DNA from: Acidimicrobiia bacterium
GTDB taxonomy: Bacteria > Acidobacteriota > Vicinamibacteria > Vicinamibacterales > UBA2999
NCBI GenBank assembly: GCA_016871255.1
Contig: VFZH01000007.1
Span: 1-54,590, forward strand
Direction: 5' to 3'
Length of the DNA: 54,590 nt
Part shown: one piece after another, positions 1 to 54,590 of the stretch
Layout: every line of letters begins with the position of its first letter
Numbering within the stretch: the stretch's first letter is position 1
Position numbers and translations under genes: made by a program
Notes under the pieces: model-generated
The model's input: only the letters and a program-made list of their open reading frames with translations
The model's database searches: none
Told to the model about the DNA's origin: nothing

Positions 1-119
1 TGAGACGGCTGCGCGGATGCGGACGCTGCGAGGACACCGGCGGCGACGAGCGTAGCGGCCGCGGCGCGCCCGATCCTGGTTGCGGCCCGCGGCCGGCGGA
101 CGGAGAGGAGACGGGTCAT
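1..119 (-). CDS. N-terminal end of a secreted protein, cut by the window edge
   Basis: Reading the minus strand from the ATG at 119 gives about 39 residues: a basic start (MTRLLSVRRPRAATRIGR), a hydrophobic stretch (AAAATLVAAGVLAAS) and an ASA-Q junction. This is a textbook Sec signal peptide with signal peptidase I cleavage after ASA. The ORF track misses it because it runs off the window. Nothing of the mature protein is visible, so no function can be given. Confidence 0.6.
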   Translation of the reverse strand, partial: MTRLLSVRRPRAATRIGRAAAATLVAAGVLAASASAQPS

Positions 120-319
120 CGCGACGAGCGTAACAGCAACCGGCATGCCCGCGCCTGCGAGGGCCGCCGGGTGCCCGATTGGGTGCTCGGAGCGTGCGAT
201 GCGCGGCTGTCGGACGCGCTGGCTCGGACCGGTGTGCGGACTATCCCGCCGGCCGGCGGACTATTTCGTCCCGGACTGGTCCCCGCAGACTGAGGCGAGC
301 GCTGCGGCCCCGGCCTCGC
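120..319. other. intergenic region with a short dyad and a 9-nt direct repeat
   Basis: About 200 bases between the start of the truncated secreted-protein gene and the end of the ATP-grasp gene. It holds the self-complementary word ccgccggccggcgg (246-259), flanked by the direct repeat gcggactat at 236 and 256. The ORFs drawn here by the track are arginine-rich shadows. No RNA gene is recognised. The upstream promoter of the truncated gene probably lies here. Confidence 0.4.
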
Positions 320-1336
320 TCAGCCGCGCTCGGGATCCCACTGCAGGCCGAGCGCGACGATGCGGTCCAGCAGGCGGTCGTAGGACAGCCCCGCCACCCC
401 GCCCGATTCCGCGAAGTCCTCCCCGTACGCGAGGTTCGGGTTCGGGTTCGCCTCCAGCACGAACACCTCGCCGCGCTCGTCCAGGCGCAGGTCGATGCGC
501 GCGTAGCCGTTCAGATCGAGTGCGCGGTAGACCCGTTTGGCCACGTGCGCGATCCGATCCGCGATCGCGTCGGGGAGCGCGGCGCGGTCGGTCGCGATCC
601 CGTGCGTCTTCTGGTACTTGTCGCTCCACTTGACCCGCTCGGTGGCGATCCGCCACCGGTTGTCCGGCATCTTCGAGAACGACATCTCCCAGACGGGAAA
701 CACCTGGAGCCGTTCGTTGCCGAGCACCCCGACGTAGAGCTCGCGGCCGTCGATGAACTGCTCGACGATCGCCGCCGTGCCCAGGTGATCGTGAACGAAC
801 TGGACGCGTTTGACGAGCTGTTCCTCGTTCTCCACCACGGACGCCTGGGAGATGCCGACCGAGGCCTCGAAGAACAGCGACTTGACGATCAGGGGGAAGC
901 CGAGCCGTTTGGGCAGACGGGGCCGCATGCCCCTGCGCACCACGAAGAAGCCCGGCACGCGGATCCGGTGGTAGGTGAGGAGCTTCTTCGACAGCGCCTT
1001 GTCGCGCGCCAGGATCATCCCGCGCGGATTGCACCCGGTGTACGGCATCCGCATCAGCTCCAGGTGGCTGACGACGTTCTGATCGAACGTGGTGACGTTG
1101 GCGAACGCCTCCATCAGGTTGAACACGATGTCGGGTGTGAAGCGCTCGATCGCCCGGCGGATGCTCGACAGATCGTCGAGCAGCCCGAGGACCTCGACCT
1201 CGTGCCCGCGCTCGCGCAGCGTGGCAATGACGTCGTGCTCCATCTTCCACTCGGCGGTGACAACGTCGACGCCCGTCGTGTCCGCGGGCGGCACGAGGTG
1301 GTCGTGGACCAGCGCCAGGATCCGTTTCGTCTTCAC
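320..1336 (-). CDS. ATP-grasp ligase, D-alanine--D-alanine ligase-like
   Basis: A 338-aa protein of the D-Ala-D-Ala ligase/ATP-grasp type. The N-terminus (KTKRILALVHDHLVPP) is a Rossmann-like strand. The central part carries the GCNPRGMILARDKALSKKLL region typical of ATP-grasp ligases, followed by FPLIVKS, a lysine-containing ATP-binding strand. The C-terminus has the metal-binding stretch YARIDLRLDERGEVFVLEANPNPNL. These enzymes join a carboxylate to an amine using ATP; the substrate is not evident and need not be D-alanine. I chose the GTG at 1336 because it overlaps the stop of the upstream zinc-peptidase gene (GTGA), and homology begins there; the longer ORF is a shadow. It is probably translationally coupled to that gene. 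Confidence 0.85.
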   Translation of the reverse strand: MKTKRILALVHDHLVPPADTTGVDVVTAEWKMEHDVIATLRERGHEVEVLGLLDDLSSIRRAIERFTPDIVFNLMEAFANVTTFDQNVVSHLELMRMPYTGCNPRGMILARDKALSKKLLTYHRIRVPGFFVVRRGMRPRLPKRLGFPLIVKSLFFEASVGISQASVVENEEQLVKRVQFVHDHLGTAAIVEQFIDGRELYVGVLGNERLQVFPVWEMSFSKMPDNRWRIATERVKWSDKYQKTHGIATDRAALPDAIADRIAHVAKRVYRALDLNGYARIDLRLDERGEVFVLEANPNPNLAYGEDFAESGGVAGLSYDRLLDRIVALGLQWDPERG

Positions 1337-2370
1337 AGCATCAGCCTGTGACCGTCGCCGTGCAGGTAGTTCATCGTCTGCACGGTCAGCAGCACGGTGA
1401 ACTCCTGGCGGGCCTGGTCCTCGGGAACGGCCAGGCGCAGCTTCAGCTCCTGGCTTCGCGCGATCATCCGCTCGAGCACCTGGTCGATCGTGTACTGGTA
1501 GATGCCGGTCCAGCTCGCGACGATGCGGCGGACCGGCCGGCGGACGCGCGCGATGAACTGCGCCGCCGTCGGGTTGCCGGCGAACTCGGGCGCGTCCGAG
1601 AAGATGCGCCGGAGATCCCGATCGTAGAAGTTCGGATGGCCCACGCCGTAATGGCGGCGCTTGGCCCGGTAGTGCTGCCGCAGCGTCTTCCGCAGGCGCC
1701 GCAGGGGATCGACCTCGCTGACGTTCTGGACGCGGGCCGGCCGTCCCCGCAGCGATCGCATCAGGGCGTCCACGTACTCGAGCTTCCGGAGAGCCAGCCA
1801 GCCCGTGTAGCGCTTCTGCCACTCGCTGTGCGGCGTGAGCCACACGGCGAACGTCTCCGCGAAGTCCTCATCGGGATGGCTCTGCGCGTACCAGGAGTCG
1901 AGGTGCAGCACGAAGCTCTTGCTGTAGGGGCGCGGCGTGTAGGACTCGGGATACGGCTCGGACGGCGAGCCGAACAGATCGCGCCGCCGGCGCCGCAGCC
2001 GCAGCCGGTACGCGTTGTCGATGGCGTGGCCGGTCTCGTGCCGCAGGATCCGCATGCACCACTCGGGTTCGCCCCCTTCGACCTCCAGCAGCTGTGCCTC
2101 CTCGAGCTTCTCCAGCCGGGGGTGCGCGAGAAAGAACGGCACGGCCACGGCAGACGCCCCGTCGGGCGTGAACCACTCGTCCGAAAGGTAGAAGTGGAGC
2201 GGGAACGTGAGCCCCCGATCGGCCAGCTCGCTCCGGAGCTGGGCCACGCGCGGCTCGATGCGGCTGCCCTCGATGGTCAGCGGCAGGTCCGCGAGGCGGA
2301 CGTCGAGCAGCTCCTCGTCGGCGAGCGCCGGCCAGTCGGCCGGCAGCGGGGTCCGGGAACTCGCGGCCAC
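1333..2370 (-). CDS. putative zinc-binding metallopeptidase
   Basis: A protein of 345 aa (or 356 aa from a GTG at 2403). It carries the zincin motif HETGH (about residues 111-115 in the shorter form) in the context ILRHETGHAIDNAYRL. A downstream acidic stretch, DEDFAETFAVW, could give the third ligand. No signal peptide is seen, so it is likely cytoplasmic. It resembles the 'putative zinc-binding metallopeptidase' family often found beside ATP-grasp ligases, and its stop codon overlaps the ATP-grasp start. The GTG at 2370 is preferred because a -10-like TATCAT lies just upstream; 2403 is the alternative. The substrate is unknown. Confidence 0.75.
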   Translation of the reverse strand: MAASSRTPLPADWPALADEELLDVRLADLPLTIEGSRIEPRVAQLRSELADRGLTFPLHFYLSDEWFTPDGASAVAVPFFLAHPRLEKLEEAQLLEVEGGEPEWCMRILRHETGHAIDNAYRLRLRRRRRDLFGSPSEPYPESYTPRPYSKSFVLHLDSWYAQSHPDEDFAETFAVWLTPHSEWQKRYTGWLALRKLEYVDALMRSLRGRPARVQNVSEVDPLRRLRKTLRQHYRAKRRHYGVGHPNFYDRDLRRIFSDAPEFAGNPTAAQFIARVRRPVRRIVASWTGIYQYTIDQVLERMIARSQELKLRLAVPEDQARQEFTVLLTVQTMNYLHGDGHRLML

Positions 2371-2379
2371 GGCGCCCTG

Positions 2380-2420
2380 ATGATAGCGGCGGGACGAGGG
2401 CACTGTCTCGCCGGTACAAT
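2380..2420. promoter_or_regulatory. overlapping divergent promoters, zinc peptidase / pepF
   Basis: On the minus strand, GAGACA (2409-2404), an 18-nt spacer and TATCAT (2385-2380) form a plausible sigma-70 promoter whose start would fall close to the GTG at 2370. On the plus strand TACAAT (2415-2420) is a good -10 for pepF with a 56-nt leader; its -35 is poor. The two promoters interleave, so they may compete. This is read by eye. Confidence 0.4.
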
Positions 2421-2476
2421 GGGCGTCCCGGCCGCGGTCAGTCGCGGCGCGGAGCCATCACCGTGCCCGGAGACTC

Positions 2477-4300
2477 ATGAGTGCACCTGCCGCGTTGGAC
2501 GCCAGTGACCGCTCCGCCCTTCGGACGGAGCACACCTGGAACCTCGCCGATCTGTACCCGTCGGTCGACGCGTGGCGGGAGGCGCGCATGCGGGTCGTGT
2601 CGGCCCTGCCCGGCCTGGGGCGGTTCCGGGGGCGACTCGGCACGCCGGCCGTGCTCGCGGACGCGCTGTCGCTGCGGGCCGAGCTCGAGAAGGAGGTGGC
2701 GCGTTTGTCGGTGTTCGCGGCTGCCCTGGGTGACCAGGACACCCGCGTGGCGGCACATCAGGGGATGCAGCAGGAGATGTTGCAGCTCGCCACGGCGCTC
2801 GCCGCCGAAGCGTCGTTCATCGAACCGGAGCTGCTCGCGCTGCCCGGCGGCGCCATCGAGCGCGCCCTGGCGGACGCGCCGGCACTGGCGCCCCACGCCT
2901 TCGGCCTCCGGGACCTGGTGCGGCGGGCCCGCCACACGCTGAGCGGCGTCGAGGAGAGGCTGCTGGCGGCGGTGCGGCCGCTGGCCAGCGCCCCGGAAGA
3001 CATCTTCGCGATCCTCGCGAACGCGGACTTCCCGTATCCGACCGCGACGACCTCCGAGGGGCGGGCGGTGCGCGTGGACCAGGCCGGCTACGCGCGGCTC
3101 CGCGCCTCGGTCCACCGGGCCGACCGTCAGACGGCCATGACGGCGTTCTTCGCCGCTCTCGGTGGCTTCAACGGCACGCTGGGGATGACGCTGAACGGCA
3201 GCGTGCAGAAGACGCGGTTCCTGGCGAACGCGCGCGGGTACGGCTCGTCGCTCGAGATGGTCCTCGACGGACCGAACATCCCCGTGCCGGTCTACCGGCG
3301 GCTCATCGACGGCGTAAACCGCCACCTGCCGGTGTTCCACCGCTACCTCCGCCTGCGCCGCCGCATGCTCGACCTGCCGGACCTGCACTACCACGACCTG
3401 TACGCGCCACTCGTGCCCGATGCCGACGAGTCCTACAGCCCGGAGGCGGCGATGGCCGCGGTGCGTGCGGCGTTCACACCGCTGGGCCCGGAGTACGTGG
3501 ACGTCGTGGCGCGTGCGTGCGCGGAGCGGTGGATCGACTGGCATCCCGCGACCGGCAAGCGATCGGGCGCCTATTCGGAGGGGGCCGCGTACGACGTGCA
3601 TCCGTACATCCTGCTGAACTACCAGGGCAAGCTGCACGACGTCAGCACGCTGGCGCACGAACTGGGCCACACGCTGCACAGCTGGTACTCGAACCGGACG
3701 CAGCCCTACACGCTGGCGGCGTACCACACGTTCGTGGCCGAAGTGGCGTCCACGTTCAACGAGGAGCTGCTCGTGGACGACCTGCTGCGCCGGCACGCGT
3801 CGGGCGCGATGCGGCGCGCCCTGCTGGGGCACTACCTCGAGAACATCAAGTCCACGGTGGTCCGGCAGACGCAGTTCGCCGAGTTCGAGCTGCGGATGCA
3901 CGAGATGGCGCAGGAGGGCGAGCCGATCACCGGCGAGGCGCTGTCGCGCCTGTATCTCGAGATCGTGCGCCGGTACTACGGCCACGGCGCGGGCGTCTGT
4001 ACGGTGGCCGGCGAGATCGCGCACGAGTGGAGCTACATCCCGCACTTCTACCGCGACTTCTACGTGTTCCAGTACGCGACGTCGTTCGCGGCCTCCGTCG
4101 CCCTCGCAGACCGTGTCCGCAGAGGGGAGCCTGGCACGGTGGAGCGGTATCTGGCGTTCATCAGCGCCGGCGGGTCGAAGTACCCGATCGACCTGCTCCG
4201 TGACGCGGGCGTGGACATGACCACCGACGAGCCGATCGACCTCACCTTCGCGAAGATGGCGCAGGTGATGGACGAGCTCGAGGCGCTGATCGGGGACTGA
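2477..4300 (+). CDS. pepF: oligoendopeptidase F, M3 family zinc peptidase
   Basis: The 607-aa product matches the length and layout of bacterial PepF. The N-terminal helical half (WNLADLYPSVDAWREA, typical of PepF) is followed by the M3 catalytic domain with zinc motif HELGH at residues 394-398 (STLAHELGHTLHSWYS). A downstream glutamate in FVAEVASTFNEELL serves as third ligand. PepF hydrolyses short peptides in the cytosol, taking part in peptide turnover. No signal peptide is present. The ATG follows a GGAG Shine-Dalgarno. It is transcribed alone, divergent from the zinc peptidase/ATP-grasp pair and convergent with the arginase operon. Confidence 0.95.
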   Translation: MSAPAALDASDRSALRTEHTWNLADLYPSVDAWREARMRVVSALPGLGRFRGRLGTPAVLADALSLRAELEKEVARLSVFAAALGDQDTRVAAHQGMQQEMLQLATALAAEASFIEPELLALPGGAIERALADAPALAPHAFGLRDLVRRARHTLSGVEERLLAAVRPLASAPEDIFAILANADFPYPTATTSEGRAVRVDQAGYARLRASVHRADRQTAMTAFFAALGGFNGTLGMTLNGSVQKTRFLANARGYGSSLEMVLDGPNIPVPVYRRLIDGVNRHLPVFHRYLRLRRRMLDLPDLHYHDLYAPLVPDADESYSPEAAMAAVRAAFTPLGPEYVDVVARACAERWIDWHPATGKRSGAYSEGAAYDVHPYILLNYQGKLHDVSTLAHELGHTLHSWYSNRTQPYTLAAYHTFVAEVASTFNEELLVDDLLRRHASGAMRRALLGHYLENIKSTVVRQTQFAEFELRMHEMAQEGEPITGEALSRLYLEIVRRYYGHGAGVCTVAGEIAHEWSYIPHFYRDFYVFQYATSFAASVALADRVRRGEPGTVERYLAFISAGGSKYPIDLLRDAGVDMTTDEPIDLTFAKMAQVMDELEALIGD

Positions 4301-4308
4301 CGTGCGCC

Positions 4309-4327
4309 GCCCGGTCCGCCGCCGGGC
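4309..4327. terminator. possible bidirectional stem-loop between pepF and arginase
   Basis: GCCCGG, a 7-nt loop and CCGGGC form a 6-bp stem lying exactly between the convergent stop codons of pepF and the arginase gene. There is no T tract, so intrinsic termination is uncertain. Confidence 0.3.
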
Positions 4328-5242
4328 CTACAGGATCCGTTTTCCCAGCGCGGACAGGGCGAGCTCCACGGCGAGCTCCGCGGTCGTGTTCCGCACGTCG
4401 AGCGTCGGATTCACCTCCACCAGGTCGAGCCCTGCCAGGCGGCCCGACTCGGCCACCATCTCCATGACCATGTGCGCTTCCCGGTAGTCGAGCCCGCCGC
4501 GCACCGGCGTGCCCACGCCGGGCGCGATCGACGGATCGCAGGCGTCGAGGTCGAACGACACGTGCACGCCCCCCGTGCCGCGCCCGGCCATCGCCAGCGC
4601 GCGTGACGCCACCTGCGCGATACCGTCCCGATCGATGTCCTTCATCGTGAACACCCGCACGCCGCTCGCGCGAATACGTGCCTTCTCGGCTTCGTCCAGG
4701 TTCCGGATCCCGACGAGGACCGTGTGGCTGGCCTGCACGACGGGGGAGACGTCTCCGATGCCGGCCAGCTCGCGCGGTTCGCTGCCGAGGAGCGCCGCCA
4801 GCGGCATGCCGTGGACGTTGCCACTTGTCGTGGTGTCGGGCGTGTTGATATCGCCGTGCGCATCCACCCAGATCAGACCGAGCGGCCTGCGGTGCCGTTC
4901 CCGCACGCGGGCGGCCGTGGCGGCCACCGAGCCGGCCGCCACGCTGTGATCGCCGCCGAGCACGAGCGGCAACGCATCCTGCCGATGGGACCGCAACGCC
5001 CGTTCGTAGAGCCGCCGGCACACCCGCGCGATGTGCCGGATGTACTTCTTGCGCGGGTCCTCGGGTCGCCGGGATTCGGGGATCGGCACGGGCAGATCGC
5101 CACGGTCCACGACCTGTAGTCCGAGTGTGGCCAGCCGGTCGGCCAGGCCCGCGATGCGCATCGCCGAAGGACCCATGTCGACGCCGCGTCGGCCGGCACC
5201 GAGGTCCAGGGGAGCGCCGATGAGGTGCACGGCACGGCTCAT
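4328..5242 (-). CDS. rocF: arginase
   Basis: 304 aa, the normal length for a bacterial arginase of the ureohydrolase family. Manganese-binding motifs appear in order: GGDHS, DAHGDINTP and SFDLDACDPSIAPGVGTP. The enzyme hydrolyses L-arginine to ornithine and urea in the cytosol. The N-terminus VHLIGAPLDLGAGRRGVDMGPSAMR is typical of arginase rather than agmatinase or formimidoylglutamase. I start at the ATG at 5242, 4 nt after the protoporphyrinogen oxidase stop, because family similarity begins there. It is the last gene of the response regulator-hemE-hemG-rocF run; no metabolic link with haem synthesis is obvious. Confidence 0.93.
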   Translation of the reverse strand: MSRAVHLIGAPLDLGAGRRGVDMGPSAMRIAGLADRLATLGLQVVDRGDLPVPIPESRRPEDPRKKYIRHIARVCRRLYERALRSHRQDALPLVLGGDHSVAAGSVAATAARVRERHRRPLGLIWVDAHGDINTPDTTTSGNVHGMPLAALLGSEPRELAGIGDVSPVVQASHTVLVGIRNLDEAEKARIRASGVRVFTMKDIDRDGIAQVASRALAMAGRGTGGVHVSFDLDACDPSIAPGVGTPVRGGLDYREAHMVMEMVAESGRLAGLDLVEVNPTLDVRNTTAELAVELALSALGKRIL

Positions 5243-5246
5243 GGCA

Positions 5247-6635
5247 TCAGCTGCGCGCCGGGACCGATGCCGCGGTGTGCGCGGCGGCGCGTGCAGCCGC
5301 CTCCCGCGCATCCGCCACACAGTCGGGAATGCCGATCGACCGGAACCCGCTTCCGGCGACGAAGAGCCCGGGGACGGCCGCCAGGTGCCGTTCGATCGCG
5401 GCCATCCGGTCGAGGTGCCCGACTTCGAACTGCGGGCTTCGCCGCTCCCAGCGGTAGAGCCGCGAGAAGAGCGGTGGTCCCGAGATGTGGAGCACGCGTG
5501 CCAGCGCGTCGTGCGCGACGCTCACCAGTTCCTCGTCGGGCCGTGCGAACCCTTCGGGGTCCCGGCCGCCGCCGACGAACGCGCGGAGCAGGACGCAGCC
5601 GTCGGGCGCGCGCCCGGGCCACTTCGAGCTGACCCACGTGCCGGCGAGGATCGGGCAGCGTTCACGGCGGGGCACGACGAACCCGGTGCCGCTGAGCGGG
5701 TGGCTCACCTGCGACCGGCGGTACCCGAGTGCCACTGTGGCCGTGGACGCATACGGCACCTCCGCGCAGAGGCGGGACGCGTCCGGGCTCAGCTCGCCGA
5801 GCAGCGCGGCTGCCGCGTACGCCGGCACGGCGGCGATCACGGCCTTCGCGCGAATCGACTCCGCGTCCGTACTGACGACGAAAGCCCCGTCGTGGTGCAG
5901 GCGGGTCACGGGGGTGGAGAGCCGAAGGGTCCCCGGCATCAGGGCCGCCTCGAGCCGATCGGTCAGCTCACCGATGCCGCCAGGCAGCGAGACGAATGCC
6001 CCATCGGGCGACGCGGGTCCGCGCACGGTGCGGAAGGCGCGAAGCACGCTGCCGTGGCGTGACTCGGCCGCGACGAGCCTGGGGAAGAGCGCCCGGGCCG
6101 AGAGTCGGTCGGCATCGCCCGCGTGAATGCCGGCGAGGAGCGGGTCGGCGAGGTACTCGGCGGCTTCGCGTCCGAAGCGTCGGGCGACAAAGGCGCCAAG
6201 CGCTTCGTCCTCGTTGTCCGTGCGGCGTGGGACCAGGACCTCGAGGCCCATCCGGAGTTTGCCGGGCCAGGTGAAGAGCGACGAGGTGGCCAGGGCGCGG
6301 GCGCTCAGCGGAAAGCCCAGGAACGACCCCTCGACGATCGGATGAAGGCGGCCGCCTCGCAGTACGTACGCCGTCCGGGGGGTGAGCGTCGGGTGGAGCC
6401 GGTCGCCGAGGCCCAGCTCGTGGCACAGGGCCACCCCGGCGGGTTTCTGCACCAGCAGCGAATCCGGGCCGCCGTCGATCACCCAGCCGTCGAATCGTTC
6501 GCTGAGGATGACGCCGCCGGCACGGGGGGTCCGCTCGAGGACCGAAACGGTGAGGCCGCGGCGCTGCAGTTCCCAGGCGGCCGACAGCCCGGCGATGCCT
6601 GCGCCGATCACGACGGTGTCGACGAGCGGTTCCAT
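5247..6635 (-). CDS. hemG: protoporphyrinogen oxidase (FAD-dependent, HemG/HemY type)
   Basis: 462 aa. The N-terminal dinucleotide motif VIGAGIAGLSAAWELQRRG binds FAD; the C-terminus LFVAGSGFRSIGIPDCVADAREAA is the conserved FAD-contacting end of oxygen-dependent protoporphyrinogen oxidases. It oxidises protoporphyrinogen IX (coproporphyrinogen III in some relatives) in late haem synthesis. hemE lies 35 nt upstream in the same direction, which supports the haem role. Ferrochelatase, often placed between the two, is not in this window. Related flavin amine oxidases are the alternative, but context makes HemG/HemY likely. Confidence 0.92.
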   Translation of the reverse strand: MEPLVDTVVIGAGIAGLSAAWELQRRGLTVSVLERTPRAGGVILSERFDGWVIDGGPDSLLVQKPAGVALCHELGLGDRLHPTLTPRTAYVLRGGRLHPIVEGSFLGFPLSARALATSSLFTWPGKLRMGLEVLVPRRTDNEDEALGAFVARRFGREAAEYLADPLLAGIHAGDADRLSARALFPRLVAAESRHGSVLRAFRTVRGPASPDGAFVSLPGGIGELTDRLEAALMPGTLRLSTPVTRLHHDGAFVVSTDAESIRAKAVIAAVPAYAAAALLGELSPDASRLCAEVPYASTATVALGYRRSQVSHPLSGTGFVVPRRERCPILAGTWVSSKWPGRAPDGCVLLRAFVGGGRDPEGFARPDEELVSVAHDALARVLHISGPPLFSRLYRWERRSPQFEVGHLDRMAAIERHLAAVPGLFVAGSGFRSIGIPDCVADAREAAARAAAHTAASVPARS

Positions 6636-6670
6636 CGTGCGCGGTCCGCCAGACCCTGCTGCGACGGGCG

Positions 6671-7744
6671 TCAGCCGGCGCCGGCCGGACTGCCCGATTC
6701 CGGTGCCGGCCGCCTCGTGACCGCGTGCACGTGTTCGGCCAGCAGCTGGACGTGTTCGAGCGGCGTGGACGGCAGGATGCCGTGACCCAGGTTGAAGATG
6801 TGGCCGGGGCGGCCGTCCGCGCGAGCGAGCACGTCCTCGGCTGCGTCGAGCAGCCGCTCGATCGGACCGAGCAGCAGCGTGGGATCGAGGTTGCCCTGTA
6901 CGGCCCGATCGTGGCCGATCCGCGTCCAGGCGTCGTCCAGCGGGATCCGCCAGTCCACGCCGATGACCTCGCCCCCGGCGTCACGCAGCTCTTCCAGCAG
7001 CATCGACGTGCCGGTGCCGAAGTGGATCGTGGGGACGCGCCCGCCGACCGCCTCGAAGATGCGGCGGGTGTGGGGCAGCACGAACTCGCGGTAGTCGGCC
7101 GCGTTGAGCGCCCCGACCCAGGAGTCGAACACCTGGACGGCGTCGACACCGGCGTCGATCTGCGCGTTGAGGTAGTCGCCGGCCATGGCGGCCAGCCTGC
7201 CGCAGAGCCGATGCCAGGCCTCCGGCTGTCCGTACATGAGCGTCTTCGTCTGTGCGTAGTTCGACGAAGGTCCCCCTTCGATGGCGTACGACGCCAGCGT
7301 GAACGGCGCTCCGGTGAACCCGATCAACGGGACACGGCCCTGCAACTCCCGTTTGACCTGCCGGATGGTCTGCAGGACGTGCGCGAGCGACTCGCGGGGA
7401 TCGAACGGCCGCAACCGATCGATGTCCCAGGCCGATCGCAGGGGCGTTTCGATCGCCGGGCCCTCGCCGGCGATGAAGTCGAAGGGCAGTCCCATGGGCT
7501 CGAGCGGCAGCAGCAGATCGGAAAAGAGGATCGCCGCGTCGACGTCGATGCGCCGCAGGGGCTGGAGGGTGACCTCGGTCGCCAGATCCGGCGTGCGGCA
7601 CAGCTCCAGCAGCGAGTGCTTCTCGCGGAGCCGCCGGTATTCGGCCATGTACCGGCCGGCCTGTCGCATGAACCAGACCGGTGTCCGGTCCACCTCCCGG
7701 CGGCGGCAGGCATCGAGGAATCGCGTGTTCGTCACTGTGGTCAC
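6671..7744 (-). CDS. hemE: uroporphyrinogen decarboxylase
   Basis: 357 aa. It contains the family signatures PVWFMRQAGRYMAEYR near the N-terminus and PLIGFTGAPFTLASYAIEGG in the middle, plus HFGTGTSMLL near the C-terminal third. It removes four carboxyl groups from uroporphyrinogen III to give coproporphyrinogen III. The GTG at 7744 overlaps the stop of the response-regulator gene (GTGA), indicating translational coupling; a second in-frame GTG at 7735 is possible. The longer ORF upstream is a shadow of the regulator gene. Confidence 0.95.
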   Translation of the reverse strand: MTTVTNTRFLDACRRREVDRTPVWFMRQAGRYMAEYRRLREKHSLLELCRTPDLATEVTLQPLRRIDVDAAILFSDLLLPLEPMGLPFDFIAGEGPAIETPLRSAWDIDRLRPFDPRESLAHVLQTIRQVKRELQGRVPLIGFTGAPFTLASYAIEGGPSSNYAQTKTLMYGQPEAWHRLCGRLAAMAGDYLNAQIDAGVDAVQVFDSWVGALNAADYREFVLPHTRRIFEAVGGRVPTIHFGTGTSMLLEELRDAGGEVIGVDWRIPLDDAWTRIGHDRAVQGNLDPTLLLGPIERLLDAAEDVLARADGRPGHIFNLGHGILPSTPLEHVQLLAEHVHAVTRRPAPESGSPAGAG

Positions 7745-8133
7745 TCGGGAACCGGCTGGCGGATCAGGTCGCGGGCCAGGGTCACGAGCTCCTCCAGCCA
7801 CAGGGGCTTGAAGCGAACCTCGGCGTCCAGGGCACGGATCTCTGCCGCCTGATCGTCGTCGAGATAGTAGTCGCCGGTCACGATGGCGACGGGAGTCCGG
7901 GCCAGCCCGGGAATCGCGCGCACGGCGCGCAGGAACTGCAGCCCGCTGGTGAGCGGCATGCGGAGGTCGAGGATGACGGCGTGCGGGCGGTGCGCCTGCG
8001 CCAGCATCAGCCCTTCGTCGGCCGAGAGGGCCGCCCATACCTCGTGGCCCTCCAGACGCAACATCCGCGAGAATGTGTCCGTCACGCTCACGTCGTCGTC
8101 AACGATGAGGACGCGGGTGACGGCGTGTTCCAC
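7741..8133 (-). CDS. single-domain response regulator (receiver only)
   Basis: About 130 aa with one CheY-like receiver domain: the acidic pocket is IVDDDVSV, the phospho-acceptor Asp is in HAVILDLRMP, the switch Thr/Ser region is VAIVTGDYY, and the conserved Lys lies in VRFKPL. There is no DNA-binding output domain. Start is taken as the GTG at 8133 (VEHAVTRVLIVDDD); a GTG at 8145 is also possible. Its stop overlaps the hemE start, so it is co-translated with haem genes, which is odd for a CheY-like protein. The partner kinase is unknown. Confidence 0.85.
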   Translation of the reverse strand: MEHAVTRVLIVDDDVSVTDTFSRMLRLEGHEVWAALSADEGLMLAQAHRPHAVILDLRMPLTSGLQFLRAVRAIPGLARTPVAIVTGDYYLDDDQAAEIRALDAEVRFKPLWLEELVTLARDLIRQPVPE

Positions 8134-8267
8134 GGCCGGCGGCACCGGTTCATTGTGGGGCTGGCCCCCGGGATCGTCAAGCAACCGACGGGGCAACGGG
8201 CGGGGCAGCGGGGCCGCGGCGACGGCGCGGAGCGCCGGAAAACGCGGATTCCCGAGTGAGCCCGTGC

Positions 8268-8273
8268 TATAGT
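8268..8273 (+). promoter_or_regulatory. -10-like TATAGT before the H1-tail gene
   Basis: TATAGT (8268-8273) stands about 60 nt upstream of the chosen GTG start at 8334. No convincing -35 is visible. The 200-bp region between it and the divergent response regulator contains no recognisable gene. Confidence 0.3.
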
Positions 8274-8333
8274 CAGCCGGTTTCGGGGCCGGTGGTCGTG
8301 GCGCCGGCAGGGTCAAGGCGCGACCCGGAGGCT

Positions 8334-9044
8334 GTGTTGAGCCCAATCCTCGTAAGGCCCGTGCGCGAGCAGCTCGAGCACGACAAGGTCATCCGCCTGC
8401 TGCAGGCGAAGTACAAGCGCAAGCACGACGCCAGGATCAATCCCGGAGCTCAGCAGGACGCGCCGGTCGGTTCCGGCCCCATGCCCCTGTTTCCCGACGT
8501 CGTGTTGCACGAGAACGACTCGTCGAAGAAGGTGGCCGGCGTCGTCGAAGTCGAGACCTCCGAGTCGGTCAACCACCTCGAGGCGTCGTACCAGTGGGCC
8601 GGGTTCGGGCGTCTGCGTGTGCCCTTCCATCTCTACGTGCCCGCCGCGTCGGTCGAAGGTGCCCGGCGGCTGTGCACGGAGCTCCAGATACCCGTGGCCG
8701 AGCTGTGGGCGTACCACGCAGTCGGTGAGGAGATCCGCTTCACGCTGATCCTCCGCGCCGCCCAGCCGGCGGAGACGAAGTCGCGGGCAAGTACGACTGG
8801 ACGTCGGGCCGCACGGACCCGGCCGGCCGCGGCCGCGCGCAAGGCGCCCGCGAGGAAGGCCGCGACCCCGCGGAAGGCCGCGAGCGGGCGCAGGACCACG
8901 GCCGCCCGGAGCGCCCGTCGGTCAGGGGCCGCGAAGAAGGCCACCTCTTCACGCGCGACACGCGCGACAGGGGCGGCCGCGAAGAAGCGTCCGGCGGCGA
9001 CGCGCGCTGCGAAGATCCGTCGCGGTGCCACCAAGCGAAAATAG
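8334..9044 (+). CDS. conserved domain with a histone H1-like basic tail
   Basis: 236 aa from the GTG at 8334 (TTG 8337 is an alternative). Residues about 1-145 form a globular domain: LVRPVREQLEHDKVIRLLQAKYKRKHDARINPG, then FPDVVLHENDSSKKVAGVVEVET, then VPFHLYVPAASVEGARRLC. The D...EVE arrangement after a strand recalls the core of PD-(D/E)XK nuclease folds, but the lysine is missing, so catalysis is doubtful. Residues about 150-236 are low-complexity Ala/Lys/Arg (AARKAPARKAATPRK, GAAKKATSS), like bacterial histone H1 or AlgP tails, which bind DNA or RNA non-specifically. It is followed at once by a second unknown gene. Function unknown; nucleic-acid association is inferred. Confidence 0.7.
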   Translation: MLSPILVRPVREQLEHDKVIRLLQAKYKRKHDARINPGAQQDAPVGSGPMPLFPDVVLHENDSSKKVAGVVEVETSESVNHLEASYQWAGFGRLRVPFHLYVPAASVEGARRLCTELQIPVAELWAYHAVGEEIRFTLILRAAQPAETKSRASTTGRRAARTRPAAAARKAPARKAATPRKAASGRRTTAARSARRSGAAKKATSSRATRATGAAAKKRPAATRAAKIRRGATKRK

Positions 9045-9048
9045 CCTC

Positions 9049-9699
9049 GTGCCGTTTCTCAGGGTCCTCAGGGACAAGCGCGGCTACGAAACCACCTACC
9101 TCATGGACTACGGACGCGAGGGCGCCCGCCAGCGCTCGCGCGTGTTGTACGTGTTCCGGTCGCCACCCGGCCTTCGCGTGGGACGGCAGGTGCTCGAGGG
9201 CGACGTGCGCCGCGAGATCGAGACGGCGCATCCGGAGATTGCGTTTGACTGGCGTGCCGTCTTCGCCGATCGACAGGTCATCGAGACCAGGGATGTCCGT
9301 CGCCCGCGGCGGCGGCGGGAGGCGGACAGCGACGAGCCTGCCGCCGCCCCCGCGCCTGCGCCGGACGCCGCCGACAGCCCGGCTCCAGCTTCAGCGGGTG
9401 CCCAGGGTTCCGGGGTTCCGGCCGCCATCGAGGGCGCCACCGATGACGAGCGCCTGGCCTGGCTGCGTGGGTGGTACCCGCGGCTCCACGCCCGCGTCAC
9501 GGCACTGCACGATCCCGCTCGGCGCGAGGCGCTGACCGCCCTGGCCGAACGGCTGAATCCGGACGGCTGGGCGCAGGAGGTCGATCTGGCCACGCACCTC
9601 CACGAGGCCGGCGTGGCGCTCGAGCGGCTCTCGCGTGTGCTGACGCGCCGCCGCCAGCGGCGACGGGCGGCGGGGCCCGGCGCACCAGGCGCGCGCTGA
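9049..9699 (+). CDS. uncharacterised protein, partner of the H1-tail gene
   Basis: 216 aa from the GTG at 9049, four bases after the previous stop; a GTG at 9025 would overlap that gene. An N-terminal domain (PFLRVLRDKRGYETTYLMDYGREGARQRSRVLYVFRSPPGLRVG) is rich in charged and aromatic residues. It is followed by the basic patch RRPRRRREAD, a Pro/Ala linker (PAAAPAPAPDAADSPAPAS) and an alpha-helical C-terminal domain (ERLAWLRGWYPRLHARVTAL). The N-terminal look is of a small RNA- or protein-binding beta domain, but I do not recognise a family. The tight spacing indicates joint function with the upstream gene. Confidence 0.65.
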   Translation: MPFLRVLRDKRGYETTYLMDYGREGARQRSRVLYVFRSPPGLRVGRQVLEGDVRREIETAHPEIAFDWRAVFADRQVIETRDVRRPRRRREADSDEPAAAPAPAPDAADSPAPASAGAQGSGVPAAIEGATDDERLAWLRGWYPRLHARVTALHDPARREALTALAERLNPDGWAQEVDLATHLHEAGVALERLSRVLTRRRQRRRAAGPGAPGAR

Positions 9700-9736
9700 C
9701 CGGGTCCGCAGGGCCGTGACCGAGCCCGTAGAGCCG
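9697..9736 (+). repeat. two imperfect 20-bp tandem repeats
   Basis: Two adjacent 20-bp units (9697-9716 and 9717-9736) match at 16 of 20 positions (TGACCGGGTCCGCAGGGCCG versus TGACCGAGCCCGTAGAGCCG). The first contains the TGA stop of the upstream gene, and the last base of the second begins the GTG start of the next. It looks like a small tandem duplication of the gene junction. Confidence 0.6.
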
Positions 9737-10389
9737 TGACGGATCTGCTGGGGGCGGCTGCGCTGCGTCTCGCGGACCTGGGACCCTGGGCGCCGCTGCT
9801 GTATGTCCTGCTCTACGCGGTCGCGACCGTTGCGCTCGTGCCGGGCACGGTCCTCACCCTGGCGGCGGGCGCGCTGTTCGGGTTCTGGCAGGGAGCCCTG
9901 GTGGTCTTCTCTGGTGCCACGGCCGGGTCGGCGCTCGCCTTCGGCGTCGCGCGGACGCTGGGCGCGCGCCACGTGAGCCGGTGGCTGTCCCGGGATGCGC
10001 GGTTCGGCGTGGTGACCGGCGTCGTCGCGGACGGCCGCGCGGCGATCGTGATGCTCCTCCGGCTGTCGCCGATCGTCCCGTTCAACCTTCTCAACTACGC
10101 CTTGCCGCTGGCGGGCGTCCGTTTCCGCGACTTCCTGCTGGGGTCGGTCGGCATGGTCCCCGGCGTGGCGCTCTACACCTACTCCGGGGTGGTCATCGGC
10201 GACGCGGCGCGTGTGCTCGCGGGCGCCAGCGCGCCGCGTGGTCCGGCCTACTACGCGCTCCTTGCGGCCGGCCTGCTGGCCACGGGGGTGGCCGTGGTCG
10301 TCATCGCGCGGGCGGCGCGTGTGCGACTCGGGACACGCCGGGGCACCGCCGGGGGCGGCGGCGGGGATCAGGCGTCCGCTCGCAGGTAG
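9736..10389 (+). CDS. TVP38/TMEM64 (DedA-superfamily) membrane protein
   Basis: 217 aa with about five hydrophobic segments: LLYVLLYAVATVALVPGTVL, LTLAAGALFGFWQGALVVFSG, then the signature FNLLNYALPLAGVRFRDFLLGSVGMVPGVALYTYSG, and a C-terminal helix ALLAAGLLATGVAVVVIA. The conserved GALFGFWQGALVV...G.tAGSALAF and R.SPIVPFNLLNY motifs place it in the VTT/SNARE-associated family of inner-membrane proteins, linked to lipid scrambling or flipping. The GTG start lies at the end of a short tandem repeat. It converges on rpiB, with a 22-bp overlap of the 3' ends. Confidence 0.88.
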   Translation: MTDLLGAAALRLADLGPWAPLLYVLLYAVATVALVPGTVLTLAAGALFGFWQGALVVFSGATAGSALAFGVARTLGARHVSRWLSRDARFGVVTGVVADGRAAIVMLLRLSPIVPFNLLNYALPLAGVRFRDFLLGSVGMVPGVALYTYSGVVIGDAARVLAGASAPRGPAYYALLAAGLLATGVAVVVIARAARVRLGTRRGTAGGGGGDQASARR

Positions 10390-10829
10390 CGGCGCTCGAT
10401 GTCGAGCACCTTGTCGAGACGACGCTGGTGGCGCGCCTCTCCCGAGAAGGTCGCACCCAGGAAGACGTCGGCGATCTCGCGCGCCACGGCGACGCCGATG
10501 ACGCGGGAGCCGAGGCAGAGCACGTTCAGGTCGTCGTGCTCGACCGCCTGGTGGGCCGTGTAGGCGTCGTGGCACACCGCGGCACGGATCCCCGGGATCT
10601 TGTTGGCGGCGATGGAGACGCCGGCGCCGCTGCCGCAGACGATGATGCCGCGGTCCGCCCGGCCGTCGCGGATCGCGCTGGCCACGGCCACGGCGCTGTC
10701 GGGGTAGTCCACCGGAGCGTCCGAGTGCGTACCGAGGTCCAGAATCCCGTGCCCGCGGCCGCCCAGGTAGGTGGCCAGATCCTGTTTCAACTCGAACCCG
10801 GCGTGGTCGGCGGCCAGCGCTAGGCGCAC
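10368..10829 (-). CDS. rpiB: ribose-5-phosphate isomerase B
   Basis: 153 aa, normal for RpiB. It begins LALAADHAGFELK and includes DLGTHSDAPVDYPD, the phosphate/active-site loop VCGSGAGVSIAANKIPGIRAA with the catalytic-type Cys, and the end DDLNVLCLGSRVIG. It interconverts ribose 5-phosphate and ribulose 5-phosphate in the pentose phosphate pathway. The GTG at 10829 is chosen because homology begins there. The 633-aa ORF containing it is a shadow of the divergent VWFA gene. A -10-like TATACT lies 33 nt upstream. Confidence 0.93.
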   Translation of the reverse strand: MRLALAADHAGFELKQDLATYLGGRGHGILDLGTHSDAPVDYPDSAVAVASAIRDGRADRGIIVCGSGAGVSIAANKIPGIRAAVCHDAYTAHQAVEHDDLNVLCLGSRVIGVAVAREIADVFLGATFSGEARHQRRLDKVLDIERRYLRADA

Positions 10830-10862
10830 GATGGGATCCGCAGGATTTCCATCGAAGATGGC

Positions 10863-10882
10863 AGTATACCGCCTGCTATACT
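10863..10882. promoter_or_regulatory. dyad with back-to-back -10 elements, rpiB / VWFA gene
   Basis: AGTATA, an 8-nt spacer and TATACT form an inverted repeat that places TATACT on both strands. On the plus strand TATACT (10877-10882) ends 7 nt before the VWFA gene ATG, so the transcript would begin at or next to the start codon (leaderless). On the minus strand TATACT (10868-10863) would give rpiB a leader of about 27 nt. No strong -35 is seen for either. Confidence 0.5.
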
Positions 10883-10889
10883 GGCGCTC

Positions 10890-12200
10890 ATGACAAGACC
10901 CGCCGCACTGGTCCTGGCTGCCGCGCTCGCGCAGCTGGTTGTCGGCCCCCTTGCCGCCCGGCAGGCGCCTGCCGGGGGACAGAGCCAGGAGGGTGTCGTC
11001 GCCCCCCAGACCGGGGGGCAGGCGACGTTCCGCGCGGCGGTCAACCTGGTGACGACGGACGTCATCGTGCGGGACGGTCGCGGTCAGTTCGTGGCGGACC
11101 TGAAGGGCAGCGACTTCGCGGTCTTCGAGGACGGGGTCGCGCAGGACATCGCGTCGGTGGTGCTGATCCACGGGGCTCGCGTCTTCAACATGCAGGCTCC
11201 GCCGCCGCCGCCCGTGTCCGAGGGCATCATCCTGCCGCCCGTGAAGCCGGTGAGCGACGCGGCCGGCCGCATCTTCGTCTTCTTCGTGGACGACCTGCAC
11301 CTCACGTTCCGCGAGACCGCGCGCACGCGCGATCTCTTCAAGCGCATCCTGAAGAACCTGCTCCACGACGGCGACATGTTCGGCATCGTGTCCACCGGGC
11401 CGTCCTCGCTGTCCATCCAGTTGACCTACGACCACAAGGTTCTGGAGGAAGCCATCAGCCGCATCACCGGTGACGGGCTCAAGCCGAGCGACATCATGCA
11501 GCAGCAGCAGGGCCCGAACGGACCGATGGAGCTGCGCTACCGGTCGCACGTGGCGTTCAAGACGGCGTTCGAGCTGGTCAAGAATCTGGAGCGCATCAAC
11601 AACCGCCGGAAGGCCGTCATCTACGTGAGCAGCGGGTACGATTTCAACCCGTTCGAGGTCTCGCGCCTGCGGCAGGAGCAGGAGCGGTTCGGGGGGGCGG
11701 GCAGCACGACGGACCCGACCACGGGTGAGCCGCAGGACCGGCTGACGCCGTTCTCCAGCCGGACGCCGGACCAGAGCGGCGCCCAGTTCGCCGACACCGA
11801 CCTGGCCATCGAGCTCGCCGAGTTGGCGCGTGCGGCCAACCGGGCCAACGCCACGCTCTACACGATCGATCCCCGTGGACTCGTGGCCGGCATGGACCTC
11901 GATGAGGAGATCGAGCCGCGCGACTGGGACGTCTACGTCCGCAAGACGCAGGACAGCCTGCGCACCCTGGCCGAGCTGACCGGCGGCATCGCGGTCGTCA
12001 ACCAGAACGACTTCGATCGGGCGCTGAAGCGGATCGACGCCGAGACCAGCGACTACTACGTGCTCGGCTACTACTCGAGCAACCCGGATCCGCTGCGCCG
12101 CAACCGCCGCATCGAGGTGAAGGTGCCCGGGCGCGAGGGCCTCGACGTCTGGGCGCGACGGGGGTACTCGCTGCCCGAAGCCGGGGCCACACCCCAGTAG
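10890..12200 (+). CDS. secreted VWFA-related protein of the acidobacterial type
   Basis: 436 aa. An N-terminal signal peptide (LVLAAALAQLVVGPLAARQAPA) is followed by the segment VNLVTTDVIVRDGRGQFVADLKGSDFAVFEDGVAQDI, the hallmark of the 'VWFA-related Acidobacterial domain' family. A von Willebrand A-like fold follows: FVFFVDDLHLT as a metal-site strand, KAVIYVSSGYDFNPF, and TLYTIDPRGL. The end (SDYYVLGYYSSNPDPLRRNRRIEVKV) is the usual terminal beta-sandwich. It is probably exported and binds another protein or cell-surface ligand; the exact role is unknown for the family. It converges on the LysR regulator. Confidence 0.9.
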   Translation: MTRPAALVLAAALAQLVVGPLAARQAPAGGQSQEGVVAPQTGGQATFRAAVNLVTTDVIVRDGRGQFVADLKGSDFAVFEDGVAQDIASVVLIHGARVFNMQAPPPPPVSEGIILPPVKPVSDAAGRIFVFFVDDLHLTFRETARTRDLFKRILKNLLHDGDMFGIVSTGPSSLSIQLTYDHKVLEEAISRITGDGLKPSDIMQQQQGPNGPMELRYRSHVAFKTAFELVKNLERINNRRKAVIYVSSGYDFNPFEVSRLRQEQERFGGAGSTTDPTTGEPQDRLTPFSSRTPDQSGAQFADTDLAIELAELARAANRANATLYTIDPRGLVAGMDLDEEIEPRDWDVYVRKTQDSLRTLAELTGGIAVVNQNDFDRALKRIDAETSDYYVLGYYSSNPDPLRRNRRIEVKVPGREGLDVWARRGYSLPEAGATPQ

Positions 12201-12216
12201 TGCGGGCGCGGGCGGC

Positions 12217-13134
12217 TCAGCTGCGCCGCCGATGGGGCGCGAACCGCAGCTTCGGGCGGATCGTTTCAAACACGGCCATGACCTCGGAGACCGCCCGCGG
12301 CAGGCGGCTCATCTTCGGGTAGATCCAGCCCGTCTCGCGGATCAGCTCGGCCCCCGCCACCCGGCTGTGGAACAGCTGGTGCGCGGCGATGTCCGCCGCG
12401 ACGGCCTGATACGGCACGATCCCGATGCCGAGGCCCGCGCGCACCATCGCCTTGATGATCTCCACGTTTTCGGTTTCCATCACGATCCGCGGTTCGATCT
12501 GCGCCTGCAGGAAGAAGGCGTCGATGACCCGGCGCGTGTTCGATCCACGCTCGAAGAGGATGAACGGCTGCCGCGCGAGATCGGCCGCCGTCGGCCGCCG
12601 GACGCTGGCCAGCGGGTGTCGCGGCTCCGCGACGATGAGCAGCTCCTCCTGCAGCAGCGGCACCGACGTCAGGTCGGGTGACGCGATCGGCAGCGTCAGC
12701 ATGCCGAGGTCGGCCAGGCCTGCGCGCAGCTCGGCCACGCACTTGTCTGCGCTGCCGCCGGTGACCCGCACCTCGATCTTCGGGTGCAGGCGGCGCAGCT
12801 CGGCGAGCAGGACCGGAAACACGTACAGGCAGACCGTCATCCCCCCGACGAGGCGCAGCGTGCCGCGCGGCGACTGGTGCCGCTCGCCGATCTCGGCGAG
12901 CGTGTCGTGCACGTCCTGGGAAATCCGGTGGCTCAGCTGGAGCAGGGCGTCGCCGGCTGGCGTAATCCGTACCCGGCGCCCGATCCGGTGAAAGATCTCT
13001 TCGCCGAGCTCGTCTTCGAGCAGGAGCACCTGCCGGCTGATTGCCGACTGCGACACGTGCAGCTTCCGGCCGGCGGCCGTGAAGGAGCCGGTTTCCGCGA
13101 TGGCGCTGATGATCTCGAGCTGGCGGAGGTGCAC
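12217..13134 (-). CDS. LysR-type transcriptional regulator
   Basis: 305 aa. The N-terminal winged helix-turn-helix (LRQLEIISAIAETGSFTAAGRKLHVSQSAISRQVLLLEDELG) is canonical LysR, followed by a linker helix and a periplasmic-binding-protein-like effector domain (GTLRLVGGMTVCLYVFPVLLAELRRLHPKIEVRV). It resembles CysB/CbbR-type regulators, but the ligand cannot be told. It starts at GTG 13134. A near-perfect 24-bp dyad lies 25 nt upstream, suggesting autoregulation. The upstream neighbour in the same direction is a tiny Cys/His protein, a possible target; the VWFA gene is convergent and less likely to be one. Confidence 0.92.
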   Translation of the reverse strand: MHLRQLEIISAIAETGSFTAAGRKLHVSQSAISRQVLLLEDELGEEIFHRIGRRVRITPAGDALLQLSHRISQDVHDTLAEIGERHQSPRGTLRLVGGMTVCLYVFPVLLAELRRLHPKIEVRVTGGSADKCVAELRAGLADLGMLTLPIASPDLTSVPLLQEELLIVAEPRHPLASVRRPTAADLARQPFILFERGSNTRRVIDAFFLQAQIEPRIVMETENVEIIKAMVRAGLGIGIVPYQAVAADIAAHQLFHSRVAGAELIRETGWIYPKMSRLPRAVSEVMAVFETIRPKLRFAPHRRRS

Positions 13135-13158
13135 GGCGCGAGATTACATGCGCGCGGT

Positions 13159-13182
13159 GCATGGGCTCAAGTGAACCCATGC
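13159..13182. promoter_or_regulatory. LysR-type operator dyad
   Basis: GCATGGG-c-TCA-ag-TGA-a-CCCATGC is symmetric at every position except one pair (c/a) and the central two bases. It lies between the stop of the small upstream ORF and the regulator's GTG. Such interrupted dyads are the recognition and activation sites of LysR regulators. The position fits repression or autoregulation of the regulator itself. Confidence 0.65.
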
Positions 13183-13203
13183 GGCCAGGTGGGGTCCCGC
13201 CGG

Positions 13204-13416
13204 CTATCCCAGGCGGTTCGCGGGAGTGAAGGCGACCGGTGCCGGTGGACGTCGATCGGGAGCCACCGTGTGGTTGCGCCGGTGGCCGTGGGTGGCGCAG
13301 CGCACCCCTTTCTCTTCGACGTACGAGAGCTCCCGACTGGTCGCGAGTTCGCGATACCGTCCGATGACGCATCCGCACGTCAGCGTCGCAAACCCCAGCA
13401 GCCGGACCAGACTCAT
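13204..13416 (-). CDS. small Cys/His-containing protein (70 aa)
   Basis: From the ATG at 13416: MSLVRLLGFATLTCGCVIGRYR, then ELSYVEEKGVRCATHGHRRNHTVAPDR. A strong Shine-Dalgarno (GGAGG, 8 nt before the ATG) decides the start and supports expression; the longer 110-aa ORF has no such site. The N-terminus is a short hydrophobic segment with a CGC that could be a membrane anchor or lipoprotein-like signal. The C-terminal half has a C-x2-H-x-H pattern that might bind metal. I do not recognise a named family. It lies upstream of the LysR gene in the same direction and may share its regulation. Confidence 0.5.
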   Translation of the reverse strand: MSLVRLLGFATLTCGCVIGRYRELATSRELSYVEEKGVRCATHGHRRNHTVAPDRRPPAPVAFTPANRLG

Positions 13417-13657
13417 GGCTCGTACCTCCGTTAGCGACGACTGCAATTCCGGTGCCGCGTGCACCCCAGGAAGCGTCGCGCGTCCAGACAGGCGTGAACC
13501 GGTCCAGATGTGCGGCGTCGTGCGGAATCGGCTCACCGGCGCACGCGCCGAAGGTGTGTCCGTTCGACACCTGGCCTGTGTAGGAACTTCAACATTCCGA
13601 TCCGGTCTTCAAACGTTTGGATCCTCCAGTCGGCGAACATCGGTTAACCTCAGGCGC
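13417..13657. other. intergenic region with two dyads, divergent small gene / M20 peptidase
   Basis: Contains AGGTGT-(9 nt)-ACACCT at 13552-13572 and the palindrome CAAACGTTTG at about 13611-13620. GTTAACCT about 7 nt before the M20 ATG could serve as a -10 element. These look like operator or promoter elements. No gene is seen. Confidence 0.35.
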
Positions 13658-14908
13658 ATGCGTATGTTCGCGGGCGTGCTCGCGCTTCTGCTGGCCGCTC
13701 GCCTGGCCTCCGCCCAGACGCCTGAGCCGGACATCGGGACCCGACTGCTCGCCGAACCGGACGTCCGGGCGGCGCTCGATGCGGCGCGTGACGCTGAAGC
13801 CCGCACGCTCGACGATCAGGTGCGGCTGTGTGCCGTGCCGGCGCCTCCGTTTGCCGAAACGGATCGCGCTCGCCTTCTGGCCGAACTTCTGCGGGGATCC
13901 GGGGTGGAGCAGGTGCGGCTGGACCGTGTGGGCAACGTCATCGGTGTGCGTCCGGGCCGCGCGGCGCACCCCCATCTCGTGCTGAGCGCGCACCTCGACA
14001 CCGTGTTTCCTGCCGGTACGCCGGTGGACCCGGTCCGCGAGGGCGACACGATCCGCGGCCCCGGCATCGGCGACAACTGCCGGGGGCTGGCGGTACTCGT
14101 GGCGGTGGCCCGCGCGCTCGAGGCGGCGCGCCTGTCCACGCAGGGCACCATCACCTTCGTGGGAACCGTCGGGGAGGAGGGCCTTGGGGACCTGCGGGGG
14201 GTCAAGGCGCTGTTCCGCGAGTCGCTGCAGGGGCAGGTGGATGCGTTCGTGGCGATCGACGGTGCCGGCGTGGCCATCACGAACGCCGGCGTCGCCAGCC
14301 GCCGGTACCGGGTCACCTTCCGTGGCCCCGGGGGGCACAGCTATGGTGCGTTCGGTGTGGCCAACCCGGTGCACGCCGTCGGGCGTACGATCGCGTTGCT
14401 GGCTGACGTCGAAGTGCCGAGGAGGCCCAGGACCACGTTCAGCGTCGGTCGGGTCGGTGGCGGCACCTCGATCAACGCCATCGCCTCGGAGGCCTGGATG
14501 GAAGTCGATCTCCGGTCCGAGGACCCCGCCGCCCTCGGCAAGCTGGTCGAGGCGTTCGAGGATCAGGTCCGGAGGGCGCTGGCGGCCGAAAACGCGCGCT
14601 GGGCGCAGGCAGGTCGCCTGACCGTGGAACTGAATGTGGTGGGTGACCGGCCCGGTGGAACGACGGCCCGCGGGTCTCCGGTCGTCGTGGCGGCAGAGGC
14701 GGTGACAGCGGCCCTGGATCTGCCGGTGCTCGTTCGCGAGGGCTCGACGGATGCCAACCTGCCGATCAGCCTGGGTATTCCGGCGGTGACGATCGAAGGG
14801 GGAGGCTCGGGAACCGGCGCGCACACGCTCGACGAAACCTTCCGCACGACCGACGCGTGGCGCGGCACGCAGCGCGCGCTCCTGCTGGCCCTGGCGCTCG
14901 TCCGCTGA
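13658..14908 (+). CDS. secreted M20-family metallopeptidase
   Basis: 416 aa from the ATG at 13658. A signal peptide (RMFAGVLALLLAARLASA-QT) precedes a M20/M28-type catalytic domain. Zinc ligands appear in order: SAHLDTVF (His and Asp), IGDNCRGLAVLV (bridging Asp), GEEGLGDLRG (catalytic Glu and ligand) and a C-terminal His in GTGAHTLDE. The inserted dimerisation domain starts near YRVTFRGPGGHSYGAFG. It probably acts as an exported di-/tripeptidase or aminoacylase-type hydrolase. The track's 560-aa ORF begins too early; the extra 144 residues overlap regulatory DNA and are not protein-like. Single gene, convergent with fkbM. Confidence 0.9.
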   Translation: MRMFAGVLALLLAARLASAQTPEPDIGTRLLAEPDVRAALDAARDAEARTLDDQVRLCAVPAPPFAETDRARLLAELLRGSGVEQVRLDRVGNVIGVRPGRAAHPHLVLSAHLDTVFPAGTPVDPVREGDTIRGPGIGDNCRGLAVLVAVARALEAARLSTQGTITFVGTVGEEGLGDLRGVKALFRESLQGQVDAFVAIDGAGVAITNAGVASRRYRVTFRGPGGHSYGAFGVANPVHAVGRTIALLADVEVPRRPRTTFSVGRVGGGTSINAIASEAWMEVDLRSEDPAALGKLVEAFEDQVRRALAAENARWAQAGRLTVELNVVGDRPGGTTARGSPVVVAAEAVTAALDLPVLVREGSTDANLPISLGIPAVTIEGGGSGTGAHTLDETFRTTDAWRGTQRALLLALALVR

Positions 14909-14977
14909 TCGCAGGCGCCAGCCTTTCTCGCTGACCTGCTCCAACGGTCTTCAGGCGTGCCAGAGGCCGACCCGCAT

Positions 14978-15763
14978 CTAGCCCGGGGCCTGGGCACCGG
15001 GCACCCGCTGGAAGGTGCTGTACTCGTCCCAGGGTCCGGCTGGCCGAAGACCGTGAAGCGCCATGACCTCGTTCACAAGCGCTTCGACCCCGGGATGAAT
15101 CCGTTCGTGCAACTCGATCACGGCCATCTGAACCCGGTTGAGCCAGTCATTGTCCTCCCCTGAGAAGAGCCCGAACTCGCTGCCTTCGATGTCCATCTTC
15201 AGAAGGTCGATGCGCGGGAGCCCGCAATGGGCCATGAGGTCGGGCATGCTGATCGTCGGGACCGCGCCTTGGGTCCCCTCGGCCGCTTCCTTCGCAACGT
15301 ATCCCCACGTGGTGGAATGCTGAGGTCGCGCAACGGCCGCGTAGCTCCCGCTCCGTGGCCAGATCGCGGCCTCTACGATCTTGACCTGGGGCACCCCGCT
15401 CAAGTTGCGCCGCAGCATGGCCACGTTCTCGCGCTCGAACTCCACAGCTACGATCCGGCTGAGCGGGAAACGAGAGGCCAGCGCCAGCGACGCCAGACCG
15501 ATGTTCGCTCCGGCATCGACGATGAATTCGGGCGCGACGTGTACCGGAAAGTCCGCCGCGCCCTCGACTGCAATCTGCCAGAGGGATAGCGGATCGGCGG
15601 TCCGGTTCCGCAGCAGGATCGGCTGATGCCATTCCGGGAGACGCACGAGCGTTGTCTCGCCCGCTCGGCCGGCCCACAACGCCTGCCGCATCCGATAGGC
15701 CAGCCACAGGCCACGCACGCCGTACCGTTTCACCAGCGCGCGACACAGCTGACGGGTATTCAT
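14978..15763 (-). CDS. FkbM-family SAM-dependent methyltransferase
   Basis: 261 aa from the ATG at 15763; in-frame GTGs at 15775 and 15787 are alternatives. Core signatures are FIVDAGANIGLASLALASRFP (SAM-binding motif I), IVAVEFERENVAMLRRNL and IDLLKMDIEGSEFGLF, typical of FkbM methyltransferases that O-methylate sugars or small metabolites. It stands apart from the exopolysaccharide cluster by about 29 kb. It has slightly lower GC than its neighbours by eye and no co-directional partner, which might reflect transfer. The substrate is unknown. Confidence 0.87.
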   Translation of the reverse strand: MNTRQLCRALVKRYGVRGLWLAYRMRQALWAGRAGETTLVRLPEWHQPILLRNRTADPLSLWQIAVEGAADFPVHVAPEFIVDAGANIGLASLALASRFPLSRIVAVEFERENVAMLRRNLSGVPQVKIVEAAIWPRSGSYAAVARPQHSTTWGYVAKEAAEGTQGAVPTISMPDLMAHCGLPRIDLLKMDIEGSEFGLFSGEDNDWLNRVQMAVIELHERIHPGVEALVNEVMALHGLRPAGPWDEYSTFQRVPGAQAPG

Positions 15764-15934
15764 GGTGCGTTGCACGGATTCTTGCACGGATCACCATCGC
15801 CGACCCGCACAGCTGCGGCCTGACGTGCACGGCAGACAGGTGGCTTCCGCTCTGCCAGCTGGCCCGGCGAGAAGATGAACCGGGGTGGATTCTCCGGACA
15901 GACGCCGATGGAGAGTCCAACCCGGTTCGCTTTC

Positions 15935-16462
15935 TCACCGGAGCTGACGGTAGTGCTCCAGATCCTGCTGCCGCTGGCGGCCGATGGCGCGGCGCGTCCG
16001 GACGAGGTGGAGCAGGAAGATCGCGTGCAGGGCGGGGAGCAGCACCGCGTCCGCGGCCCCTGTTCCCTGAAGCGTTGCCGCCAACCCGCCGACGATCGCC
16101 GCGGCTCCGAAGGGGAGACTGAACAGAGGATCGGGGTTGCCACCCGGCAGCGTCGGGCCGATCTGCATGACGGTCGTCTCCCACCGGGGACTCGCTGCGC
16201 CGTCCGTCGTCTCCTCGAAGAAGACCTGCAGGTAGCGTCCGATGCGCTCTACACCCGCGTGCAGCGCGCGGACGGCCTCGAAGCCGGCCGTGAGCACGAG
16301 CAGGGGCCCCAGGTGGAGGAGCGGCTGATCGGTTGTCGCCCCGGCGGCCAGCAGGAGGGCGGCCCAGGCAGCGAGCGTGGCCGGCCCGAGGAGGATCCGC
16401 GCGGTGCCCCGGTGCGCGATGGTGGCCCGGAGCGCCCGGAACTCCTCGATGTGCAGCGACAT
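15935..16462 (-). CDS. small integral membrane protein of unknown function
   Basis: 175 aa from the ATG at 16462 (MSLHIEEFRALRATIAHRGTARI). Four hydrophobic segments are evident: ILLGPATLAAWAALLLAAGA, LLHLGPLLVLTAGFEAVRAL, PLFSLPFGAAAIVGGLAATL and AVLLPALHAIFLLHLVRTRRAIG. Between segments 2 and 3 is a soluble loop, RYLQVFFEETTDGAASPRWETTVMQIG. I do not recognise the family. The longer 200-aa ORF would extend through the dacA promoter region and is rejected. It is divergent from the D,D-carboxypeptidase gene. Confidence 0.65.
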   Translation of the reverse strand: MSLHIEEFRALRATIAHRGTARILLGPATLAAWAALLLAAGATTDQPLLHLGPLLVLTAGFEAVRALHAGVERIGRYLQVFFEETTDGAASPRWETTVMQIGPTLPGGNPDPLFSLPFGAAAIVGGLAATLQGTGAADAVLLPALHAIFLLHLVRTRRAIGRQRQQDLEHYRQLR

Positions 16463-16488
16463 GACGGCAGCGTAGCCGGAAAAACCCC

Positions 16489-16516
16489 TTGCGCGGTTGT
16501 GAATTCCTGCTACAAT
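16489..16516 (+). promoter_or_regulatory. sigma-70-type promoter of the D,D-carboxypeptidase gene
   Basis: TTGCGC (16489-16494), a 16-nt spacer and TACAAT (16511-16516) make a good housekeeping promoter. The expected start near 16523 gives a leader of about 35 nt with AAAGGGG as ribosome binding site before the GTG at 16558. Confidence 0.6.
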
Positions 16517-16557
16517 TTTCCGGTTTTCGTAACACACGCTCGATAAAGGGGTTGCCC

Positions 16558-17496
16558 GTGAAGCGGTCCGGAATCGTGGCAGGTGTGTGGGTGGCGGGCC
16601 TGTTGTGGCTGGGACTGGGCCCCGGCTCGGCGGCGCTCGAGGCGCGCGACGACGTGCGGCAGCCGCGTTTCAGGCCGGACGCCAGCGGCGCCCTCGTGCC
16701 GGACGTCCGCGCTGAAGCCGCCATCGTCTACAACCCGCTGACCGGCGAAGTGCTCTGGGAAGAGAACTCGCACACGCCGCGCTCCATCGCCAGCATCACC
16801 AAGGTCATGACGGCTCTGGTGTTCCTCGAGACCGAGCCGGACCTCACCGAGCCGATCGTCGTGCAGCGGGCCGACGTCCGCCTGGCCTCAACCACCTACC
16901 TGCGGGCAGGCGACAAGGTGACGGCGGGCGACCTCCTGCATCTCCTGCTCGTCGGCTCCGACAACGCCGCCGCGCGAGTGCTCGCGCGCGTGTCGCCGCA
17001 CGGGTCGAGCGGGTTCATCGATCGGATGAACTCGAAGGCGGAGGAGCTGGGCCTCTACGACACGATCTACGCGGATTCCTCCGGGCTGCTCTCCGGCAAC
17101 ATCTCGTCGGCGTTCGACATGGCCAAGCTGATCGCGTACGTGTCGACTGACGATCGCATCCGGGACGCGATGCGCGCCCCGGAGTACAGCTTCAGCACAG
17201 GCCGGCGCCGCATTGCGGTGCGGAGCACGAACCAGCTCGTCCGCGGTGGCGAACTGGACGTGCAGGCAGGCAAGACCGGCTTCATTCGCGCCGCGGGCTA
17301 CTGCCTGGCGACGTTGCTGCGCCTGCCGCAAGGGTTGCCCGTCGCCGTCGTGATTCTGGGCGCGCGATCGAGTTCCACCCGCTTCTGGGAGACCCGGCAC
17401 CTGTTCAACTGGGTGGCGGAGCGGAGCAGCGACTGGTTCGACCTGTCGAACGTGACTCTCGGCCTCGGCGTGCCGTCCCTCGCCTCCGTTCCCTGA
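16558..17496 (+). CDS. dacA: D-alanyl-D-alanine carboxypeptidase (PBP5/DacA family, S11)
   Basis: 312 aa from a GTG with a good ribosome binding site (AAAGGGG). An N-terminal hydrophobic segment (GIVAGVWVAGLLWLGLGPGSAA) is a signal peptide. The S11 catalytic motifs are present: SITK (S-x-x-K) in SIASITKVMTAL, SDN (S-x-N) in LLVGSDNAA, and KTG in VQAGKTGF. The enzyme trims the terminal D-Ala of peptidoglycan pentapeptides in the periplasm. It lacks the C-terminal PBP5 beta domain and amphipathic anchor, so it is a short, probably soluble form; a D,D-endopeptidase role (PbpG-like) is also possible. Confidence 0.93.
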   Translation: MKRSGIVAGVWVAGLLWLGLGPGSAALEARDDVRQPRFRPDASGALVPDVRAEAAIVYNPLTGEVLWEENSHTPRSIASITKVMTALVFLETEPDLTEPIVVQRADVRLASTTYLRAGDKVTAGDLLHLLLVGSDNAAARVLARVSPHGSSGFIDRMNSKAEELGLYDTIYADSSGLLSGNISSAFDMAKLIAYVSTDDRIRDAMRAPEYSFSTGRRRIAVRSTNQLVRGGELDVQAGKTGFIRAAGYCLATLLRLPQGLPVAVVILGARSSSTRFWETRHLFNWVAERSSDWFDLSNVTLGLGVPSLASVP

Positions 17497-17661
17497 GCAG
17501 CGCCGAGTCGCTTCGGACCCTCTTCACCACTCCGCGGCGAACGCGACGGTCCAGGCGACCGCCCGGCTGCTGCGCCGGCGGTCCAGTCGTCATGGAGTTG
17601 CCGGAGCCGCCGCAGCGTGTCCGGCTGCTGGTCCGCAAGGTCCGTGGTTTCGCCAGGGCCC

Positions 17662-18552
17662 TTACCCGTGGTAGCCGCGTTGCACGGCCGCCGCGTCCAG
17701 CGGCAGCGTGGCGACACCATCGACGTGCGGCATGACCGGACGCCTCGTCCGCCGGCCGTCGTATGCCTTCAGGTAGCGCTTGCACACGTCGCACCCGTAC
17801 ACGCGATAGCGCCCGTCCTGCGTGGCGAACGACGTGACGCGCCGGCGGTCGTGGTTGCCGCAGAAGGGGCACGCCACCGGGTCGAAGGCCCAGCGCAGGT
17901 GACAGCGTTCGCAGATCAGCAGGCGGTCACCAACGTTGGTGATGACCGCCAGGTACGGCTGCCCGCCGCAGAGGGGGCAGTGGCCGTGACGCCATGCCGC
18001 GATGGCGTCGAGCGGCTGCACCGCATCCGCGCACCGCGACAGGAACGGCCACATGGCCAGCGCGAACACGTCGTCCAGCATGCCCGCGCCGGTGGCTGCG
18101 GCGTTCCCCTCCCTCCCGGGCGGCTGATGCGCATGCTGCTGCGACGTGCGGACGTACCAGGCCCGCGCCAGGTTCGGGAGGTCGGCGTTCCGGCTGATCG
18201 ACTGGATCTGGCGATCGTCTGCGTCCTCGATGGCGCCGTGCCGCCGCAGGATGTCCGAGGTCTGGCGCACCATCAGGCGCAGGTCGCTCAGCTCCATCGG
18301 CACGTCCTCGAATCGCAGCAGCGGCCGCGCCGTGCCATCGATCTCCGTCACGCGCTTGGAGGTGACCTCCAGTCTGGGCAGCGGTACGCGGTGCTGGACG
18401 CGCCGCTGCAGCTCGACGAGCTCGATGTGCAGGTCAACGGCGTCTCCCAGCTCGGGGTGCCGGAGCTTGACGGCGCGCAGCTCCGCGACATCCGGCATCT
18501 CGGCTCCATGCGTCAACGGGCGGCTCGGCGGGGTTCGAGGGGTGTCGGGCAC
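17662..18552 (-). CDS. fdhE: FdhE-like formate dehydrogenase accessory protein
   Basis: 296 aa. The C-terminal half has the four CxxC motifs of FdhE: CPLCGG, CERC, CPFCG and CDVC, arranged as two rubredoxin-like knuckles (GHCPLCGGQPYLAVI, LICERCHLRWAF, CPFCGNHDRRRV, YGCDVCKRYLKAYD). In E. coli FdhE binds iron and helps deliver redox formate dehydrogenase. No formate dehydrogenase genes are nearby, so it is an orphan here. The GTG at 18552 is chosen: a -10-like CATAAT lies 8 nt upstream. An ATG at 18498 would give a 278-aa form. Confidence 0.88.
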   Translation of the reverse strand: MPDTPRTPPSRPLTHGAEMPDVAELRAVKLRHPELGDAVDLHIELVELQRRVQHRVPLPRLEVTSKRVTEIDGTARPLLRFEDVPMELSDLRLMVRQTSDILRRHGAIEDADDRQIQSISRNADLPNLARAWYVRTSQQHAHQPPGREGNAAATGAGMLDDVFALAMWPFLSRCADAVQPLDAIAAWRHGHCPLCGGQPYLAVITNVGDRLLICERCHLRWAFDPVACPFCGNHDRRRVTSFATQDGRYRVYGCDVCKRYLKAYDGRRTRRPVMPHVDGVATLPLDAAAVQRGYHG

Positions 18553-18560
18553 GGTGAGCC

Positions 18561-18566
18561 ATTATG
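18561..18566 (-). promoter_or_regulatory. -10-like CATAAT next to the fdhE start
   Basis: Minus-strand CATAAT ends 8 nt before the GTG of fdhE, so transcription would start at or within a base or two of the start codon. No proper -35 is seen; a TTGACG upstream is only 10 nt away. Confidence 0.4.
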
Positions 18567-18581
18567 CGGCGCGCGGCGTCA

Positions 18582-18630
18582 AGTTCCGAACCCCGAACCC
18601 CAGGACCCGGGCCGAATCCCAACGTCCAGA
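18582..18630. repeat. degenerate heptamer array upstream of glgA
   Basis: Period-7 C-rich words (CGAACCC, CGAACCC, CAGGACC, CGGGCCG, AATCCCA) lie between divergent fdhE and glgA. It is the most decayed member of a family seen at five other intergenic sites in this window. Confidence 0.5.
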
Positions 18631-18676
18631 CGCCCGACGTGTCCTGAACCGTGCGCCGTGCGATCCTGTTCTCCCC

Positions 18677-20125
18677 ATGCGCGTCCTGATGGTCGGTTCC
18701 GAGGTCGAGCCGTTCGAGAAGACCGGAGGGCTGGCCGACGTCCTGGGGGCGTTGCCGCGGGCTCTCGGGCGGCTGGGGCTCGAGGTGGACGTCGTCACGC
18801 CGCGATATCGCGGCGTCGATGCCGGCGGCCAGGTCACGTACGTGGACGTCACCATGGGGCCGGCCACACACGCCACCAAGGTGACCGCCGTCGATGTGGC
18901 ACCGGGTGTCCGTGTCCTCCTGGTGGACCACCCGGAGTACTACGACCGTGCGTTCCTGTACGGTCCCCCCGGCGGCGACTACGACGACAACGCCGTGCGC
19001 TTCGGGTTCCTGGCGCACGCGGCGCTGTCGGCAGCCGCGGCGCAGCCGGTGTCCTATGACGTGGCGCACGGCCATGACTGGCAGGCAGGGCTCGTCCCCG
19101 TGCTCCTGGCGAACGAGCCTCGCTACGCGGGCGTTGCCCGCGGCGCGGTCCTGACGATTCACAACATGGCGTTTCAGGGGATCGTCGATCGCGCGTGGCT
19201 GGACGCGCTCGGTCTCGGCCAGGCGCTCTTCACGCCCGACGCGCTGGAATACTGGGGCCGGGTCAGCTTTCTGAAGGGAGGGATCCGGTTCTCGCGGCTG
19301 ATCACGACGGTGAGCCCCACCTACGCGCGCGAGATCCAGACACCGGAGTACGGATTCGGCCTGGAAGGATTCCTGGCACCGCGGGCGGCCGACCTCGTGG
19401 GGATCCTCAACGGGATCGACTACGATCGGTGGAACCCGGCTCGCGACCCCCACATTCCGGCGCCATACTCGGTGGGCTCGGTCGCAGGGAAGCGGGCGTC
19501 GAAGGCGGCGCTGCTCGAGTCGTTCGGTCTGGAGCCTCCCGCCGGGGACGAACGGGGCCGGCCCGTGGTTGGAATCGTGTCGCGGCTGACCGATCAGAAG
19601 GGATTCGACCTGGTGGCGGCGCTGGCGGACCGGTTGCCCGGGTTCGGCTGCCTGTTCACGGTGCTCGGCGCGGGTGAGTCGCGGTACGAAACCTTGTGGC
19701 GGGGTCTCGCCGAGCGGTACCCGGATCGCGTGGGGGTGCACATCGGGTTCAGCGAACCGCTGGCGCACCTCGTGGAAGCGGGAGCGGATCTGTTCCTGAT
19801 GCCGTCACGGTTCGAGCCCTGCGGGTTGAACCAGATGTACAGCCTGTGCTACGGGACGGTTCCCGTGGTGCGGGCGACGGGCGGGCTGGCGGATACCGTG
19901 CGGGACTACGACCCGGCGAGCGGGGCGGGCACCGGGTTCACCTTCCGGGACTACGACGCCGCCGCGCTCGAGGGCGCCCTCGTGCGTGCGCTGGCCGTGT
20001 ACGGAGACGAAGCCGCCTGGGCACGGATGCAGGCCGCCGGCATGCGGGAAGACCATTCCTGGGACAGATCGGCCCGGGAGTACGTCAAAGTGTACAGGCG
20101 CGCCACGGGGCAGACAGACGTCTGA
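18677..20125 (+). CDS. glgA: glycogen synthase (ADP-glucose type)
   Basis: 482 aa, normal for bacterial GlgA (GT5 family). The N-terminal ADP-glucose site VGSEVEPFEKTGGLADVLGALP (KxGGL), then AHGHDWQAGLVPVLL, a second Rossmann half starting PVVGIVSRLTDQKGFDL, and the C-terminal PSRFEPCGLNQMYSLCYGTVPVVRATGGLADTV are all present. It extends alpha-1,4-glucan from ADP-glucose in the cytosol. The track's 659-aa ORF starts inside the upstream shadow region; the ATG at 18677 is where the family begins. trxA follows after 54 nt in the same direction. Confidence 0.95.
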   Translation: MRVLMVGSEVEPFEKTGGLADVLGALPRALGRLGLEVDVVTPRYRGVDAGGQVTYVDVTMGPATHATKVTAVDVAPGVRVLLVDHPEYYDRAFLYGPPGGDYDDNAVRFGFLAHAALSAAAAQPVSYDVAHGHDWQAGLVPVLLANEPRYAGVARGAVLTIHNMAFQGIVDRAWLDALGLGQALFTPDALEYWGRVSFLKGGIRFSRLITTVSPTYAREIQTPEYGFGLEGFLAPRAADLVGILNGIDYDRWNPARDPHIPAPYSVGSVAGKRASKAALLESFGLEPPAGDERGRPVVGIVSRLTDQKGFDLVAALADRLPGFGCLFTVLGAGESRYETLWRGLAERYPDRVGVHIGFSEPLAHLVEAGADLFLMPSRFEPCGLNQMYSLCYGTVPVVRATGGLADTVRDYDPASGAGTGFTFRDYDAAALEGALVRALAVYGDEAAWARMQAAGMREDHSWDRSAREYVKVYRRATGQTDV

Positions 20126-20179
20126 CGATGCGGGCGCGCCGGGCGGGGCGACCCGCGATCGTTCAAGGAGAGCGGTGAG

Positions 20180-20506
20180 ATGGCTTCTGACAAGGTACGG
20201 ACGTTCACGGACGCCAACTTCGACGAGGCGACCGGCAAGGGCGTGGTTCTGGTGGACTTCTGGGCGGAGTGGTGCGGTCCCTGCCGCCGGATTGCGCCGA
20301 TCGTCGAGGAACTGGCAGCCGACTTCGACGGCCGTGCCACCATCGGCAAGATGGACGTGGACGCGAACCCCACGGTGCCGGGTGGACGGTTCCAGGTGCG
20401 GGGCATTCCCACGCTCGTGATTCTCAAGGACGGTCAGCTCGTGGACACGATCGTCGGGCTCGTGCCGAAGGAGGAACTGGCGCGGCGACTCGAGCAGCAG
20501 CTCTGA
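20180..20506 (+). CDS. trxA: thioredoxin
   Basis: 108 aa, a single thioredoxin fold with the active site WCGPC (Cys32, Cys35) in [17 protein letters not shown] and the cis-proline loop [12 protein letters not shown]. It reduces protein disulphides in the cytosol. A strong AAGGAGAG ribosome binding site precedes the ATG. It lies 11 nt upstream of the thioredoxin reductase gene, so the reductant and its recycling enzyme are made together. The insertion [13 protein letters not shown] is slightly longer than usual. Confidence 0.97.
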
Positions 20507-20517
20507 GGCGGGACCGG

Positions 20518-21495
20518 GTGTCTGCTGATCGGAACGTCATCATCATCGGGTCCGGACCGGCGGGTCTGACGGCCGCCCTCTACGCCGCGCGCGCCAACCT
20601 GCAGCCGCTCCTCATCGAAGGGCTCGAAGCAGGTGGGCAGCTCATGCTGACCACCATGGTCGAGAACTGGCCCGGGTTCCGAGAAGGGATCATGGGGCCG
20701 GACCTCATGGCCGACATGCGGGCCCAGGCGGAGCGTTTCGGTGCCGAGATCGTCCAGAGCCACGTGACCCGCGCGGATCTGTCCCGGCGGCCCTTCATGC
20801 TGACGTTGTCCGACGATCGTTCGCTGACCTGCGGTGCGCTGATCATCGCGACCGGCGCGTCGGCCCGCTGGCTCGAGATCGGGTCGGACCGGAAGCTGGC
20901 CGGCCACGGCGTTTCGACCTGCGCCACGTGCGACGGCTACTTCTTTCGCGGGAAGCCGATTGCCGTCGTGGGCGGCGGCGACTCCGCCATGGAGGAAGCC
21001 ATCTACCTGACGAAGTTCGCCTCGAAGGTCACGGTCGTGCACCGGCGCGACACGCTGCGCGCGTCGAAGATCATGCAGGACAAGGCGCTCGCCAACCCGA
21101 AGATCGAGTTCGCCTGGAACGCGGAAGTGGCCGAGGTGAAGGACGTCGGACAGGGAGAGGTCACGGCCCTCGTGCTGCAGGACATCCGCACGGGCGCGCG
21201 TTCCGAGCTGGCCGTGGACGGTCTGTTCATCGCGATCGGCCACACGCCGAACACCTCGCTGTTCACCGGTCAGTTGGAGATGGACGACGCCGGGTATATC
21301 GTCACCCGCGAGGGATCGCGCACCTCGGTGCCCGGTGTGTTCGCCGCCGGTGACGTACAGGACCACGTGTACCGCCAGGCGATCACGGCGGCCGGCTCCG
21401 GCTGCATGGCCGCGATCGATGCCGAGCGCTTTCTCGAGGGGCTGTCCGAGCCCCATCCCGCGTCCACCGAGGGTGCCGTCCATCAAGTCCGGTAG
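20518..21495 (+). CDS. trxB: thioredoxin reductase
   Basis: 325 aa from the GTG at 20518. The FAD motif is [18 protein letters not shown], the redox-active disulphide CATC is at residues 135-138 ([11 protein letters not shown]), the NADPH motif is [12 protein letters not shown], and the second FAD motif is [27 protein letters not shown]. It uses NADPH to reduce thioredoxin. The gene sits directly behind trxA. The 83 extra N-terminal residues in the track ORF overlap trxA out of frame and are rejected. Two copies of a 20-nt motif follow the stop. Confidence 0.96.
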
Positions 21496-21555
21496 ATCCA
21501 GCCGGGGGTGGCTTTTCAGGGTGTAAAGGCGGACAATCCAGCCCGGTTGGCTTTT
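21496..21555 (+). repeat. two copies of a hairpin-plus-T motif after trxB
   Basis: The motif atccagcc-(g-rich)-tggctttt begins immediately after the trxB stop (21496-21516) and recurs at 21536-21555, 40 bp apart. Each copy can pair AGCC with GGCT and ends in TTTT, resembling a weak intrinsic terminator. The second copy abuts the GGAGGAA ribosome binding site of the next gene, so it could also be a translational or transcriptional control element. Confidence 0.5.
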
Positions 21556-21571
21556 CGTTGGAGGAACCGCC

Positions 21572-23740
21572 ATGCCCACGCCGCTCAGCCGCGTTCCGTT
21601 CGGCCTGATCGTCTGCGTCGCCGCCGGTGGCCTGCTGGCCATGGCGGCGGTCAGCGCCAGACAGCCGCCCGCGGTCGCCGTCGATGCCGACGATCTCGGC
21701 GGCGTCGTGACGGGCCGGACAGGCCCGGAGGCCGGCGTCTGGGTGATTGCGGAGACCACCGGCCTTCCCACGAAGTTCTCGAAGACCGTGGTGACCGACG
21801 CGCAGGGTCGCTACCTGATACCGGACCTGCCGAAGGCGCAGTATCGCGTCTGGGTCCGGGGCTACGGCCTGATCGACTCGCCGGCCGTGCAGGCGTCGCC
21901 CGGGGCCACGGCGAACCTGACCGCGGTGCCCGCCCCCGATGCTCAGGCGGCCGCCCGGATCTACCCCGCCGGGTACTGGTTCGCGTTGATGCGGGCGCCG
22001 GCGGCGAACGAGTTCCCCGGCACCGGTCCGGAAGGGAACGGCATCGCGCCCGGCATGCGGGATCAGGGGCAGTGGCTGCAGACGCTCAAGTCCGGGAACT
22101 GCATGATCTGCCACCAGCTCGGGAGCGTGGGCACCCGCACGCTGCCGCCGTCCCTGGGGACGTTCGACAGCTCCGCGACGGCCTGGGAGCGGCGCCTGCA
22201 GTCCGGGCAGGCAGGCGGGCAGATGGTGGGCATGCTCAACCAGTTCGGCCGCGAGCGCGCGCTGGAGATGTTCGCCGACTGGACCGACCGGATCGCCGCG
22301 GGCGAGGTTCCCGAGGCGCCTCGCCGGCCCCAGGGTGTCGAGCGCAACGTCGTCATCACGTCCTGGGACTGGGCGGATCCCCAGTCCTATCTCCATGACG
22401 AGGTATCCACCGACCGCCGCAACCCACGGGTCAACGCGAACGGGAAGATCTACGGCGCGCTGGAGCTGAGCGCGGACTACATCCCGGTTCTCGATCCGGT
22501 CACACATACGGCGACCCGCGTCCCGCTGACCGTCCGCGATCCGAACACCCAGCCGGCCGCGTCACCCCAGATGCCGCAGCCCTCGCCGTACTGGGGCGAA
22601 GAGGTGATCTGGACCAGCAGGAACAACGTCCACAACCCGATGATGGACGAGCAGGGCCGCGTGTGGCTGACGTCCGCCGTGCGCCCGCCCGACAACCCGG
22701 CGTTCTGCCAGGAGGGTTCGGACCACCCGTCGGCGAAGCTGTTCCCGTTGGCGCGTGCCGGGCGGCACCTCGCGATGTACGACCCGTCGTCGAACGAGCT
22801 CACGCACATCAGCACCTGCTTCAGCACGCACCACCTGATGTTCGCGGAAGACGCGAACCACACGCTCTGGACCAGCGGCGGCGGCCAGGTCGTGGGCTGG
22901 CTCAACCGGAAGCTGTTCGACGAGACGGGCGACGAGGTGAAATCGCAGGGGTGGACGGCGCTCGTGATGGACACCAACGGCAACCTCCGGCGTGACGCGT
23001 ACGTCGAGCCGAACGCCGATCCGGATCCGGCGAAGGACACCCGCATCGGCGGCGCCTTCTACGCCGTCTCGCCGGCGCCTGACGGGTCGGTCTGGGGCAC
23101 GGTGCTCGGCTTCCCCGGCGCGGTCGTGCGGCTGGTGCCGGGCGCGAACCCGCCGGAGACGGCGATCGCCGAGCGGTACGAGCTGCCGTGGGGCAACCCG
23201 CGCGCGGCGGTGCAGGGCTTCTCGCCTCGCGGCGGCGACGTGGATCGCAACGGTGTGTTCTGGTCGGCGCTCGCGAGCGGTCACATGGCGAGCTTCGACC
23301 GGCGGAAGTGCACGGCGCCGCTTAATGGCCCGGCCGCGACCGGCCAGCACTGCCCGGAGGGCTGGACGTTCTACGTGGAGCCGCTGCCGCAGATGAAGGG
23401 CGTGACGAGTTCGGGGAGTGCCGAGGCCAGCTACTACACGTGGGTGGACTGGTACGACACGTCCGGGTTCGGCCGCAACATCCCGATCAACACGGGGAAC
23501 GGCTCCGAGGGGCTGCTGGTGCTGCAGGGCGGGACGTGGGTCGTGCTCCGCGTGCCGTATCCCACCGGGTATTACACCAAGTGGATGGACGGGCGCATCG
23601 ACGATCCGGACGCGGGCTGGAAGGGCCGGGGCCTCTGGTCCACCCTGAGCACGCGGACGCCGTTTCACGGCGAGGGCGGCCGTGGCGCCACGAGCCAGGT
23701 CGTGAAGTTCCAGATGCGGCCCGACCCGCTCGCGCGCTGA
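21572..23740 (+). CDS. secreted mono-heme protein with carboxypeptidase-regulatory-like and beta-propeller-like regions
   Basis: 722 aa. A signal peptide (FGLIVCVAAGGLLAMAAVSA) is followed by a carboxypeptidase regulatory-like beta-sandwich (about 40-120; TDAQGRYLIPDLPKAQYRVWVRGYG), then one c-type heme motif CMICH at 177-181. The long C-terminal part (about 250-720) has repeated WxS/DxxGxVW-like strands (NPMMDEQGRVWLTS, EDANHTLWTSGGG, APDGSVWGTVLGF), as in beta-propellers of the virginiamycin B lyase/NHL type. Such proteins recur in Acidobacteria, but their substrate is unknown to me. GGAGGAA precedes the ATG. A periplasmic redox or binding function is inferred. Confidence 0.8.
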   Translation: MPTPLSRVPFGLIVCVAAGGLLAMAAVSARQPPAVAVDADDLGGVVTGRTGPEAGVWVIAETTGLPTKFSKTVVTDAQGRYLIPDLPKAQYRVWVRGYGLIDSPAVQASPGATANLTAVPAPDAQAAARIYPAGYWFALMRAPAANEFPGTGPEGNGIAPGMRDQGQWLQTLKSGNCMICHQLGSVGTRTLPPSLGTFDSSATAWERRLQSGQAGGQMVGMLNQFGRERALEMFADWTDRIAAGEVPEAPRRPQGVERNVVITSWDWADPQSYLHDEVSTDRRNPRVNANGKIYGALELSADYIPVLDPVTHTATRVPLTVRDPNTQPAASPQMPQPSPYWGEEVIWTSRNNVHNPMMDEQGRVWLTSAVRPPDNPAFCQEGSDHPSAKLFPLARAGRHLAMYDPSSNELTHISTCFSTHHLMFAEDANHTLWTSGGGQVVGWLNRKLFDETGDEVKSQGWTALVMDTNGNLRRDAYVEPNADPDPAKDTRIGGAFYAVSPAPDGSVWGTVLGFPGAVVRLVPGANPPETAIAERYELPWGNPRAAVQGFSPRGGDVDRNGVFWSALASGHMASFDRRKCTAPLNGPAATGQHCPEGWTFYVEPLPQMKGVTSSGSAEASYYTWVDWYDTSGFGRNIPINTGNGSEGLLVLQGGTWVVLRVPYPTGYYTKWMDGRIDDPDAGWKGRGLWSTLSTRTPFHGEGGRGATSQVVKFQMRPDPLAR

Positions 23741-23744
23741 CGGC

Positions 23745-25217
23745 GTGACGGGAGAGGAGGCCGGCGCGCTCGACGAGTTCCTGCGCGGCCATCCTGCGTA
23801 CCGCGACACCGCCGAGCTGGACCGGCTCCGGGCCGAGGAATACGGGCGCCTCGACGTGGACGGCCACGTCTACCTGGACTACACCGGCGCCAGCCTGTAC
23901 GCGGTGTCGCAGGTGCGCGAGCACGCCGCGCTGCTCGAGGCGGGCGTGTTCGGCAATCCGCACTCCGCCCACCGCCCCTCAGCGGCGATGACGGCGCTGG
24001 TCGAACGGACCCGGCGCGACGTGCTCGCGTTCTTCCGGGCCGACCCGTCCGAGTACACCGTCGTCTTCACCCCGAATGCGACGGCCGCCATCAAGCTGGT
24101 CGGGGAGGCGTACCCGTTCGGGCCGGGCGATCGCCTCCTGCTGGCCGCCGACAACCACAACTCCGTGAACGGCCTCCGCGAGTTCGCCGCCGCGAAGGGG
24201 GCAGCGGTGGACTACGCCGTGCTGACCAGCCCGGACCTCCGCCTCGACGGCCCCACCCTCGATGCGCAACTCGCCGCGGCGCCGTCCCGGCGGAGACTCT
24301 TCGCCTTTCCGGCGCAATCGAACTTCTCGGGCGTGCGGCACCCGTTGAGCCTGGTCGCCGCTGCCCGGGCGCGGGGCTGGGACGTGCTGCTGGACGCGGC
24401 GGCGTTCGTGCCGACGGGCCGGCTGGACCTCGGGGCGGTGCAGCCGGAGTTCACGGCGGTGTCGTTCTACAAGATGTTCGGGTATCCCACAGGCGTCGGA
24501 TGCCTCATCGCCAGGCGGAGCGCATTGGGTGCACTCCGCAGACCCTGGTTCGCCGGAGGCACGGTGAACTTCGCGACCGTGCGTGGACGGGCGCGGGTGC
24601 TCGCACCGGGCGAGGCCGGATTCGAAGACGGCACGCTCAACTACCTGGCGATCCCGGCGGTCACGATCGGCCTCGGTCATCTCGAACGCGTGGGTCTCGA
24701 CAGGCTTGGCACGCGGGTCCACTGCCTGACGGCGTGGATGCTGGACCGGCTCCTCGCACTTCGCCATGCGAACGGACGGCACATGGTGCGTGTGTACGGT
24801 CCCGCGTCGATGGACGCCCGCGGCGCGACGGTCACCTTCAACCTGTACGACCCCGAGGGCCGGCTGCTCGACTACCGGCGGGTGGAGGAGCTGGCGACGG
24901 CCGAGGGGATCTCCGTACGCACGGGGTGCTTCTGCAACCCCGGTGCGGGGGAAACCGCCGAGGGCATCACCGAGGAAGACGTCCGCGCGGCCCTCGACGC
25001 CGGGGACATGTCGCTGCCCCGGTTCATGCAGGTGATCCAGGACCGGGGAGGCCGGAGCGCCGGTGCCATCCGGGCCTCGCTCGGGATCGCCAGCACGTTC
25101 GGGGACGTGCGTCGCTTCGTCGTCTTCCTGGACGCCTTGCGCGATCAGACGCGGCTCACCATCGGCGACGTCACGTTCGACGTCGATTCCTGCCGCATCA
25201 TCCGCGACGGCGCCTGA
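23745..25217 (+). CDS. PLP-dependent class V aminotransferase-fold enzyme, MoCo-sulfurase-like
   Basis: 490 aa. It has the class V aminotransferase/cysteine desulfurase fold: GNPHSAHRPS near the start, TPNATAAIKLV, the PLP-binding lysine in SFYKMFGYPTGVGCL, and the candidate sulfur-carrying cysteine in RTGCFCNPGAGE. FYK-FGYPTG and RTGCFCN are characteristic of the N-terminal domain of molybdenum-cofactor sulfurases rather than IscS/SufS. The MOSC domain of full-length MoCo sulfurases is absent. It starts at GTG 23745, 4 nt after the previous stop, so it is probably cotranscribed with the mono-heme protein. Sulfuration of a cofactor or a desulfurase role is inferred. Confidence 0.85.
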   Translation: MTGEEAGALDEFLRGHPAYRDTAELDRLRAEEYGRLDVDGHVYLDYTGASLYAVSQVREHAALLEAGVFGNPHSAHRPSAAMTALVERTRRDVLAFFRADPSEYTVVFTPNATAAIKLVGEAYPFGPGDRLLLAADNHNSVNGLREFAAAKGAAVDYAVLTSPDLRLDGPTLDAQLAAAPSRRRLFAFPAQSNFSGVRHPLSLVAAARARGWDVLLDAAAFVPTGRLDLGAVQPEFTAVSFYKMFGYPTGVGCLIARRSALGALRRPWFAGGTVNFATVRGRARVLAPGEAGFEDGTLNYLAIPAVTIGLGHLERVGLDRLGTRVHCLTAWMLDRLLALRHANGRHMVRVYGPASMDARGATVTFNLYDPEGRLLDYRRVEELATAEGISVRTGCFCNPGAGETAEGITEEDVRAALDAGDMSLPRFMQVIQDRGGRSAGAIRASLGIASTFGDVRRFVVFLDALRDQTRLTIGDVTFDVDSCRIIRDGA

Positions 25218-25367
25218 CCGGCGCCGGCCGACAGCAACTGACAGGAGCGGACTGGCGCGACGTACGGGCGTCGCGTCTCGCGCATCCAGTGCGGAATTTG
25301 CTTTTGCTGCAACGGTTTCGTGGTCGATCGTCCGCTAAGATGGCTGGCGATCGAGACGCGCTGACCC

Positions 25368-26315
25368 ATGGAGAAGTCCCCGATACAGACAGCCCATGCC
25401 GTCGAGCGCTTTCGTGCCGGTGTGACGGCCTGCCTCGGGTTGCGTCTGGACGAGGTGCCGCGGTCGCAGCTCGTCGAGGTGCTGGATCAGCGGGTGCGGG
25501 CGACCGGCCTTGGGTGCGGGGACTACCTCGATGTGCTCTTGCGGCCCGACACTCCCGAGGCCGCGGCTCTGGCGCGGGCTCTCACGGTCGCCGAGAGCTA
25601 CTTCTTCCGCGATCCCTCCCAGGTGCGGGCCTTCGTGGACGTGGCCCTGCCGAACGGCAGCAGCGCCGCGCGGCGGGGCGGACGACCCGTCCGGGTACTG
25701 TCCGCCGGCTGCGCATTCGGCGAGGAGCCGTATTCGCTCGCGATCGCCGTGCGCGAGGCGTCCTGGGCCGGACCGGCGGTGCAGATTTCGGCGCTCGACG
25801 TGGACGGGGTCCGCATCGAGCGGGCGAAGGCCGGCCGCTTCTCGACCTGGGCGCTGCGCCAGGTCTGCCCGGAACGGCGTGATCGCTGGTTCCGTCGCGA
25901 CGGCGACGTCTTTCAGCTCGACGCATCCGTTCGCGCGGCGGTGCGCTTCGCGCGCGGCAACCTCGTCGATCCGGCTGACGACGTGTGGCGGGGCGGACTC
26001 TGGGACGTCATCTTCTGCCGGAACGTCCTGATGTACTTCGCGCCCGACATGGCGCGACGTCTGGCGCGCCGGTTGAGCGATGCGTTGTTGCCTGGCGGGT
26101 ACCTCTTCCTGGGCCACGCCGAATCCTTGCGCGGGCTGGTGACCGGTTTCGACACGTGCCATGCCAGCGGGACGTTCTACTACCGCCGTCGCACGGAGGC
26201 GCCGCCGCACGGTGACGAACGCGCCGCGTGGATGACGGACATCGAGCGGGCGTCGAGGCGCATCGCAGTGCTGGCCGAAACCGCCAGACGTGGCCAGGCG
26301 GCCGCGGTCCGCTGA
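25368..26315 (+). CDS. cheR: chemotaxis methyltransferase CheR
   Basis: 315 aa. An N-terminal helical CheR domain (about 10-95) leads to AESYFFRDPSQVRAFVDVALP, and the SAM-binding domain has VRVLSAGCAFGEEPYSLAI and WDVIFCRNVLMYFAPD. CheR methylates glutamates of chemoreceptors. A C-terminal tail of about 45 residues follows the methyltransferase domain. It is the first gene of the chemosensory operon; a -10-like TAAGAT at 25336-25341 gives a leader of roughly 20 nt. cheW follows one base after the stop. Confidence 0.94.
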   Translation: MEKSPIQTAHAVERFRAGVTACLGLRLDEVPRSQLVEVLDQRVRATGLGCGDYLDVLLRPDTPEAAALARALTVAESYFFRDPSQVRAFVDVALPNGSSAARRGGRPVRVLSAGCAFGEEPYSLAIAVREASWAGPAVQISALDVDGVRIERAKAGRFSTWALRQVCPERRDRWFRRDGDVFQLDASVRAAVRFARGNLVDPADDVWRGGLWDVIFCRNVLMYFAPDMARRLARRLSDALLPGGYLFLGHAESLRGLVTGFDTCHASGTFYYRRRTEAPPHGDERAAWMTDIERASRRIAVLAETARRGQAAAVR

Positions 26316-26316
26316 C

Positions 26317-26760
26317 ATGGGGCAGACCGGGATCGATGTCCTGCTCGTCACCGTGGGTGGCCGTCCGTACGCGGTTCCGGTCACCGACGTGTCGGCGATC
26401 CATCTGAACGCGCCGGTGTCTCCGTGTCCTGGACCTGTCGTGGCGCTCCGTGGGCTTGCGTTTCTCCGCCGCGCGGTACGACCGGTGTACGACCTCGCGT
26501 GGCTGATGGGTGTCGGCCCGGTCGATGGCGCCCGGTGGGTCGTCGAGGCGGCGGAGGCGCCGATCGCCTTCGCACTCGACGCCTGCGAGGGCGCCGTGCC
26601 GGCCGGGCCGATCCAGCCGTGCGGCGACGACGACCGGCGGTGTTCGGGCTCGCTGGTGGTGGCGGGCATCGCGCGGCCGGTGATCCGGATGACGGCGGTC
26701 CTGGCAGCGGTGAGCGAACTGGTGGAGACGTGGCGGACGGAGCGGGAGGCGCGCGGATGA
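26317..26760 (+). CDS. cheW: CheW-like coupling protein
   Basis: 147 aa from the ATG at 26317. It has the CheW beta-barrel pattern: DVLLVTVGGRPYAVPVTDVSAIH, VVALRGLAFLRRAVRPVYDLAWLMG and GIARPVIRMTAVLAAV. It would couple the receptor to the CheA kinase at the membrane. Sequence is divergent from E. coli CheW; position between cheR and mcp is what makes the call firm. Its stop overlaps the mcp start (ATGA). Confidence 0.82.
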   Translation: MGQTGIDVLLVTVGGRPYAVPVTDVSAIHLNAPVSPCPGPVVALRGLAFLRRAVRPVYDLAWLMGVGPVDGARWVVEAAEAPIAFALDACEGAVPAGPIQPCGDDDRRCSGSLVVAGIARPVIRMTAVLAAVSELVETWRTEREARG

Positions 26761-28219
26761 CGAAACACTGGACGTTCGGGAAACGGCTCGGAATGGCGTT
26801 CTCGGCCGCTGCGTTGCACACGCTCGTCATCGGTGTCGTGGCGGTGCTGGCGCTGCTGGCGGTCGTGGACGCGAAGGACGGGGTGGTCGAGGGCGCGGCC
26901 CGCATGCTGACTGAGGCACGGGCCCTCGATGCCGCGATCGAACGCAAGGTGAGCGAGTCGCGCGGGTTCCCCTGACCGGGGATGGGGTCTTCCTGGAAGG
27001 GCTCCACGCCGCGCGGGCGGAAGCGCTCCAGAGGATCGAAGTGCTCCGGCAATTCGAGGGTGGCGAGGGGCGGTCCGTGCAGGCGATTGCCGAGGCGGAG
27101 CTCGACCACCAGCGGGCGATCGATCGCGCCGTGGACCTGAGGCAGACCGGCGCGCCGCCCGACAGCGTCGTGCAGGCGTTCGCCTCCGCGAGGCAGCCGA
27201 GGGCACGCCTGCTCGAGGCCGCTGCCGAGTTCGAGTCGGCGACCGAGGCGCGGCTCCGCCGGGACACGGAGGCCGCGACGGAGGCGACGTTCCAGGCCAT
27301 CACGTACCTGGCAGCCCTGACGGTCGCCTTCATTGCCGCCTCCGCGCTGACGGCCGTGATGCTCACCCGGCGGCTGGGCAGGCAGGTCGGCACGGCGGTG
27401 AACCAGATCCGCAGCTCCTCGTCTGAGCTGGAGGCGGCGGCCCGCCAGCAGGCCGGCGGGGTGCGGGAACAGGCGACCGCGATGAGCCAGATCAGCACGA
27501 CCATCAGTGAGCTGCTCGCCACCTCGCGCCAGATCGCCGAGAGCGCGGGGCACGTCGCCCGGATGGCCGAGGGGATGGCGACCTCGGCCCAGGCCGGGAG
27601 CCGGACGGTCGCCGACGCCCACGCGGCGGCCGCGGACATGCGCCGGCAGATGGCCCAGGTCGTGAAGCACATGCGCGATCTCGGGCGGAAGTCGCAGCAG
27701 ATCGGAGCGGTGACGGCGATCGTGGGGGATCTCGCCGAGCAGACGAACATCCTCGCCATCAACGCGTCGATCGAGGCGGCGGGCGCCGGAGAAGCCGGCC
27801 GTCGCTTCGCGATCGTCGCCGACGAGATCCGCAAGCTCGCCGACCGGGTGGGGACTTCCACGAAGGAGATCCGTGACCTCATCGACGACGTGCGGAGCGC
27901 CGCGCACACGACCGTGACGGCCACGGAGAACGGATCGGGAGCGGTGGCCGCAGGCACCAGGCTCTTCGACCAGGTCGAGGCCTCGTTCGCCACGATCGTG
28001 GACCTGGTGGCGACGACGACCGAGGCGGCTCGCGAGATCCAGTTGTCCACCAAGCAGCAGGCTTCGGCCGTGGAGCAGGTCAACGCGGCCACGGGAAGCG
28101 TGGCGCAGGCGCTCCGGGAGTCGGATGCCGCCTCGCATCAGACGCAGCAGACGGCGTCTGAGCTCGCGAACCTCTCGGGCGCCCTGACGCGTCTGGTCCG
28201 TACCCCGGCGGCGGCGTGA
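26757..28219 (+). pseudogene. methyl-accepting chemotaxis protein, frameshifted
   Basis: Two ORFs together make one receptor of about 487 aa. The first frame (ATG 26757) gives TM1 (AFSAAALHTLVIGVVAVLALLAVV) and ends at TGA 26973 after SRGFP. The next frame continues without a gap as [26 protein letters not shown], typical of a CHASE3-like sensor (SRG-LTGD), then TM2 ([22 protein letters not shown]) and a cytoplasmic signalling domain with the hairpin tip [35 protein letters not shown]. One base is missing in the C run at 26969-26972. No clear HAMP domain follows TM2. Either a sequencing error or a real inactivation; apart from this the gene looks intact. Confidence 0.88.
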
Positions 28220-29857
28220 GTCGCCCGATGCCGCCGGATCCCTATCGCTACTTCCGCATCGAGGTGCGCGAGCTCCTCGACGAGATGGGACGCCTGCTGC
28301 TGGCGCCCGCGGATGGGCCCGGCGCCGGGCCTGACGATGCGCCGGCCCGACTGCGCCGGCTGACACACACGTTGAAGGGGGCCGCGGCGGTCGTCGGAGA
28401 GACCGGCATCGCGGAGGCGGCGCACACCATCGAAGATCTGCTGGCAGGGACCGGTACCGGTGGGGGTGAGGCGGGCCCCGTCCGGCATCGGCTCCTCGAG
28501 ATCTACGACTGCATCGTCGAACGCGCCTCGGCGCTCGGCGCTCCGCGTCCGCCGAGCGGCGAGGCCGGGCGCACGTTCGCGGACGTCGTCAGGGAGCGGC
28601 CCGGCGCGGACGAACTCGAGGCGTTGCAGGCCGATCTGGCCGAGGTGCATGCCGGGGTGTCTTCAGCGGCGTCGGTGGTGGCGCGGCTGGATCGCGCTCG
28701 CCGTCTCACGGAGGAACTGCGGGACAGCCTGGCCACCCTCGCGGGGCGGCTGGACTCGCCGGAGCAGGCCCGGGACCTCGACCGGTCGCGCCAGCTCGGC
28801 GAGGACCTTCGTGAGCTGCTCCGCGGTGATGCCCGCGACGTCGCGCGCGAGGTGGACGGCGCCGTCAGGACGCTGGGGAGCGCCCGGGCCGCAGTCGACC
28901 GGCTGCGCCTCGTGCCGGTCAGCTCGCTGTTCACGCCGCTCGGCCGCGTCGTGCGCGAGACCGCCCGCTCGACCGGCAGGCTGGTGCGATTCGAGGCATC
29001 GGGCGACGTGCGTCTGGACGAGGGCGCCACGGCGGTGCTGCGGCCGGCGCTCGTGCAGCTCGTGCGCAATGCGGTGGCTCACGGGATCGAGCCGCCCGAA
29101 CGGCGGGTGGCGGCGGGCAAGCGCGAGGAAGGCACGGTGTGGCTGCGGGTCAGCCGTCCGGGCGAAATGGTGTCCTTCTCGTGTGAGGACGATGGCGGGG
29201 GCGTAGACATCGAGGCCGTCCGGACAAAGGTGGGTGCGGGTCCCGCGGTGCCGCCAGCGGACATCCTGTCGCGGCTGCTCGACGGTGGCATCAGCACGGC
29301 CGAGAGGGTGACGGGTGACGCGGGGCGCGGAGTCGGGCTCGACGTGGTCCGGGAGGCCGGCGCGCGGCTGGGGGGGGCGGGTCGATCTCCGCACCGCGCT
29401 CGGCCGCGGCACGACGTTCGAGATCACGGTGCGGCCGGCGTTGGCGACCCGGAAGGGGCTGCTCGTGGCGATCGGGTCCCAGGTCGTGGCCCTGCCCGGT
29501 GAAGCGGTCTGCGGCGCACGTCTCGTGCCGGCCCAGGCCTCGCGGGCGGGATCGACCATCGACTGGGAGGGCGCACCGATTCCGCTCGCGTCGCTCTCCC
29601 GAATCGTGACCGGTACCGAGGACGACCCGGTTGGAAGCCGGTTTCCGGCGGTGGTGCTGCGGTCGCGCGGGACCTGCGCGGCATTCAGCGTCCAGCGCGT
29701 GCTGGCTCTGGAGGAGATCGTGACGGCCCCGGTGGCGGCCGATGTGCCCTGCGCGCGTATCGTGGCAGCTGTGTCACTGGACCAGGACAGCCGGGTGCGC
29801 CTCGTGCTCGACCCCGGTGCGCTCGTGGCCACCGCCTGCGGAGACGGCGCCGGCTGA
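28216..29857 (+). pseudogene. cheA: chemotaxis histidine kinase CheA, frameshifted at a G8 tract
   Basis: Correcting one base gives about 546 aa. The first frame (GTG 28216, overlapping the mcp stop) encodes an Hpt domain with phospho-His51 (LTHTLKGAAAVVG), a dimerisation helix pair and the ATPase domain: LVQLVRNAVAHGIEP (N box), CEDDGGGVD (G1) and GRGVGLDVV (G2). At 29370-29377 a run of eight G shifts the frame. The other frame continues GGRVDLRTALGRGTTFEITV and a CheW-like regulatory domain ending at 29857. Seven G would restore it. There is no P2 (CheY-binding) domain. Sequencing error, true mutation or slippage control are all possible. Confidence 0.88.
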
Positions 29858-30924
29858 TGTCTCCGATCCGCGTGCTCGTCGTCGAGGACTCGCTGACCGT
29901 GCGCCGCTACCTGGTGGACGTGTTGTCACGCGATCCCGCATTCACCGTGGTCGGCGAGGCCGGCAGCGGCCGGGCGGCCGTCCAGCTGACCGGGCAGCTC
30001 TCGCCGGACGTGGTGACGATGGACATCGTCATGCCCGGCGGCAACGGTCTGGAGGCGACCGAACAGATCATGGCCCACCGCCCGACGCCCATCCTGATCG
30101 TGTCGTCCGCGACGAACCGCGGCGAGCAGTTCTCCACCTGTCACGCGCTGGCGGCAGGGGCGGTCGATGTGCTCGACAAGCCTGACGCGCAGCGGGCGGG
30201 CGCGGACTGGGAACGCCGGTTCCTGTTGTCGGTGAAGCTCGTGTCCCGGGTCCGCGTCATCACGCACCCTCGCGGGATGTGGACGGCTCTGCCGGAACGC
30301 CCGGCGGCCGCCGTCCCGTTGCCGGGCACCGGACCCGTCCCGCGAGTGTGCAGGGCCGTCGCCATCGGCGCGTCGACCGGCGGACCCGCGGCTCTGGTGA
30401 AGGTGCTGGCGGCCCTGCCGAAACCCTTCGCGCTGCCCGTGATGATCGTGCTGCACATCGGCGATCCGTTCGCGATGGCGTTCACCGAATGGCTGGCGGG
30501 ACAGACCGGCCAGCGTGTCGGTTTCGCGCGGCATGGCCAGAGGGTGTCGGACCGGGCAGGGGAGGTGCTGATGGCGCCGCCCGGGGCGCACCTGGTGGTG
30601 CGGGACGGACGGTCGGTCCTCACCTACGCACCGGAGCGGCACTCCTGCCGCCCGTCCGTGGACGCGCTGTTCGAGTCGGTCGCCCGCGAGTACGGCGCAG
30701 GCGGGGCCGCGTGCCTGCTGACCGGAATGGGCCGCGACGGGGCCTCCGGGATGCTGGAGGTCCGCCGAGCCGGGGGGGTCACGATCGCGCAGGACGAGGC
30801 GACGTCGGTGGTCTTCGGGATGCCGCGCGAAGCCATCCGGATCGGGGCCGCTGAACAGGTGCTGCCGATCGACAGGATCGGCGCGGCCATCGCGCGTCTG
30901 GCGCCGGCCGGAAGGGCCGCATGA
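29857..30924 (+). CDS. cheB: chemotaxis response regulator methylesterase CheB
   Basis: 355 aa. An N-terminal receiver domain (RVLVVEDSLTVRRYL, acceptor Asp in VVTMDIVMPGGNG, Lys in DVLDKPDA) is linked to the methylesterase domain with nucleophile Ser in AIGASTGGPAALVKVL, the His in VLHIGDPFAMAF and the Asp in LTGMGRDGASGM. It demethylates receptors when phosphorylated by CheA. The ATG overlaps the cheA stop (TGATG), and its own stop overlaps the next start (ATGA), so these genes are translationally coupled. Confidence 0.95.
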   Translation: MSPIRVLVVEDSLTVRRYLVDVLSRDPAFTVVGEAGSGRAAVQLTGQLSPDVVTMDIVMPGGNGLEATEQIMAHRPTPILIVSSATNRGEQFSTCHALAAGAVDVLDKPDAQRAGADWERRFLLSVKLVSRVRVITHPRGMWTALPERPAAAVPLPGTGPVPRVCRAVAIGASTGGPAALVKVLAALPKPFALPVMIVLHIGDPFAMAFTEWLAGQTGQRVGFARHGQRVSDRAGEVLMAPPGAHLVVRDGRSVLTYAPERHSCRPSVDALFESVAREYGAGGAACLLTGMGRDGASGMLEVRRAGGVTIAQDEATSVVFGMPREAIRIGAAEQVLPIDRIGAAIARLAPAGRAA

Positions 30925-32918
30925 AGGCGCGCGTACTGGTGGTGGATGACAGCCTGACGGTTCGCATGGACCTGGCCGAGGCATTCGAAGCTGCCGGCTT
31001 CGACGTCGTGGCGTGCGCGACGCTGGCCGAGGCGCGGGCCGCCCTGGAGGCGGGTGTGCCGGACGTGCTCGTGACCGACCACGTGCTGCCGGACGGCTAC
31101 GGAACGGACCTCGTCCGAGCGGTCCGTTCCGGCGAGTTCGAGGGCCTCCCGGCCATCCTGATGCTGTCCACCGAGGCCGAGGTGGGTGATCGGATACACG
31201 GGCTCCAGAGCGGCGCCGACGAGTACGTGGGGAAGCCCTACGACACCGGGTACCTGGTCGCACGAACGCGGGAGCTGTTGCGGCTCGTCGACGGGGCGGA
31301 CCGGTCCGCGGGTACGCCTACGGTCCTCGTAATCGACGGTGGCGGGAACGGCAGCAGGCGATTCGAAGGGGCGCTGGAGTCCGCGGGGTACGACGTGCGG
31401 GTGGCGGCGACGGGTGAAGACGGCTTGCGGCTGGCGGCGGTGATGCGGCCGGAGGCGATCGTCGTGGACAGCACGTTGCCCGGACTCGACGGTGAGGCCG
31501 TGATCCGGCGCGTGAAGCTGGATGTGGCGCTGCGCAACACGCCGTGCCTGCTGCTGACCGCGCCGGATGGCGCCGAGGTCTCGGCGGAGCTGCGTGCGCT
31601 GGATGCCGGGGCCGATGGCGTCGTGGTGCGGAACGAGGAGCCGGCCGCCATGCTGGCCCGGCTGGACGCGGCACGCCGCGGCCGCATGGCGCACGCCGGT
31701 GCGCAGACCCGGAGCCTCGCCGGTCCCAGGCGCGTCCTGGTGGTGGAGGCGGAGCCGGCGGCGGCCGAACGCGTCGCGGCGGCGCTGCGCCCCGATGGCT
31801 ACGATGTCGTCCTCGCGAGATCGGGGGAGGATGCGGCCGGACTGCTGGCCGTCCAGGCGATCGATTGCATCCTGCTCGGACACGACCCGTCCGCTGGCGC
31901 GCTCGAGACGTGCAGCCGGATCAAGGCGGCGCCCGCCGTCCGCGACATCCCGCTCGTCGCCCTGGCGGCCGATACGGCGGCTGCCATCGAGAGCCTGAGT
32001 GCCGGCGCGGACGATGCCTTCGGCCGGGACGGGGACGGGGACGCGCTGCGGGCGCGCGTCCGGGCGCAGATCCGGCGCCGTCAGATGGAGGACGAGCAGC
32101 GCCGCGTCCGGGAAGCCCTGCTGCAGTCTCATCTCGAAGCGGCGAACGCCCGGGCGGCGCGGGAGCTGGCCGAGGCGCGCGCCGTCCTCGTCGAAGAACT
32201 GGAGCGCAAGAACCGGGAGCTCGAATCGTTCAGTTACTCCGTGTCGCACGACCTGCGGGCGCCGCTACGGAGCATCGACGGGTTCAGCCAGGCGCTCCAG
32301 GAGGACTGCGAACCGCTGCTCGACCGGGCGAGTCGCGAGCACCTGCGTCGCGTGCGGATGGCGGCGCGGCGGATGGGCGAGCTGATCGACGACCTGCTGC
32401 ACCTGTCGCGCGTCGGCCGGGCCGGGATGCACCGGGCGCCGGTCAGCCTCTCGGACGTGGCGATGGCCGTGGTTGCCGACCTGAGGCGCCAGCATCCCGA
32501 CCGGGAGGTGACGGCCGACATCGAGCCGGGGTTGGCCGCAGACGCCGACGTGCGCCTGGTGCGGGTGCTGCTGGAGAACCTGTTGGGCAACGCCTGGAAG
32601 TTCACCGGTGAGGTCGACGCGCCTCGCGTCGGGTTCCGGTCGGAGGGAGACCCGTGCGAGCCGGTCTTCGTCGTGCACGACAACGGGGCGGGCTTCGACA
32701 TGCGGTACGCCGCGAAGCTGTTCCAGCCGTTCCAGCGGCTGCACGACGACACCCGGTTCCCCGGCACCGGCATCGGCCTCGCGACCGTCTACCGCATCGT
32801 CGAGCGGCACGGCGGGCGCGTGTGGGCGGAGGGCGCACCGGGCCGCGGCGCCACGTTCCACTTCACGCTTCCGGCGTCGCGCGCGGCCGACAGACTCGGG
32901 GTCGCGCACGCCGTGTAG
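30921..32918 (+). CDS. triple-receiver hybrid histidine kinase
   Basis: 665 aa with three receiver domains followed by a kinase. REC1 (about 1-122) is complete, with Asp53 (VTDHVLPDG) and Lys105. REC2 (133-250) keeps Asp183 (VVDSTLPG) but has Arg in the Lys position (GVVVRNEE). REC3 (270-385) has Gly in place of the acceptor Asp (DCILLGHDP) and Arg for Lys, so it should not be phosphorylated. A coiled coil (390-435) leads to HisKA with His443 (SYSVSHDLRAPLRS) and HATPase_c (LLGNAWKFTG, VHDNGAGFD, GTGIGLATV). It resembles phytochrome-type kinases at the C-terminus. It is probably a direct target of CheA. Confidence 0.9.
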   Translation: MKARVLVVDDSLTVRMDLAEAFEAAGFDVVACATLAEARAALEAGVPDVLVTDHVLPDGYGTDLVRAVRSGEFEGLPAILMLSTEAEVGDRIHGLQSGADEYVGKPYDTGYLVARTRELLRLVDGADRSAGTPTVLVIDGGGNGSRRFEGALESAGYDVRVAATGEDGLRLAAVMRPEAIVVDSTLPGLDGEAVIRRVKLDVALRNTPCLLLTAPDGAEVSAELRALDAGADGVVVRNEEPAAMLARLDAARRGRMAHAGAQTRSLAGPRRVLVVEAEPAAAERVAAALRPDGYDVVLARSGEDAAGLLAVQAIDCILLGHDPSAGALETCSRIKAAPAVRDIPLVALAADTAAAIESLSAGADDAFGRDGDGDALRARVRAQIRRRQMEDEQRRVREALLQSHLEAANARAARELAEARAVLVEELERKNRELESFSYSVSHDLRAPLRSIDGFSQALQEDCEPLLDRASREHLRRVRMAARRMGELIDDLLHLSRVGRAGMHRAPVSLSDVAMAVVADLRRQHPDREVTADIEPGLAADADVRLVRVLLENLLGNAWKFTGEVDAPRVGFRSEGDPCEPVFVVHDNGAGFDMRYAAKLFQPFQRLHDDTRFPGTGIGLATVYRIVERHGGRVWAEGAPGRGATFHFTLPASRAADRLGVAHAV

Positions 32919-32995
32919 GACATGAGCGCACACGAGGGGACAGAGGTGAAGCTCGCGCGCGCAGCGGGGTCGTGTTCGGCGCAGGCGTGCCGATA

Positions 32996-34996
32996 ATGAA
33001 GACCAGCCGCATGATCGAACAGGTTGAAGCGCTGAACGGTCTGAAGGCGCTGATCGTCGAGGACTCGCCCGACGACGCCGAACTGCTGCTGCGCCACCTC
33101 CGGCGGCAGGGTCTCGAGATCGCCTTCCTCCGAGTCCAGACCGCGCCTGCGATGCGACAGGCGCTGTCGGACGAGGACTGGGACGTCGTCCTCTCCGACT
33201 ACTCCATGCCGGAGTTCAGCGCCGAGGAGGCGCTGGGGATCCTTAAGGAGAGCGGGCTCGACATCCCCTTCATCATCGTGTCGGGCACGATCGGGGAGGA
33301 GACCGCCGTGCGCTCCCTCAAGGCGGGTGCGCACGACTTCCTGGTGAAGTCGCAGTTGAGCCGGCTGGTGCCGGCGCTCCAGCGCGAGGTCCGGGAAGCC
33401 GCGCGCCGCCGGCGCCTGCGCGCCACCGAGTTGCGGTTGTCCGAAACCCGGGAGCGCATGCGCTTCGCGCTCGATGCGTCGGGGGTCGGCACCTGGGAGA
33501 CCGAACTGGCCACCGGCGCGACGGTCTGGTCGGAGGTGTTCGAGCGGATGCACGGCGTGGCGGCGGGAGGCTTCGCCGGCACGCTCGAGGCCCTCCTGGT
33601 GCTGGTACACGCGAACGATCGGGAGAGCGTCCGGGACCGCCTGGCGCAGGCGCGGTCGAACCACGGCGATCTCCGCTACGAGTACCGCGTGGTCCGCGCC
33701 GACGGGTCCACGCGATGGATCGCGTCGATTGGACGCACGTTCTATCACGATGACGGCCGGCCCGTTCGCGCGGCGGGCATCGGCATCGATATCACGTCAC
33801 AGAAGGAGTACGAGGAGCATCTGCGGCAGGTGCAGCGGATGGAGTCGATCGGGAACCTGGCCGGCGGCGTCGCCCACGACTTCAACAACCTGCTCAGCGT
33901 GATCGACGGCTACAGCCACTTCCTGATGGAGCGTCTGGCCGCGGACGCCGAGGCGATGGCCGATCTCCGGGAAGTGCGAAGCGCCGTGACGCGCGCGTCG
34001 GAGCTCACGCGCCAGTTGCTGGCCTTCAGCCGGCGGCAGGTGCTCGAACCGCACGTCGTTTCGTTGAACGATCTGGTCGGAGGCCTGCAGAAGATGTTGC
34101 GCCGCCTGATCGAGGAGAACGTCCGGATCGAGTGCGACCTGGCGCCAGGGCTGCCCCCGGTCCACGTGGATCCCGGCCAGATCGACCAGGTCCTGGTGAA
34201 CCTCGCGGTCAACGCCCGTGACGCCATGCCGGACGGCGGCGTGCTGACCATCGAGACGTCGCAGGTGGAGTTGCGCGCAGACGACGCCAGGCGGCACGAG
34301 CCGCTCCAGCCGGGCCCTCACGTGGCGCTCTCGGTGCGCGACACCGGCTCCGGCATGGCGCCCGACGTGCTGGCCCGTGCGTTCGAGCCGTTCTTCACGA
34401 CGAAGCCTGTCGGCCAGGGGACCGGCCTCGGCCTGGCCACGGTCTACGGCATCGTCCGGCAGAGCGGGGGACGGATCGACGTGACGAGCGAGCCGGGAGC
34501 GGGCACGACGTTCCGCCTGTACTTCCCGGCGATGACCGGCCGGGAGCCCGAGAAGCTGTCCGACCTGCGCGCGCCGAGCGCCGGAACGACGGGGACCGAG
34601 ACGCTGCTCGTCGTGGAAGACGATCGCACGCTGCGGATCCTCGACGAGCGGATCCTCCGCCGGCTGGGGTACGAGGTGCTGATGGCTGCCGACGGGACGG
34701 AGGCGCGGCGGCTGTGCGCATCCCACGCCGGACCGGTACACGTGCTGCTGACCGACGTCATCATACCGGGAGGCAGCGGTCCCGCCCTGGCCGAGTGGAT
34801 CGTCCGTGAGCGGCCCGGAATCAGAGTCGTCTACATGTCCGGCTACACGGACAACACGATCGCGCACCACGGCGTGCTGGCGCCGGGGACGCACTTCGTG
34901 CAGAAACCGTTCACGTCGGATCAGCTCGCCCGCAAGATCCGCGAGGCGTTGTCGGACTCGATCCACCCGCCGCCTACGACGCGATCGCCGTCGTAG
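32996..34996 (+). CDS. hybrid histidine kinase, REC-PAS-HisKA-HATPase-REC
   Basis: 666 aa from the ATG at 32996 (ATG 33011 is possible). An N-terminal receiver (LKALIVEDSPDDAELLLRHLRR, acceptor Asp in VVLSDYSMP), a PAS/PAC domain (about 145-270; YRVVRADGSTRWIASIGRTF), HisKA with AGGVAHDFNNLLSVIDGYS, HATPase_c (NLAVNARDAMPDGG, RDTGSGM, GTGLGLATVYGIV) and a C-terminal receiver (LLTDVIIPGGSG, FVQKPFT) follow in order. No membrane segment is seen. It likely ends the signalling chain that starts with the Che proteins. Its last 76 bp overlap the 3' end of mnmA on the other strand. Confidence 0.92.
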   Translation: MKTSRMIEQVEALNGLKALIVEDSPDDAELLLRHLRRQGLEIAFLRVQTAPAMRQALSDEDWDVVLSDYSMPEFSAEEALGILKESGLDIPFIIVSGTIGEETAVRSLKAGAHDFLVKSQLSRLVPALQREVREAARRRRLRATELRLSETRERMRFALDASGVGTWETELATGATVWSEVFERMHGVAAGGFAGTLEALLVLVHANDRESVRDRLAQARSNHGDLRYEYRVVRADGSTRWIASIGRTFYHDDGRPVRAAGIGIDITSQKEYEEHLRQVQRMESIGNLAGGVAHDFNNLLSVIDGYSHFLMERLAADAEAMADLREVRSAVTRASELTRQLLAFSRRQVLEPHVVSLNDLVGGLQKMLRRLIEENVRIECDLAPGLPPVHVDPGQIDQVLVNLAVNARDAMPDGGVLTIETSQVELRADDARRHEPLQPGPHVALSVRDTGSGMAPDVLARAFEPFFTTKPVGQGTGLGLATVYGIVRQSGGRIDVTSEPGAGTTFRLYFPAMTGREPEKLSDLRAPSAGTTGTETLLVVEDDRTLRILDERILRRLGYEVLMAADGTEARRLCASHAGPVHVLLTDVIIPGGSGPALAEWIVRERPGIRVVYMSGYTDNTIAHHGVLAPGTHFVQKPFTSDQLARKIREALSDSIHPPPTTRSPS

Positions 34997-36015
34997 AAGA
35001 CGGCAGCCTGGCCGGGCGCGACGGCGCTCTGCGCCGTCAGGAACCGCACTTCGGCGCGGCCGTCGTCGAGCGCCCGGACGCGCGCGGGCGCAGCCGGGTG
35101 CCGGTAGCGCACCTGCGTGGCCACCTCCAGCCACCCGTTCGGGGGCACGCCGCTGATCCAGTTGACCGACGAGGCGCGCAGCGTCGTGCGCTCCAGGGCC
35201 GCTCGCGGTCCCACGGTCACCGTGCCCGTGCCGGCGTCCAGGGCGAGGACGTAGAGCGGCGCCGGGGCGGAGACGCCCAGGCCCTTGCGCTGTCCCACGG
35301 TGAATCGGTGCACGCCGTCGTGACGGCCCAGCGTGCGTCCGTCTTCGTGCACGATGGCGCCTGCCCGGCGGCTGTCGGGCGCACGGCGCTCGACGAAGTC
35401 GGCGTAGCTGCCGGACGGGACGAAGCAGATCTCCTGGCTGTCCGGCTTGTCGGCCACCGCCAGCCCCAGGTGTCGTGCCCGCTCCCGGACGGCGGCCTTG
35501 GTCAGAGGTCCGACCGGGAAGCAGGCGGCCGACAACTGCGCCTGCGTGAGCGAGAACAGGAAGTAGGACTGGTCCTTGGCCGGGTCGGCGCCGCGCCTCA
35601 GCGCCCGGACTCCGTCAGCCTCCTCGGTGACCTGCGCGTAGTGGCCGGTGGCGACGAGGCCGGCACCCAGACCCTCGGCGCGATCGAGCAGCGTCGAGAA
35701 CTTCAGGTCGCTGTTGCAGTGGGCGCAGGGCAGCGGCGTGCGTCCCGCCGTGTACTCGGAGACGAAGTTGGCGACGACCGTCCGCTCGAACTGCTGCTCG
35801 AAGTTCAGGATGTAGTGCGGAATCCCCAGCGCTCCGGCCGTGCGCCTCGCGTCGTGGAGGTCGTCGAGCGTGCAGCAGCCGCCGAACCGGGTGTCGCCGT
35901 CGCGCTGGTCGTACAGCTGCATCGACAGCCCGATCACGTCGTGCCCCTGCTCGACGAGCAGCGCGGCCGCGACGGACGAGTCCACGCCGCCCGACATGGC
36001 GACGATCACTTTCAT
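34921..36015 (-). CDS. mnmA: tRNA-specific 2-thiouridylase MnmA
   Basis: 364 aa from the ATG at 36015. The PP-loop VIVAMSGGVDSSVAAALL binds ATP; catalytic cysteines are in PLPCAHCNSDLKF and EICFVPSGSYADF, and the tRNA-binding C-terminal beta-barrel follows FTVGQRKGLGV. It inserts sulfur at position 2 of the wobble uridine of tRNA for Lys, Glu and Gln. The upstream gene in the same direction is a cysteine desulfurase, the sulfur donor. The track's 16 extra residues (GFGLGLGIRDVG) are just the heptamer repeat read as protein. Confidence 0.95.
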   Translation of the reverse strand: MKVIVAMSGGVDSSVAAALLVEQGHDVIGLSMQLYDQRDGDTRFGGCCTLDDLHDARRTAGALGIPHYILNFEQQFERTVVANFVSEYTAGRTPLPCAHCNSDLKFSTLLDRAEGLGAGLVATGHYAQVTEEADGVRALRRGADPAKDQSYFLFSLTQAQLSAACFPVGPLTKAAVRERARHLGLAVADKPDSQEICFVPSGSYADFVERRAPDSRRAGAIVHEDGRTLGRHDGVHRFTVGQRKGLGVSAPAPLYVLALDAGTGTVTVGPRAALERTTLRASSVNWISGVPPNGWLEVATQVRYRHPAAPARVRALDDGRAEVRFLTAQSAVAPGQAAVFYDGDRVVGGGWIESDNASRILRAS

Positions 36016-36020
36016 TCGTG

Positions 36021-36181
36021 CAAGTCCCACATCCCGAATCCCAAGACCCAAGCCGAATCCCAACGCCCGAGACGCAACGCAGACCTCACGCTTCTATCCT
36101 CAATCGCCAATCCTGACTCGTCAATGCAATCACCAATCCTCACTCGTCAATGCAATCACCAATCCGCAATCGCGAATCCCC
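36021..36181. repeat. heptamer array between mnmA and cysteine desulfurase, with a 24-nt direct repeat
   Basis: The first half is a run of AATCCCA-like heptamers (ATCCCGA, ATCCCAA, GACCCAA, GCCGAAT). The second half is built of CAATC-CC words and holds a perfect 24-nt direct repeat at 36116-36139 and 36142-36165. It begins 5 bp upstream of the mnmA start codon. Base composition is far lower in GC than flanking genes. Confidence 0.75.
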
Positions 36182-36186
36182 AATGA

Positions 36187-37347
36187 TCATTGCCGTGTCG
36201 TTCGCGTCAGCGACCGCAGCTTGTCCACGATCCGTGGCAGGACCTCGATCGTCCGGTCGATCTGTGCCTCGTCGTTGCCTGCCCCCAGGCTGAACCGGAT
36301 CGAGTTCTGCGTCCGGTGCGCGGGGAATCCCATCGCCTTGAGGACGTGCGAGGGTTCGAGCGTGCCCGACGAGCAGGCCGAGCCGGTGGAGACGGCGATG
36401 CCTTCGAGGTCCAGCGCAATCAGGAGCGACTCGGCCTCGACGCGGTCGAAGCTGATGTTGGTCGTGTTCGGGACGCGGGGCTCGATGCCGTTGACCACCG
36501 TCCCGGGCACGGCGGAGAGGATACCTCGCTCGAGGCGATCGCGGAGGATCCCCAGGGTGCCGGCGGCGGGCAGTTTCTCGCGGGCGAGGGCGGCGGCCAC
36601 GCCGAAACCGACGATGCCCGGGACGTTTTCGGTGCCTGCGCGCCGGCCGCGCTCCTGGCGCCCGCCCGCGGTCAGCCGCTGCAGGCGCACACCGCGGCGG
36701 ATCCAGAGCGCCCCGACGCCCTTGGGGCCGTTCAGCTTGTGCGCCGACAGGCTCAGGAGATCGACGCCGAGTCCCGTGACGTCGACGGGAACCTTGCCGG
36801 CCGCCTGCACCGCGTCGGTGTGGACGAGTGCGCCACGAGCGTGCGCGCGAGCGGCCAGCTCGGCGACCGGCTGGATCGTGCCGACCTCGTTGTTGGCGAG
36901 CATCACCGAGACGAGCGCCGTGTCGTCGGTCAGCGCGGTGTCGAGCGCGTCCCGGGACACGATGCCGGATGGGCCGACCGGCAGGAGCGTCGTGCGCCAG
37001 CCACGCCGGGCCAGCGCCTTCAGCGTGTTCAGCACCGCCTCGTGCTCGATCGCGGTGGCGATCAGGTGCCGCCTGCCGACGGTTTCGAGTGCCTCGGCCA
37101 CGCCCCGGATGGCGTAGTTGTCGCTTTCGGTGCCGCCACCCGTGAACACGACGTCTCCCTCGCGGGCGCCGATCAGCGCCGCGACCGCCGCACGGGCCTC
37201 GTCGAGCAGCGCCCTGGCCCGCTGTCCGAACGTGTGGATGCTCGACGGGTTGCCGAAGCTCTCCCGGAGTACATGGGCCATCCGCTCGGCGACAGCGGGA
37301 TCCACCGGGCTCGTGGCATTGTGGTCCAGGTACACGCGCATGCTCAT
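36187..37347 (-). CDS. iscS: cysteine desulfurase (IscS/NifS family)
   Basis: 386 aa. The start MRVYLDHNATSPVDP and TGGGTESDNYAIRG are typical. The PLP lysine is in LSLSAHKLNGPKGVGALW, and the active-site Cys in AVSTGSACSSGTLEPSHVL lies in the longer loop of group I (IscS/NifS) enzymes. It takes sulfur from L-cysteine as a persulfide for Fe-S clusters and tRNA thiolation. Being directly upstream of mnmA, it is probably the sulfur donor for MnmA. No iscR/iscU follows. ATG at 37341 is an alternative start two residues in. Confidence 0.94.
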   Translation of the reverse strand: MSMRVYLDHNATSPVDPAVAERMAHVLRESFGNPSSIHTFGQRARALLDEARAAVAALIGAREGDVVFTGGGTESDNYAIRGVAEALETVGRRHLIATAIEHEAVLNTLKALARRGWRTTLLPVGPSGIVSRDALDTALTDDTALVSVMLANNEVGTIQPVAELAARAHARGALVHTDAVQAAGKVPVDVTGLGVDLLSLSAHKLNGPKGVGALWIRRGVRLQRLTAGGRQERGRRAGTENVPGIVGFGVAAALAREKLPAAGTLGILRDRLERGILSAVPGTVVNGIEPRVPNTTNISFDRVEAESLLIALDLEGIAVSTGSACSSGTLEPSHVLKAMGFPAHRTQNSIRFSLGAGNDEAQIDRTIEVLPRIVDKLRSLTRTTRQ

Positions 37348-37390
37348 GGCGATCGTATCAAGTTGCGCTAACTCTCAGCAATAAAAGGAC

Positions 37391-37420
37391 TAGACACCCT
37401 TCGGCCGACTCACCTATACT
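37391..37420 (+). promoter_or_regulatory. sigma-70-type promoter of the bactofilin gene
   Basis: TAGACA (37391-37396), an 18-nt spacer and TATACT (37415-37420) make a strong promoter reading towards the bactofilin gene with an expected leader of about 85 nt. The region is unusually AT-rich for this genome (ATAAAAGGACTAG). Confidence 0.55.
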
Positions 37421-37512
37421 CCGGGCTTCAGGTCCGTTGCGGGTTCTCGGTGGCATCTCGCTGCGGTTGGATGGGCAGGCGTCACCACGCCTCGTCAGCC
37501 AGGGGACAAGCT

Positions 37513-38046
37513 ATGTGGAAGCGCGATGAATCAGTGAAACCGGCCGGCCCGCAGCCCGGCACGCCTGCGGGGGCGCCCCCCGCGTCCGCACCCGGGGCCG
37601 GGTCGTCAGGATCGCAGCCGGAGGCTCGCCGGCAGATCGAGAGGGACATGGTGAACATCGGGAAGTCAGTGGTCATCAAAGGGGAGCTGAACGGCAGCGA
37701 GGACCTGACGATCGAAGGGCACGTCGAAGGCAAGATCGAGTTGAAGGACCACGTGCTCACCATCGGTCCCAACGGCAAGATCAAGGCACAGGTGTTCGCC
37801 AAGAGCGTCATCGTGCTGGGCGACGTGCACGGCAACATCACCGCGTCGGACAAGGTGGACATCCGCGACAGCGGATCGGTGGACGGCGACATCGTGGCGC
37901 CACGCATGGCCATTGCCGAGGGCGCGCACTTCCGTGGCAGCGTGGACATGCAGAAGAAGCAGGCCGCGCAGGCGGCGGCTCCCGCGCAGCCGCCCCGGCC
38001 GGCGCAGCAGCCACAGGCGGCTCCTCAGGCGGCGGGAGCGCGCTGA
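37513..38046 (+). CDS. bactofilin (polymer-forming cytoskeletal protein)
   Basis: 177 aa from the ATG at 37513, preceded by AGGGGA. A Pro/Gly/Ala-rich N-terminal tail (about 1-40) leads to the bactofilin beta-helix core (about 50-145): VVIKGELNGSEDLTIEGHVEGKIELKD, then GNITASDKVDIRDSGSVDGDI. A Gln/Pro/Ala tail (AAPAQPPRPAQQPQAAPQ) ends it. Bactofilins self-assemble without nucleotide into filaments at the inner membrane and affect shape, polarity or motility. The longer ORF start is not preferred because it lacks a ribosome binding site. Confidence 0.92.
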   Translation: MWKRDESVKPAGPQPGTPAGAPPASAPGAGSSGSQPEARRQIERDMVNIGKSVVIKGELNGSEDLTIEGHVEGKIELKDHVLTIGPNGKIKAQVFAKSVIVLGDVHGNITASDKVDIRDSGSVDGDIVAPRMAIAEGAHFRGSVDMQKKQAAQAAAPAQPPRPAQQPQAAPQAAGAR

Positions 38047-38061
38047 CGAGACTCTGGCCTG

Positions 38062-38697
38062 GTGCTGACTGATCTCTTTCGTCGCAAGGACGATCCGGAG
38101 GTGGTCGAGGGCGACCGCCCTCCGGTGGTTTCGACGAGGGCCCTTCCGAAGCTGCTGGCATCGCTCCGCACGCGCGGGCACACCGTTCTCGTCGACCTCG
38201 GTCCCGTCGTCGGGGGGAACCTGACCTTCTTCGGGGACCAGCTCGGCTGCAAGATCTTCGTCGAGGATCTCTTCCACGACCTGGATCGGCACGTGCGCGG
38301 CGGGTCTGCCGACGCGCTGCCCGCGTTCTTGGCGTCGCGCCTGCCGCAGCCGGACGGCAGCATCGATGCCGTGCTTGCCTGGGACGTGTTCGACTACCTG
38401 GAACGGCCGGCCGCGGAGGCGCTCGCGGGCGAACCGGTCCGCGTGCTCAAGCCGACCGGTGTGCTGTTCGCGATCTTCGGCACCGACAAGGTGGAGGTCG
38501 GCCAGCCGTTCTACACGCGTCGTCTCGTCGTGGACGAAACCGCGCTGATACACAAGGAATACCCTGCCGCACTCGGCAAGCAGCCCCCCTGGCTCAACAG
38601 GGACCTCATGCGGATGCTGGAGCCGTTGACCGTGGCCGAGCAGTTCCTGCTGAAGACTCACACGCGGGAGGTCCTGTTCCGGAAGCCGGCGGCCTGA
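38062..38697 (+). CDS. SAM-dependent methyltransferase-like protein
   Basis: 211 aa from GTG 38062. The pattern VLVDLGPVVGGNLTFFGDQLGCKIFVEDL fits strands 1 and 2 of a class I methyltransferase, and DAVLAWDVFDYLERPAAEALAGEPVRVLKPTGVLFAIF fits strands 4 and 5. The glycine-rich motif I is imperfect, so SAM binding is not certain. It lies 15 nt after the bactofilin gene and overlaps the DUF62 gene start, so all three are probably an operon. The target is unknown. Confidence 0.7.
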   Translation: MLTDLFRRKDDPEVVEGDRPPVVSTRALPKLLASLRTRGHTVLVDLGPVVGGNLTFFGDQLGCKIFVEDLFHDLDRHVRGGSADALPAFLASRLPQPDGSIDAVLAWDVFDYLERPAAEALAGEPVRVLKPTGVLFAIFGTDKVEVGQPFYTRRLVVDETALIHKEYPAALGKQPPWLNRDLMRMLEPLTVAEQFLLKTHTREVLFRKPAA

Positions 38698-39491
38698 TGG
38701 CACGCCGCCCCCTCATCGCCCTGCTCACCGATTTCGGCACGCGCGATCACTACGCGGCGGCCATGAAGGGTGTCGTGCTGGACATCTGTCCCGACGTGAC
38801 GCTCGTGGACATCACGCACGACATCCCTCCGCACGACATCCTGGGCGCGGCGCTCGAACTGGCCGCCGTGACGAAGTACTTCCCGCGCGGCACGATCTTC
38901 CTGACCGTGGTGGACCCGGGGGTGGGCACGGGACGGCAGGGGCTGGCCGTGGAAGGCGCGGAGAGCTACTTCGTGGCCCCCGACAACGGGGTGCTCACCC
39001 TGGCGCTCAGGGCGACCCCGCCGAAGCGGATCGTGGATCTCACCCAGCGCCGCTACGCACGGCCCTCGGTGAGCCGCACGTTCGAGGGGCGCGATCGATT
39101 CGCGCCTGCGGCGGCCTGGCTGGCCAAGGGCGTCGACCTCGCCGCGCTGGGGCGGCCGGTGCACGAGTGGCAGGAGATCGCCGTCCCCGAAGCGGAGGTC
39201 ACCGGTGGTACGGCCACCGGCACGGTGCTGCGCGTGGATCGGTTCGGCAATCTGGTCACGAACATCGACCGCCGGACCTTCGAACGGATCGCGGCCGACG
39301 GACGCATCCAGCTCACCGTGGGCGGTCATCCCGTCGAACGCGTCGTGGACACGTACGCCGAAGCGGGTGCGTCCGAGGTGTGTGCGCTGTTCGGCAGCAC
39401 GGAGCACCTGGAGATCGCCGTCAACGGCGGCTCGGCGGCCGAGACGCTGGCGCTCGGCCGTGGCGCGCCGGTCGAACTGGCGCCCGCCTGA
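38697..39491 (+). CDS. S-adenosyl-L-methionine hydroxide adenosyltransferase family protein (DUF62)
   Basis: 264 aa. The family signatures are ALLTDFGTRDHYAAAMKGVVL, VDITHDIPPHDILGAALEL, FLTVVDPGVGTGRQ and FVAPDNGVLT. Characterised members hydrolyse SAM to adenosine and methionine; relatives are fluorinases or chlorinases, but those carry an extra loop that I do not see. Start ATG overlaps the stop of the methyltransferase-like gene (TGATG), suggesting coupled use of SAM or its disposal. Confidence 0.9.
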   Translation: MARRPLIALLTDFGTRDHYAAAMKGVVLDICPDVTLVDITHDIPPHDILGAALELAAVTKYFPRGTIFLTVVDPGVGTGRQGLAVEGAESYFVAPDNGVLTLALRATPPKRIVDLTQRRYARPSVSRTFEGRDRFAPAAAWLAKGVDLAALGRPVHEWQEIAVPEAEVTGGTATGTVLRVDRFGNLVTNIDRRTFERIAADGRIQLTVGGHPVERVVDTYAEAGASEVCALFGSTEHLEIAVNGGSAAETLALGRGAPVELAPA

Positions 39492-39562
39492 CCGCCCGCT
39501 TCGCCTTTCCGGACGACTCTGCTAGCATCCTGCGGCTCCATGCAGCGGTGAAGGCCAGGCAG

Positions 39563-39632
39563 AAAATCCCAAATCCCAAAGCCCAAGCCAAATCCCAAAT
39601 CCCAAATCCCAAATCCCAACTTCCGAATCCCA
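39563..39632. repeat. perfect heptamer array with G-quadruplex motif, glpX 5' region
   Basis: A nearly perfect run of AAATCCC units, ending one base before the glpX ATG. On the minus strand it reads GGG-ATTT-GGG four times in a row (tracts at 39594-39617), which satisfies the G3+N1-7 quadruplex rule. It takes the place where a Shine-Dalgarno sequence would be expected. Confidence 0.85.
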
Positions 39633-39633
39633 C

Positions 39634-40623
39634 ATGACTTCAGATCTGTCGCTCGATTTCCTGCGCGTGGTCGAACAGGCGGCCATCGCGTGTGCGCACA
39701 CCATGGGGCAGGGCGATCGCCGCAACTCCGACCGCGTGGCGGTGGAGGCGATGCGCCGGGACCTCGACGCCGTGCCGATCGACGGCACGGTGGTCATCGG
39801 TGAGGGCGAGCGTGACGAGGCGCCGATGCTGTTCATCGGCGAGAAGGTGGGCATGGCGCACCGGAGCGGCAACCCGGGCGCGTACCCGGCCGTGGACATC
39901 GCCGTCGATCCCCTCGAGGGCACCAACCTGTGCGCAACGGGGGCCGCCAACGCCATCGCCGTGCTGGCGGCGTCCACGAAGGGTGGCCTCCTGCACGCGC
40001 CGGACCTGTACATGGAGAAGCTGGTCGTCGGGCCCACGGCGAAGCACGTGGTCGATATCGACGCGCCGGTCAAGGACAACCTGGAGGCGATGGCCAAGGC
40101 GCTCGGCCGGCACGTCACCGATCTGGTGATCATCGTGCTGGACCGGCCGAGGCACGAACAGCTGATCGCCGACATCCGGGCGGCGGGCGCGCGCATCCGG
40201 CTCATCGGCGATGGCGACCTGTCGGCCGGCATCGCGGCGGCGGTCGTGGGCAGCGGCGTCCACGCCGTGATGGGCACGGGCGGCGCACCCGAGGGCGTGC
40301 TGACGGCGGCGGCCATGCGGTGCCTCCACGGAGAGATCTTCGCCCGGCTGGTCGTCACCAGGCCGGAACACGAGGCGCGGTGCCGGGCGATGGGCATCAC
40401 GGATTTCAACCGCGTCTACAGGTCGGGCGATCTCGCGTCGGGCGAGCGGGTCATCTTCGCGGCCACCGGCGTGACGGACGGGACGCTGATGAAGGGGGTG
40501 CGGTTCTTCGGGGACGGCACGCGCACGGCGTCCCTGGTCATGCAGACCCACCCGCACCAGGTGCGCTTCATCGACAGCATCCACATCACGTCTGGCAGGG
40601 AGGACGTGAAGCTGCGGTTCTGA
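39634..40623 (+). CDS. glpX: class II fructose-1,6-bisphosphatase
   Basis: 329 aa, normal for GlpX. Lithium-sensitive phosphatase motifs are [18 protein letters not shown] and [18 protein letters not shown], followed by YMEKLVVGP and [15 protein letters not shown]. It removes the 1-phosphate of fructose 1,6-bisphosphate in gluconeogenesis (or sedoheptulose bisphosphate in some bacteria). The ATG is directly preceded by the heptamer array, with no ribosome binding site. It is followed 5 nt later by hflX. Confidence 0.95.
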
Positions 40624-40628
40624 CGGCT

Positions 40629-41891
40629 GTGCGCACGACGCCCCGTTCTGAGCGGGCGGCGCTGGTCGGCCTCGTGCCTTCGGCCAGCCGCCGCCACGAT
40701 GCCGAGCGGTCACTCGACGAACTGGACGGCCTTGCCGGCGCGGCAGGAGCGGAGGTCGTCCTGCGCGTACAGCAGGAACGGCGGGCGCCGGACCCGGCGG
40801 GGTACCTCGGCCGCGGGAAGGTGGCCCAGCTCGCGGCCCTGGTGGCCGAGATGGGGATCGACCTCGTCGTGGTCGACGACGAGCTGGCGCCCGGCCAGCT
40901 TCGCACGCTGGAGCAGGCACTGTCGTGCAAGGTGCTGGACCGGACCCAGGTCATCCTCGACATCTTCGCGCGGCGTGCGCGGACGCGCGAGGGCCGGCTG
41001 CAGGTCGAGCTGGCCCAGCTCCGCTACCTGCTGCCGCGGCTCGTCGGCGCGAGTGCGGCCCTGTCGCGTCTGGGCGGCGGCATCGGCACCCGCGGTCCGG
41101 GTGAAACGAAGCTCGAGACGGATCGCCGGAGGCTGCGCACGCGCATCCAGACGCTCCAGCGCGACATCGACCAGGTGCGCGAGCGGCGCGCGCGGCTGCG
41201 AGAGCGCCGTCACAAGCGATCCGTGCCGACCGTGGCGCTGGTCGGCTACACCAATGCCGGCAAGACGACGCTGTTCAACCGGCTCACCAGCGCCGGCGCC
41301 ACCGCGTCTGATGCGCTGTTCGTCACGCTCGATCCCCTGCTGCGCCGTGTGCGCCTGCCCGATCGGCGCGAGCTGCTGCTGACCGACACCGTCGGGTTCA
41401 TCGACCGGCTGCCGCACACGCTCGTCGCCGCATTTCGCGCCACGCTGGAAGAAGTCGTGGAGGCCGACCTGGTCCTGCACGTCATCGATGCGTCGGCCGA
41501 AGACCACGACCGCCGCCGAGCGGCCGTGACGCGGGTCCTGGAGGAGGTCGGGGCCGGCGGCGTGCCCGTCGTGGACGTCTACAACAAGGTCGATCGGGTG
41601 TCGGCGGACGAGCGACAGCGGCTGCGGCTCCGGAGCGGTCCGGCCGTGCTGCTGTCGGCGGCGACCGGTGAGGGCGTCGACGACCTCATGGACGTCGTGG
41701 CCGCGCGGCTCGCGCTCGACACCCGGCGGGTCATCATCGACCTGGACGCGGGCGACGAGGACGATCGGCGCCGCATCGCGCAGCTCTACCGGGTGGCGAG
41801 GGTCCTGAGCCAGGAGACAGTGGACGGGCGGGTGCGGATCGAGGCGGAGGTGCCGAGGGGGCTACTGGACCGACTGACGGCCCAAGAGTAG
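40629..41891 (+). CDS. hflX: GTPase HflX
   Basis: 420 aa from the GTG at 40629. An N-terminal HflX domain (YLGRGKVAQLAALVAEMGIDLVVVDDELAPGQLRTLE; RTQVILDIFARRARTREGRLQVELAQLRYLLPRL; GGGIGTRGPGETKLE) is followed by a long helix and the G domain with GYTNAGKTT (G1), DTVGFI (G3) and NKVD (G4). It binds the 50S subunit and splits stalled ribosomes under stress. The track ORF extends 233 residues too far upstream in a shadow frame of glpX. It is probably cotranscribed with glpX. Confidence 0.95.
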   Translation: MRTTPRSERAALVGLVPSASRRHDAERSLDELDGLAGAAGAEVVLRVQQERRAPDPAGYLGRGKVAQLAALVAEMGIDLVVVDDELAPGQLRTLEQALSCKVLDRTQVILDIFARRARTREGRLQVELAQLRYLLPRLVGASAALSRLGGGIGTRGPGETKLETDRRRLRTRIQTLQRDIDQVRERRARLRERRHKRSVPTVALVGYTNAGKTTLFNRLTSAGATASDALFVTLDPLLRRVRLPDRRELLLTDTVGFIDRLPHTLVAAFRATLEEVVEADLVLHVIDASAEDHDRRRAAVTRVLEEVGAGGVPVVDVYNKVDRVSADERQRLRLRSGPAVLLSAATGEGVDDLMDVVAARLALDTRRVIIDLDAGDEDDRRRIAQLYRVARVLSQETVDGRVRIEAEVPRGLLDRLTAQE

Positions 41892-42026
41892 CAAGTCCCC
41901 AAGTCCCGAGATCCCACACCCCAAGCCAGATCCCAACGCCCGAATCCCAACCCGGATTCCAATCCTCAATCCTCAATCGGCAATCGCCAATGCCATCGTC
42001 AATCACCAATCCCTAATCACCAATTG
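41892..42026. repeat. heptamer array between hflX and pgsA
   Basis: It starts one base after the hflX stop. The first half has CAAGTCC, CAAGTCC, ATCCCAC, ATCCCAA, GCCCGAA and ATCCCAA words; the second half has CAATCCT, CAATCGG, CAATCGC and CAATCAC words. It is the same two-part design as the array at 36021-36181 and equally low in GC. Confidence 0.75.
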
Positions 42027-42039
42027 CCCTGGTCCGCGG

Positions 42040-42045
42040 TACACT
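42040..42045 (+). promoter_or_regulatory. -10-like TACACT next to the pgsA start
   Basis: TACACT ends 10 nt before the GTG at 42056, so the transcript would have almost no leader. No -35 is visible at the usual distance. No ribosome binding site is present, which fits a near-leaderless mRNA. Confidence 0.35.
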
Positions 42046-42055
42046 CGATCGCTCC

Positions 42056-42613
42056 GTGCGCATCCTGACCTTCGCCAACCAGCTCACGCTGCTGCGGATT
42101 CTCCTGATTCCGTTCTTCGCGGTGGCCGTCGTGTACGGCTATCCCGGAGTGGCGCTGGCGACGTTCGTGACCGCCGGCGTGACCGACCTGCTCGACGGCC
42201 TCATCGCGCGGGCCACGAAACAGCGCACGAATCTCGGTGCGTGGCTGGACCCGATGGCGGACAAGCTGCTGCTCGTCACCGCCTTCATCGTGCTCACCGT
42301 GCCGGGCACCGAGGTGTACAACCGCATTCCGCTCTGGCTGACGATCCTGATCATCAGCCGCGACGTGGCGATTGTCGGCGTGGTGGCGGCCGTGAACCTG
42401 GCCAGCGGGCCGCGCACGTTCCACCCCTCCGTCTGGGGCAAGCTGGCGACCGCCACCTACCTGCTGACTTGCTCCCTGTTCATCCTGTTCAACTACCTGG
42501 GGCGCGCCTCGGTCGTGCTCGATCTCGCGGTCTGGACTGCCCTGGTCGTGACGCTCGGATCCGGCGCAGACTATGCGCGCAGGTTGAGGCAGGTCATCTC
42601 GGAGGACCGCTGA
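42056..42613 (+). CDS. pgsA: CDP-alcohol phosphatidyltransferase, PgsA-like
   Basis: 185 aa. The signature DG-x2-AR-x8-G-x3-D-x3-D is met by DLLDGLIARATKQRTNLGAWLDPMADK. About five hydrophobic segments follow the N-terminal NQLTLLRILLIPFF, which is typical of phosphatidylglycerophosphate synthase. It would join CDP-diacylglycerol and glycerol 3-phosphate at the inner membrane. Other CDP-alcohol transferases (cardiolipin or phosphatidylserine synthase) share the motif, so the exact substrate is likely but not certain. Confidence 0.88.
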   Translation: MRILTFANQLTLLRILLIPFFAVAVVYGYPGVALATFVTAGVTDLLDGLIARATKQRTNLGAWLDPMADKLLLVTAFIVLTVPGTEVYNRIPLWLTILIISRDVAIVGVVAAVNLASGPRTFHPSVWGKLATATYLLTCSLFILFNYLGRASVVLDLAVWTALVVTLGSGADYARRLRQVISEDR

Positions 42614-42712
42614 AGCCGAACGAAGTCTCCGCCCGGCGCGCCTTCGGGTGAAGCGGCGCCGAGAAAAGGCAATCTTCCGCCGGCAGGGTGCTGGATTGGT
42701 TTGTGTAAGGGG

Positions 42713-42752
42713 TAGACTGGAGTCCGCGGTTCGGTAACCGCGTTTCCGGAGG
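42713..42752 (+). promoter_or_regulatory. -10-like TAGACT, 5' stem-loop and ribosome binding site
   Basis: TAGACT (42713-42718) would place transcription near 42725, exactly where a perfect hairpin begins: CGCGGTT-CGGT-AACCGCG (42725-42742). It is followed by the Shine-Dalgarno CCGGAGG (42746-42752). A 5'-terminal stem-loop of this kind could protect the mRNA or control its translation. No clear -35 is seen. Confidence 0.45.
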
Positions 42753-42765
42753 CATCGGCGCTCAC

Positions 42766-43545
42766 ATGGGGCGAATCGGTCGTTCGCTGTTTCTCGTTGC
42801 ACTGCTGACCGGCATTCCCGGCCTGGCGCCTGCCGCGCCCTTCTCGCTCTACGTCCAGCCCATTCAGGTTTGCAACGACGCTGGAACCGTGTGCGCGAAC
42901 TCGGCACAGACGCTGTACGAAGCCGAAGGTGACAAGATCTGGGCGCAGGCGGGCATCGACCTCGTGTTCCTCCCGTGGGTGCAGTTTCTCGAGACGGACT
43001 ACCTGTCGATTACCGACCCGAGCATCGACGCCACCGAGTTGTTCGACATGTGGGGTGAGGGCCACGTCCCGGGGGCGGTGAACATGTGGTTCGTTCAGAC
43101 CCTCGAGAGCGCCGGTACGGCGTACGGCATCGCGCTGCTGGGCACGGTCGTCGGAGCCGGCTTCGCGGCGATTGCGGACGCGGTATTCAGCTACGCCGGG
43201 GGAGCCGGACGACGCGACACGATCGCGCACGAGATCGGCCACGTGCTCGGGCTCCCGCACTACAACTTCAGCGAGCCCGCGTGTACTCCGCCCGCTGACA
43301 GCGCGCAGAACCTGATGACCAGCGGGTCCTGCCGGTCGCCGGTGACCAACATCAGCCAGATCACCCCGGATGGCGCGATGCTGGCTCGATTGACGTCCGC
43401 TCAGATTGCCACGGCCCTCGAGAGCGATCTCCTGTTCGACGAGGCCATGGAGCCGATCCCCGAACCCGCGTCGCTGCTGCTGCTCGGTGGCGGCCTGCTG
43501 CTGGGGCATCGGCGCCTGCGCCGCCGGGGCGGGAAGGGCGAGTAG
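42766..43545 (+). CDS. PEP-CTERM-sorted zinc metalloprotease
   Basis: 259 aa. A signal peptide (GRSLFLVALLTGIPGLAPAAP) precedes a catalytic domain with the metzincin-type zinc motif HEIGHVLGLPH (HExxHxxGxxH). The C-terminus is a PEP-CTERM sorting signal: IPEPASLLLLGGGLLLG followed by HRRLRRRGGKGE. Exosortase would process it and retain it at the outer surface, usually together with exopolysaccharide. The downstream exopolysaccharide locus fits this. The exosortase gene is not in the window. Confidence 0.9.
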   Translation: MGRIGRSLFLVALLTGIPGLAPAAPFSLYVQPIQVCNDAGTVCANSAQTLYEAEGDKIWAQAGIDLVFLPWVQFLETDYLSITDPSIDATELFDMWGEGHVPGAVNMWFVQTLESAGTAYGIALLGTVVGAGFAAIADAVFSYAGGAGRRDTIAHEIGHVLGLPHYNFSEPACTPPADSAQNLMTSGSCRSPVTNISQITPDGAMLARLTSAQIATALESDLLFDEAMEPIPEPASLLLLGGGLLLGHRRLRRRGGKGE

Positions 43546-43552
43546 GGCGCGT

Positions 43553-44104
43553 CTATCGTCCTCGCGACAGCTGGACGGTTCGCAGGTCCACCCAGAGATC
43601 GATGCCGGCGACTGTCGGCACCACTGCCCGCCCCGCGCGTGGGTCGAGCATGGCGGGCCGTCGCATCCAGGGTCCGAAACGCTCGTTCGAGGGAAGCGAA
43701 CCCAGGCGGACGCCCAGTGCGTCCTCGACGTCCTCGAACGACCATTCCTGCCTCACCTTCCCGTCCGCACCGATCACCATCACGGCGTAACGGCTGAAGA
43801 TGTTGATCCACTCGTCGAGGCAGACCACGATACCCATGTCGCTGACGAGCGCCTGGCGCGGGCCGAACTCCTGCGGCAGCTCGCGTGCCCAGACCCGCGC
43901 GGTGCCCCTCGAGAGCTCGGCGTGCGCCCGCCGGGATCTCCAGCCGTCCTGCGTGGACAGCACGAGCCGGTACGCGCCCGATGGCGAGGTCATCTCCTGT
44001 CGCGCCGGCGGGTGAGGAACGAAGTCGGTCACAGGCCGTTGCGCCCCAGAGGGCGAGGGCACGAGCGCCGCCAGCAGCATGACACCTCCCAGCGAGCGTC
44101 CCAT
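43553..44104 (-). CDS. secreted protein of unknown function
   Basis: 183 aa. A signal peptide (GGVMLLAALVPSPSGAQ) is followed by a soluble domain with a few beta-strand repeats: SPSGAYRLVLSTQDGWRSRRAHAEL, RYAVMVIGADGKVRQEWSFEDV and VPTVAGIDLWVDLRTVQL. The pattern of strands ending in WSFEDV resembles secreted beta-propeller or lipocalin-like fragments, but I do not recognise a family. Convergent with the PEP-CTERM metalloprotease gene, 7 bp between stops. Confidence 0.6.
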   Translation of the reverse strand: MGRSLGGVMLLAALVPSPSGAQRPVTDFVPHPPARQEMTSPSGAYRLVLSTQDGWRSRRAHAELSRGTARVWARELPQEFGPRQALVSDMGIVVCLDEWINIFSRYAVMVIGADGKVRQEWSFEDVEDALGVRLGSLPSNERFGPWMRRPAMLDPRAGRAVVPTVAGIDLWVDLRTVQLSRGR

Positions 44105-44150
44105 GCCGCGATTGTACGGCCCACGGACGATCGAAGCGTGACCCCGTGAC

Positions 44151-44211
44151 CCTTTGGGCTTTGGTCCCTGGGATTCGGCTTGGGATTCGGGATTCGGGAT
44201 TCGGGACTTGA
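44151..44211. repeat. heptamer array with G-quadruplex motif, G-rich on the plus strand
   Basis: Units GGGATTC/GGGATTT lie between two minus-strand genes, upstream of the secreted protein gene. Four GGG tracts at 44182, 44189, 44196 and 44203 separated by ATTC meet the quadruplex rule. It is the same family as the array before glpX, in opposite orientation. Confidence 0.8.
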
Positions 44212-44227
44212 AACGCAGCCCGCGTCT

Positions 44228-45181
44228 CTACGGGCGGTCTGCGACCTTCTCTCGAAAGTAACCCACCGTCCGGACCAGCCCTTCTCTCAGGCCGACCCCG
44301 GGTGCCCATCCGAGCAGCGTGCGCGCCCGCGTGACGTCCGGCCGGCGCTGTTTCGGATCGTCGACCGGCAGGGGGCGGTGGACGATCCGGCTGGTCGAGC
44401 CGGTCAGCTCGATGATCGACCGGGCGATCTCCTCGATCGTGACCTCGTGCGGGTTCCCGATGTTGATCGGATCGTGTGTGTCGGCCTCCATCAGGCGGAG
44501 GACGCCGTCGACCAGGTCGCTGATGAACGTGAAGCTGCGCGTCTGCGTGCCGTCGCCGAAGACGGTGACGTCTTCGTTCGCGAGCGCCTGCGTCATGAAC
44601 GCAGGCACCGCCCGGCCGTCCCGGAGCCGCATGCGCGGACCGTAGGTGTTGAAGATCCGGACGATGCGGGTGTCCAGGCCGTGGTACCGGTGGTAGGCAA
44701 GGGTGATGGCTTCGGCGAATCGCTTGGCCTCGTCGTACACGCCACGGGGGCCGATGGGGTTCACGTTGCCCCAGTAGGTTTCCCTCTGGGGGTGTTCCAG
44801 GGGGTCGCCGTACACCTCGGATGTGGAGGCCAGCACGAACGTCGCGCCCTTGGCCTTGGCCAGGCCGAGCGCGTTGTGCGTGCCGAGCGACCCGACCTTC
44901 AGCGTCTGGATCGGCAGCTCGAGGTAGTCGATCGGGCTGGCGGGGCTCGCCCAGTGGAGCACGTAGTCGACCGGGTCGTCCACGTCGATGTAGCGGGTGA
45001 CGTCGTGCCGGATGAACTGGAGGTCGCGCTCCCGCAGGTGCGCGATGTTGGCCAGGTCGCCGGTGAGCAGGTTGTCGATCGCCACCACGGCGTGGCCGCG
45101 ATCCAGCAGCGCCTCGCAGAGATGGGAGCCGATGAAGCCGGCAGCCCCGGTGACGACGGTTCGCGGGCGGCGGTCAGCCAT
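44228..45181 (-). CDS. uxs: UDP-glucuronate decarboxylase (UDP-xylose synthase)
   Basis: 317 aa, an extended short-chain dehydrogenase. NAD motif [21 protein letters not shown], then [24 protein letters not shown], the catalytic [16 protein letters not shown], and Y-x3-K in [13 protein letters not shown]. The words ASPASP-Y and [13 protein letters not shown] are specific to UDP-glucuronate decarboxylases. It converts UDP-glucuronate to UDP-xylose. Ugd, which makes its substrate, is encoded 7 kb away in the same locus. It is the last gene of the minus-strand exopolysaccharide run. Confidence 0.93.
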
Positions 45182-45220
45182 CCCGGCGGCCCGCGGCGGA
45201 AGGACGGCGCAGCCGCTGCA

Positions 45221-46660
45221 CTAGGCGACGCCGCGGCTGAAGAGCCCGCGCACGACGGTCAGCCACATGATCTTGATGTCGAGCGTGACCGACCAGTTCT
45301 CGATGTAGTAGAGGTCGTATTCGATGCGTTTCTCCAGCGAGGTGTTGCCGCGCCAGCCGTTCACCTGGGCCCACCCCGTGATGCCGGCCTTCACCTTGTG
45401 GCGGAGCATGTACTGCGGGATGCGGTCCTTGAACTGCGCCACGAAATACGGCCGCTCCGGGCGCGGGCCGACGATCGACATCTCCCCCTTCAGGACGTTC
45501 CAGAACTGCGGCAGCTCGTCGAGGTCGAACCGGCGCAGCCAGCGCCCGGCCGGCGTGCACCGCGGATCGTCGTCTCTCGCCCAGACGGGTCCGCTCGAGT
45601 CCTCGGCGTCTTCGTACATCGAGCGGAACTTCCACACGGTGAACGCCCTGCCGTCGAGGCCCATGCGCTCCTGCTCGTAGAGGACGCGCCCCGGCGACGT
45701 GAGCCGCACCAGCAGGGCGATGAGCAGGCCGGGGACGGCGAGCACGACCAGCGCAGCCGCCGACAGCACGATGTCGATCCCGCGCTTCATCAGCGCGTTG
45801 AAGCCCTGCAGGGGCACGTCGTTGACGTTGATGATGGGGAGCCCGTCCAGGTCTTCGAGCCGCGCCCGCAGCGCGATGAACTGGAGCAGGTCGGGGACCA
45901 CCTTCACGTCGAGGCACTCGCGGCTGGTCACGTTGATCAGGTCGAGCAGTTTCGAGTGCTCCTCGATCGGCAGCGCCACGTACAGGTGATCGGCGCGCTC
46001 GCGGCGGGCGACCTCGGCCACCTCGTCGAGCGAGCCGAGCAGCGGGAGCCCGCGGTAGCCGATGTGATCGCCGGCGGCGCGGTCGTCCACGAAGCCGAGG
46101 ATCTGGTACCCGAGCTCGCGGTGCTGCAGGATGCGGTCGGCGACCAGGCGGCCGAGGTCCCCGGCGCCGGCGATCAGCACGCGCTTGAGGCCGATGCCGG
46201 CCCGCCAGCGGCGCTCGAGCAGCTCCCGCACCCCTTCGCGGGAGGCGTAGGCGAACAGCACGTTGATGACGAGGAAGATCGCCCAGACGAGCTGCGAGAC
46301 CTCGTAGGCGCCCTGGGACTTGGCTTCCTCCGACACGTAGTACGCCTGCACGTACAGCGTCGAGACCACGCCCAGCACGACCGCCAGGATGCTGCCGATC
46401 AGCACGCCGAAGAAGTCGTCCACGCGCGAGCGGCCGCGGCGCAGCCGGTACACGCCCTGCAGGTGGAAGGCCAGCGGCGTGAGCAGGGCCACGAACGGCA
46501 GCACGTTGACGTACTGGTCGATCGGCGGGTACCCCTTCCGCACGGGGATCAGTCCGCTCTCGAAGCGGATCCCGTACGCGAGGACGAACGCCCAGGCGGC
46601 CAGCAGCACGTCCACGAGGACGTGGAAGGCCACGAGCAGGCGGTTGTACCGTCTCACCAT
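45221..46660 (-). CDS. polyprenyl-phosphate sugar-1-phosphate transferase
   Basis: 479 aa from the ATG at 46660. Four N-terminal membrane segments (LLVAFHVLVDVLLAAWAFVLAYGI and on) are followed by a CoA-binding-like domain (VLIAGAGDLGRLVADRIL), another membrane helix, and the catalytic domain with FTVWKFRSMYEDAE, DELPQFWNVLKGEMSIVGPRPE and KAGITGWAQVNGWRG. It belongs to the WbaP/WcaJ/CpsE family, which starts repeat-unit synthesis by moving a sugar-1-phosphate to undecaprenyl phosphate. Its start overlaps the stop of the upstream glycosyltransferase. Confidence 0.95.
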   Translation of the reverse strand: MVRRYNRLLVAFHVLVDVLLAAWAFVLAYGIRFESGLIPVRKGYPPIDQYVNVLPFVALLTPLAFHLQGVYRLRRGRSRVDDFFGVLIGSILAVVLGVVSTLYVQAYYVSEEAKSQGAYEVSQLVWAIFLVINVLFAYASREGVRELLERRWRAGIGLKRVLIAGAGDLGRLVADRILQHRELGYQILGFVDDRAAGDHIGYRGLPLLGSLDEVAEVARRERADHLYVALPIEEHSKLLDLINVTSRECLDVKVVPDLLQFIALRARLEDLDGLPIINVNDVPLQGFNALMKRGIDIVLSAAALVVLAVPGLLIALLVRLTSPGRVLYEQERMGLDGRAFTVWKFRSMYEDAEDSSGPVWARDDDPRCTPAGRWLRRFDLDELPQFWNVLKGEMSIVGPRPERPYFVAQFKDRIPQYMLRHKVKAGITGWAQVNGWRGNTSLEKRIEYDLYYIENWSVTLDIKIMWLTVVRGLFSRGVA

Positions 46661-47766
46661 CGCCGTGCGGGCCCCGCGGCGTGTGTGTCCGCGATCACCC
46701 GCGCGAGCTGCTCGCGGCAGCGCCCGCGCGAGAACCGCTCGGCCTGCCGGCGGGCGGCATCGGGGTCGAACGTGCGGCGGGGCACCTCCGAGAGGGCGGC
46801 GGCCCACGCCTCGACGCCGAGGTCGCGCACGAGGACACCCGTCTCACCGTCCACCACGGTCTCGAGCGCGCCGCCGGCACCGAGCGCGACCACGGGACGG
46901 CCGCACGCCTGCGCTTCGAGCGGTACGATCCCGAAGTCCTCCTCGGCGGTCTGCACGACGGCGGCAGCCCGCCGGTATTCGTCGCGGATCGCCTCGTCGG
47001 AGAGCCGGCCGAGGAACTCGACCGTGCCGTTGGCCCGGCGCTCGAGCGCGCGCCGCTCGGGGCCGTCCCCGGCGATCCGCAGGCGGACGCCCGCACGATG
47101 GGCCGCATCGATGGCGAGATCGATCCGCTTGTAGGGAACCAGCGCAGACACGATCAGGACGTGATCACCAGGGATGGTGCCGTCGGGGCGATAGAAAGCC
47201 GTGTCGACAGGCGGATACACGATGGTGGCCTGACGATTATAGTAGCGGCGGATCCGCCCGGCAACGTGCGCGGAGTTGGCGAGGAAGCGCCCGACGCGCG
47301 ACGCGGTGGCCGCATCCCACCGCGCCAGCCGTCTCAGCACGGGCCGGTAGAGCCAGCGCGATCGCCTCGCGCCGACGCGCGCGGCCCCGAAGTACACCTC
47401 GAACTGGTCCCAGGCGTATCGCATCGGCGAATGGCAGTAGCACACGTGCACCGCCCGCCCGGGCGCGACGACGGCCTTCGCGACGGCGTGGCTGCTGCTG
47501 ATGACCAGATCGTAGCGATCGAGGTCGAACTGCTCGATCAGGGCGGGGAAGAGCGGGAGGCAGTGGCGATAACGGCGCCGAAGCGGTGGCAGGCGCTGCA
47601 GCGAGCTGGTGACGATGCGCCGGTCCTCGATCGTGGCCGACACCGATCCCCGTTCGTGGACCAGCGTGAAGAGATCGGCGGCGGGGAACAGCTCGCAGAG
47701 GACCTCGAGGACCTTCTCGCCCCCCCGCATGCCCGTGAGCCAGTCGTGCACGAGCGCGACGTTCAT
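46654..47766 (-). CDS. glycosyltransferase family 4
   Basis: 370 aa from the ATG at 47766 ([23 protein letters not shown]). The GT-B fold is marked by the C-terminal domain HVLIVSALVPYKRIDLAIDAAHRAG, RIAGDGPE and the donor-binding EEDFGIVPLEAQACGRPVVALGAGG. It adds one sugar to the growing lipid-linked repeat unit; donor and linkage are unknown. Start overlaps the upstream stop (ATGA). Confidence 0.92.
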   Translation of the reverse strand: MNVALVHDWLTGMRGGEKVLEVLCELFPAADLFTLVHERGSVSATIEDRRIVTSSLQRLPPLRRRYRHCLPLFPALIEQFDLDRYDLVISSSHAVAKAVVAPGRAVHVCYCHSPMRYAWDQFEVYFGAARVGARRSRWLYRPVLRRLARWDAATASRVGRFLANSAHVAGRIRRYYNRQATIVYPPVDTAFYRPDGTIPGDHVLIVSALVPYKRIDLAIDAAHRAGVRLRIAGDGPERRALERRANGTVEFLGRLSDEAIRDEYRRAAAVVQTAEEDFGIVPLEAQACGRPVVALGAGGALETVVDGETGVLVRDLGVEAWAAALSEVPRRTFDPDAARRQAERFSRGRCREQLARVIADTHAAGPARRW

Positions 47767-48899
47767 GACGCGTTGGCACTCCGCCCGTTCCGGTTCGCGA
47801 CATCGCGATAGATGGCGAGCGTCTGGTCCACCGATCGGACCCACGAGAACGCGCGTGCCCGCGCGAAGCCCTTCTCCCGCAGCGTGTCGCGGAGCGCCTG
47901 GTCCGTCAGCACCCGCCTGATTCCGTCCCTGATGTCGATGGCGTCGTAGGGATCCACGAGGACCGCGGCGTCACCGGCCACCTCCGGCAGTGACGACACG
48001 TTCGAGGTCACCACCGGCGTGCCGTACGCCATCGCCTCGAGCGGCGGGAGCCCGAACCCCTCGTACAGCGACGGGAACACGAACGCCGCCGCCAGCTTGT
48101 AGAGCACGGCCAGCGTGTCATCGCTCTGGAAGCCCAGGAACCGCACGTGCTTGTGCAGCTTGTGCTGGTGGACGGCATGCCGGAGCGCCGGGTACTTCGA
48201 GATCTCGTCGCCGATGATCAGCAGTTTCAGGTCGCTGAACCCCTCACGGCGCAGCCCCTCGAACGCGTCGATCAGGCGCACCAGGTTCTTGTGCGGCTTG
48301 ACCGTGCCGACGTAGAGCACGAACGGATGGTGCAGCTGGTACCGCTCGCGCACGCGGCCGATGGCTTCCTCGTCCATCGTCCGTCCGAAGCGTTCGTCGA
48401 GCGCGTTGTAGGTCACCACGACCTTGTCGGGCCGGACGCCGAAGTAGCGCAGGAGGTCCTGCTTCGAGGCCTCGGAGACCGTCAGGACCCGATCCGCCCG
48501 TCGGATGGCCGACCACATCGACGCCCGCGCGTACAACCAGGCGGCCCGGTTCGGCAGGTACTGGGGGAAACGGAGGTGGATGCAGTCGTGGATGGTGACC
48601 ACGGAGCGACACGGCACGGCCGGAGGCAGGACGTAGTGCGGCGCGTGAAAGACATCCGGCTTCTCCCGCCACAGGACCCACGGGACGTGGATCTGCTCGC
48701 GGAGGGAATAGTTGGGCGACGGCTCGCGCACCGCGCGGAAGTTCTCGCCCAGTTGCCGCGCGACCGGCATGTCCTGCTCGAGGCATAGCAGGACGTACTC
48801 GGTTTCGCGGTCGGCACGGGCCAGGTGCCGCAGCAGGTTGCGGATGTAGGTCCCGATGCCGAAATCGTGCAGCTTGCGGGCGTCGATGGCGACGCGCAT
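47763..48899 (-). CDS. glycosyltransferase family 4 (mannosyltransferase-like)
   Basis: 378 aa from the ATG at 48899 ([26 protein letters not shown]). GT-B markers: [54 protein letters not shown] and the donor motif [24 protein letters not shown]. This N-terminal start is like mannosyl- or rhamnosyltransferases of exopolysaccharide loci, but the sugar cannot be fixed. The 480-aa track ORF begins in a shadow of the neighbouring gene. Confidence 0.92.
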
Positions 48900-48912
48900 G
48901 CCGGAGATTCTG

Positions 48913-49728
48913 TCACACGGGTCGCTTCCAGCGTGCGAGGAGGCGCGCCAGCGGGGCGAGGCGCGGGTGGTGCTTCTCGTAGAACGCCAGGTGGCTCTCC
49001 CGCCAGGCCTGTGCGACCCGATCCGGCACCGTGGCGCCCGATCGGCCCCGGCGATGAACGACCTCCGCGACGGGCGTGAAGAGCACCGTGTGACCCGCTC
49101 CCCGGATCGCGGCGCAGAAGTCCACGTCTTCCAGGTACATGAAGTAGCGTTCGTCGAGGAGCCCGGCCTGCTCTGCCGCGCCGCGACGGACGAGCAGGCA
49201 GGCACCGGTCACCCAGTCCACGACGCGCTCGCGACGCGTCGCCTCCTCGATGTACTGCCTGGCCCACCGCGCCCCGCGGGCGCCGCCGCGCACCAGGGCG
49301 CGCTGGCCGAGTTCGCTGATCGGGCCCGGCATTCGACCGAACGAGAGTTCGGCATGTCCATCCCCGTCCACCAGCCGGGGCCCGACGACTCCGACGGCAG
49401 GCTGTTCCTGCAGGCGTCGCACGAGCGCGTCGATCGCCCCGGGCGGCACGACGGCGTCGTTGTTGAGCAGCAGGATCAGCTCGGACGACGACTGGCGGAT
49501 CGCCAGGTTGTTGGCGCGCGCGAAGCCCAGGTTCCCACCGGCCTCGATGAGGCGCACCCCCGGCCAGCGCGACCGCACCCGCGCCGCGCTCCCGTCGGCA
49601 GACGCGTTGTCGACGACGACGACCTCGTGCGACACCTCCGGCGGGGCGGCGGCGAGCGCCGCCAGGCAGGCGTCCAGATCGTCCCGGGTGTTGAAGCTGA
49701 CGATGACGATCGTGAGCGTCGGCGTCAC
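48913..49728 (-). CDS. glycosyltransferase family 2, rhamnosyltransferase-like
   Basis: 271 aa from the GTG at 49728. GT-A domain: LTIVIVSFNTRDDLDACLAAL, VVVVDNASADGSAARV, GNLGFARANNLAIRQ, LLLNNDAVVP (the DxD equivalent), WVTGACLLVRRGAAEQAGLLDERYFMYLEDVDFC. This pattern is that of the WbbL/RfbF-like GT2 enzymes that add rhamnose. The GTG overlaps the upstream stop (GTGA). Confidence 0.92.
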   Translation of the reverse strand: MTPTLTIVIVSFNTRDDLDACLAALAAAPPEVSHEVVVVDNASADGSAARVRSRWPGVRLIEAGGNLGFARANNLAIRQSSSELILLLNNDAVVPPGAIDALVRRLQEQPAVGVVGPRLVDGDGHAELSFGRMPGPISELGQRALVRGGARGARWARQYIEEATRRERVVDWVTGACLLVRRGAAEQAGLLDERYFMYLEDVDFCAAIRGAGHTVLFTPVAEVVHRRGRSGATVPDRVAQAWRESHLAFYEKHHPRLAPLARLLARWKRPV

Positions 49729-50858
49729 GGGCGTTCCGCGCGGGACGCAGCCGCTTCCACGAGCGCGTGCAGGACGGTTGCGGCCGAGCGCCGCCACGAG
49801 CAGCGCTCGAGGACCGGACGGGCCGCGGCCAGGCGCACCCGCCGCATCGCGTCGTCGAAGAGGACGCGCTCGAGCGCCGCGTCCACCAGTGCGGGATCGG
49901 GGCGAGGAACGTACTCGGCTGATTCGCCGAACACCTCGCGCGCGACCGGCGTGTCGAGCAGGACGACCGGCACCTCGCGGGCCAGTGCGTCGAGCGGCGT
50001 CAGGCCAAAGCCCTCGTACTCCGACAGGAACGCGAAGGCGCTGGCCGCCCCGTAGGCGGCGCCAAGTTCCTCGTCAGTCACCCGGGGATGGAGGTCGATG
50101 CGATCGGCCGCGCCGCTCGTCGCGCGCAGCTGCTCGATGTCGATGTGGGGGAAGGTCCGGTCCTCCCCGATCACCGTGAGACGAACGGCCGGGTGCCGGC
50201 GAGCCAGCCGCCCGAAGCCGGCGATCAGGGCCGGGAGGTGCCGGCGGTTGAACAGCGACCCGACGTACAGCACGTGGGGCTGGCGCACCGCGGCGGCCTC
50301 AGCCGTACGGGTGGCCCCCGGCGCCGCGGCTCCCGGTGCGGCGGTTCCAAGCGAGGTCGTCCCGGACGGCACGGCCAGGATCCGATCCAGCGGCACGCCC
50401 AGGTGCTCGTGGATCTCGCGGCGCGAGAACTCCGAGACCGTGAGCACACGCACTGCCCGGGCCGCGGCGAGTCGCGTCGTGACCCGGCGCCGGAGCCCTT
50501 CACGCCACCGGAACCACTCCGGGTGGGCGGCAAACGAGACGTCGTGGACGGTCACGACCAGCGGCGCGGCTCCCCAGACCGGGCCGGAGTATCCCGGCGC
50601 AAAGAGCACGTCGGCACGCGTGCGGCGCAGCCATCGTGGAAGCGCGACCTGTTCCCACCAGAGCCCGCGGCCCGGCAGCACCTCGGCGCGTCCCAGCAGC
50701 GGCGCGGCCGGCGGTGGCACAGGCTCCGGTGCGCAGAGGATGATCTCGTGCTCCAGCGCATCGGGCATCCCGCGCCACGCCTTCAGGATCTCGGACAGGT
50801 AGCGGCCGACCCCGGTGGGATGTCCGGTCAGCTCCCGGGCGTCGATGGCGATGCGCAT
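49725..50858 (-). CDS. glycosyltransferase family 4
   Basis: 377 aa from the ATG at 50858 (MRIAIDARELTGHPTGVGRYLSEIL). GT-B markers: VVTVHDVSFAAHPEWF, VLTVSEFSRREIHEHLG, HVLYVGSLFNRRHLPALIAGF, and FLSEYEGFGLTPLDALAREVPVVLLD. It resembles the other two minus-strand GT4s with an IDAR start, so they may be paralogues. No ribosome binding site precedes the ATG; the upstream sequence is the remnant of a Nudix gene. Confidence 0.92.
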   Translation of the reverse strand: MRIAIDARELTGHPTGVGRYLSEILKAWRGMPDALEHEIILCAPEPVPPPAAPLLGRAEVLPGRGLWWEQVALPRWLRRTRADVLFAPGYSGPVWGAAPLVVTVHDVSFAAHPEWFRWREGLRRRVTTRLAAARAVRVLTVSEFSRREIHEHLGVPLDRILAVPSGTTSLGTAAPGAAAPGATRTAEAAAVRQPHVLYVGSLFNRRHLPALIAGFGRLARRHPAVRLTVIGEDRTFPHIDIEQLRATSGAADRIDLHPRVTDEELGAAYGAASAFAFLSEYEGFGLTPLDALAREVPVVLLDTPVAREVFGESAEYVPRPDPALVDAALERVLFDDAMRRVRLAAARPVLERCSWRRSAATVLHALVEAAASRAERP

Positions 50859-51075
50859 GGGAGGTCAAGTGTACGGCTGCCAGCGCCCACGCCCTTGGTC
50901 TGACCGCGATCTCCTCCTCGATCTCTCTGGCAAGGGTCTCCTCTGGCGATTCCGGGGGTTCAACGTGCCCGCCAATGGCATCCCAGACGCCGGGGTAGAA
51001 GGGCCTGTCTTCCCCGCGACGCCCGAGGAGCACCGACCCGTTCCGAAACAGAAAGCCGCCGGAGCAGTCTGCCAT
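50859..51075 (-). pseudogene. truncated Nudix hydrolase remnant
   Basis: The ATG at 51075 opens MADCSGGFLFRNGSVLLGRRGEDRPFYPGVWDAIGGHVEPPESPEETLAREIEEEIAV, which contains a complete Nudix box (G-x5-E-x7-RE-x-x-EE). About 70 residues in, the reading frame enters the glycosyltransferase gene in another frame and becomes an arginine-rich shadow. A Nudix domain needs about 130 residues, so the second half is missing. It could still be expressed, but it looks broken. Perhaps a deletion fused it to the glycosyltransferase gene. Confidence 0.65.
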
Positions 51076-51123
51076 GTCCTACCGCTCTTTCATCGCTGTC
51101 CGACGGTGCGCGGGAGTCGCCTC

Positions 51124-51170
51124 ACTTTGGGACTTGGGCCTTGGGATTTGGCTTGGGCTTTGGGATTTGA
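51124..51170. repeat. heptamer array, G-rich on the plus strand
   Basis: Words TTGGGAC, TTGGGCC, TTGGGAT, TTGGCTT, GGGCTTT and GGGATTT lie between the Nudix remnant and the end of the next glycosyltransferase gene. It is the same family as the arrays at 39563 and 44151, less regular. Confidence 0.7.
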
Positions 51171-51176
51171 CGCCCT

Positions 51177-52304
51177 TCACCCTCTCTCCCGTCTTCGTCT
51201 GAGCGCGTCGCCGTAGGCCTGCCAGAGGGTTGCCGCCGCCCGTTCCCAGGAGAACTCGCGAGCGCGCGCCAGGCCGCGTTCCGCGCAATCGCGCGCCACG
51301 GCGGCGTCGTCGAGCAGGCGCGCCAGTGCCGCCGTGAAGGCGTCGAGGTCGTCCGGGTCGACCAGCACGCCCGCCTCGCCGACCACCTCCGGCAGCGATC
51401 CGCGGCTGGCCGCCACCACCGGCACGCCGGCCGACATGGCTTCGAGGACCGGCAGACCGAAGCCTTCATCGCGGGACGGGAGCACGAGCAGGCGCGCGCC
51501 TGACAGGAGATCCTCCCGCTGCTCGGCCGGGACATAGCCCAGATGGCGCACGTGGCCGGAAAGGGGCGGCCGCGACCAGCGCTCGGCCCAGGCCTCGGCG
51601 TCAGGCGTGATCCGTCCCGCCAGCACCAGATCCGGCGTCGCAGGACGCCGCTGGAGCAGCCGTTCGTAGGCATCCAGCAAGGCGCCAACGTTCTTGCGCG
51701 GCTCGAGGGTGCCCACGAACAGGACGTAGCCGTCCGCTGGCACGTTGGGCTGGCGGCCCAGCGTGCGCCACGTCGGGGCTCCCGGCGAGCAGACGTAGAC
51801 ACGTTCCCCGGGCACGCTGAACGTGCCGCTGACCAGCGACCCGGTGTAGCGGGAGGGGACGACGATCGCATCTGCGCGGCGCGCGTGCCGGGCTGCCAGC
51901 GCAGGGTAGTCCCGCCGGATTTCCGCGGCCGTGCGCTCGGGATGCGCCAGGAAGTAAAGGTCGTGGATGGTCACGACCTGAGCGGCCTTCGCGGTGGGAA
52001 TCAGCAGCGGATGCGCCGCGTGCACGACGTCGGCAGCGCCGACCAGCCGCTCGACAGGTGGCCATGCCTGCCGGTGCCAGAGATAGTTGAGCAGCCGGAC
52101 CGGCACGCGGCGGTCGATGATCGGGGCACCCACGTCGGCCGAGGCACCGGGCGACGGCCGATCCCGCCAGGACGAGGTGAACAGGGCGATCTCGTCGGCG
52201 TCGGAGGGCCGCTGGTGGACGGCAGCCCTGGCCAGGCCGTGCATGTACTCCCCAACACCGGTCCGGCTCCTGAGGGCCGGCCGATAGTCGATGACGACCC
52301 GCAC
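51177..52304 (-). CDS. glycosyltransferase family 4
   Basis: 375 aa from the GTG at 52304 (VRVVIDYRPALRSRTGVGEYMHGLAR); a GTG at 52322 gives 6 more residues. GT-B markers: VVTIHDLYFLAHPERT, AIVVPSRYTGSLVSG, VLFVGTLEPRKNVGALLDAYERL, and LPSRDEGFGLPVLEAMSAGVPVVAASRGSLPEVVGEAGVLVDPDD. Fifth glycosyltransferase of the locus. It is divergent from ugd, with a 138-bp intergenic region. Confidence 0.92.
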   Translation of the reverse strand: MRVVIDYRPALRSRTGVGEYMHGLARAAVHQRPSDADEIALFTSSWRDRPSPGASADVGAPIIDRRVPVRLLNYLWHRQAWPPVERLVGAADVVHAAHPLLIPTAKAAQVVTIHDLYFLAHPERTAAEIRRDYPALAARHARRADAIVVPSRYTGSLVSGTFSVPGERVYVCSPGAPTWRTLGRQPNVPADGYVLFVGTLEPRKNVGALLDAYERLLQRRPATPDLVLAGRITPDAEAWAERWSRPPLSGHVRHLGYVPAEQREDLLSGARLLVLPSRDEGFGLPVLEAMSAGVPVVAASRGSLPEVVGEAGVLVDPDDLDAFTAALARLLDDAAVARDCAERGLARAREFSWERAAATLWQAYGDALRRRRERG

Positions 52305-52442
52305 GGCCGGGAAGCGTAGCACAGCCCCTGCCGCAGCCTGTCCCGGCTTCGTTGCTGCAAGTCCTTTGTTTTCAGCATGGTGACAGGGATGGCCCGGTGT
52401 GGTACCGTCAGGAACTTTCCATTCTGTCGGGGTTGATCAGCC

Positions 52443-53738
52443 ATGAAGCTCGCCGTCATCGGGACTGGCTACGTAGGGCTCGTGATCGGGGCCTGCTTCG
52501 CGGAAACCGGCAACACGGTTGTCTGCGTGGACAAGGACGCGGCGAAGATCCGGACGCTCCGCCGCGGCCGCATGCCGATCTACGAGCCGGGGCTCGAAGA
52601 GCTGGTCCGGCGCAACGTCGCGGAAGGGCGCCTGACGTTCACGACCATGCTGGCCCGGGCGGTGCGCCAGGCCCACGCGATCTTCGTGGCGGTCGGGACG
52701 CCCCAGGGTGAGGACGGGTCTGCCGACCTCAACCACGTGCTGGGGGTGGCCCGCGACGTGGCGAAGGCGATGAACGGCTACAAGGTCATCGTGGACAAGA
52801 GCACGGTGCCGGTCGGGACGGCGGCGCGCGTGCGCGACGTGGTCCGGCGGGAGACGACGCACCCGTTCAGCGTCGTCAGCAACCCCGAGTTCCTCAAGCA
52901 GGGGTCGGCGGTGGACGACTTCCTGAAGCCGGACCGGGTCGTGCTGGGGGTGGAGGACCCCCGGGCCCGCGACGTGATGCTCGAGATCTACAGTCCGTTC
53001 ACGCGCACGGGGGCGCCGATGCTGGTGATGGACTGCGCCAGCGCGGAGCTGACGAAGTACGCGGCCAACGCGCTGCTGGCGACCCGGATCTCGTTCATGA
53101 ACGAGGTCGCGAACGTCTGCGAGCGTGTGGGAGCCGACGTGGATCAGCTTCGGCGCGCCATCGGCGCCGATCGGCGCATTGGGCCCTCCTTCTTGTTTCC
53201 CGGCGTCGGCTACGGCGGCAGCTGCTTTCCGAAGGACGTCCGGGCGCTCCGGCACTTCGCCGCCCAGGGGAAATACGAGTTCCGGATCCTGCGGGCCGTC
53301 GAAGAGGTGAACGAGCTCCAGAAGACGCGCCTCTTCGCGAAGCTGCACGAGCACCTGAGCCCGCTCAAGGGCCGGACCGTGGCCGTCTGGGGGCTGGCGT
53401 TCAAACCGCGCACCGACGACATGCGGGAGGCGCCCTCGATCACGCTGATCGAGAGCCTGATCGAGGCTGGCGTCCGGGTGCAGGCGTTCGACCCGGTAGC
53501 GATGAAGACGGCGCGGGGGATCTTCGGGAGCCGAATCGCCTATGCGTCGAACGGCTATGACGCGCTGAAGGGTGCCGACGCCCTGGCGATCGTCACCGAG
53601 TGGAACGAGTTCCGGCGGCCCGACTTCGAGCGGATGCGCAAGCTGATGCGGGCTCCTGTGGTGTTCGACGGCCGGAACCTCTTCGAGCCCGCCCAGATGG
53701 CGACCAGCGGCTTCACCTACATCTCGATTGGCCGATAG
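52443..53738 (+). CDS. ugd: UDP-glucose 6-dehydrogenase
   Basis: 431 aa. N-terminal NAD motif IGTGYVGLVIGACFAETGNTVVCVD, the STVPVGTA loop, VSNPEFLKQGSAVDDFLKPDR, and the catalytic Cys in GVGYGGSCFPKDVRAL, then the C-terminal AVWGLAFKPRTDDMREAPSI. It oxidises UDP-glucose to UDP-glucuronate with two NAD+. The product feeds the UDP-xylose synthase encoded at 44.2-45.2 kb. galE follows after one base. Confidence 0.96.
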   Translation: MKLAVIGTGYVGLVIGACFAETGNTVVCVDKDAAKIRTLRRGRMPIYEPGLEELVRRNVAEGRLTFTTMLARAVRQAHAIFVAVGTPQGEDGSADLNHVLGVARDVAKAMNGYKVIVDKSTVPVGTAARVRDVVRRETTHPFSVVSNPEFLKQGSAVDDFLKPDRVVLGVEDPRARDVMLEIYSPFTRTGAPMLVMDCASAELTKYAANALLATRISFMNEVANVCERVGADVDQLRRAIGADRRIGPSFLFPGVGYGGSCFPKDVRALRHFAAQGKYEFRILRAVEEVNELQKTRLFAKLHEHLSPLKGRTVAVWGLAFKPRTDDMREAPSITLIESLIEAGVRVQAFDPVAMKTARGIFGSRIAYASNGYDALKGADALAIVTEWNEFRRPDFERMRKLMRAPVVFDGRNLFEPAQMATSGFTYISIGR

Positions 53739-53739
53739 C

Positions 53740-54590
53740 GTGCGAACGGTGCTGGTGACCGGCGGAGCAGGCTACGTGGGCAGCCATGCCGCGCTGGCGC
53801 TGCGCGGGGCCGGCTACCGGACGATCATCTACGACAACCTCTCGGCGGGGCACGCGGAGGCGGCGCTCAGCGCCCCGCTCGTCGTTGGTGACATCGCGGA
53901 CGTCAGCGCGGTGCGGGCGGCCATCCGCGACCATGACGTCTCGGCGGTCCTCCACTTCGCGGCCTGGCTGAACGTCGGCGACTCGGTGTCCGACCCGTCC
54001 GGCTACTACCGCAACAACGTCGCGGGCACGCTGGCCACGCTGGAAGCGATGGTCCGGGAAGGGTGCCGGTCGTTCGTCTTCTCATCGACGTGTGCGGTAT
54101 ACGGAGAGCCGGTGGCCACGCCCATCCTCGAGTCGCACCCCACGGTGCCGATCAGCGCCTACGGACAGACGAAGCTGGCGCTCGAGCAGGCCCTGCCGCA
54201 CTTCGAGCGGGCGTACGGGCTCCGATCGGTTCGCCTCCGGTACTTCAACGCCGCCGGGGCCGATCCCGGGGGCGCGCTCGGCGAAGACCACGCCCCGGAG
54301 ATCCACCTGATCCCGCTGGCGCTCGGCGCCGCCTGTGGTGGCCCGGCGCTGCAGGTGTTCGGCGACGACTATCCGACGCCGGACGGGACCTGCCAGCGGG
54401 ATTACGTCCACGTGTGCGACCTGGCCGATGCGCACGTGCGCGCCCTGCAGTACCTGGAGGCAGGAGGCACCTCGGGCTCGTTCAACCTGGGCACGGAGCG
54501 CCCTTCGTCGGTCCTGGACGTGCTGGCCGCCTGCGGGCGGGCAGCCGGCCGCGCCGTGGCGTACCGCATCGGTCCCCGGCGGCCCGGCGA
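53740..54590 (+). CDS. galE: UDP-glucose 4-epimerase, cut by the window end
   Basis: The GTG at 53740 begins RTVLVTGGAGYVGSHAALALRGAGY (NAD motif), followed by IIYDNLSAGH, VLHFAAWLNVGDSVSDP, the catalytic FSSTCAVYG, and Y-x3-K in SAYGQTKLALEQ. RLRYFNAAGADPGGALGEDH and QRDYVHVCDLADAH are typical GalE. 283 codons are visible; about 40 more are expected beyond the window. It interconverts UDP-glucose and UDP-galactose. The ORF track omits it because it is open-ended. Confidence 0.93.
   Translation, partial: MRTVLVTGGAGYVGSHAALALRGAGYRTIIYDNLSAGHAEAALSAPLVVGDIADVSAVRAAIRDHDVSAVLHFAAWLNVGDSVSDPSGYYRNNVAGTLATLEAMVREGCRSFVFSSTCAVYGEPVATPILESHPTVPISAYGQTKLALEQALPHFERAYGLRSVRLRYFNAAGADPGGALGEDHAPEIHLIPLALGAACGGPALQVFGDDYPTPDGTCQRDYVHVCDLADAHVRALQYLEAGGTSGSFNLGTERPSSVLDVLAACGRAAGRAVAYRIGPRRPG

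Follow-up and report, generated by a model that had tools for sequence, protein, structure and literature searches.

A Vicinamibacterales gene pair encoding a PD-(D/E)XK-like protein with a histone H1-like tail and a partner of uncertain fold

A change of the motif lysine to glutamate within the PD-(D/E)XK motif is known in the active restriction endonuclease BamHI (PMC4081073), and in SfsA a domain of the PD-(D/E)XK type is combined with a separate DNA-binding part, an OB-fold (PMC1189080). A different means of DNA association is found in actinobacterial topoisomerase I, where lysine repeats resembling histone H1 hold the enzyme on DNA and give processivity (PMC7398561). Here the gene structure, fold, invariant acids, tail, distribution and synteny of a protein (A) with features of all three are described from computational analysis, together with the product (B) of the gene that follows it. 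Both are encoded in the window, that is, the whole stretch of 54,590 nucleotides that was analysed (GenBank assembly GCA_016871255.1, contig VFZH01000007.1), from a genome of the Vicinamibacterales. This order of soil and groundwater bacteria has been reported as containing common soil acidobacteria.

Neither protein gave a match above cut-off in Pfam or NCBIfam, in line with an initial sequence-only reading of the window that could place neither of them in a named family. Likewise, searches of Pfam, NCBIfam, PHROGs, PADLOC and PDB sequences, with single proteins as well as alignments, returned only stray matches below threshold. A and B form a near-core, single-copy pair of the order that standard annotation leaves nameless.

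Gene structure and neighbourhood

Both genes are located on the forward (+) strand. Gene A, encoding the PD-(D/E)XK-like domain and the H1-like tail, occupies positions 8337..9044 and ends in a TAG stop codon at 9044; its product comprises 235 aa when translated from TTG 8337 and 236 aa from GTG 8334, the latter being counted as residue 1 throughout. The Shine-Dalgarno core GGAGG (8327..8331, +) lies 5 nt before TTG 8337 and 2 nt before GTG 8334. The codon directly 5' of the residues S-P-I-L-V-R-P is GTG, TTG or ATG in 57 of 58 homologous contexts, and a Shine-Dalgarno core is found 4–7 nt 5' of the homologous starts in 53 of the 58. Since both the start codon and the spacing are kept in the homologous contexts, the start of A was placed at TTG 8337, which on these sequence comparisons is most likely the better start relative to GTG 8334. 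Gene B (9049..9699, +; 216 aa, GTG start) begins 4 nt after the stop of A. The two reading frames and the 4-nt gap proposed from the sequence alone consequently hold, with the start of A refined. A clear Shine-Dalgarno site precedes B in just 22 of 60 contexts, and this scarcity is in keeping with a translation of B that is coupled to that of A.

To the left of A, on the opposite strand (window 4331-8130, -), are genes for a lone receiver-domain protein, hemE, protoporphyrinogen oxidase and arginase. To the right of B, a gene for a VTT-domain protein is followed by one for an acidobacterial VWA-domain protein, TIGR03436 (window 10890-12200). Throughout the order A-B is regularly flanked by hemE and the VWA gene, whereas the receiver and VTT genes accompany it at some of the loci only. 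The hemE, VWA and receiver neighbours do not suggest any pathway for A-B, nor a link to DNA repair. The VWA gene is a constant downstream neighbour order-wide, also at loci where A or B has been lost.

The nuclease-like domain and H1-like tail of A

Residues 2-144 of A (8337..8765, +) were modelled by AlphaFold2 on alignment A1, which comprises 55 homologues, with a pLDDT of 90 and a pTM of 0.85. The model contains helices at residues 10-27, 81-92 and 104-116 and strands at 32-35, 56-59, 67-73, 98-103, 123-130 and 133-141, arranged as alpha-beta-beta-beta-alpha-beta, the core of the PD-(D/E)XK fold, to which an alpha-beta-beta extension is added. The D...EVE pattern that had been singled out in the first product corresponds to the PD half-motif P54-D55 (codons 8493..8498, +), just before strand 2 (56-59) and invariant, and to the ExE half-motif E72-V73-E74 (8547..8555, +) at the end of strand 3 (67-73), in which E72 and E74 are invariant. 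A further acid, E15 (8376..8378, +), is located in the first helix (10-27) and is retained in 69 of 69 distinct homologues. In the 55-homologue alignment and in the wider set of 69 distinct sequences the invariant positions are R8, P9, E12, Q13, E15, H16, L23, N36, P54, D55, E72, E74, S78, E83, W88, L100, P103 and E123. Judged from secondary-structure positions, the acids E15, D55, E72 and E74 sit in the canonical PD-(D/E)XK places, so that the core topology is accompanied by the PD, the variant (D/E)xK acids and the helix-1 acid in the right elements; the lysine of (D/E)xK is replaced by glutamate, giving ExE.

A Foldseek search of the PDB with the model returned SfsA (4dap) as the top match (probability 0.92, E 7.5e-3, TM 0.42 at best). 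BsaXI, VC1899, Cdn1, TT1808, BsaWI, MUS81-EME1 and tRNA splicing endonucleases also appear in the list, in which members and relatives of the superfamily are mixed with unrelated alpha/beta proteins. The best matches are mostly superfamily members, although at no better than these scores. The nuclease-like character initially attributed to the folded domain is supported by the confident model with its PD-(D/E)XK core; as modelled, A would belong to the PD-(D/E)XK fold by a likeness confined to the level of the fold. Homology to SfsA or YraN was rejected at the sequence level, as hhalign gave 1.6% and 0.3%, respectively, near the 0.2-0.5% of unrelated controls. Membership of A in the SfsA family was also rejected, there being no match of A to Pfam PF03749 and the hhalign alignment with SfsA being out of register.

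The presence of tRNA splicing endonucleases in the Foldseek list could be taken to favour an RNA enzyme, in which A, with B, might take part in the maturation or decay of rRNA or tRNA, among other processes, and the basic tail would be placed on RNA. Basic tails and Arg patches bind RNA too. However, the tail of A is H1-like in composition, the clearer fold matches are to DNA nucleases and the A-B loci have no ribosomal or RNA-processing neighbours, making an RNA substrate a rather unlikely alternative.

The domain of A is followed by an Ala/Lys/Arg tail of 94 aa (8760..9041, +), of which 31 residues are A, 20 R and 11 K, ending in KRK. No other H1-like stretch of 80 aa occurs in any of the six frames of the window (54.6 kb). 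The histone H1-like tail recognised at the outset is genuine, as it extends 94 aa beyond the modelled domain and is kept in every complete homologue of A examined, with a length of 43-412 aa (median 78; 65 distinct homologues). These tails are long, rich in Ala, Lys, Pro and Arg and poor in acids and hydrophobics, with median contents of 71% A+K+R+P, 31% K+R, 2% D+E and 1% F/W/Y/C/I/M/L (n=65), and 64 of the 65 end in K or R, most frequently as KRK. Comparison of eight close-relative pairs gave dN/dS values of ~0.05-0.19 for the core and ~0.14-0.8 for the tail; the higher values of the tail show that its composition, rather than its sequence, is kept. By analogy with the lysine repeats of topoisomerase I, the tail would serve to retain A on DNA.

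The invariant acids and the low dN/dS of the core are as expected for a working active site, and the retention of all these acids throughout the order argues, at the sequence level, for catalysis by A. The principal competing explanation is a nucleoid-associated, H1-like DNA-binding protein in which a catalytically dead nuclease fold serves binding or dimerisation only. Such a protein would account for the tail being the largest DNA-binding feature of A and never absent from complete homologues, as well as for the missing motif lysine. Still, 69 distinct sequences, drawn from over a dozen families, all retain the acids, a constraint not called for at a dead site, and ExE is active in BamHI (PMC4081073); we regard a purely structural A as unlikely.

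Protein B

The N-domain of B (9049..9285, +) contains the sequence RGYETTYLMD and the invariant residues D9, G12, Y34, G45, F66 and W68. It comprises ~80 aa, modelled with a pLDDT of ~90 as beta-beta-beta-alpha-alpha-beta, i.e. three strands, two helices and one strand. The domain is followed by a variable linker of low confidence, which carries the Arg-rich patch RRPRRRR (residues 84-90; 9298..9318, +), basic in most homologues, and then usually by a C-terminal three-helix domain (residues 132-202 in the model; 9442..9654, +) that is absent from some homologues. A second Arg-rich stretch follows this helical domain. Both the RGYETTYLMD element and the basic patch had been picked out in the initial reading.

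Fold searches with B against the PDB and viral models gave no usable match; the B family has no name, and its fold is uncertain. The small beta-sheet domain and the basic patches are what make a nucleic-acid role of B plausible. The original suggestion that both products are nucleic-acid related is therefore sustained for A, through its nuclease-like domain, and less firmly for B, given these two features and the outcome of the fold searches. As the sole hint from beyond the family, the N-domain of B weakly matches the N-terminus of a tetratricopeptide repeat (TPR) protein in a relative, G051 (locus L128; profile search, E 4e-5, 25.8 bits), encoded at L128:1343-2767 (G051:C52) and starting MAYVRRRGNQLAIVHGEREPTSGKVQQRILFTLYSKAEA; the small domain may thus occur in other architectures.

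Distribution, proposed function and comparison with known systems

Of 59 relatives, 53 carry A, as do 121 of 193 class genomes and 27 of 297 genomes sampled from the phylum; the corresponding numbers for B are 47/59, 125/193 and 25/297. The occurrence of the A domain in 53/59 and of B in 47/59 relatives places both far above chance, and A and B are real, conserved genes. All 27 genomes with A in the phylum sample are Vicinamibacterales, by sequence and by profile search, and the named relatives are Vicinamibacteria/Vicinamibacterales metagenome-assembled genomes. Both genes are single-copy, chromosomal and, among the genomes searched, limited to this order, throughout which their conservation is striking.

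The two-gene unit proposed from the sequence proved to be the usual arrangement, and not an obligatory one. Both genes are present in 106 of the 193 class genomes, whereas A occurs alone in 15 and B alone in 19, although a few of these single cases may reflect contig ends. A-only families show the order hemE, A, VWA gene and a B-only genome the order hemE, B, VWA gene, in both cases at the same site as A-B. Strict co-conservation was consequently ruled out, as each of the two genes can be missing from the site at which its partner is retained. A subclade (genomes of family f8; loci L112 and L124-L127, of which L112 was the locus examined) retains B and has lost A.

PD-(D/E)XK domains are frequent in defence, and one of 55 members touches a CARF_PDDEXK model (E 0.01), which would fit an anti-phage or restriction-like defence pair. 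The distribution speaks against this, as A-B is near-universal in the order, in single copy and fixed synteny, with no paralogues and no methylase. Neither plasmids nor the scanned viral contigs yielded relatives of A or B, and the PADLOC matches are weak strays. Nothing here hence points to A as a defence or mobile gene, and a defence function of the pair is highly improbable. Among these rivals, the dead structural DNA-binding protein is the most likely, followed by the RNA enzyme and then the defence system.

A position of A in the core of the order could also be expected if A replaced the Holliday-junction resolvase of the cell; resolvases of the PD-(D/E)XK type exist. However, 54 of the 59 relatives have RuvC, the genome of the window among them. 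The idea of A as a stand-in for RuvC was therefore rejected, and we give the resolvase explanation virtually no weight.

In combination, we consider it probable that A is a metal-dependent PD-(D/E)XK nuclease acting on chromosomal DNA, tethered by its H1-like tail and serving a housekeeping role, with B as an optional accessory. The catalytic acids of the N-terminal domain would be E15, D55, E72 and E74, with ExE as in BamHI. The disordered Ala/Lys/Arg/Pro tail would bind DNA without sequence specificity and keep A on it, like the repeats of TopA. B would be translated directly after A in most genomes and is probably a basic nucleic-acid-binding adaptor; as an optional accessory it may also contact A. 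The role of A may be sought in repair, recombination or the clearing of DNA structures rather than in defence, and is most likely housekeeping because the gene occurs in one copy, is passed on vertically and holds a fixed position. A more far-reaching proposal, which we put forward as speculative and on balance doubtful, is that A and B represent two undescribed families of an order-specific housekeeping DNA-processing pathway, where a tail-tethered, chromatin-like PD-ExE nuclease and a dedicated adaptor of new fold would do a job that is done elsewhere by another enzyme.

SfsA (PF03749) was found in 41 of 149 genomes elsewhere in the phylum and is nearly absent from Vicinamibacterales, with G010 as the only case among the matches listed; the window's genome has no PF03749 match. 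Whether A stands in for SfsA in this order is a question raised by the analysis.

Compared with the described systems, B resembles the G051 TPR protein (L128, N-terminus MAYVRRRGNQLAIVHGE...) by the weak N-terminal profile match, whereas the latter runs on into tetratricopeptide repeats and is encoded away from the A-B locus. A and SfsA each join a PD-(D/E)XK-type domain to a second part for DNA binding, a role that is predicted for the tail of A; however, A has ExE where SfsA has EVK, and carries a C-terminal H1-like tail in place of the N-terminal OB-fold. With BamHI-type PD...ExE restriction endonucleases A shares the D...ExE acids, including glutamate for lysine (PMC4081073), but no sequence similarity to these was found, and A has no methylase partner and shows a housekeeping distribution. 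Actinobacterial topoisomerase I and HupB-type HU, like A, join a DNA-processing or DNA-binding domain to a long Lys/Ala-rich tail (PMC7398561); their globular domains are unrelated to that of A, whose tail is richer in Arg and terminates in a basic triplet that is conserved. As modelled, A represents a family of the PD-(D/E)XK fold that is new and has no name, and its H1-like tail is unusual. Should A prove to be an active PD-ExE nuclease anchored on DNA through this tail, the superfamily would gain a new family, and bacterial nucleases an example that bears a histone-like tail.

Follow-up and report, generated by a model that had tools for sequence, protein, structure and literature searches.

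A heptad array past the stop codon of an epimerase gene

The window, a 54,590-nucleotide stretch from a ~3.9-Mb Vicinamibacterales (Acidobacteriota) draft genome, contains a short G-rich array flanked by two minus-strand genes. Its plus-strand core at 44182-44205 is GGGATTCGGGATTCGGGATTCGGG, four GGG tracts split by ATTC spacers. The features of the locus are as follows.

44228-45181, minus strand: upstream gene, NAD-dependent epimerase/dehydratase family (PF01370)
44151-44209, minus strand: whole element, with the C-rich strand as sense (61.1 bits with profile R1)
44182-44205, plus strand: (GGGATTC)3GGG, the four-heptad block on the stop side (sequence, shuffle test)
44177-44181, plus strand: GGCTT pentamer (AAGCC on the C strand), which breaks the heptad register
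43553-44104, minus strand: 183-aa ORF downstream, its N-terminus signal-like

The (GGGATTC)3GGG array, exactly as the sequence-only reading had described it, is confirmed as real and beyond chance: the window has three sites with four GGG tracts in heptad register, where dinucleotide shuffles predict 0.01, the other two sites (39594-39617 and 36026-36049) both being on the minus strand. At 44151-44209 a longer element surrounds this core; its array at 44156-44209 consists on the plus strand of GGGCTTT, GGTCCCT, GGGATTC, the pentamer GGCTT, GGGATTC three times over and GGGACTT, in that order. The array had also been placed upstream of a minus-strand gene for a secreted protein, and this agrees with the ORF at 43553-44104, for which no Pfam match was found; overlooked was the epimerase stop codon 18 nt before the array. 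Read along the minus-strand genes, the array begins 18 nt past that stop and ends ~50 nt ahead of the ORF, so that it is a 3′ untranslated region (3′ UTR) element of the epimerase gene as much as an upstream element of the ORF.

We found no intrinsic terminator (GC-rich stem and T run) at 44060-44260, no sigma-70 promoter at the array site and no Rfam match at gathering score in the whole window, and accordingly reject a terminator, a promoter or a known RNA family as the identity of the site. The neighbouring region 42766-43545 encodes a secreted protein resembling metallopeptidases, with a PEP-CTERM sorting motif at its C-terminus; polysaccharide genes lie nearby at 44228-46660.

The element is dispersed and has a fixed internal plan

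Arrays and gene neighbourhoods were analysed in 2.60 Mb of the 3.91-Mb draft (about two thirds), chosen to include every array-pattern match, with genes called by a simple codon-usage caller for which stops are exact and start codons approximate. With an array defined as at least three GGGMYTY words, there are 61 arrays in the 2.60 Mb, compared with 4 when the words are reversed; they are dispersed and mostly intergenic, 7 of the 61 being intragenic by score and these mostly at gene ends. The commonest units in this genome are GGGATTT, GGGATTC, GGGCTTT and GGGACTT. Array length is 7n+5 in 40 of the 61, owing to a single pentamer that reads GGCTT on the G strand and AAGCC on the C strand, and the typical plan is four heptads, this pentamer and three heptads, ~54 nt altogether. 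Counted from the stop side, the pentamer most frequently comes after four heptads (19/36), then three heptads or one, and the array usually ends after the third post-pentamer heptad. The second post-pentamer heptad is distinctive (AACGCCC, AAGGCCC), with 19% matching RARKCCC as against 42-73% for other internal heptads. Units within an element are slightly more similar to each other (0.730 vs 0.710); the recurrent pentamer and the distinctive heptad do not fit a simple slippage array, which we reject. There is no conserved sequence in the flanks beyond the array, which speaks against the ends or target duplication of a mobile element, and neither a terminal repeat nor a mobilising gene was found with the elements.

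A profile (R1) built from 23 copies and used to search the whole genome gave 113 matches at E<=0.1, including the one at 44151-44209. The array at 44182-44205 is one of ~100 dispersed copies of a ~54-nt repeat with a seven-base step. Further copies in the window, all found with the profile, are listed here together with two arrays of a second heptad family.

18581-18633, plus strand: weaker copy (27.3 bits), C strand on plus, between two start ends
36022-36080, plus strand: copy, C strand on plus, in a long gap between convergent genes
39564-39631, plus strand: copy, profile match at 39564-39613, C strand on plus, directly before glpX (39634-40623) and 72 nt past the preceding stop
41898-41954, plus strand: copy 6 nt past the hflX stop; a CAATCNN heptad array comes next
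51124-51169, minus strand: copy 7 nt past the stop of a glycosyltransferase gene (51177-52322)
41962-42028: CAATCNN array
36096-36184: CAATCNN array

The second family, (CAATCNN)n with a CAATG pentamer, comprises 64 arrays in the 2.60 Mb (reversed control 0) and has no G-tracts and no clear strand bias. The genome thus carries two unrelated unit families with a similar 7/5 step plan, AAATCCC with pentamer AAGCC and CAATCNN with pentamer CAATG. Eleven of 62 CAATCNN arrays share a gap with the AAATCCC family, always downstream of it and on the same strand. Among 35 CAATCNN arrays preceding a same-strand start, 10 end within 10 nt of that start, and in some the CAATG supplies the ATG.

Elements are oriented relative to the upstream stop codon

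From two arrays, the sequence-only reading had suggested that the G-rich strand is the template strand with respect to the neighbouring gene. Tabulated across the 2.60 Mb, orientation is not random, and in codirectional gaps the G-rich strand is template for 30 elements and coding for 15 (p=0.036); a genome-wide bias therefore stands, although its anchor is the stop codon and not the start. The 61 arrays include 21 G=template and 8 G=coding in codirectional gaps, 17 in convergent gaps and 6 in divergent gaps; relative to the 576 codirectional, 281 divergent and 152 convergent gaps of at least 60 nt, arrays are over-represented between convergent genes and under-represented between divergent ones.

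Strand was evaluated with 80 merged elements (E<=0.001) in the 2.60 Mb, each counted as independent. Of the elements no more than 40 nt past a stop codon, 42 have the C-rich strand as sense and 8 the G-rich strand (p=1e-6). Random place and strand within the same gaps give 17.1 +/- 3.1 C-sense elements, 42 being reached in none of 1000 relocations, and random gaps give 6.7 +/- 2.6; elements begin a median of 13 nt past the upstream stop. In the 40 nt ahead of a start codon there are 7 C-sense and 15 G-sense elements, the opposite direction (p=0.13), and 26 of 77 elements have a start rather than a stop on their C-sense 5′ side. The reference point for orientation is the stop codon of the upstream gene and not the start of the downstream gene, and the template bias in codirectional gaps arises because the C-rich strand is sense after the preceding stop. 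A template-strand quadruplex rule at start codons is accordingly rejected as the main rule, and a genome-wide stop-codon rule takes the place of a two-case hunch about quadruplexes and gene starts. One of those two cases, the glpX array, is less typical in that a start codon adjoins it and the upstream stop is 72 nt distant. The glpX start comes directly after the array (39560-39634) with no Shine-Dalgarno-like sequence between them, and the leader RNA is predicted to be fully unstructured.

Period and position persist in relatives, sequence does not

Strand in relatives was compared at glpX loci totalling 736 kb from 80 related genomes and at a few short loci. Period 7 is the commonest tandem period at the glpX loci (54 TRF rows), with units as diverse as CTTCTAA, CAACTTC, CGAAGAA and ACAGGGA. 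Among the 52 intergenic array rows, 45 fall in the first 60 nt after a stop and none falls between divergent genes; on the sense strand C exceeds G in 21 and G exceeds C in 24, counts that include some overlapping rows and related genomes. C-richness and G-tracts are therefore not what the genomes share; period and place are. In Vicinamibacterales the arrays keep their heptad spacing and their location after stops, but vary in sequence and strand composition. C-rich sense RNA is thus no order-wide rule, and since the relatives' arrays are of unrelated sequence and have no C-strand preference, a quadruplex cannot be the shared rule either. The post-stop period-7 arrays at these glpX loci often form inverted pairs.

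The gap before glpX, where the upstream gene is the same, is -8 to 168 nt long and without the element in 31 relatives; here it is 142 nt with the element. One relative (locus L209, 3786-3823) has a GAGACTT heptad array directly before glpX, in the same place but with an unrelated unit. Three relatives have hflX-pgsA gaps of 5, 10 and 58 nt; in this genome that gap measures 163 nt and contains the element and a CAATC array. The exact signature CCCAAGCCRARTCCC occurs 38 times in this genome and once in 118 relatives, and looser profile matches are found in about half of 59 genomes. Judged from these comparisons, the elements in the glpX and hflX-pgsA gaps look like recent additions of this lineage. 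A conserved glpX regulatory site is rejected, as the glpX loci of the 80 relatives hold only one GGG-heptad array, at a locus edge.

Possible roles of the element

Our tentative preference is for a lineage-specific, dispersed post-stop heptad element with its C-rich strand as sense, which would act, if at all, as a Rho-loading site. As part of the upstream gene's 3′ UTR it would be transcribed with the C-rich strand as sense, and a start typically ~13 nt past the stop is perhaps roughly where RNA leaves the terminating ribosome. Past that ribosome the transcript would be a C-rich, G-poor and nearly unstructured ribbon, on which Rho could load and end transcription ahead of the next gene. The C-sense RNA of the elements has a (C-G)/length of +0.28, compared with 0.00 in other post-stop stretches, and a minimum free energy of -3.6 kcal/mol per 54 nt, compared with -19.9. 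Intrinsic terminators follow none of the 42 post-stop elements, and intrinsic-terminator-like signals are found at only 1.8% of control stops in this genome (gaps of at least 100 nt). The genome encodes Rho (PRK09376, 712 bits). Published criteria for rut sites are a C-rich, G-poor, unstructured RNA with regularly spaced C residues (PMC6407284; PMC9160355); the elements have these properties and lie right after a translated region, and elements are distinguished from controls by a six-C ladder score (p=8e-23) adapted from such criteria (PMC6407284). Rut sites are not known to share a conserved repeat unit, whereas the element has one, and the action of Rho here is putative. A Rho-loading role in this genome is plausible from these sequence properties. 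The element is not a general terminator, because only a small part of the gap-facing stop codons bears one; the relatives' post-stop heptad arrays, G-rich in sense in 24 and C-rich in 21, argue against a general rut role, and the 26 elements with a start on the C-sense 5′ side argue against the Rho reading itself.

A repeat with no function is only a little less likely: slippage or copying would have produced a dispersed repeat or heptamer microsatellite that is tolerated just after stops and removed elsewhere, with the strand bias a product of its generation or insertion. The shorter, element-free orthologous gaps checked in relatives and the near confinement of the exact signature to this genome are consistent with this, as are the dominance of period 7 among tandem arrays here and in relatives, whatever the unit, and post-stop placement in relatives without C or G preference. 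Slippage alone, however, yields neither a pentamer recurring after four heptads nor a distinctive second heptad past it, no conserved flank, terminal repeat or mobilising gene was found, and the 42:8 strand bias would need an unexplained source. Transcripts should end at the elements if these have a role in RNA, for instance in Rho loading; an origin by slippage or copying carries no such prediction. The heptad arrays may alternatively belong to an order-wide, fast-turning class in Vicinamibacterales that keeps its step plan and not its sequence, the spacing being read or written by a periodic RNA-binding or ring-shaped factor or by a dedicated copying mechanism; we consider this unlikely.

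The sequence-only reading had taken the shared template-strand orientation of two quadruplex-forming arrays as a sign of selection; a G-quadruplex in the template strand could pause RNA polymerase or otherwise regulate transcription. Four GGG tracts with 4-nt loops do match the quadruplex pattern, the related (GGGAATC)3GGG forms one in vitro (PMC4692102), and the 30 to 15 template excess in codirectional gaps has the right sense. The bias is nevertheless absent at start codons, 64% of elements retain all four stop-side tracts, where independent decay would give 63%, and both the CAATCNN family and many post-stop heptad arrays of relatives do without G-tracts, so that a quadruplex may form but is unsupported as the target of selection, and this explanation is distinctly unlikely. 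Less likely still is that each element is half of an inverted pair, in which a C-array and a G-array would fold into a long 3′-terminal stem on convergent transcripts. In every one of the 11 opposite-strand pairs lying no more than 500 nt apart, the C-array does come before the G-array (p=0.001), and inverted pairs occur in relatives and in Xanthomonas (PMC4692102); but only 22 of 105 merged elements are paired, the copy at 44151-44209 is single, and the same order is expected in convergent gaps if every stop has its own element.

Relation to known repeats

Such heptamer repeats have been described in other bacteria; what is new is the fixed internal plan together with the position relative to stop codons, and the proposed job is a candidate only. 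A literature search turned up no description of such arrays from this order, though this does not prove that none exists. The reason for the seven-base preference of bacterial repeats, an old question, becomes testable. The elements resemble REP-type elements in being short, dispersed, often post-stop and missing at relatives' orthologous sites, and differ in not being palindromes, as REPs are (PMC3733652). TAACTGA arrays of Beggiatoaceae, Cyanobacteria and Bacteroidetes (MacGregor 2015, PMC4679880) are likewise abundant intergenic direct heptamer repeats, for which an RNA-level role has been suggested; their unit differs, and they lie mostly a few nt before starts, whereas the arrays described here lie mostly after stops.

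A close parallel is found in Xanthomonas and Nostoc, whose quadruplex-forming heptamer repeats GGGNATC and GGGGAYT (Rehm et al. 2015, PMC4692102) are also G-rich, dispersed and mostly intergenic, prefer four units, lie near ORF ends, form inverted pairs and are few between divergent genes. The unit here is GGGATTY-like rather than GGGAATC and fits neither GGGNATC nor GGGGAYT, and the arrays have a pentamer and a 4-5-3 plan. Near stops it is the G strand that is sense in Xanthomonas, where overall strand bias is not clear (30% vs 35%; PMC4692102), and the C strand here. In a single-contig relative (G056, loci L254-L283) we observed GGGAGTC/GGGAATC arrays, GGGAATC being the Xanthomonas unit, which partly lie near ORFs on the G-strand 5′ side, unlike the AAATCCC family; in the few short loci of this small sample, their polarity seemed different from that of GGGCCTT arrays.
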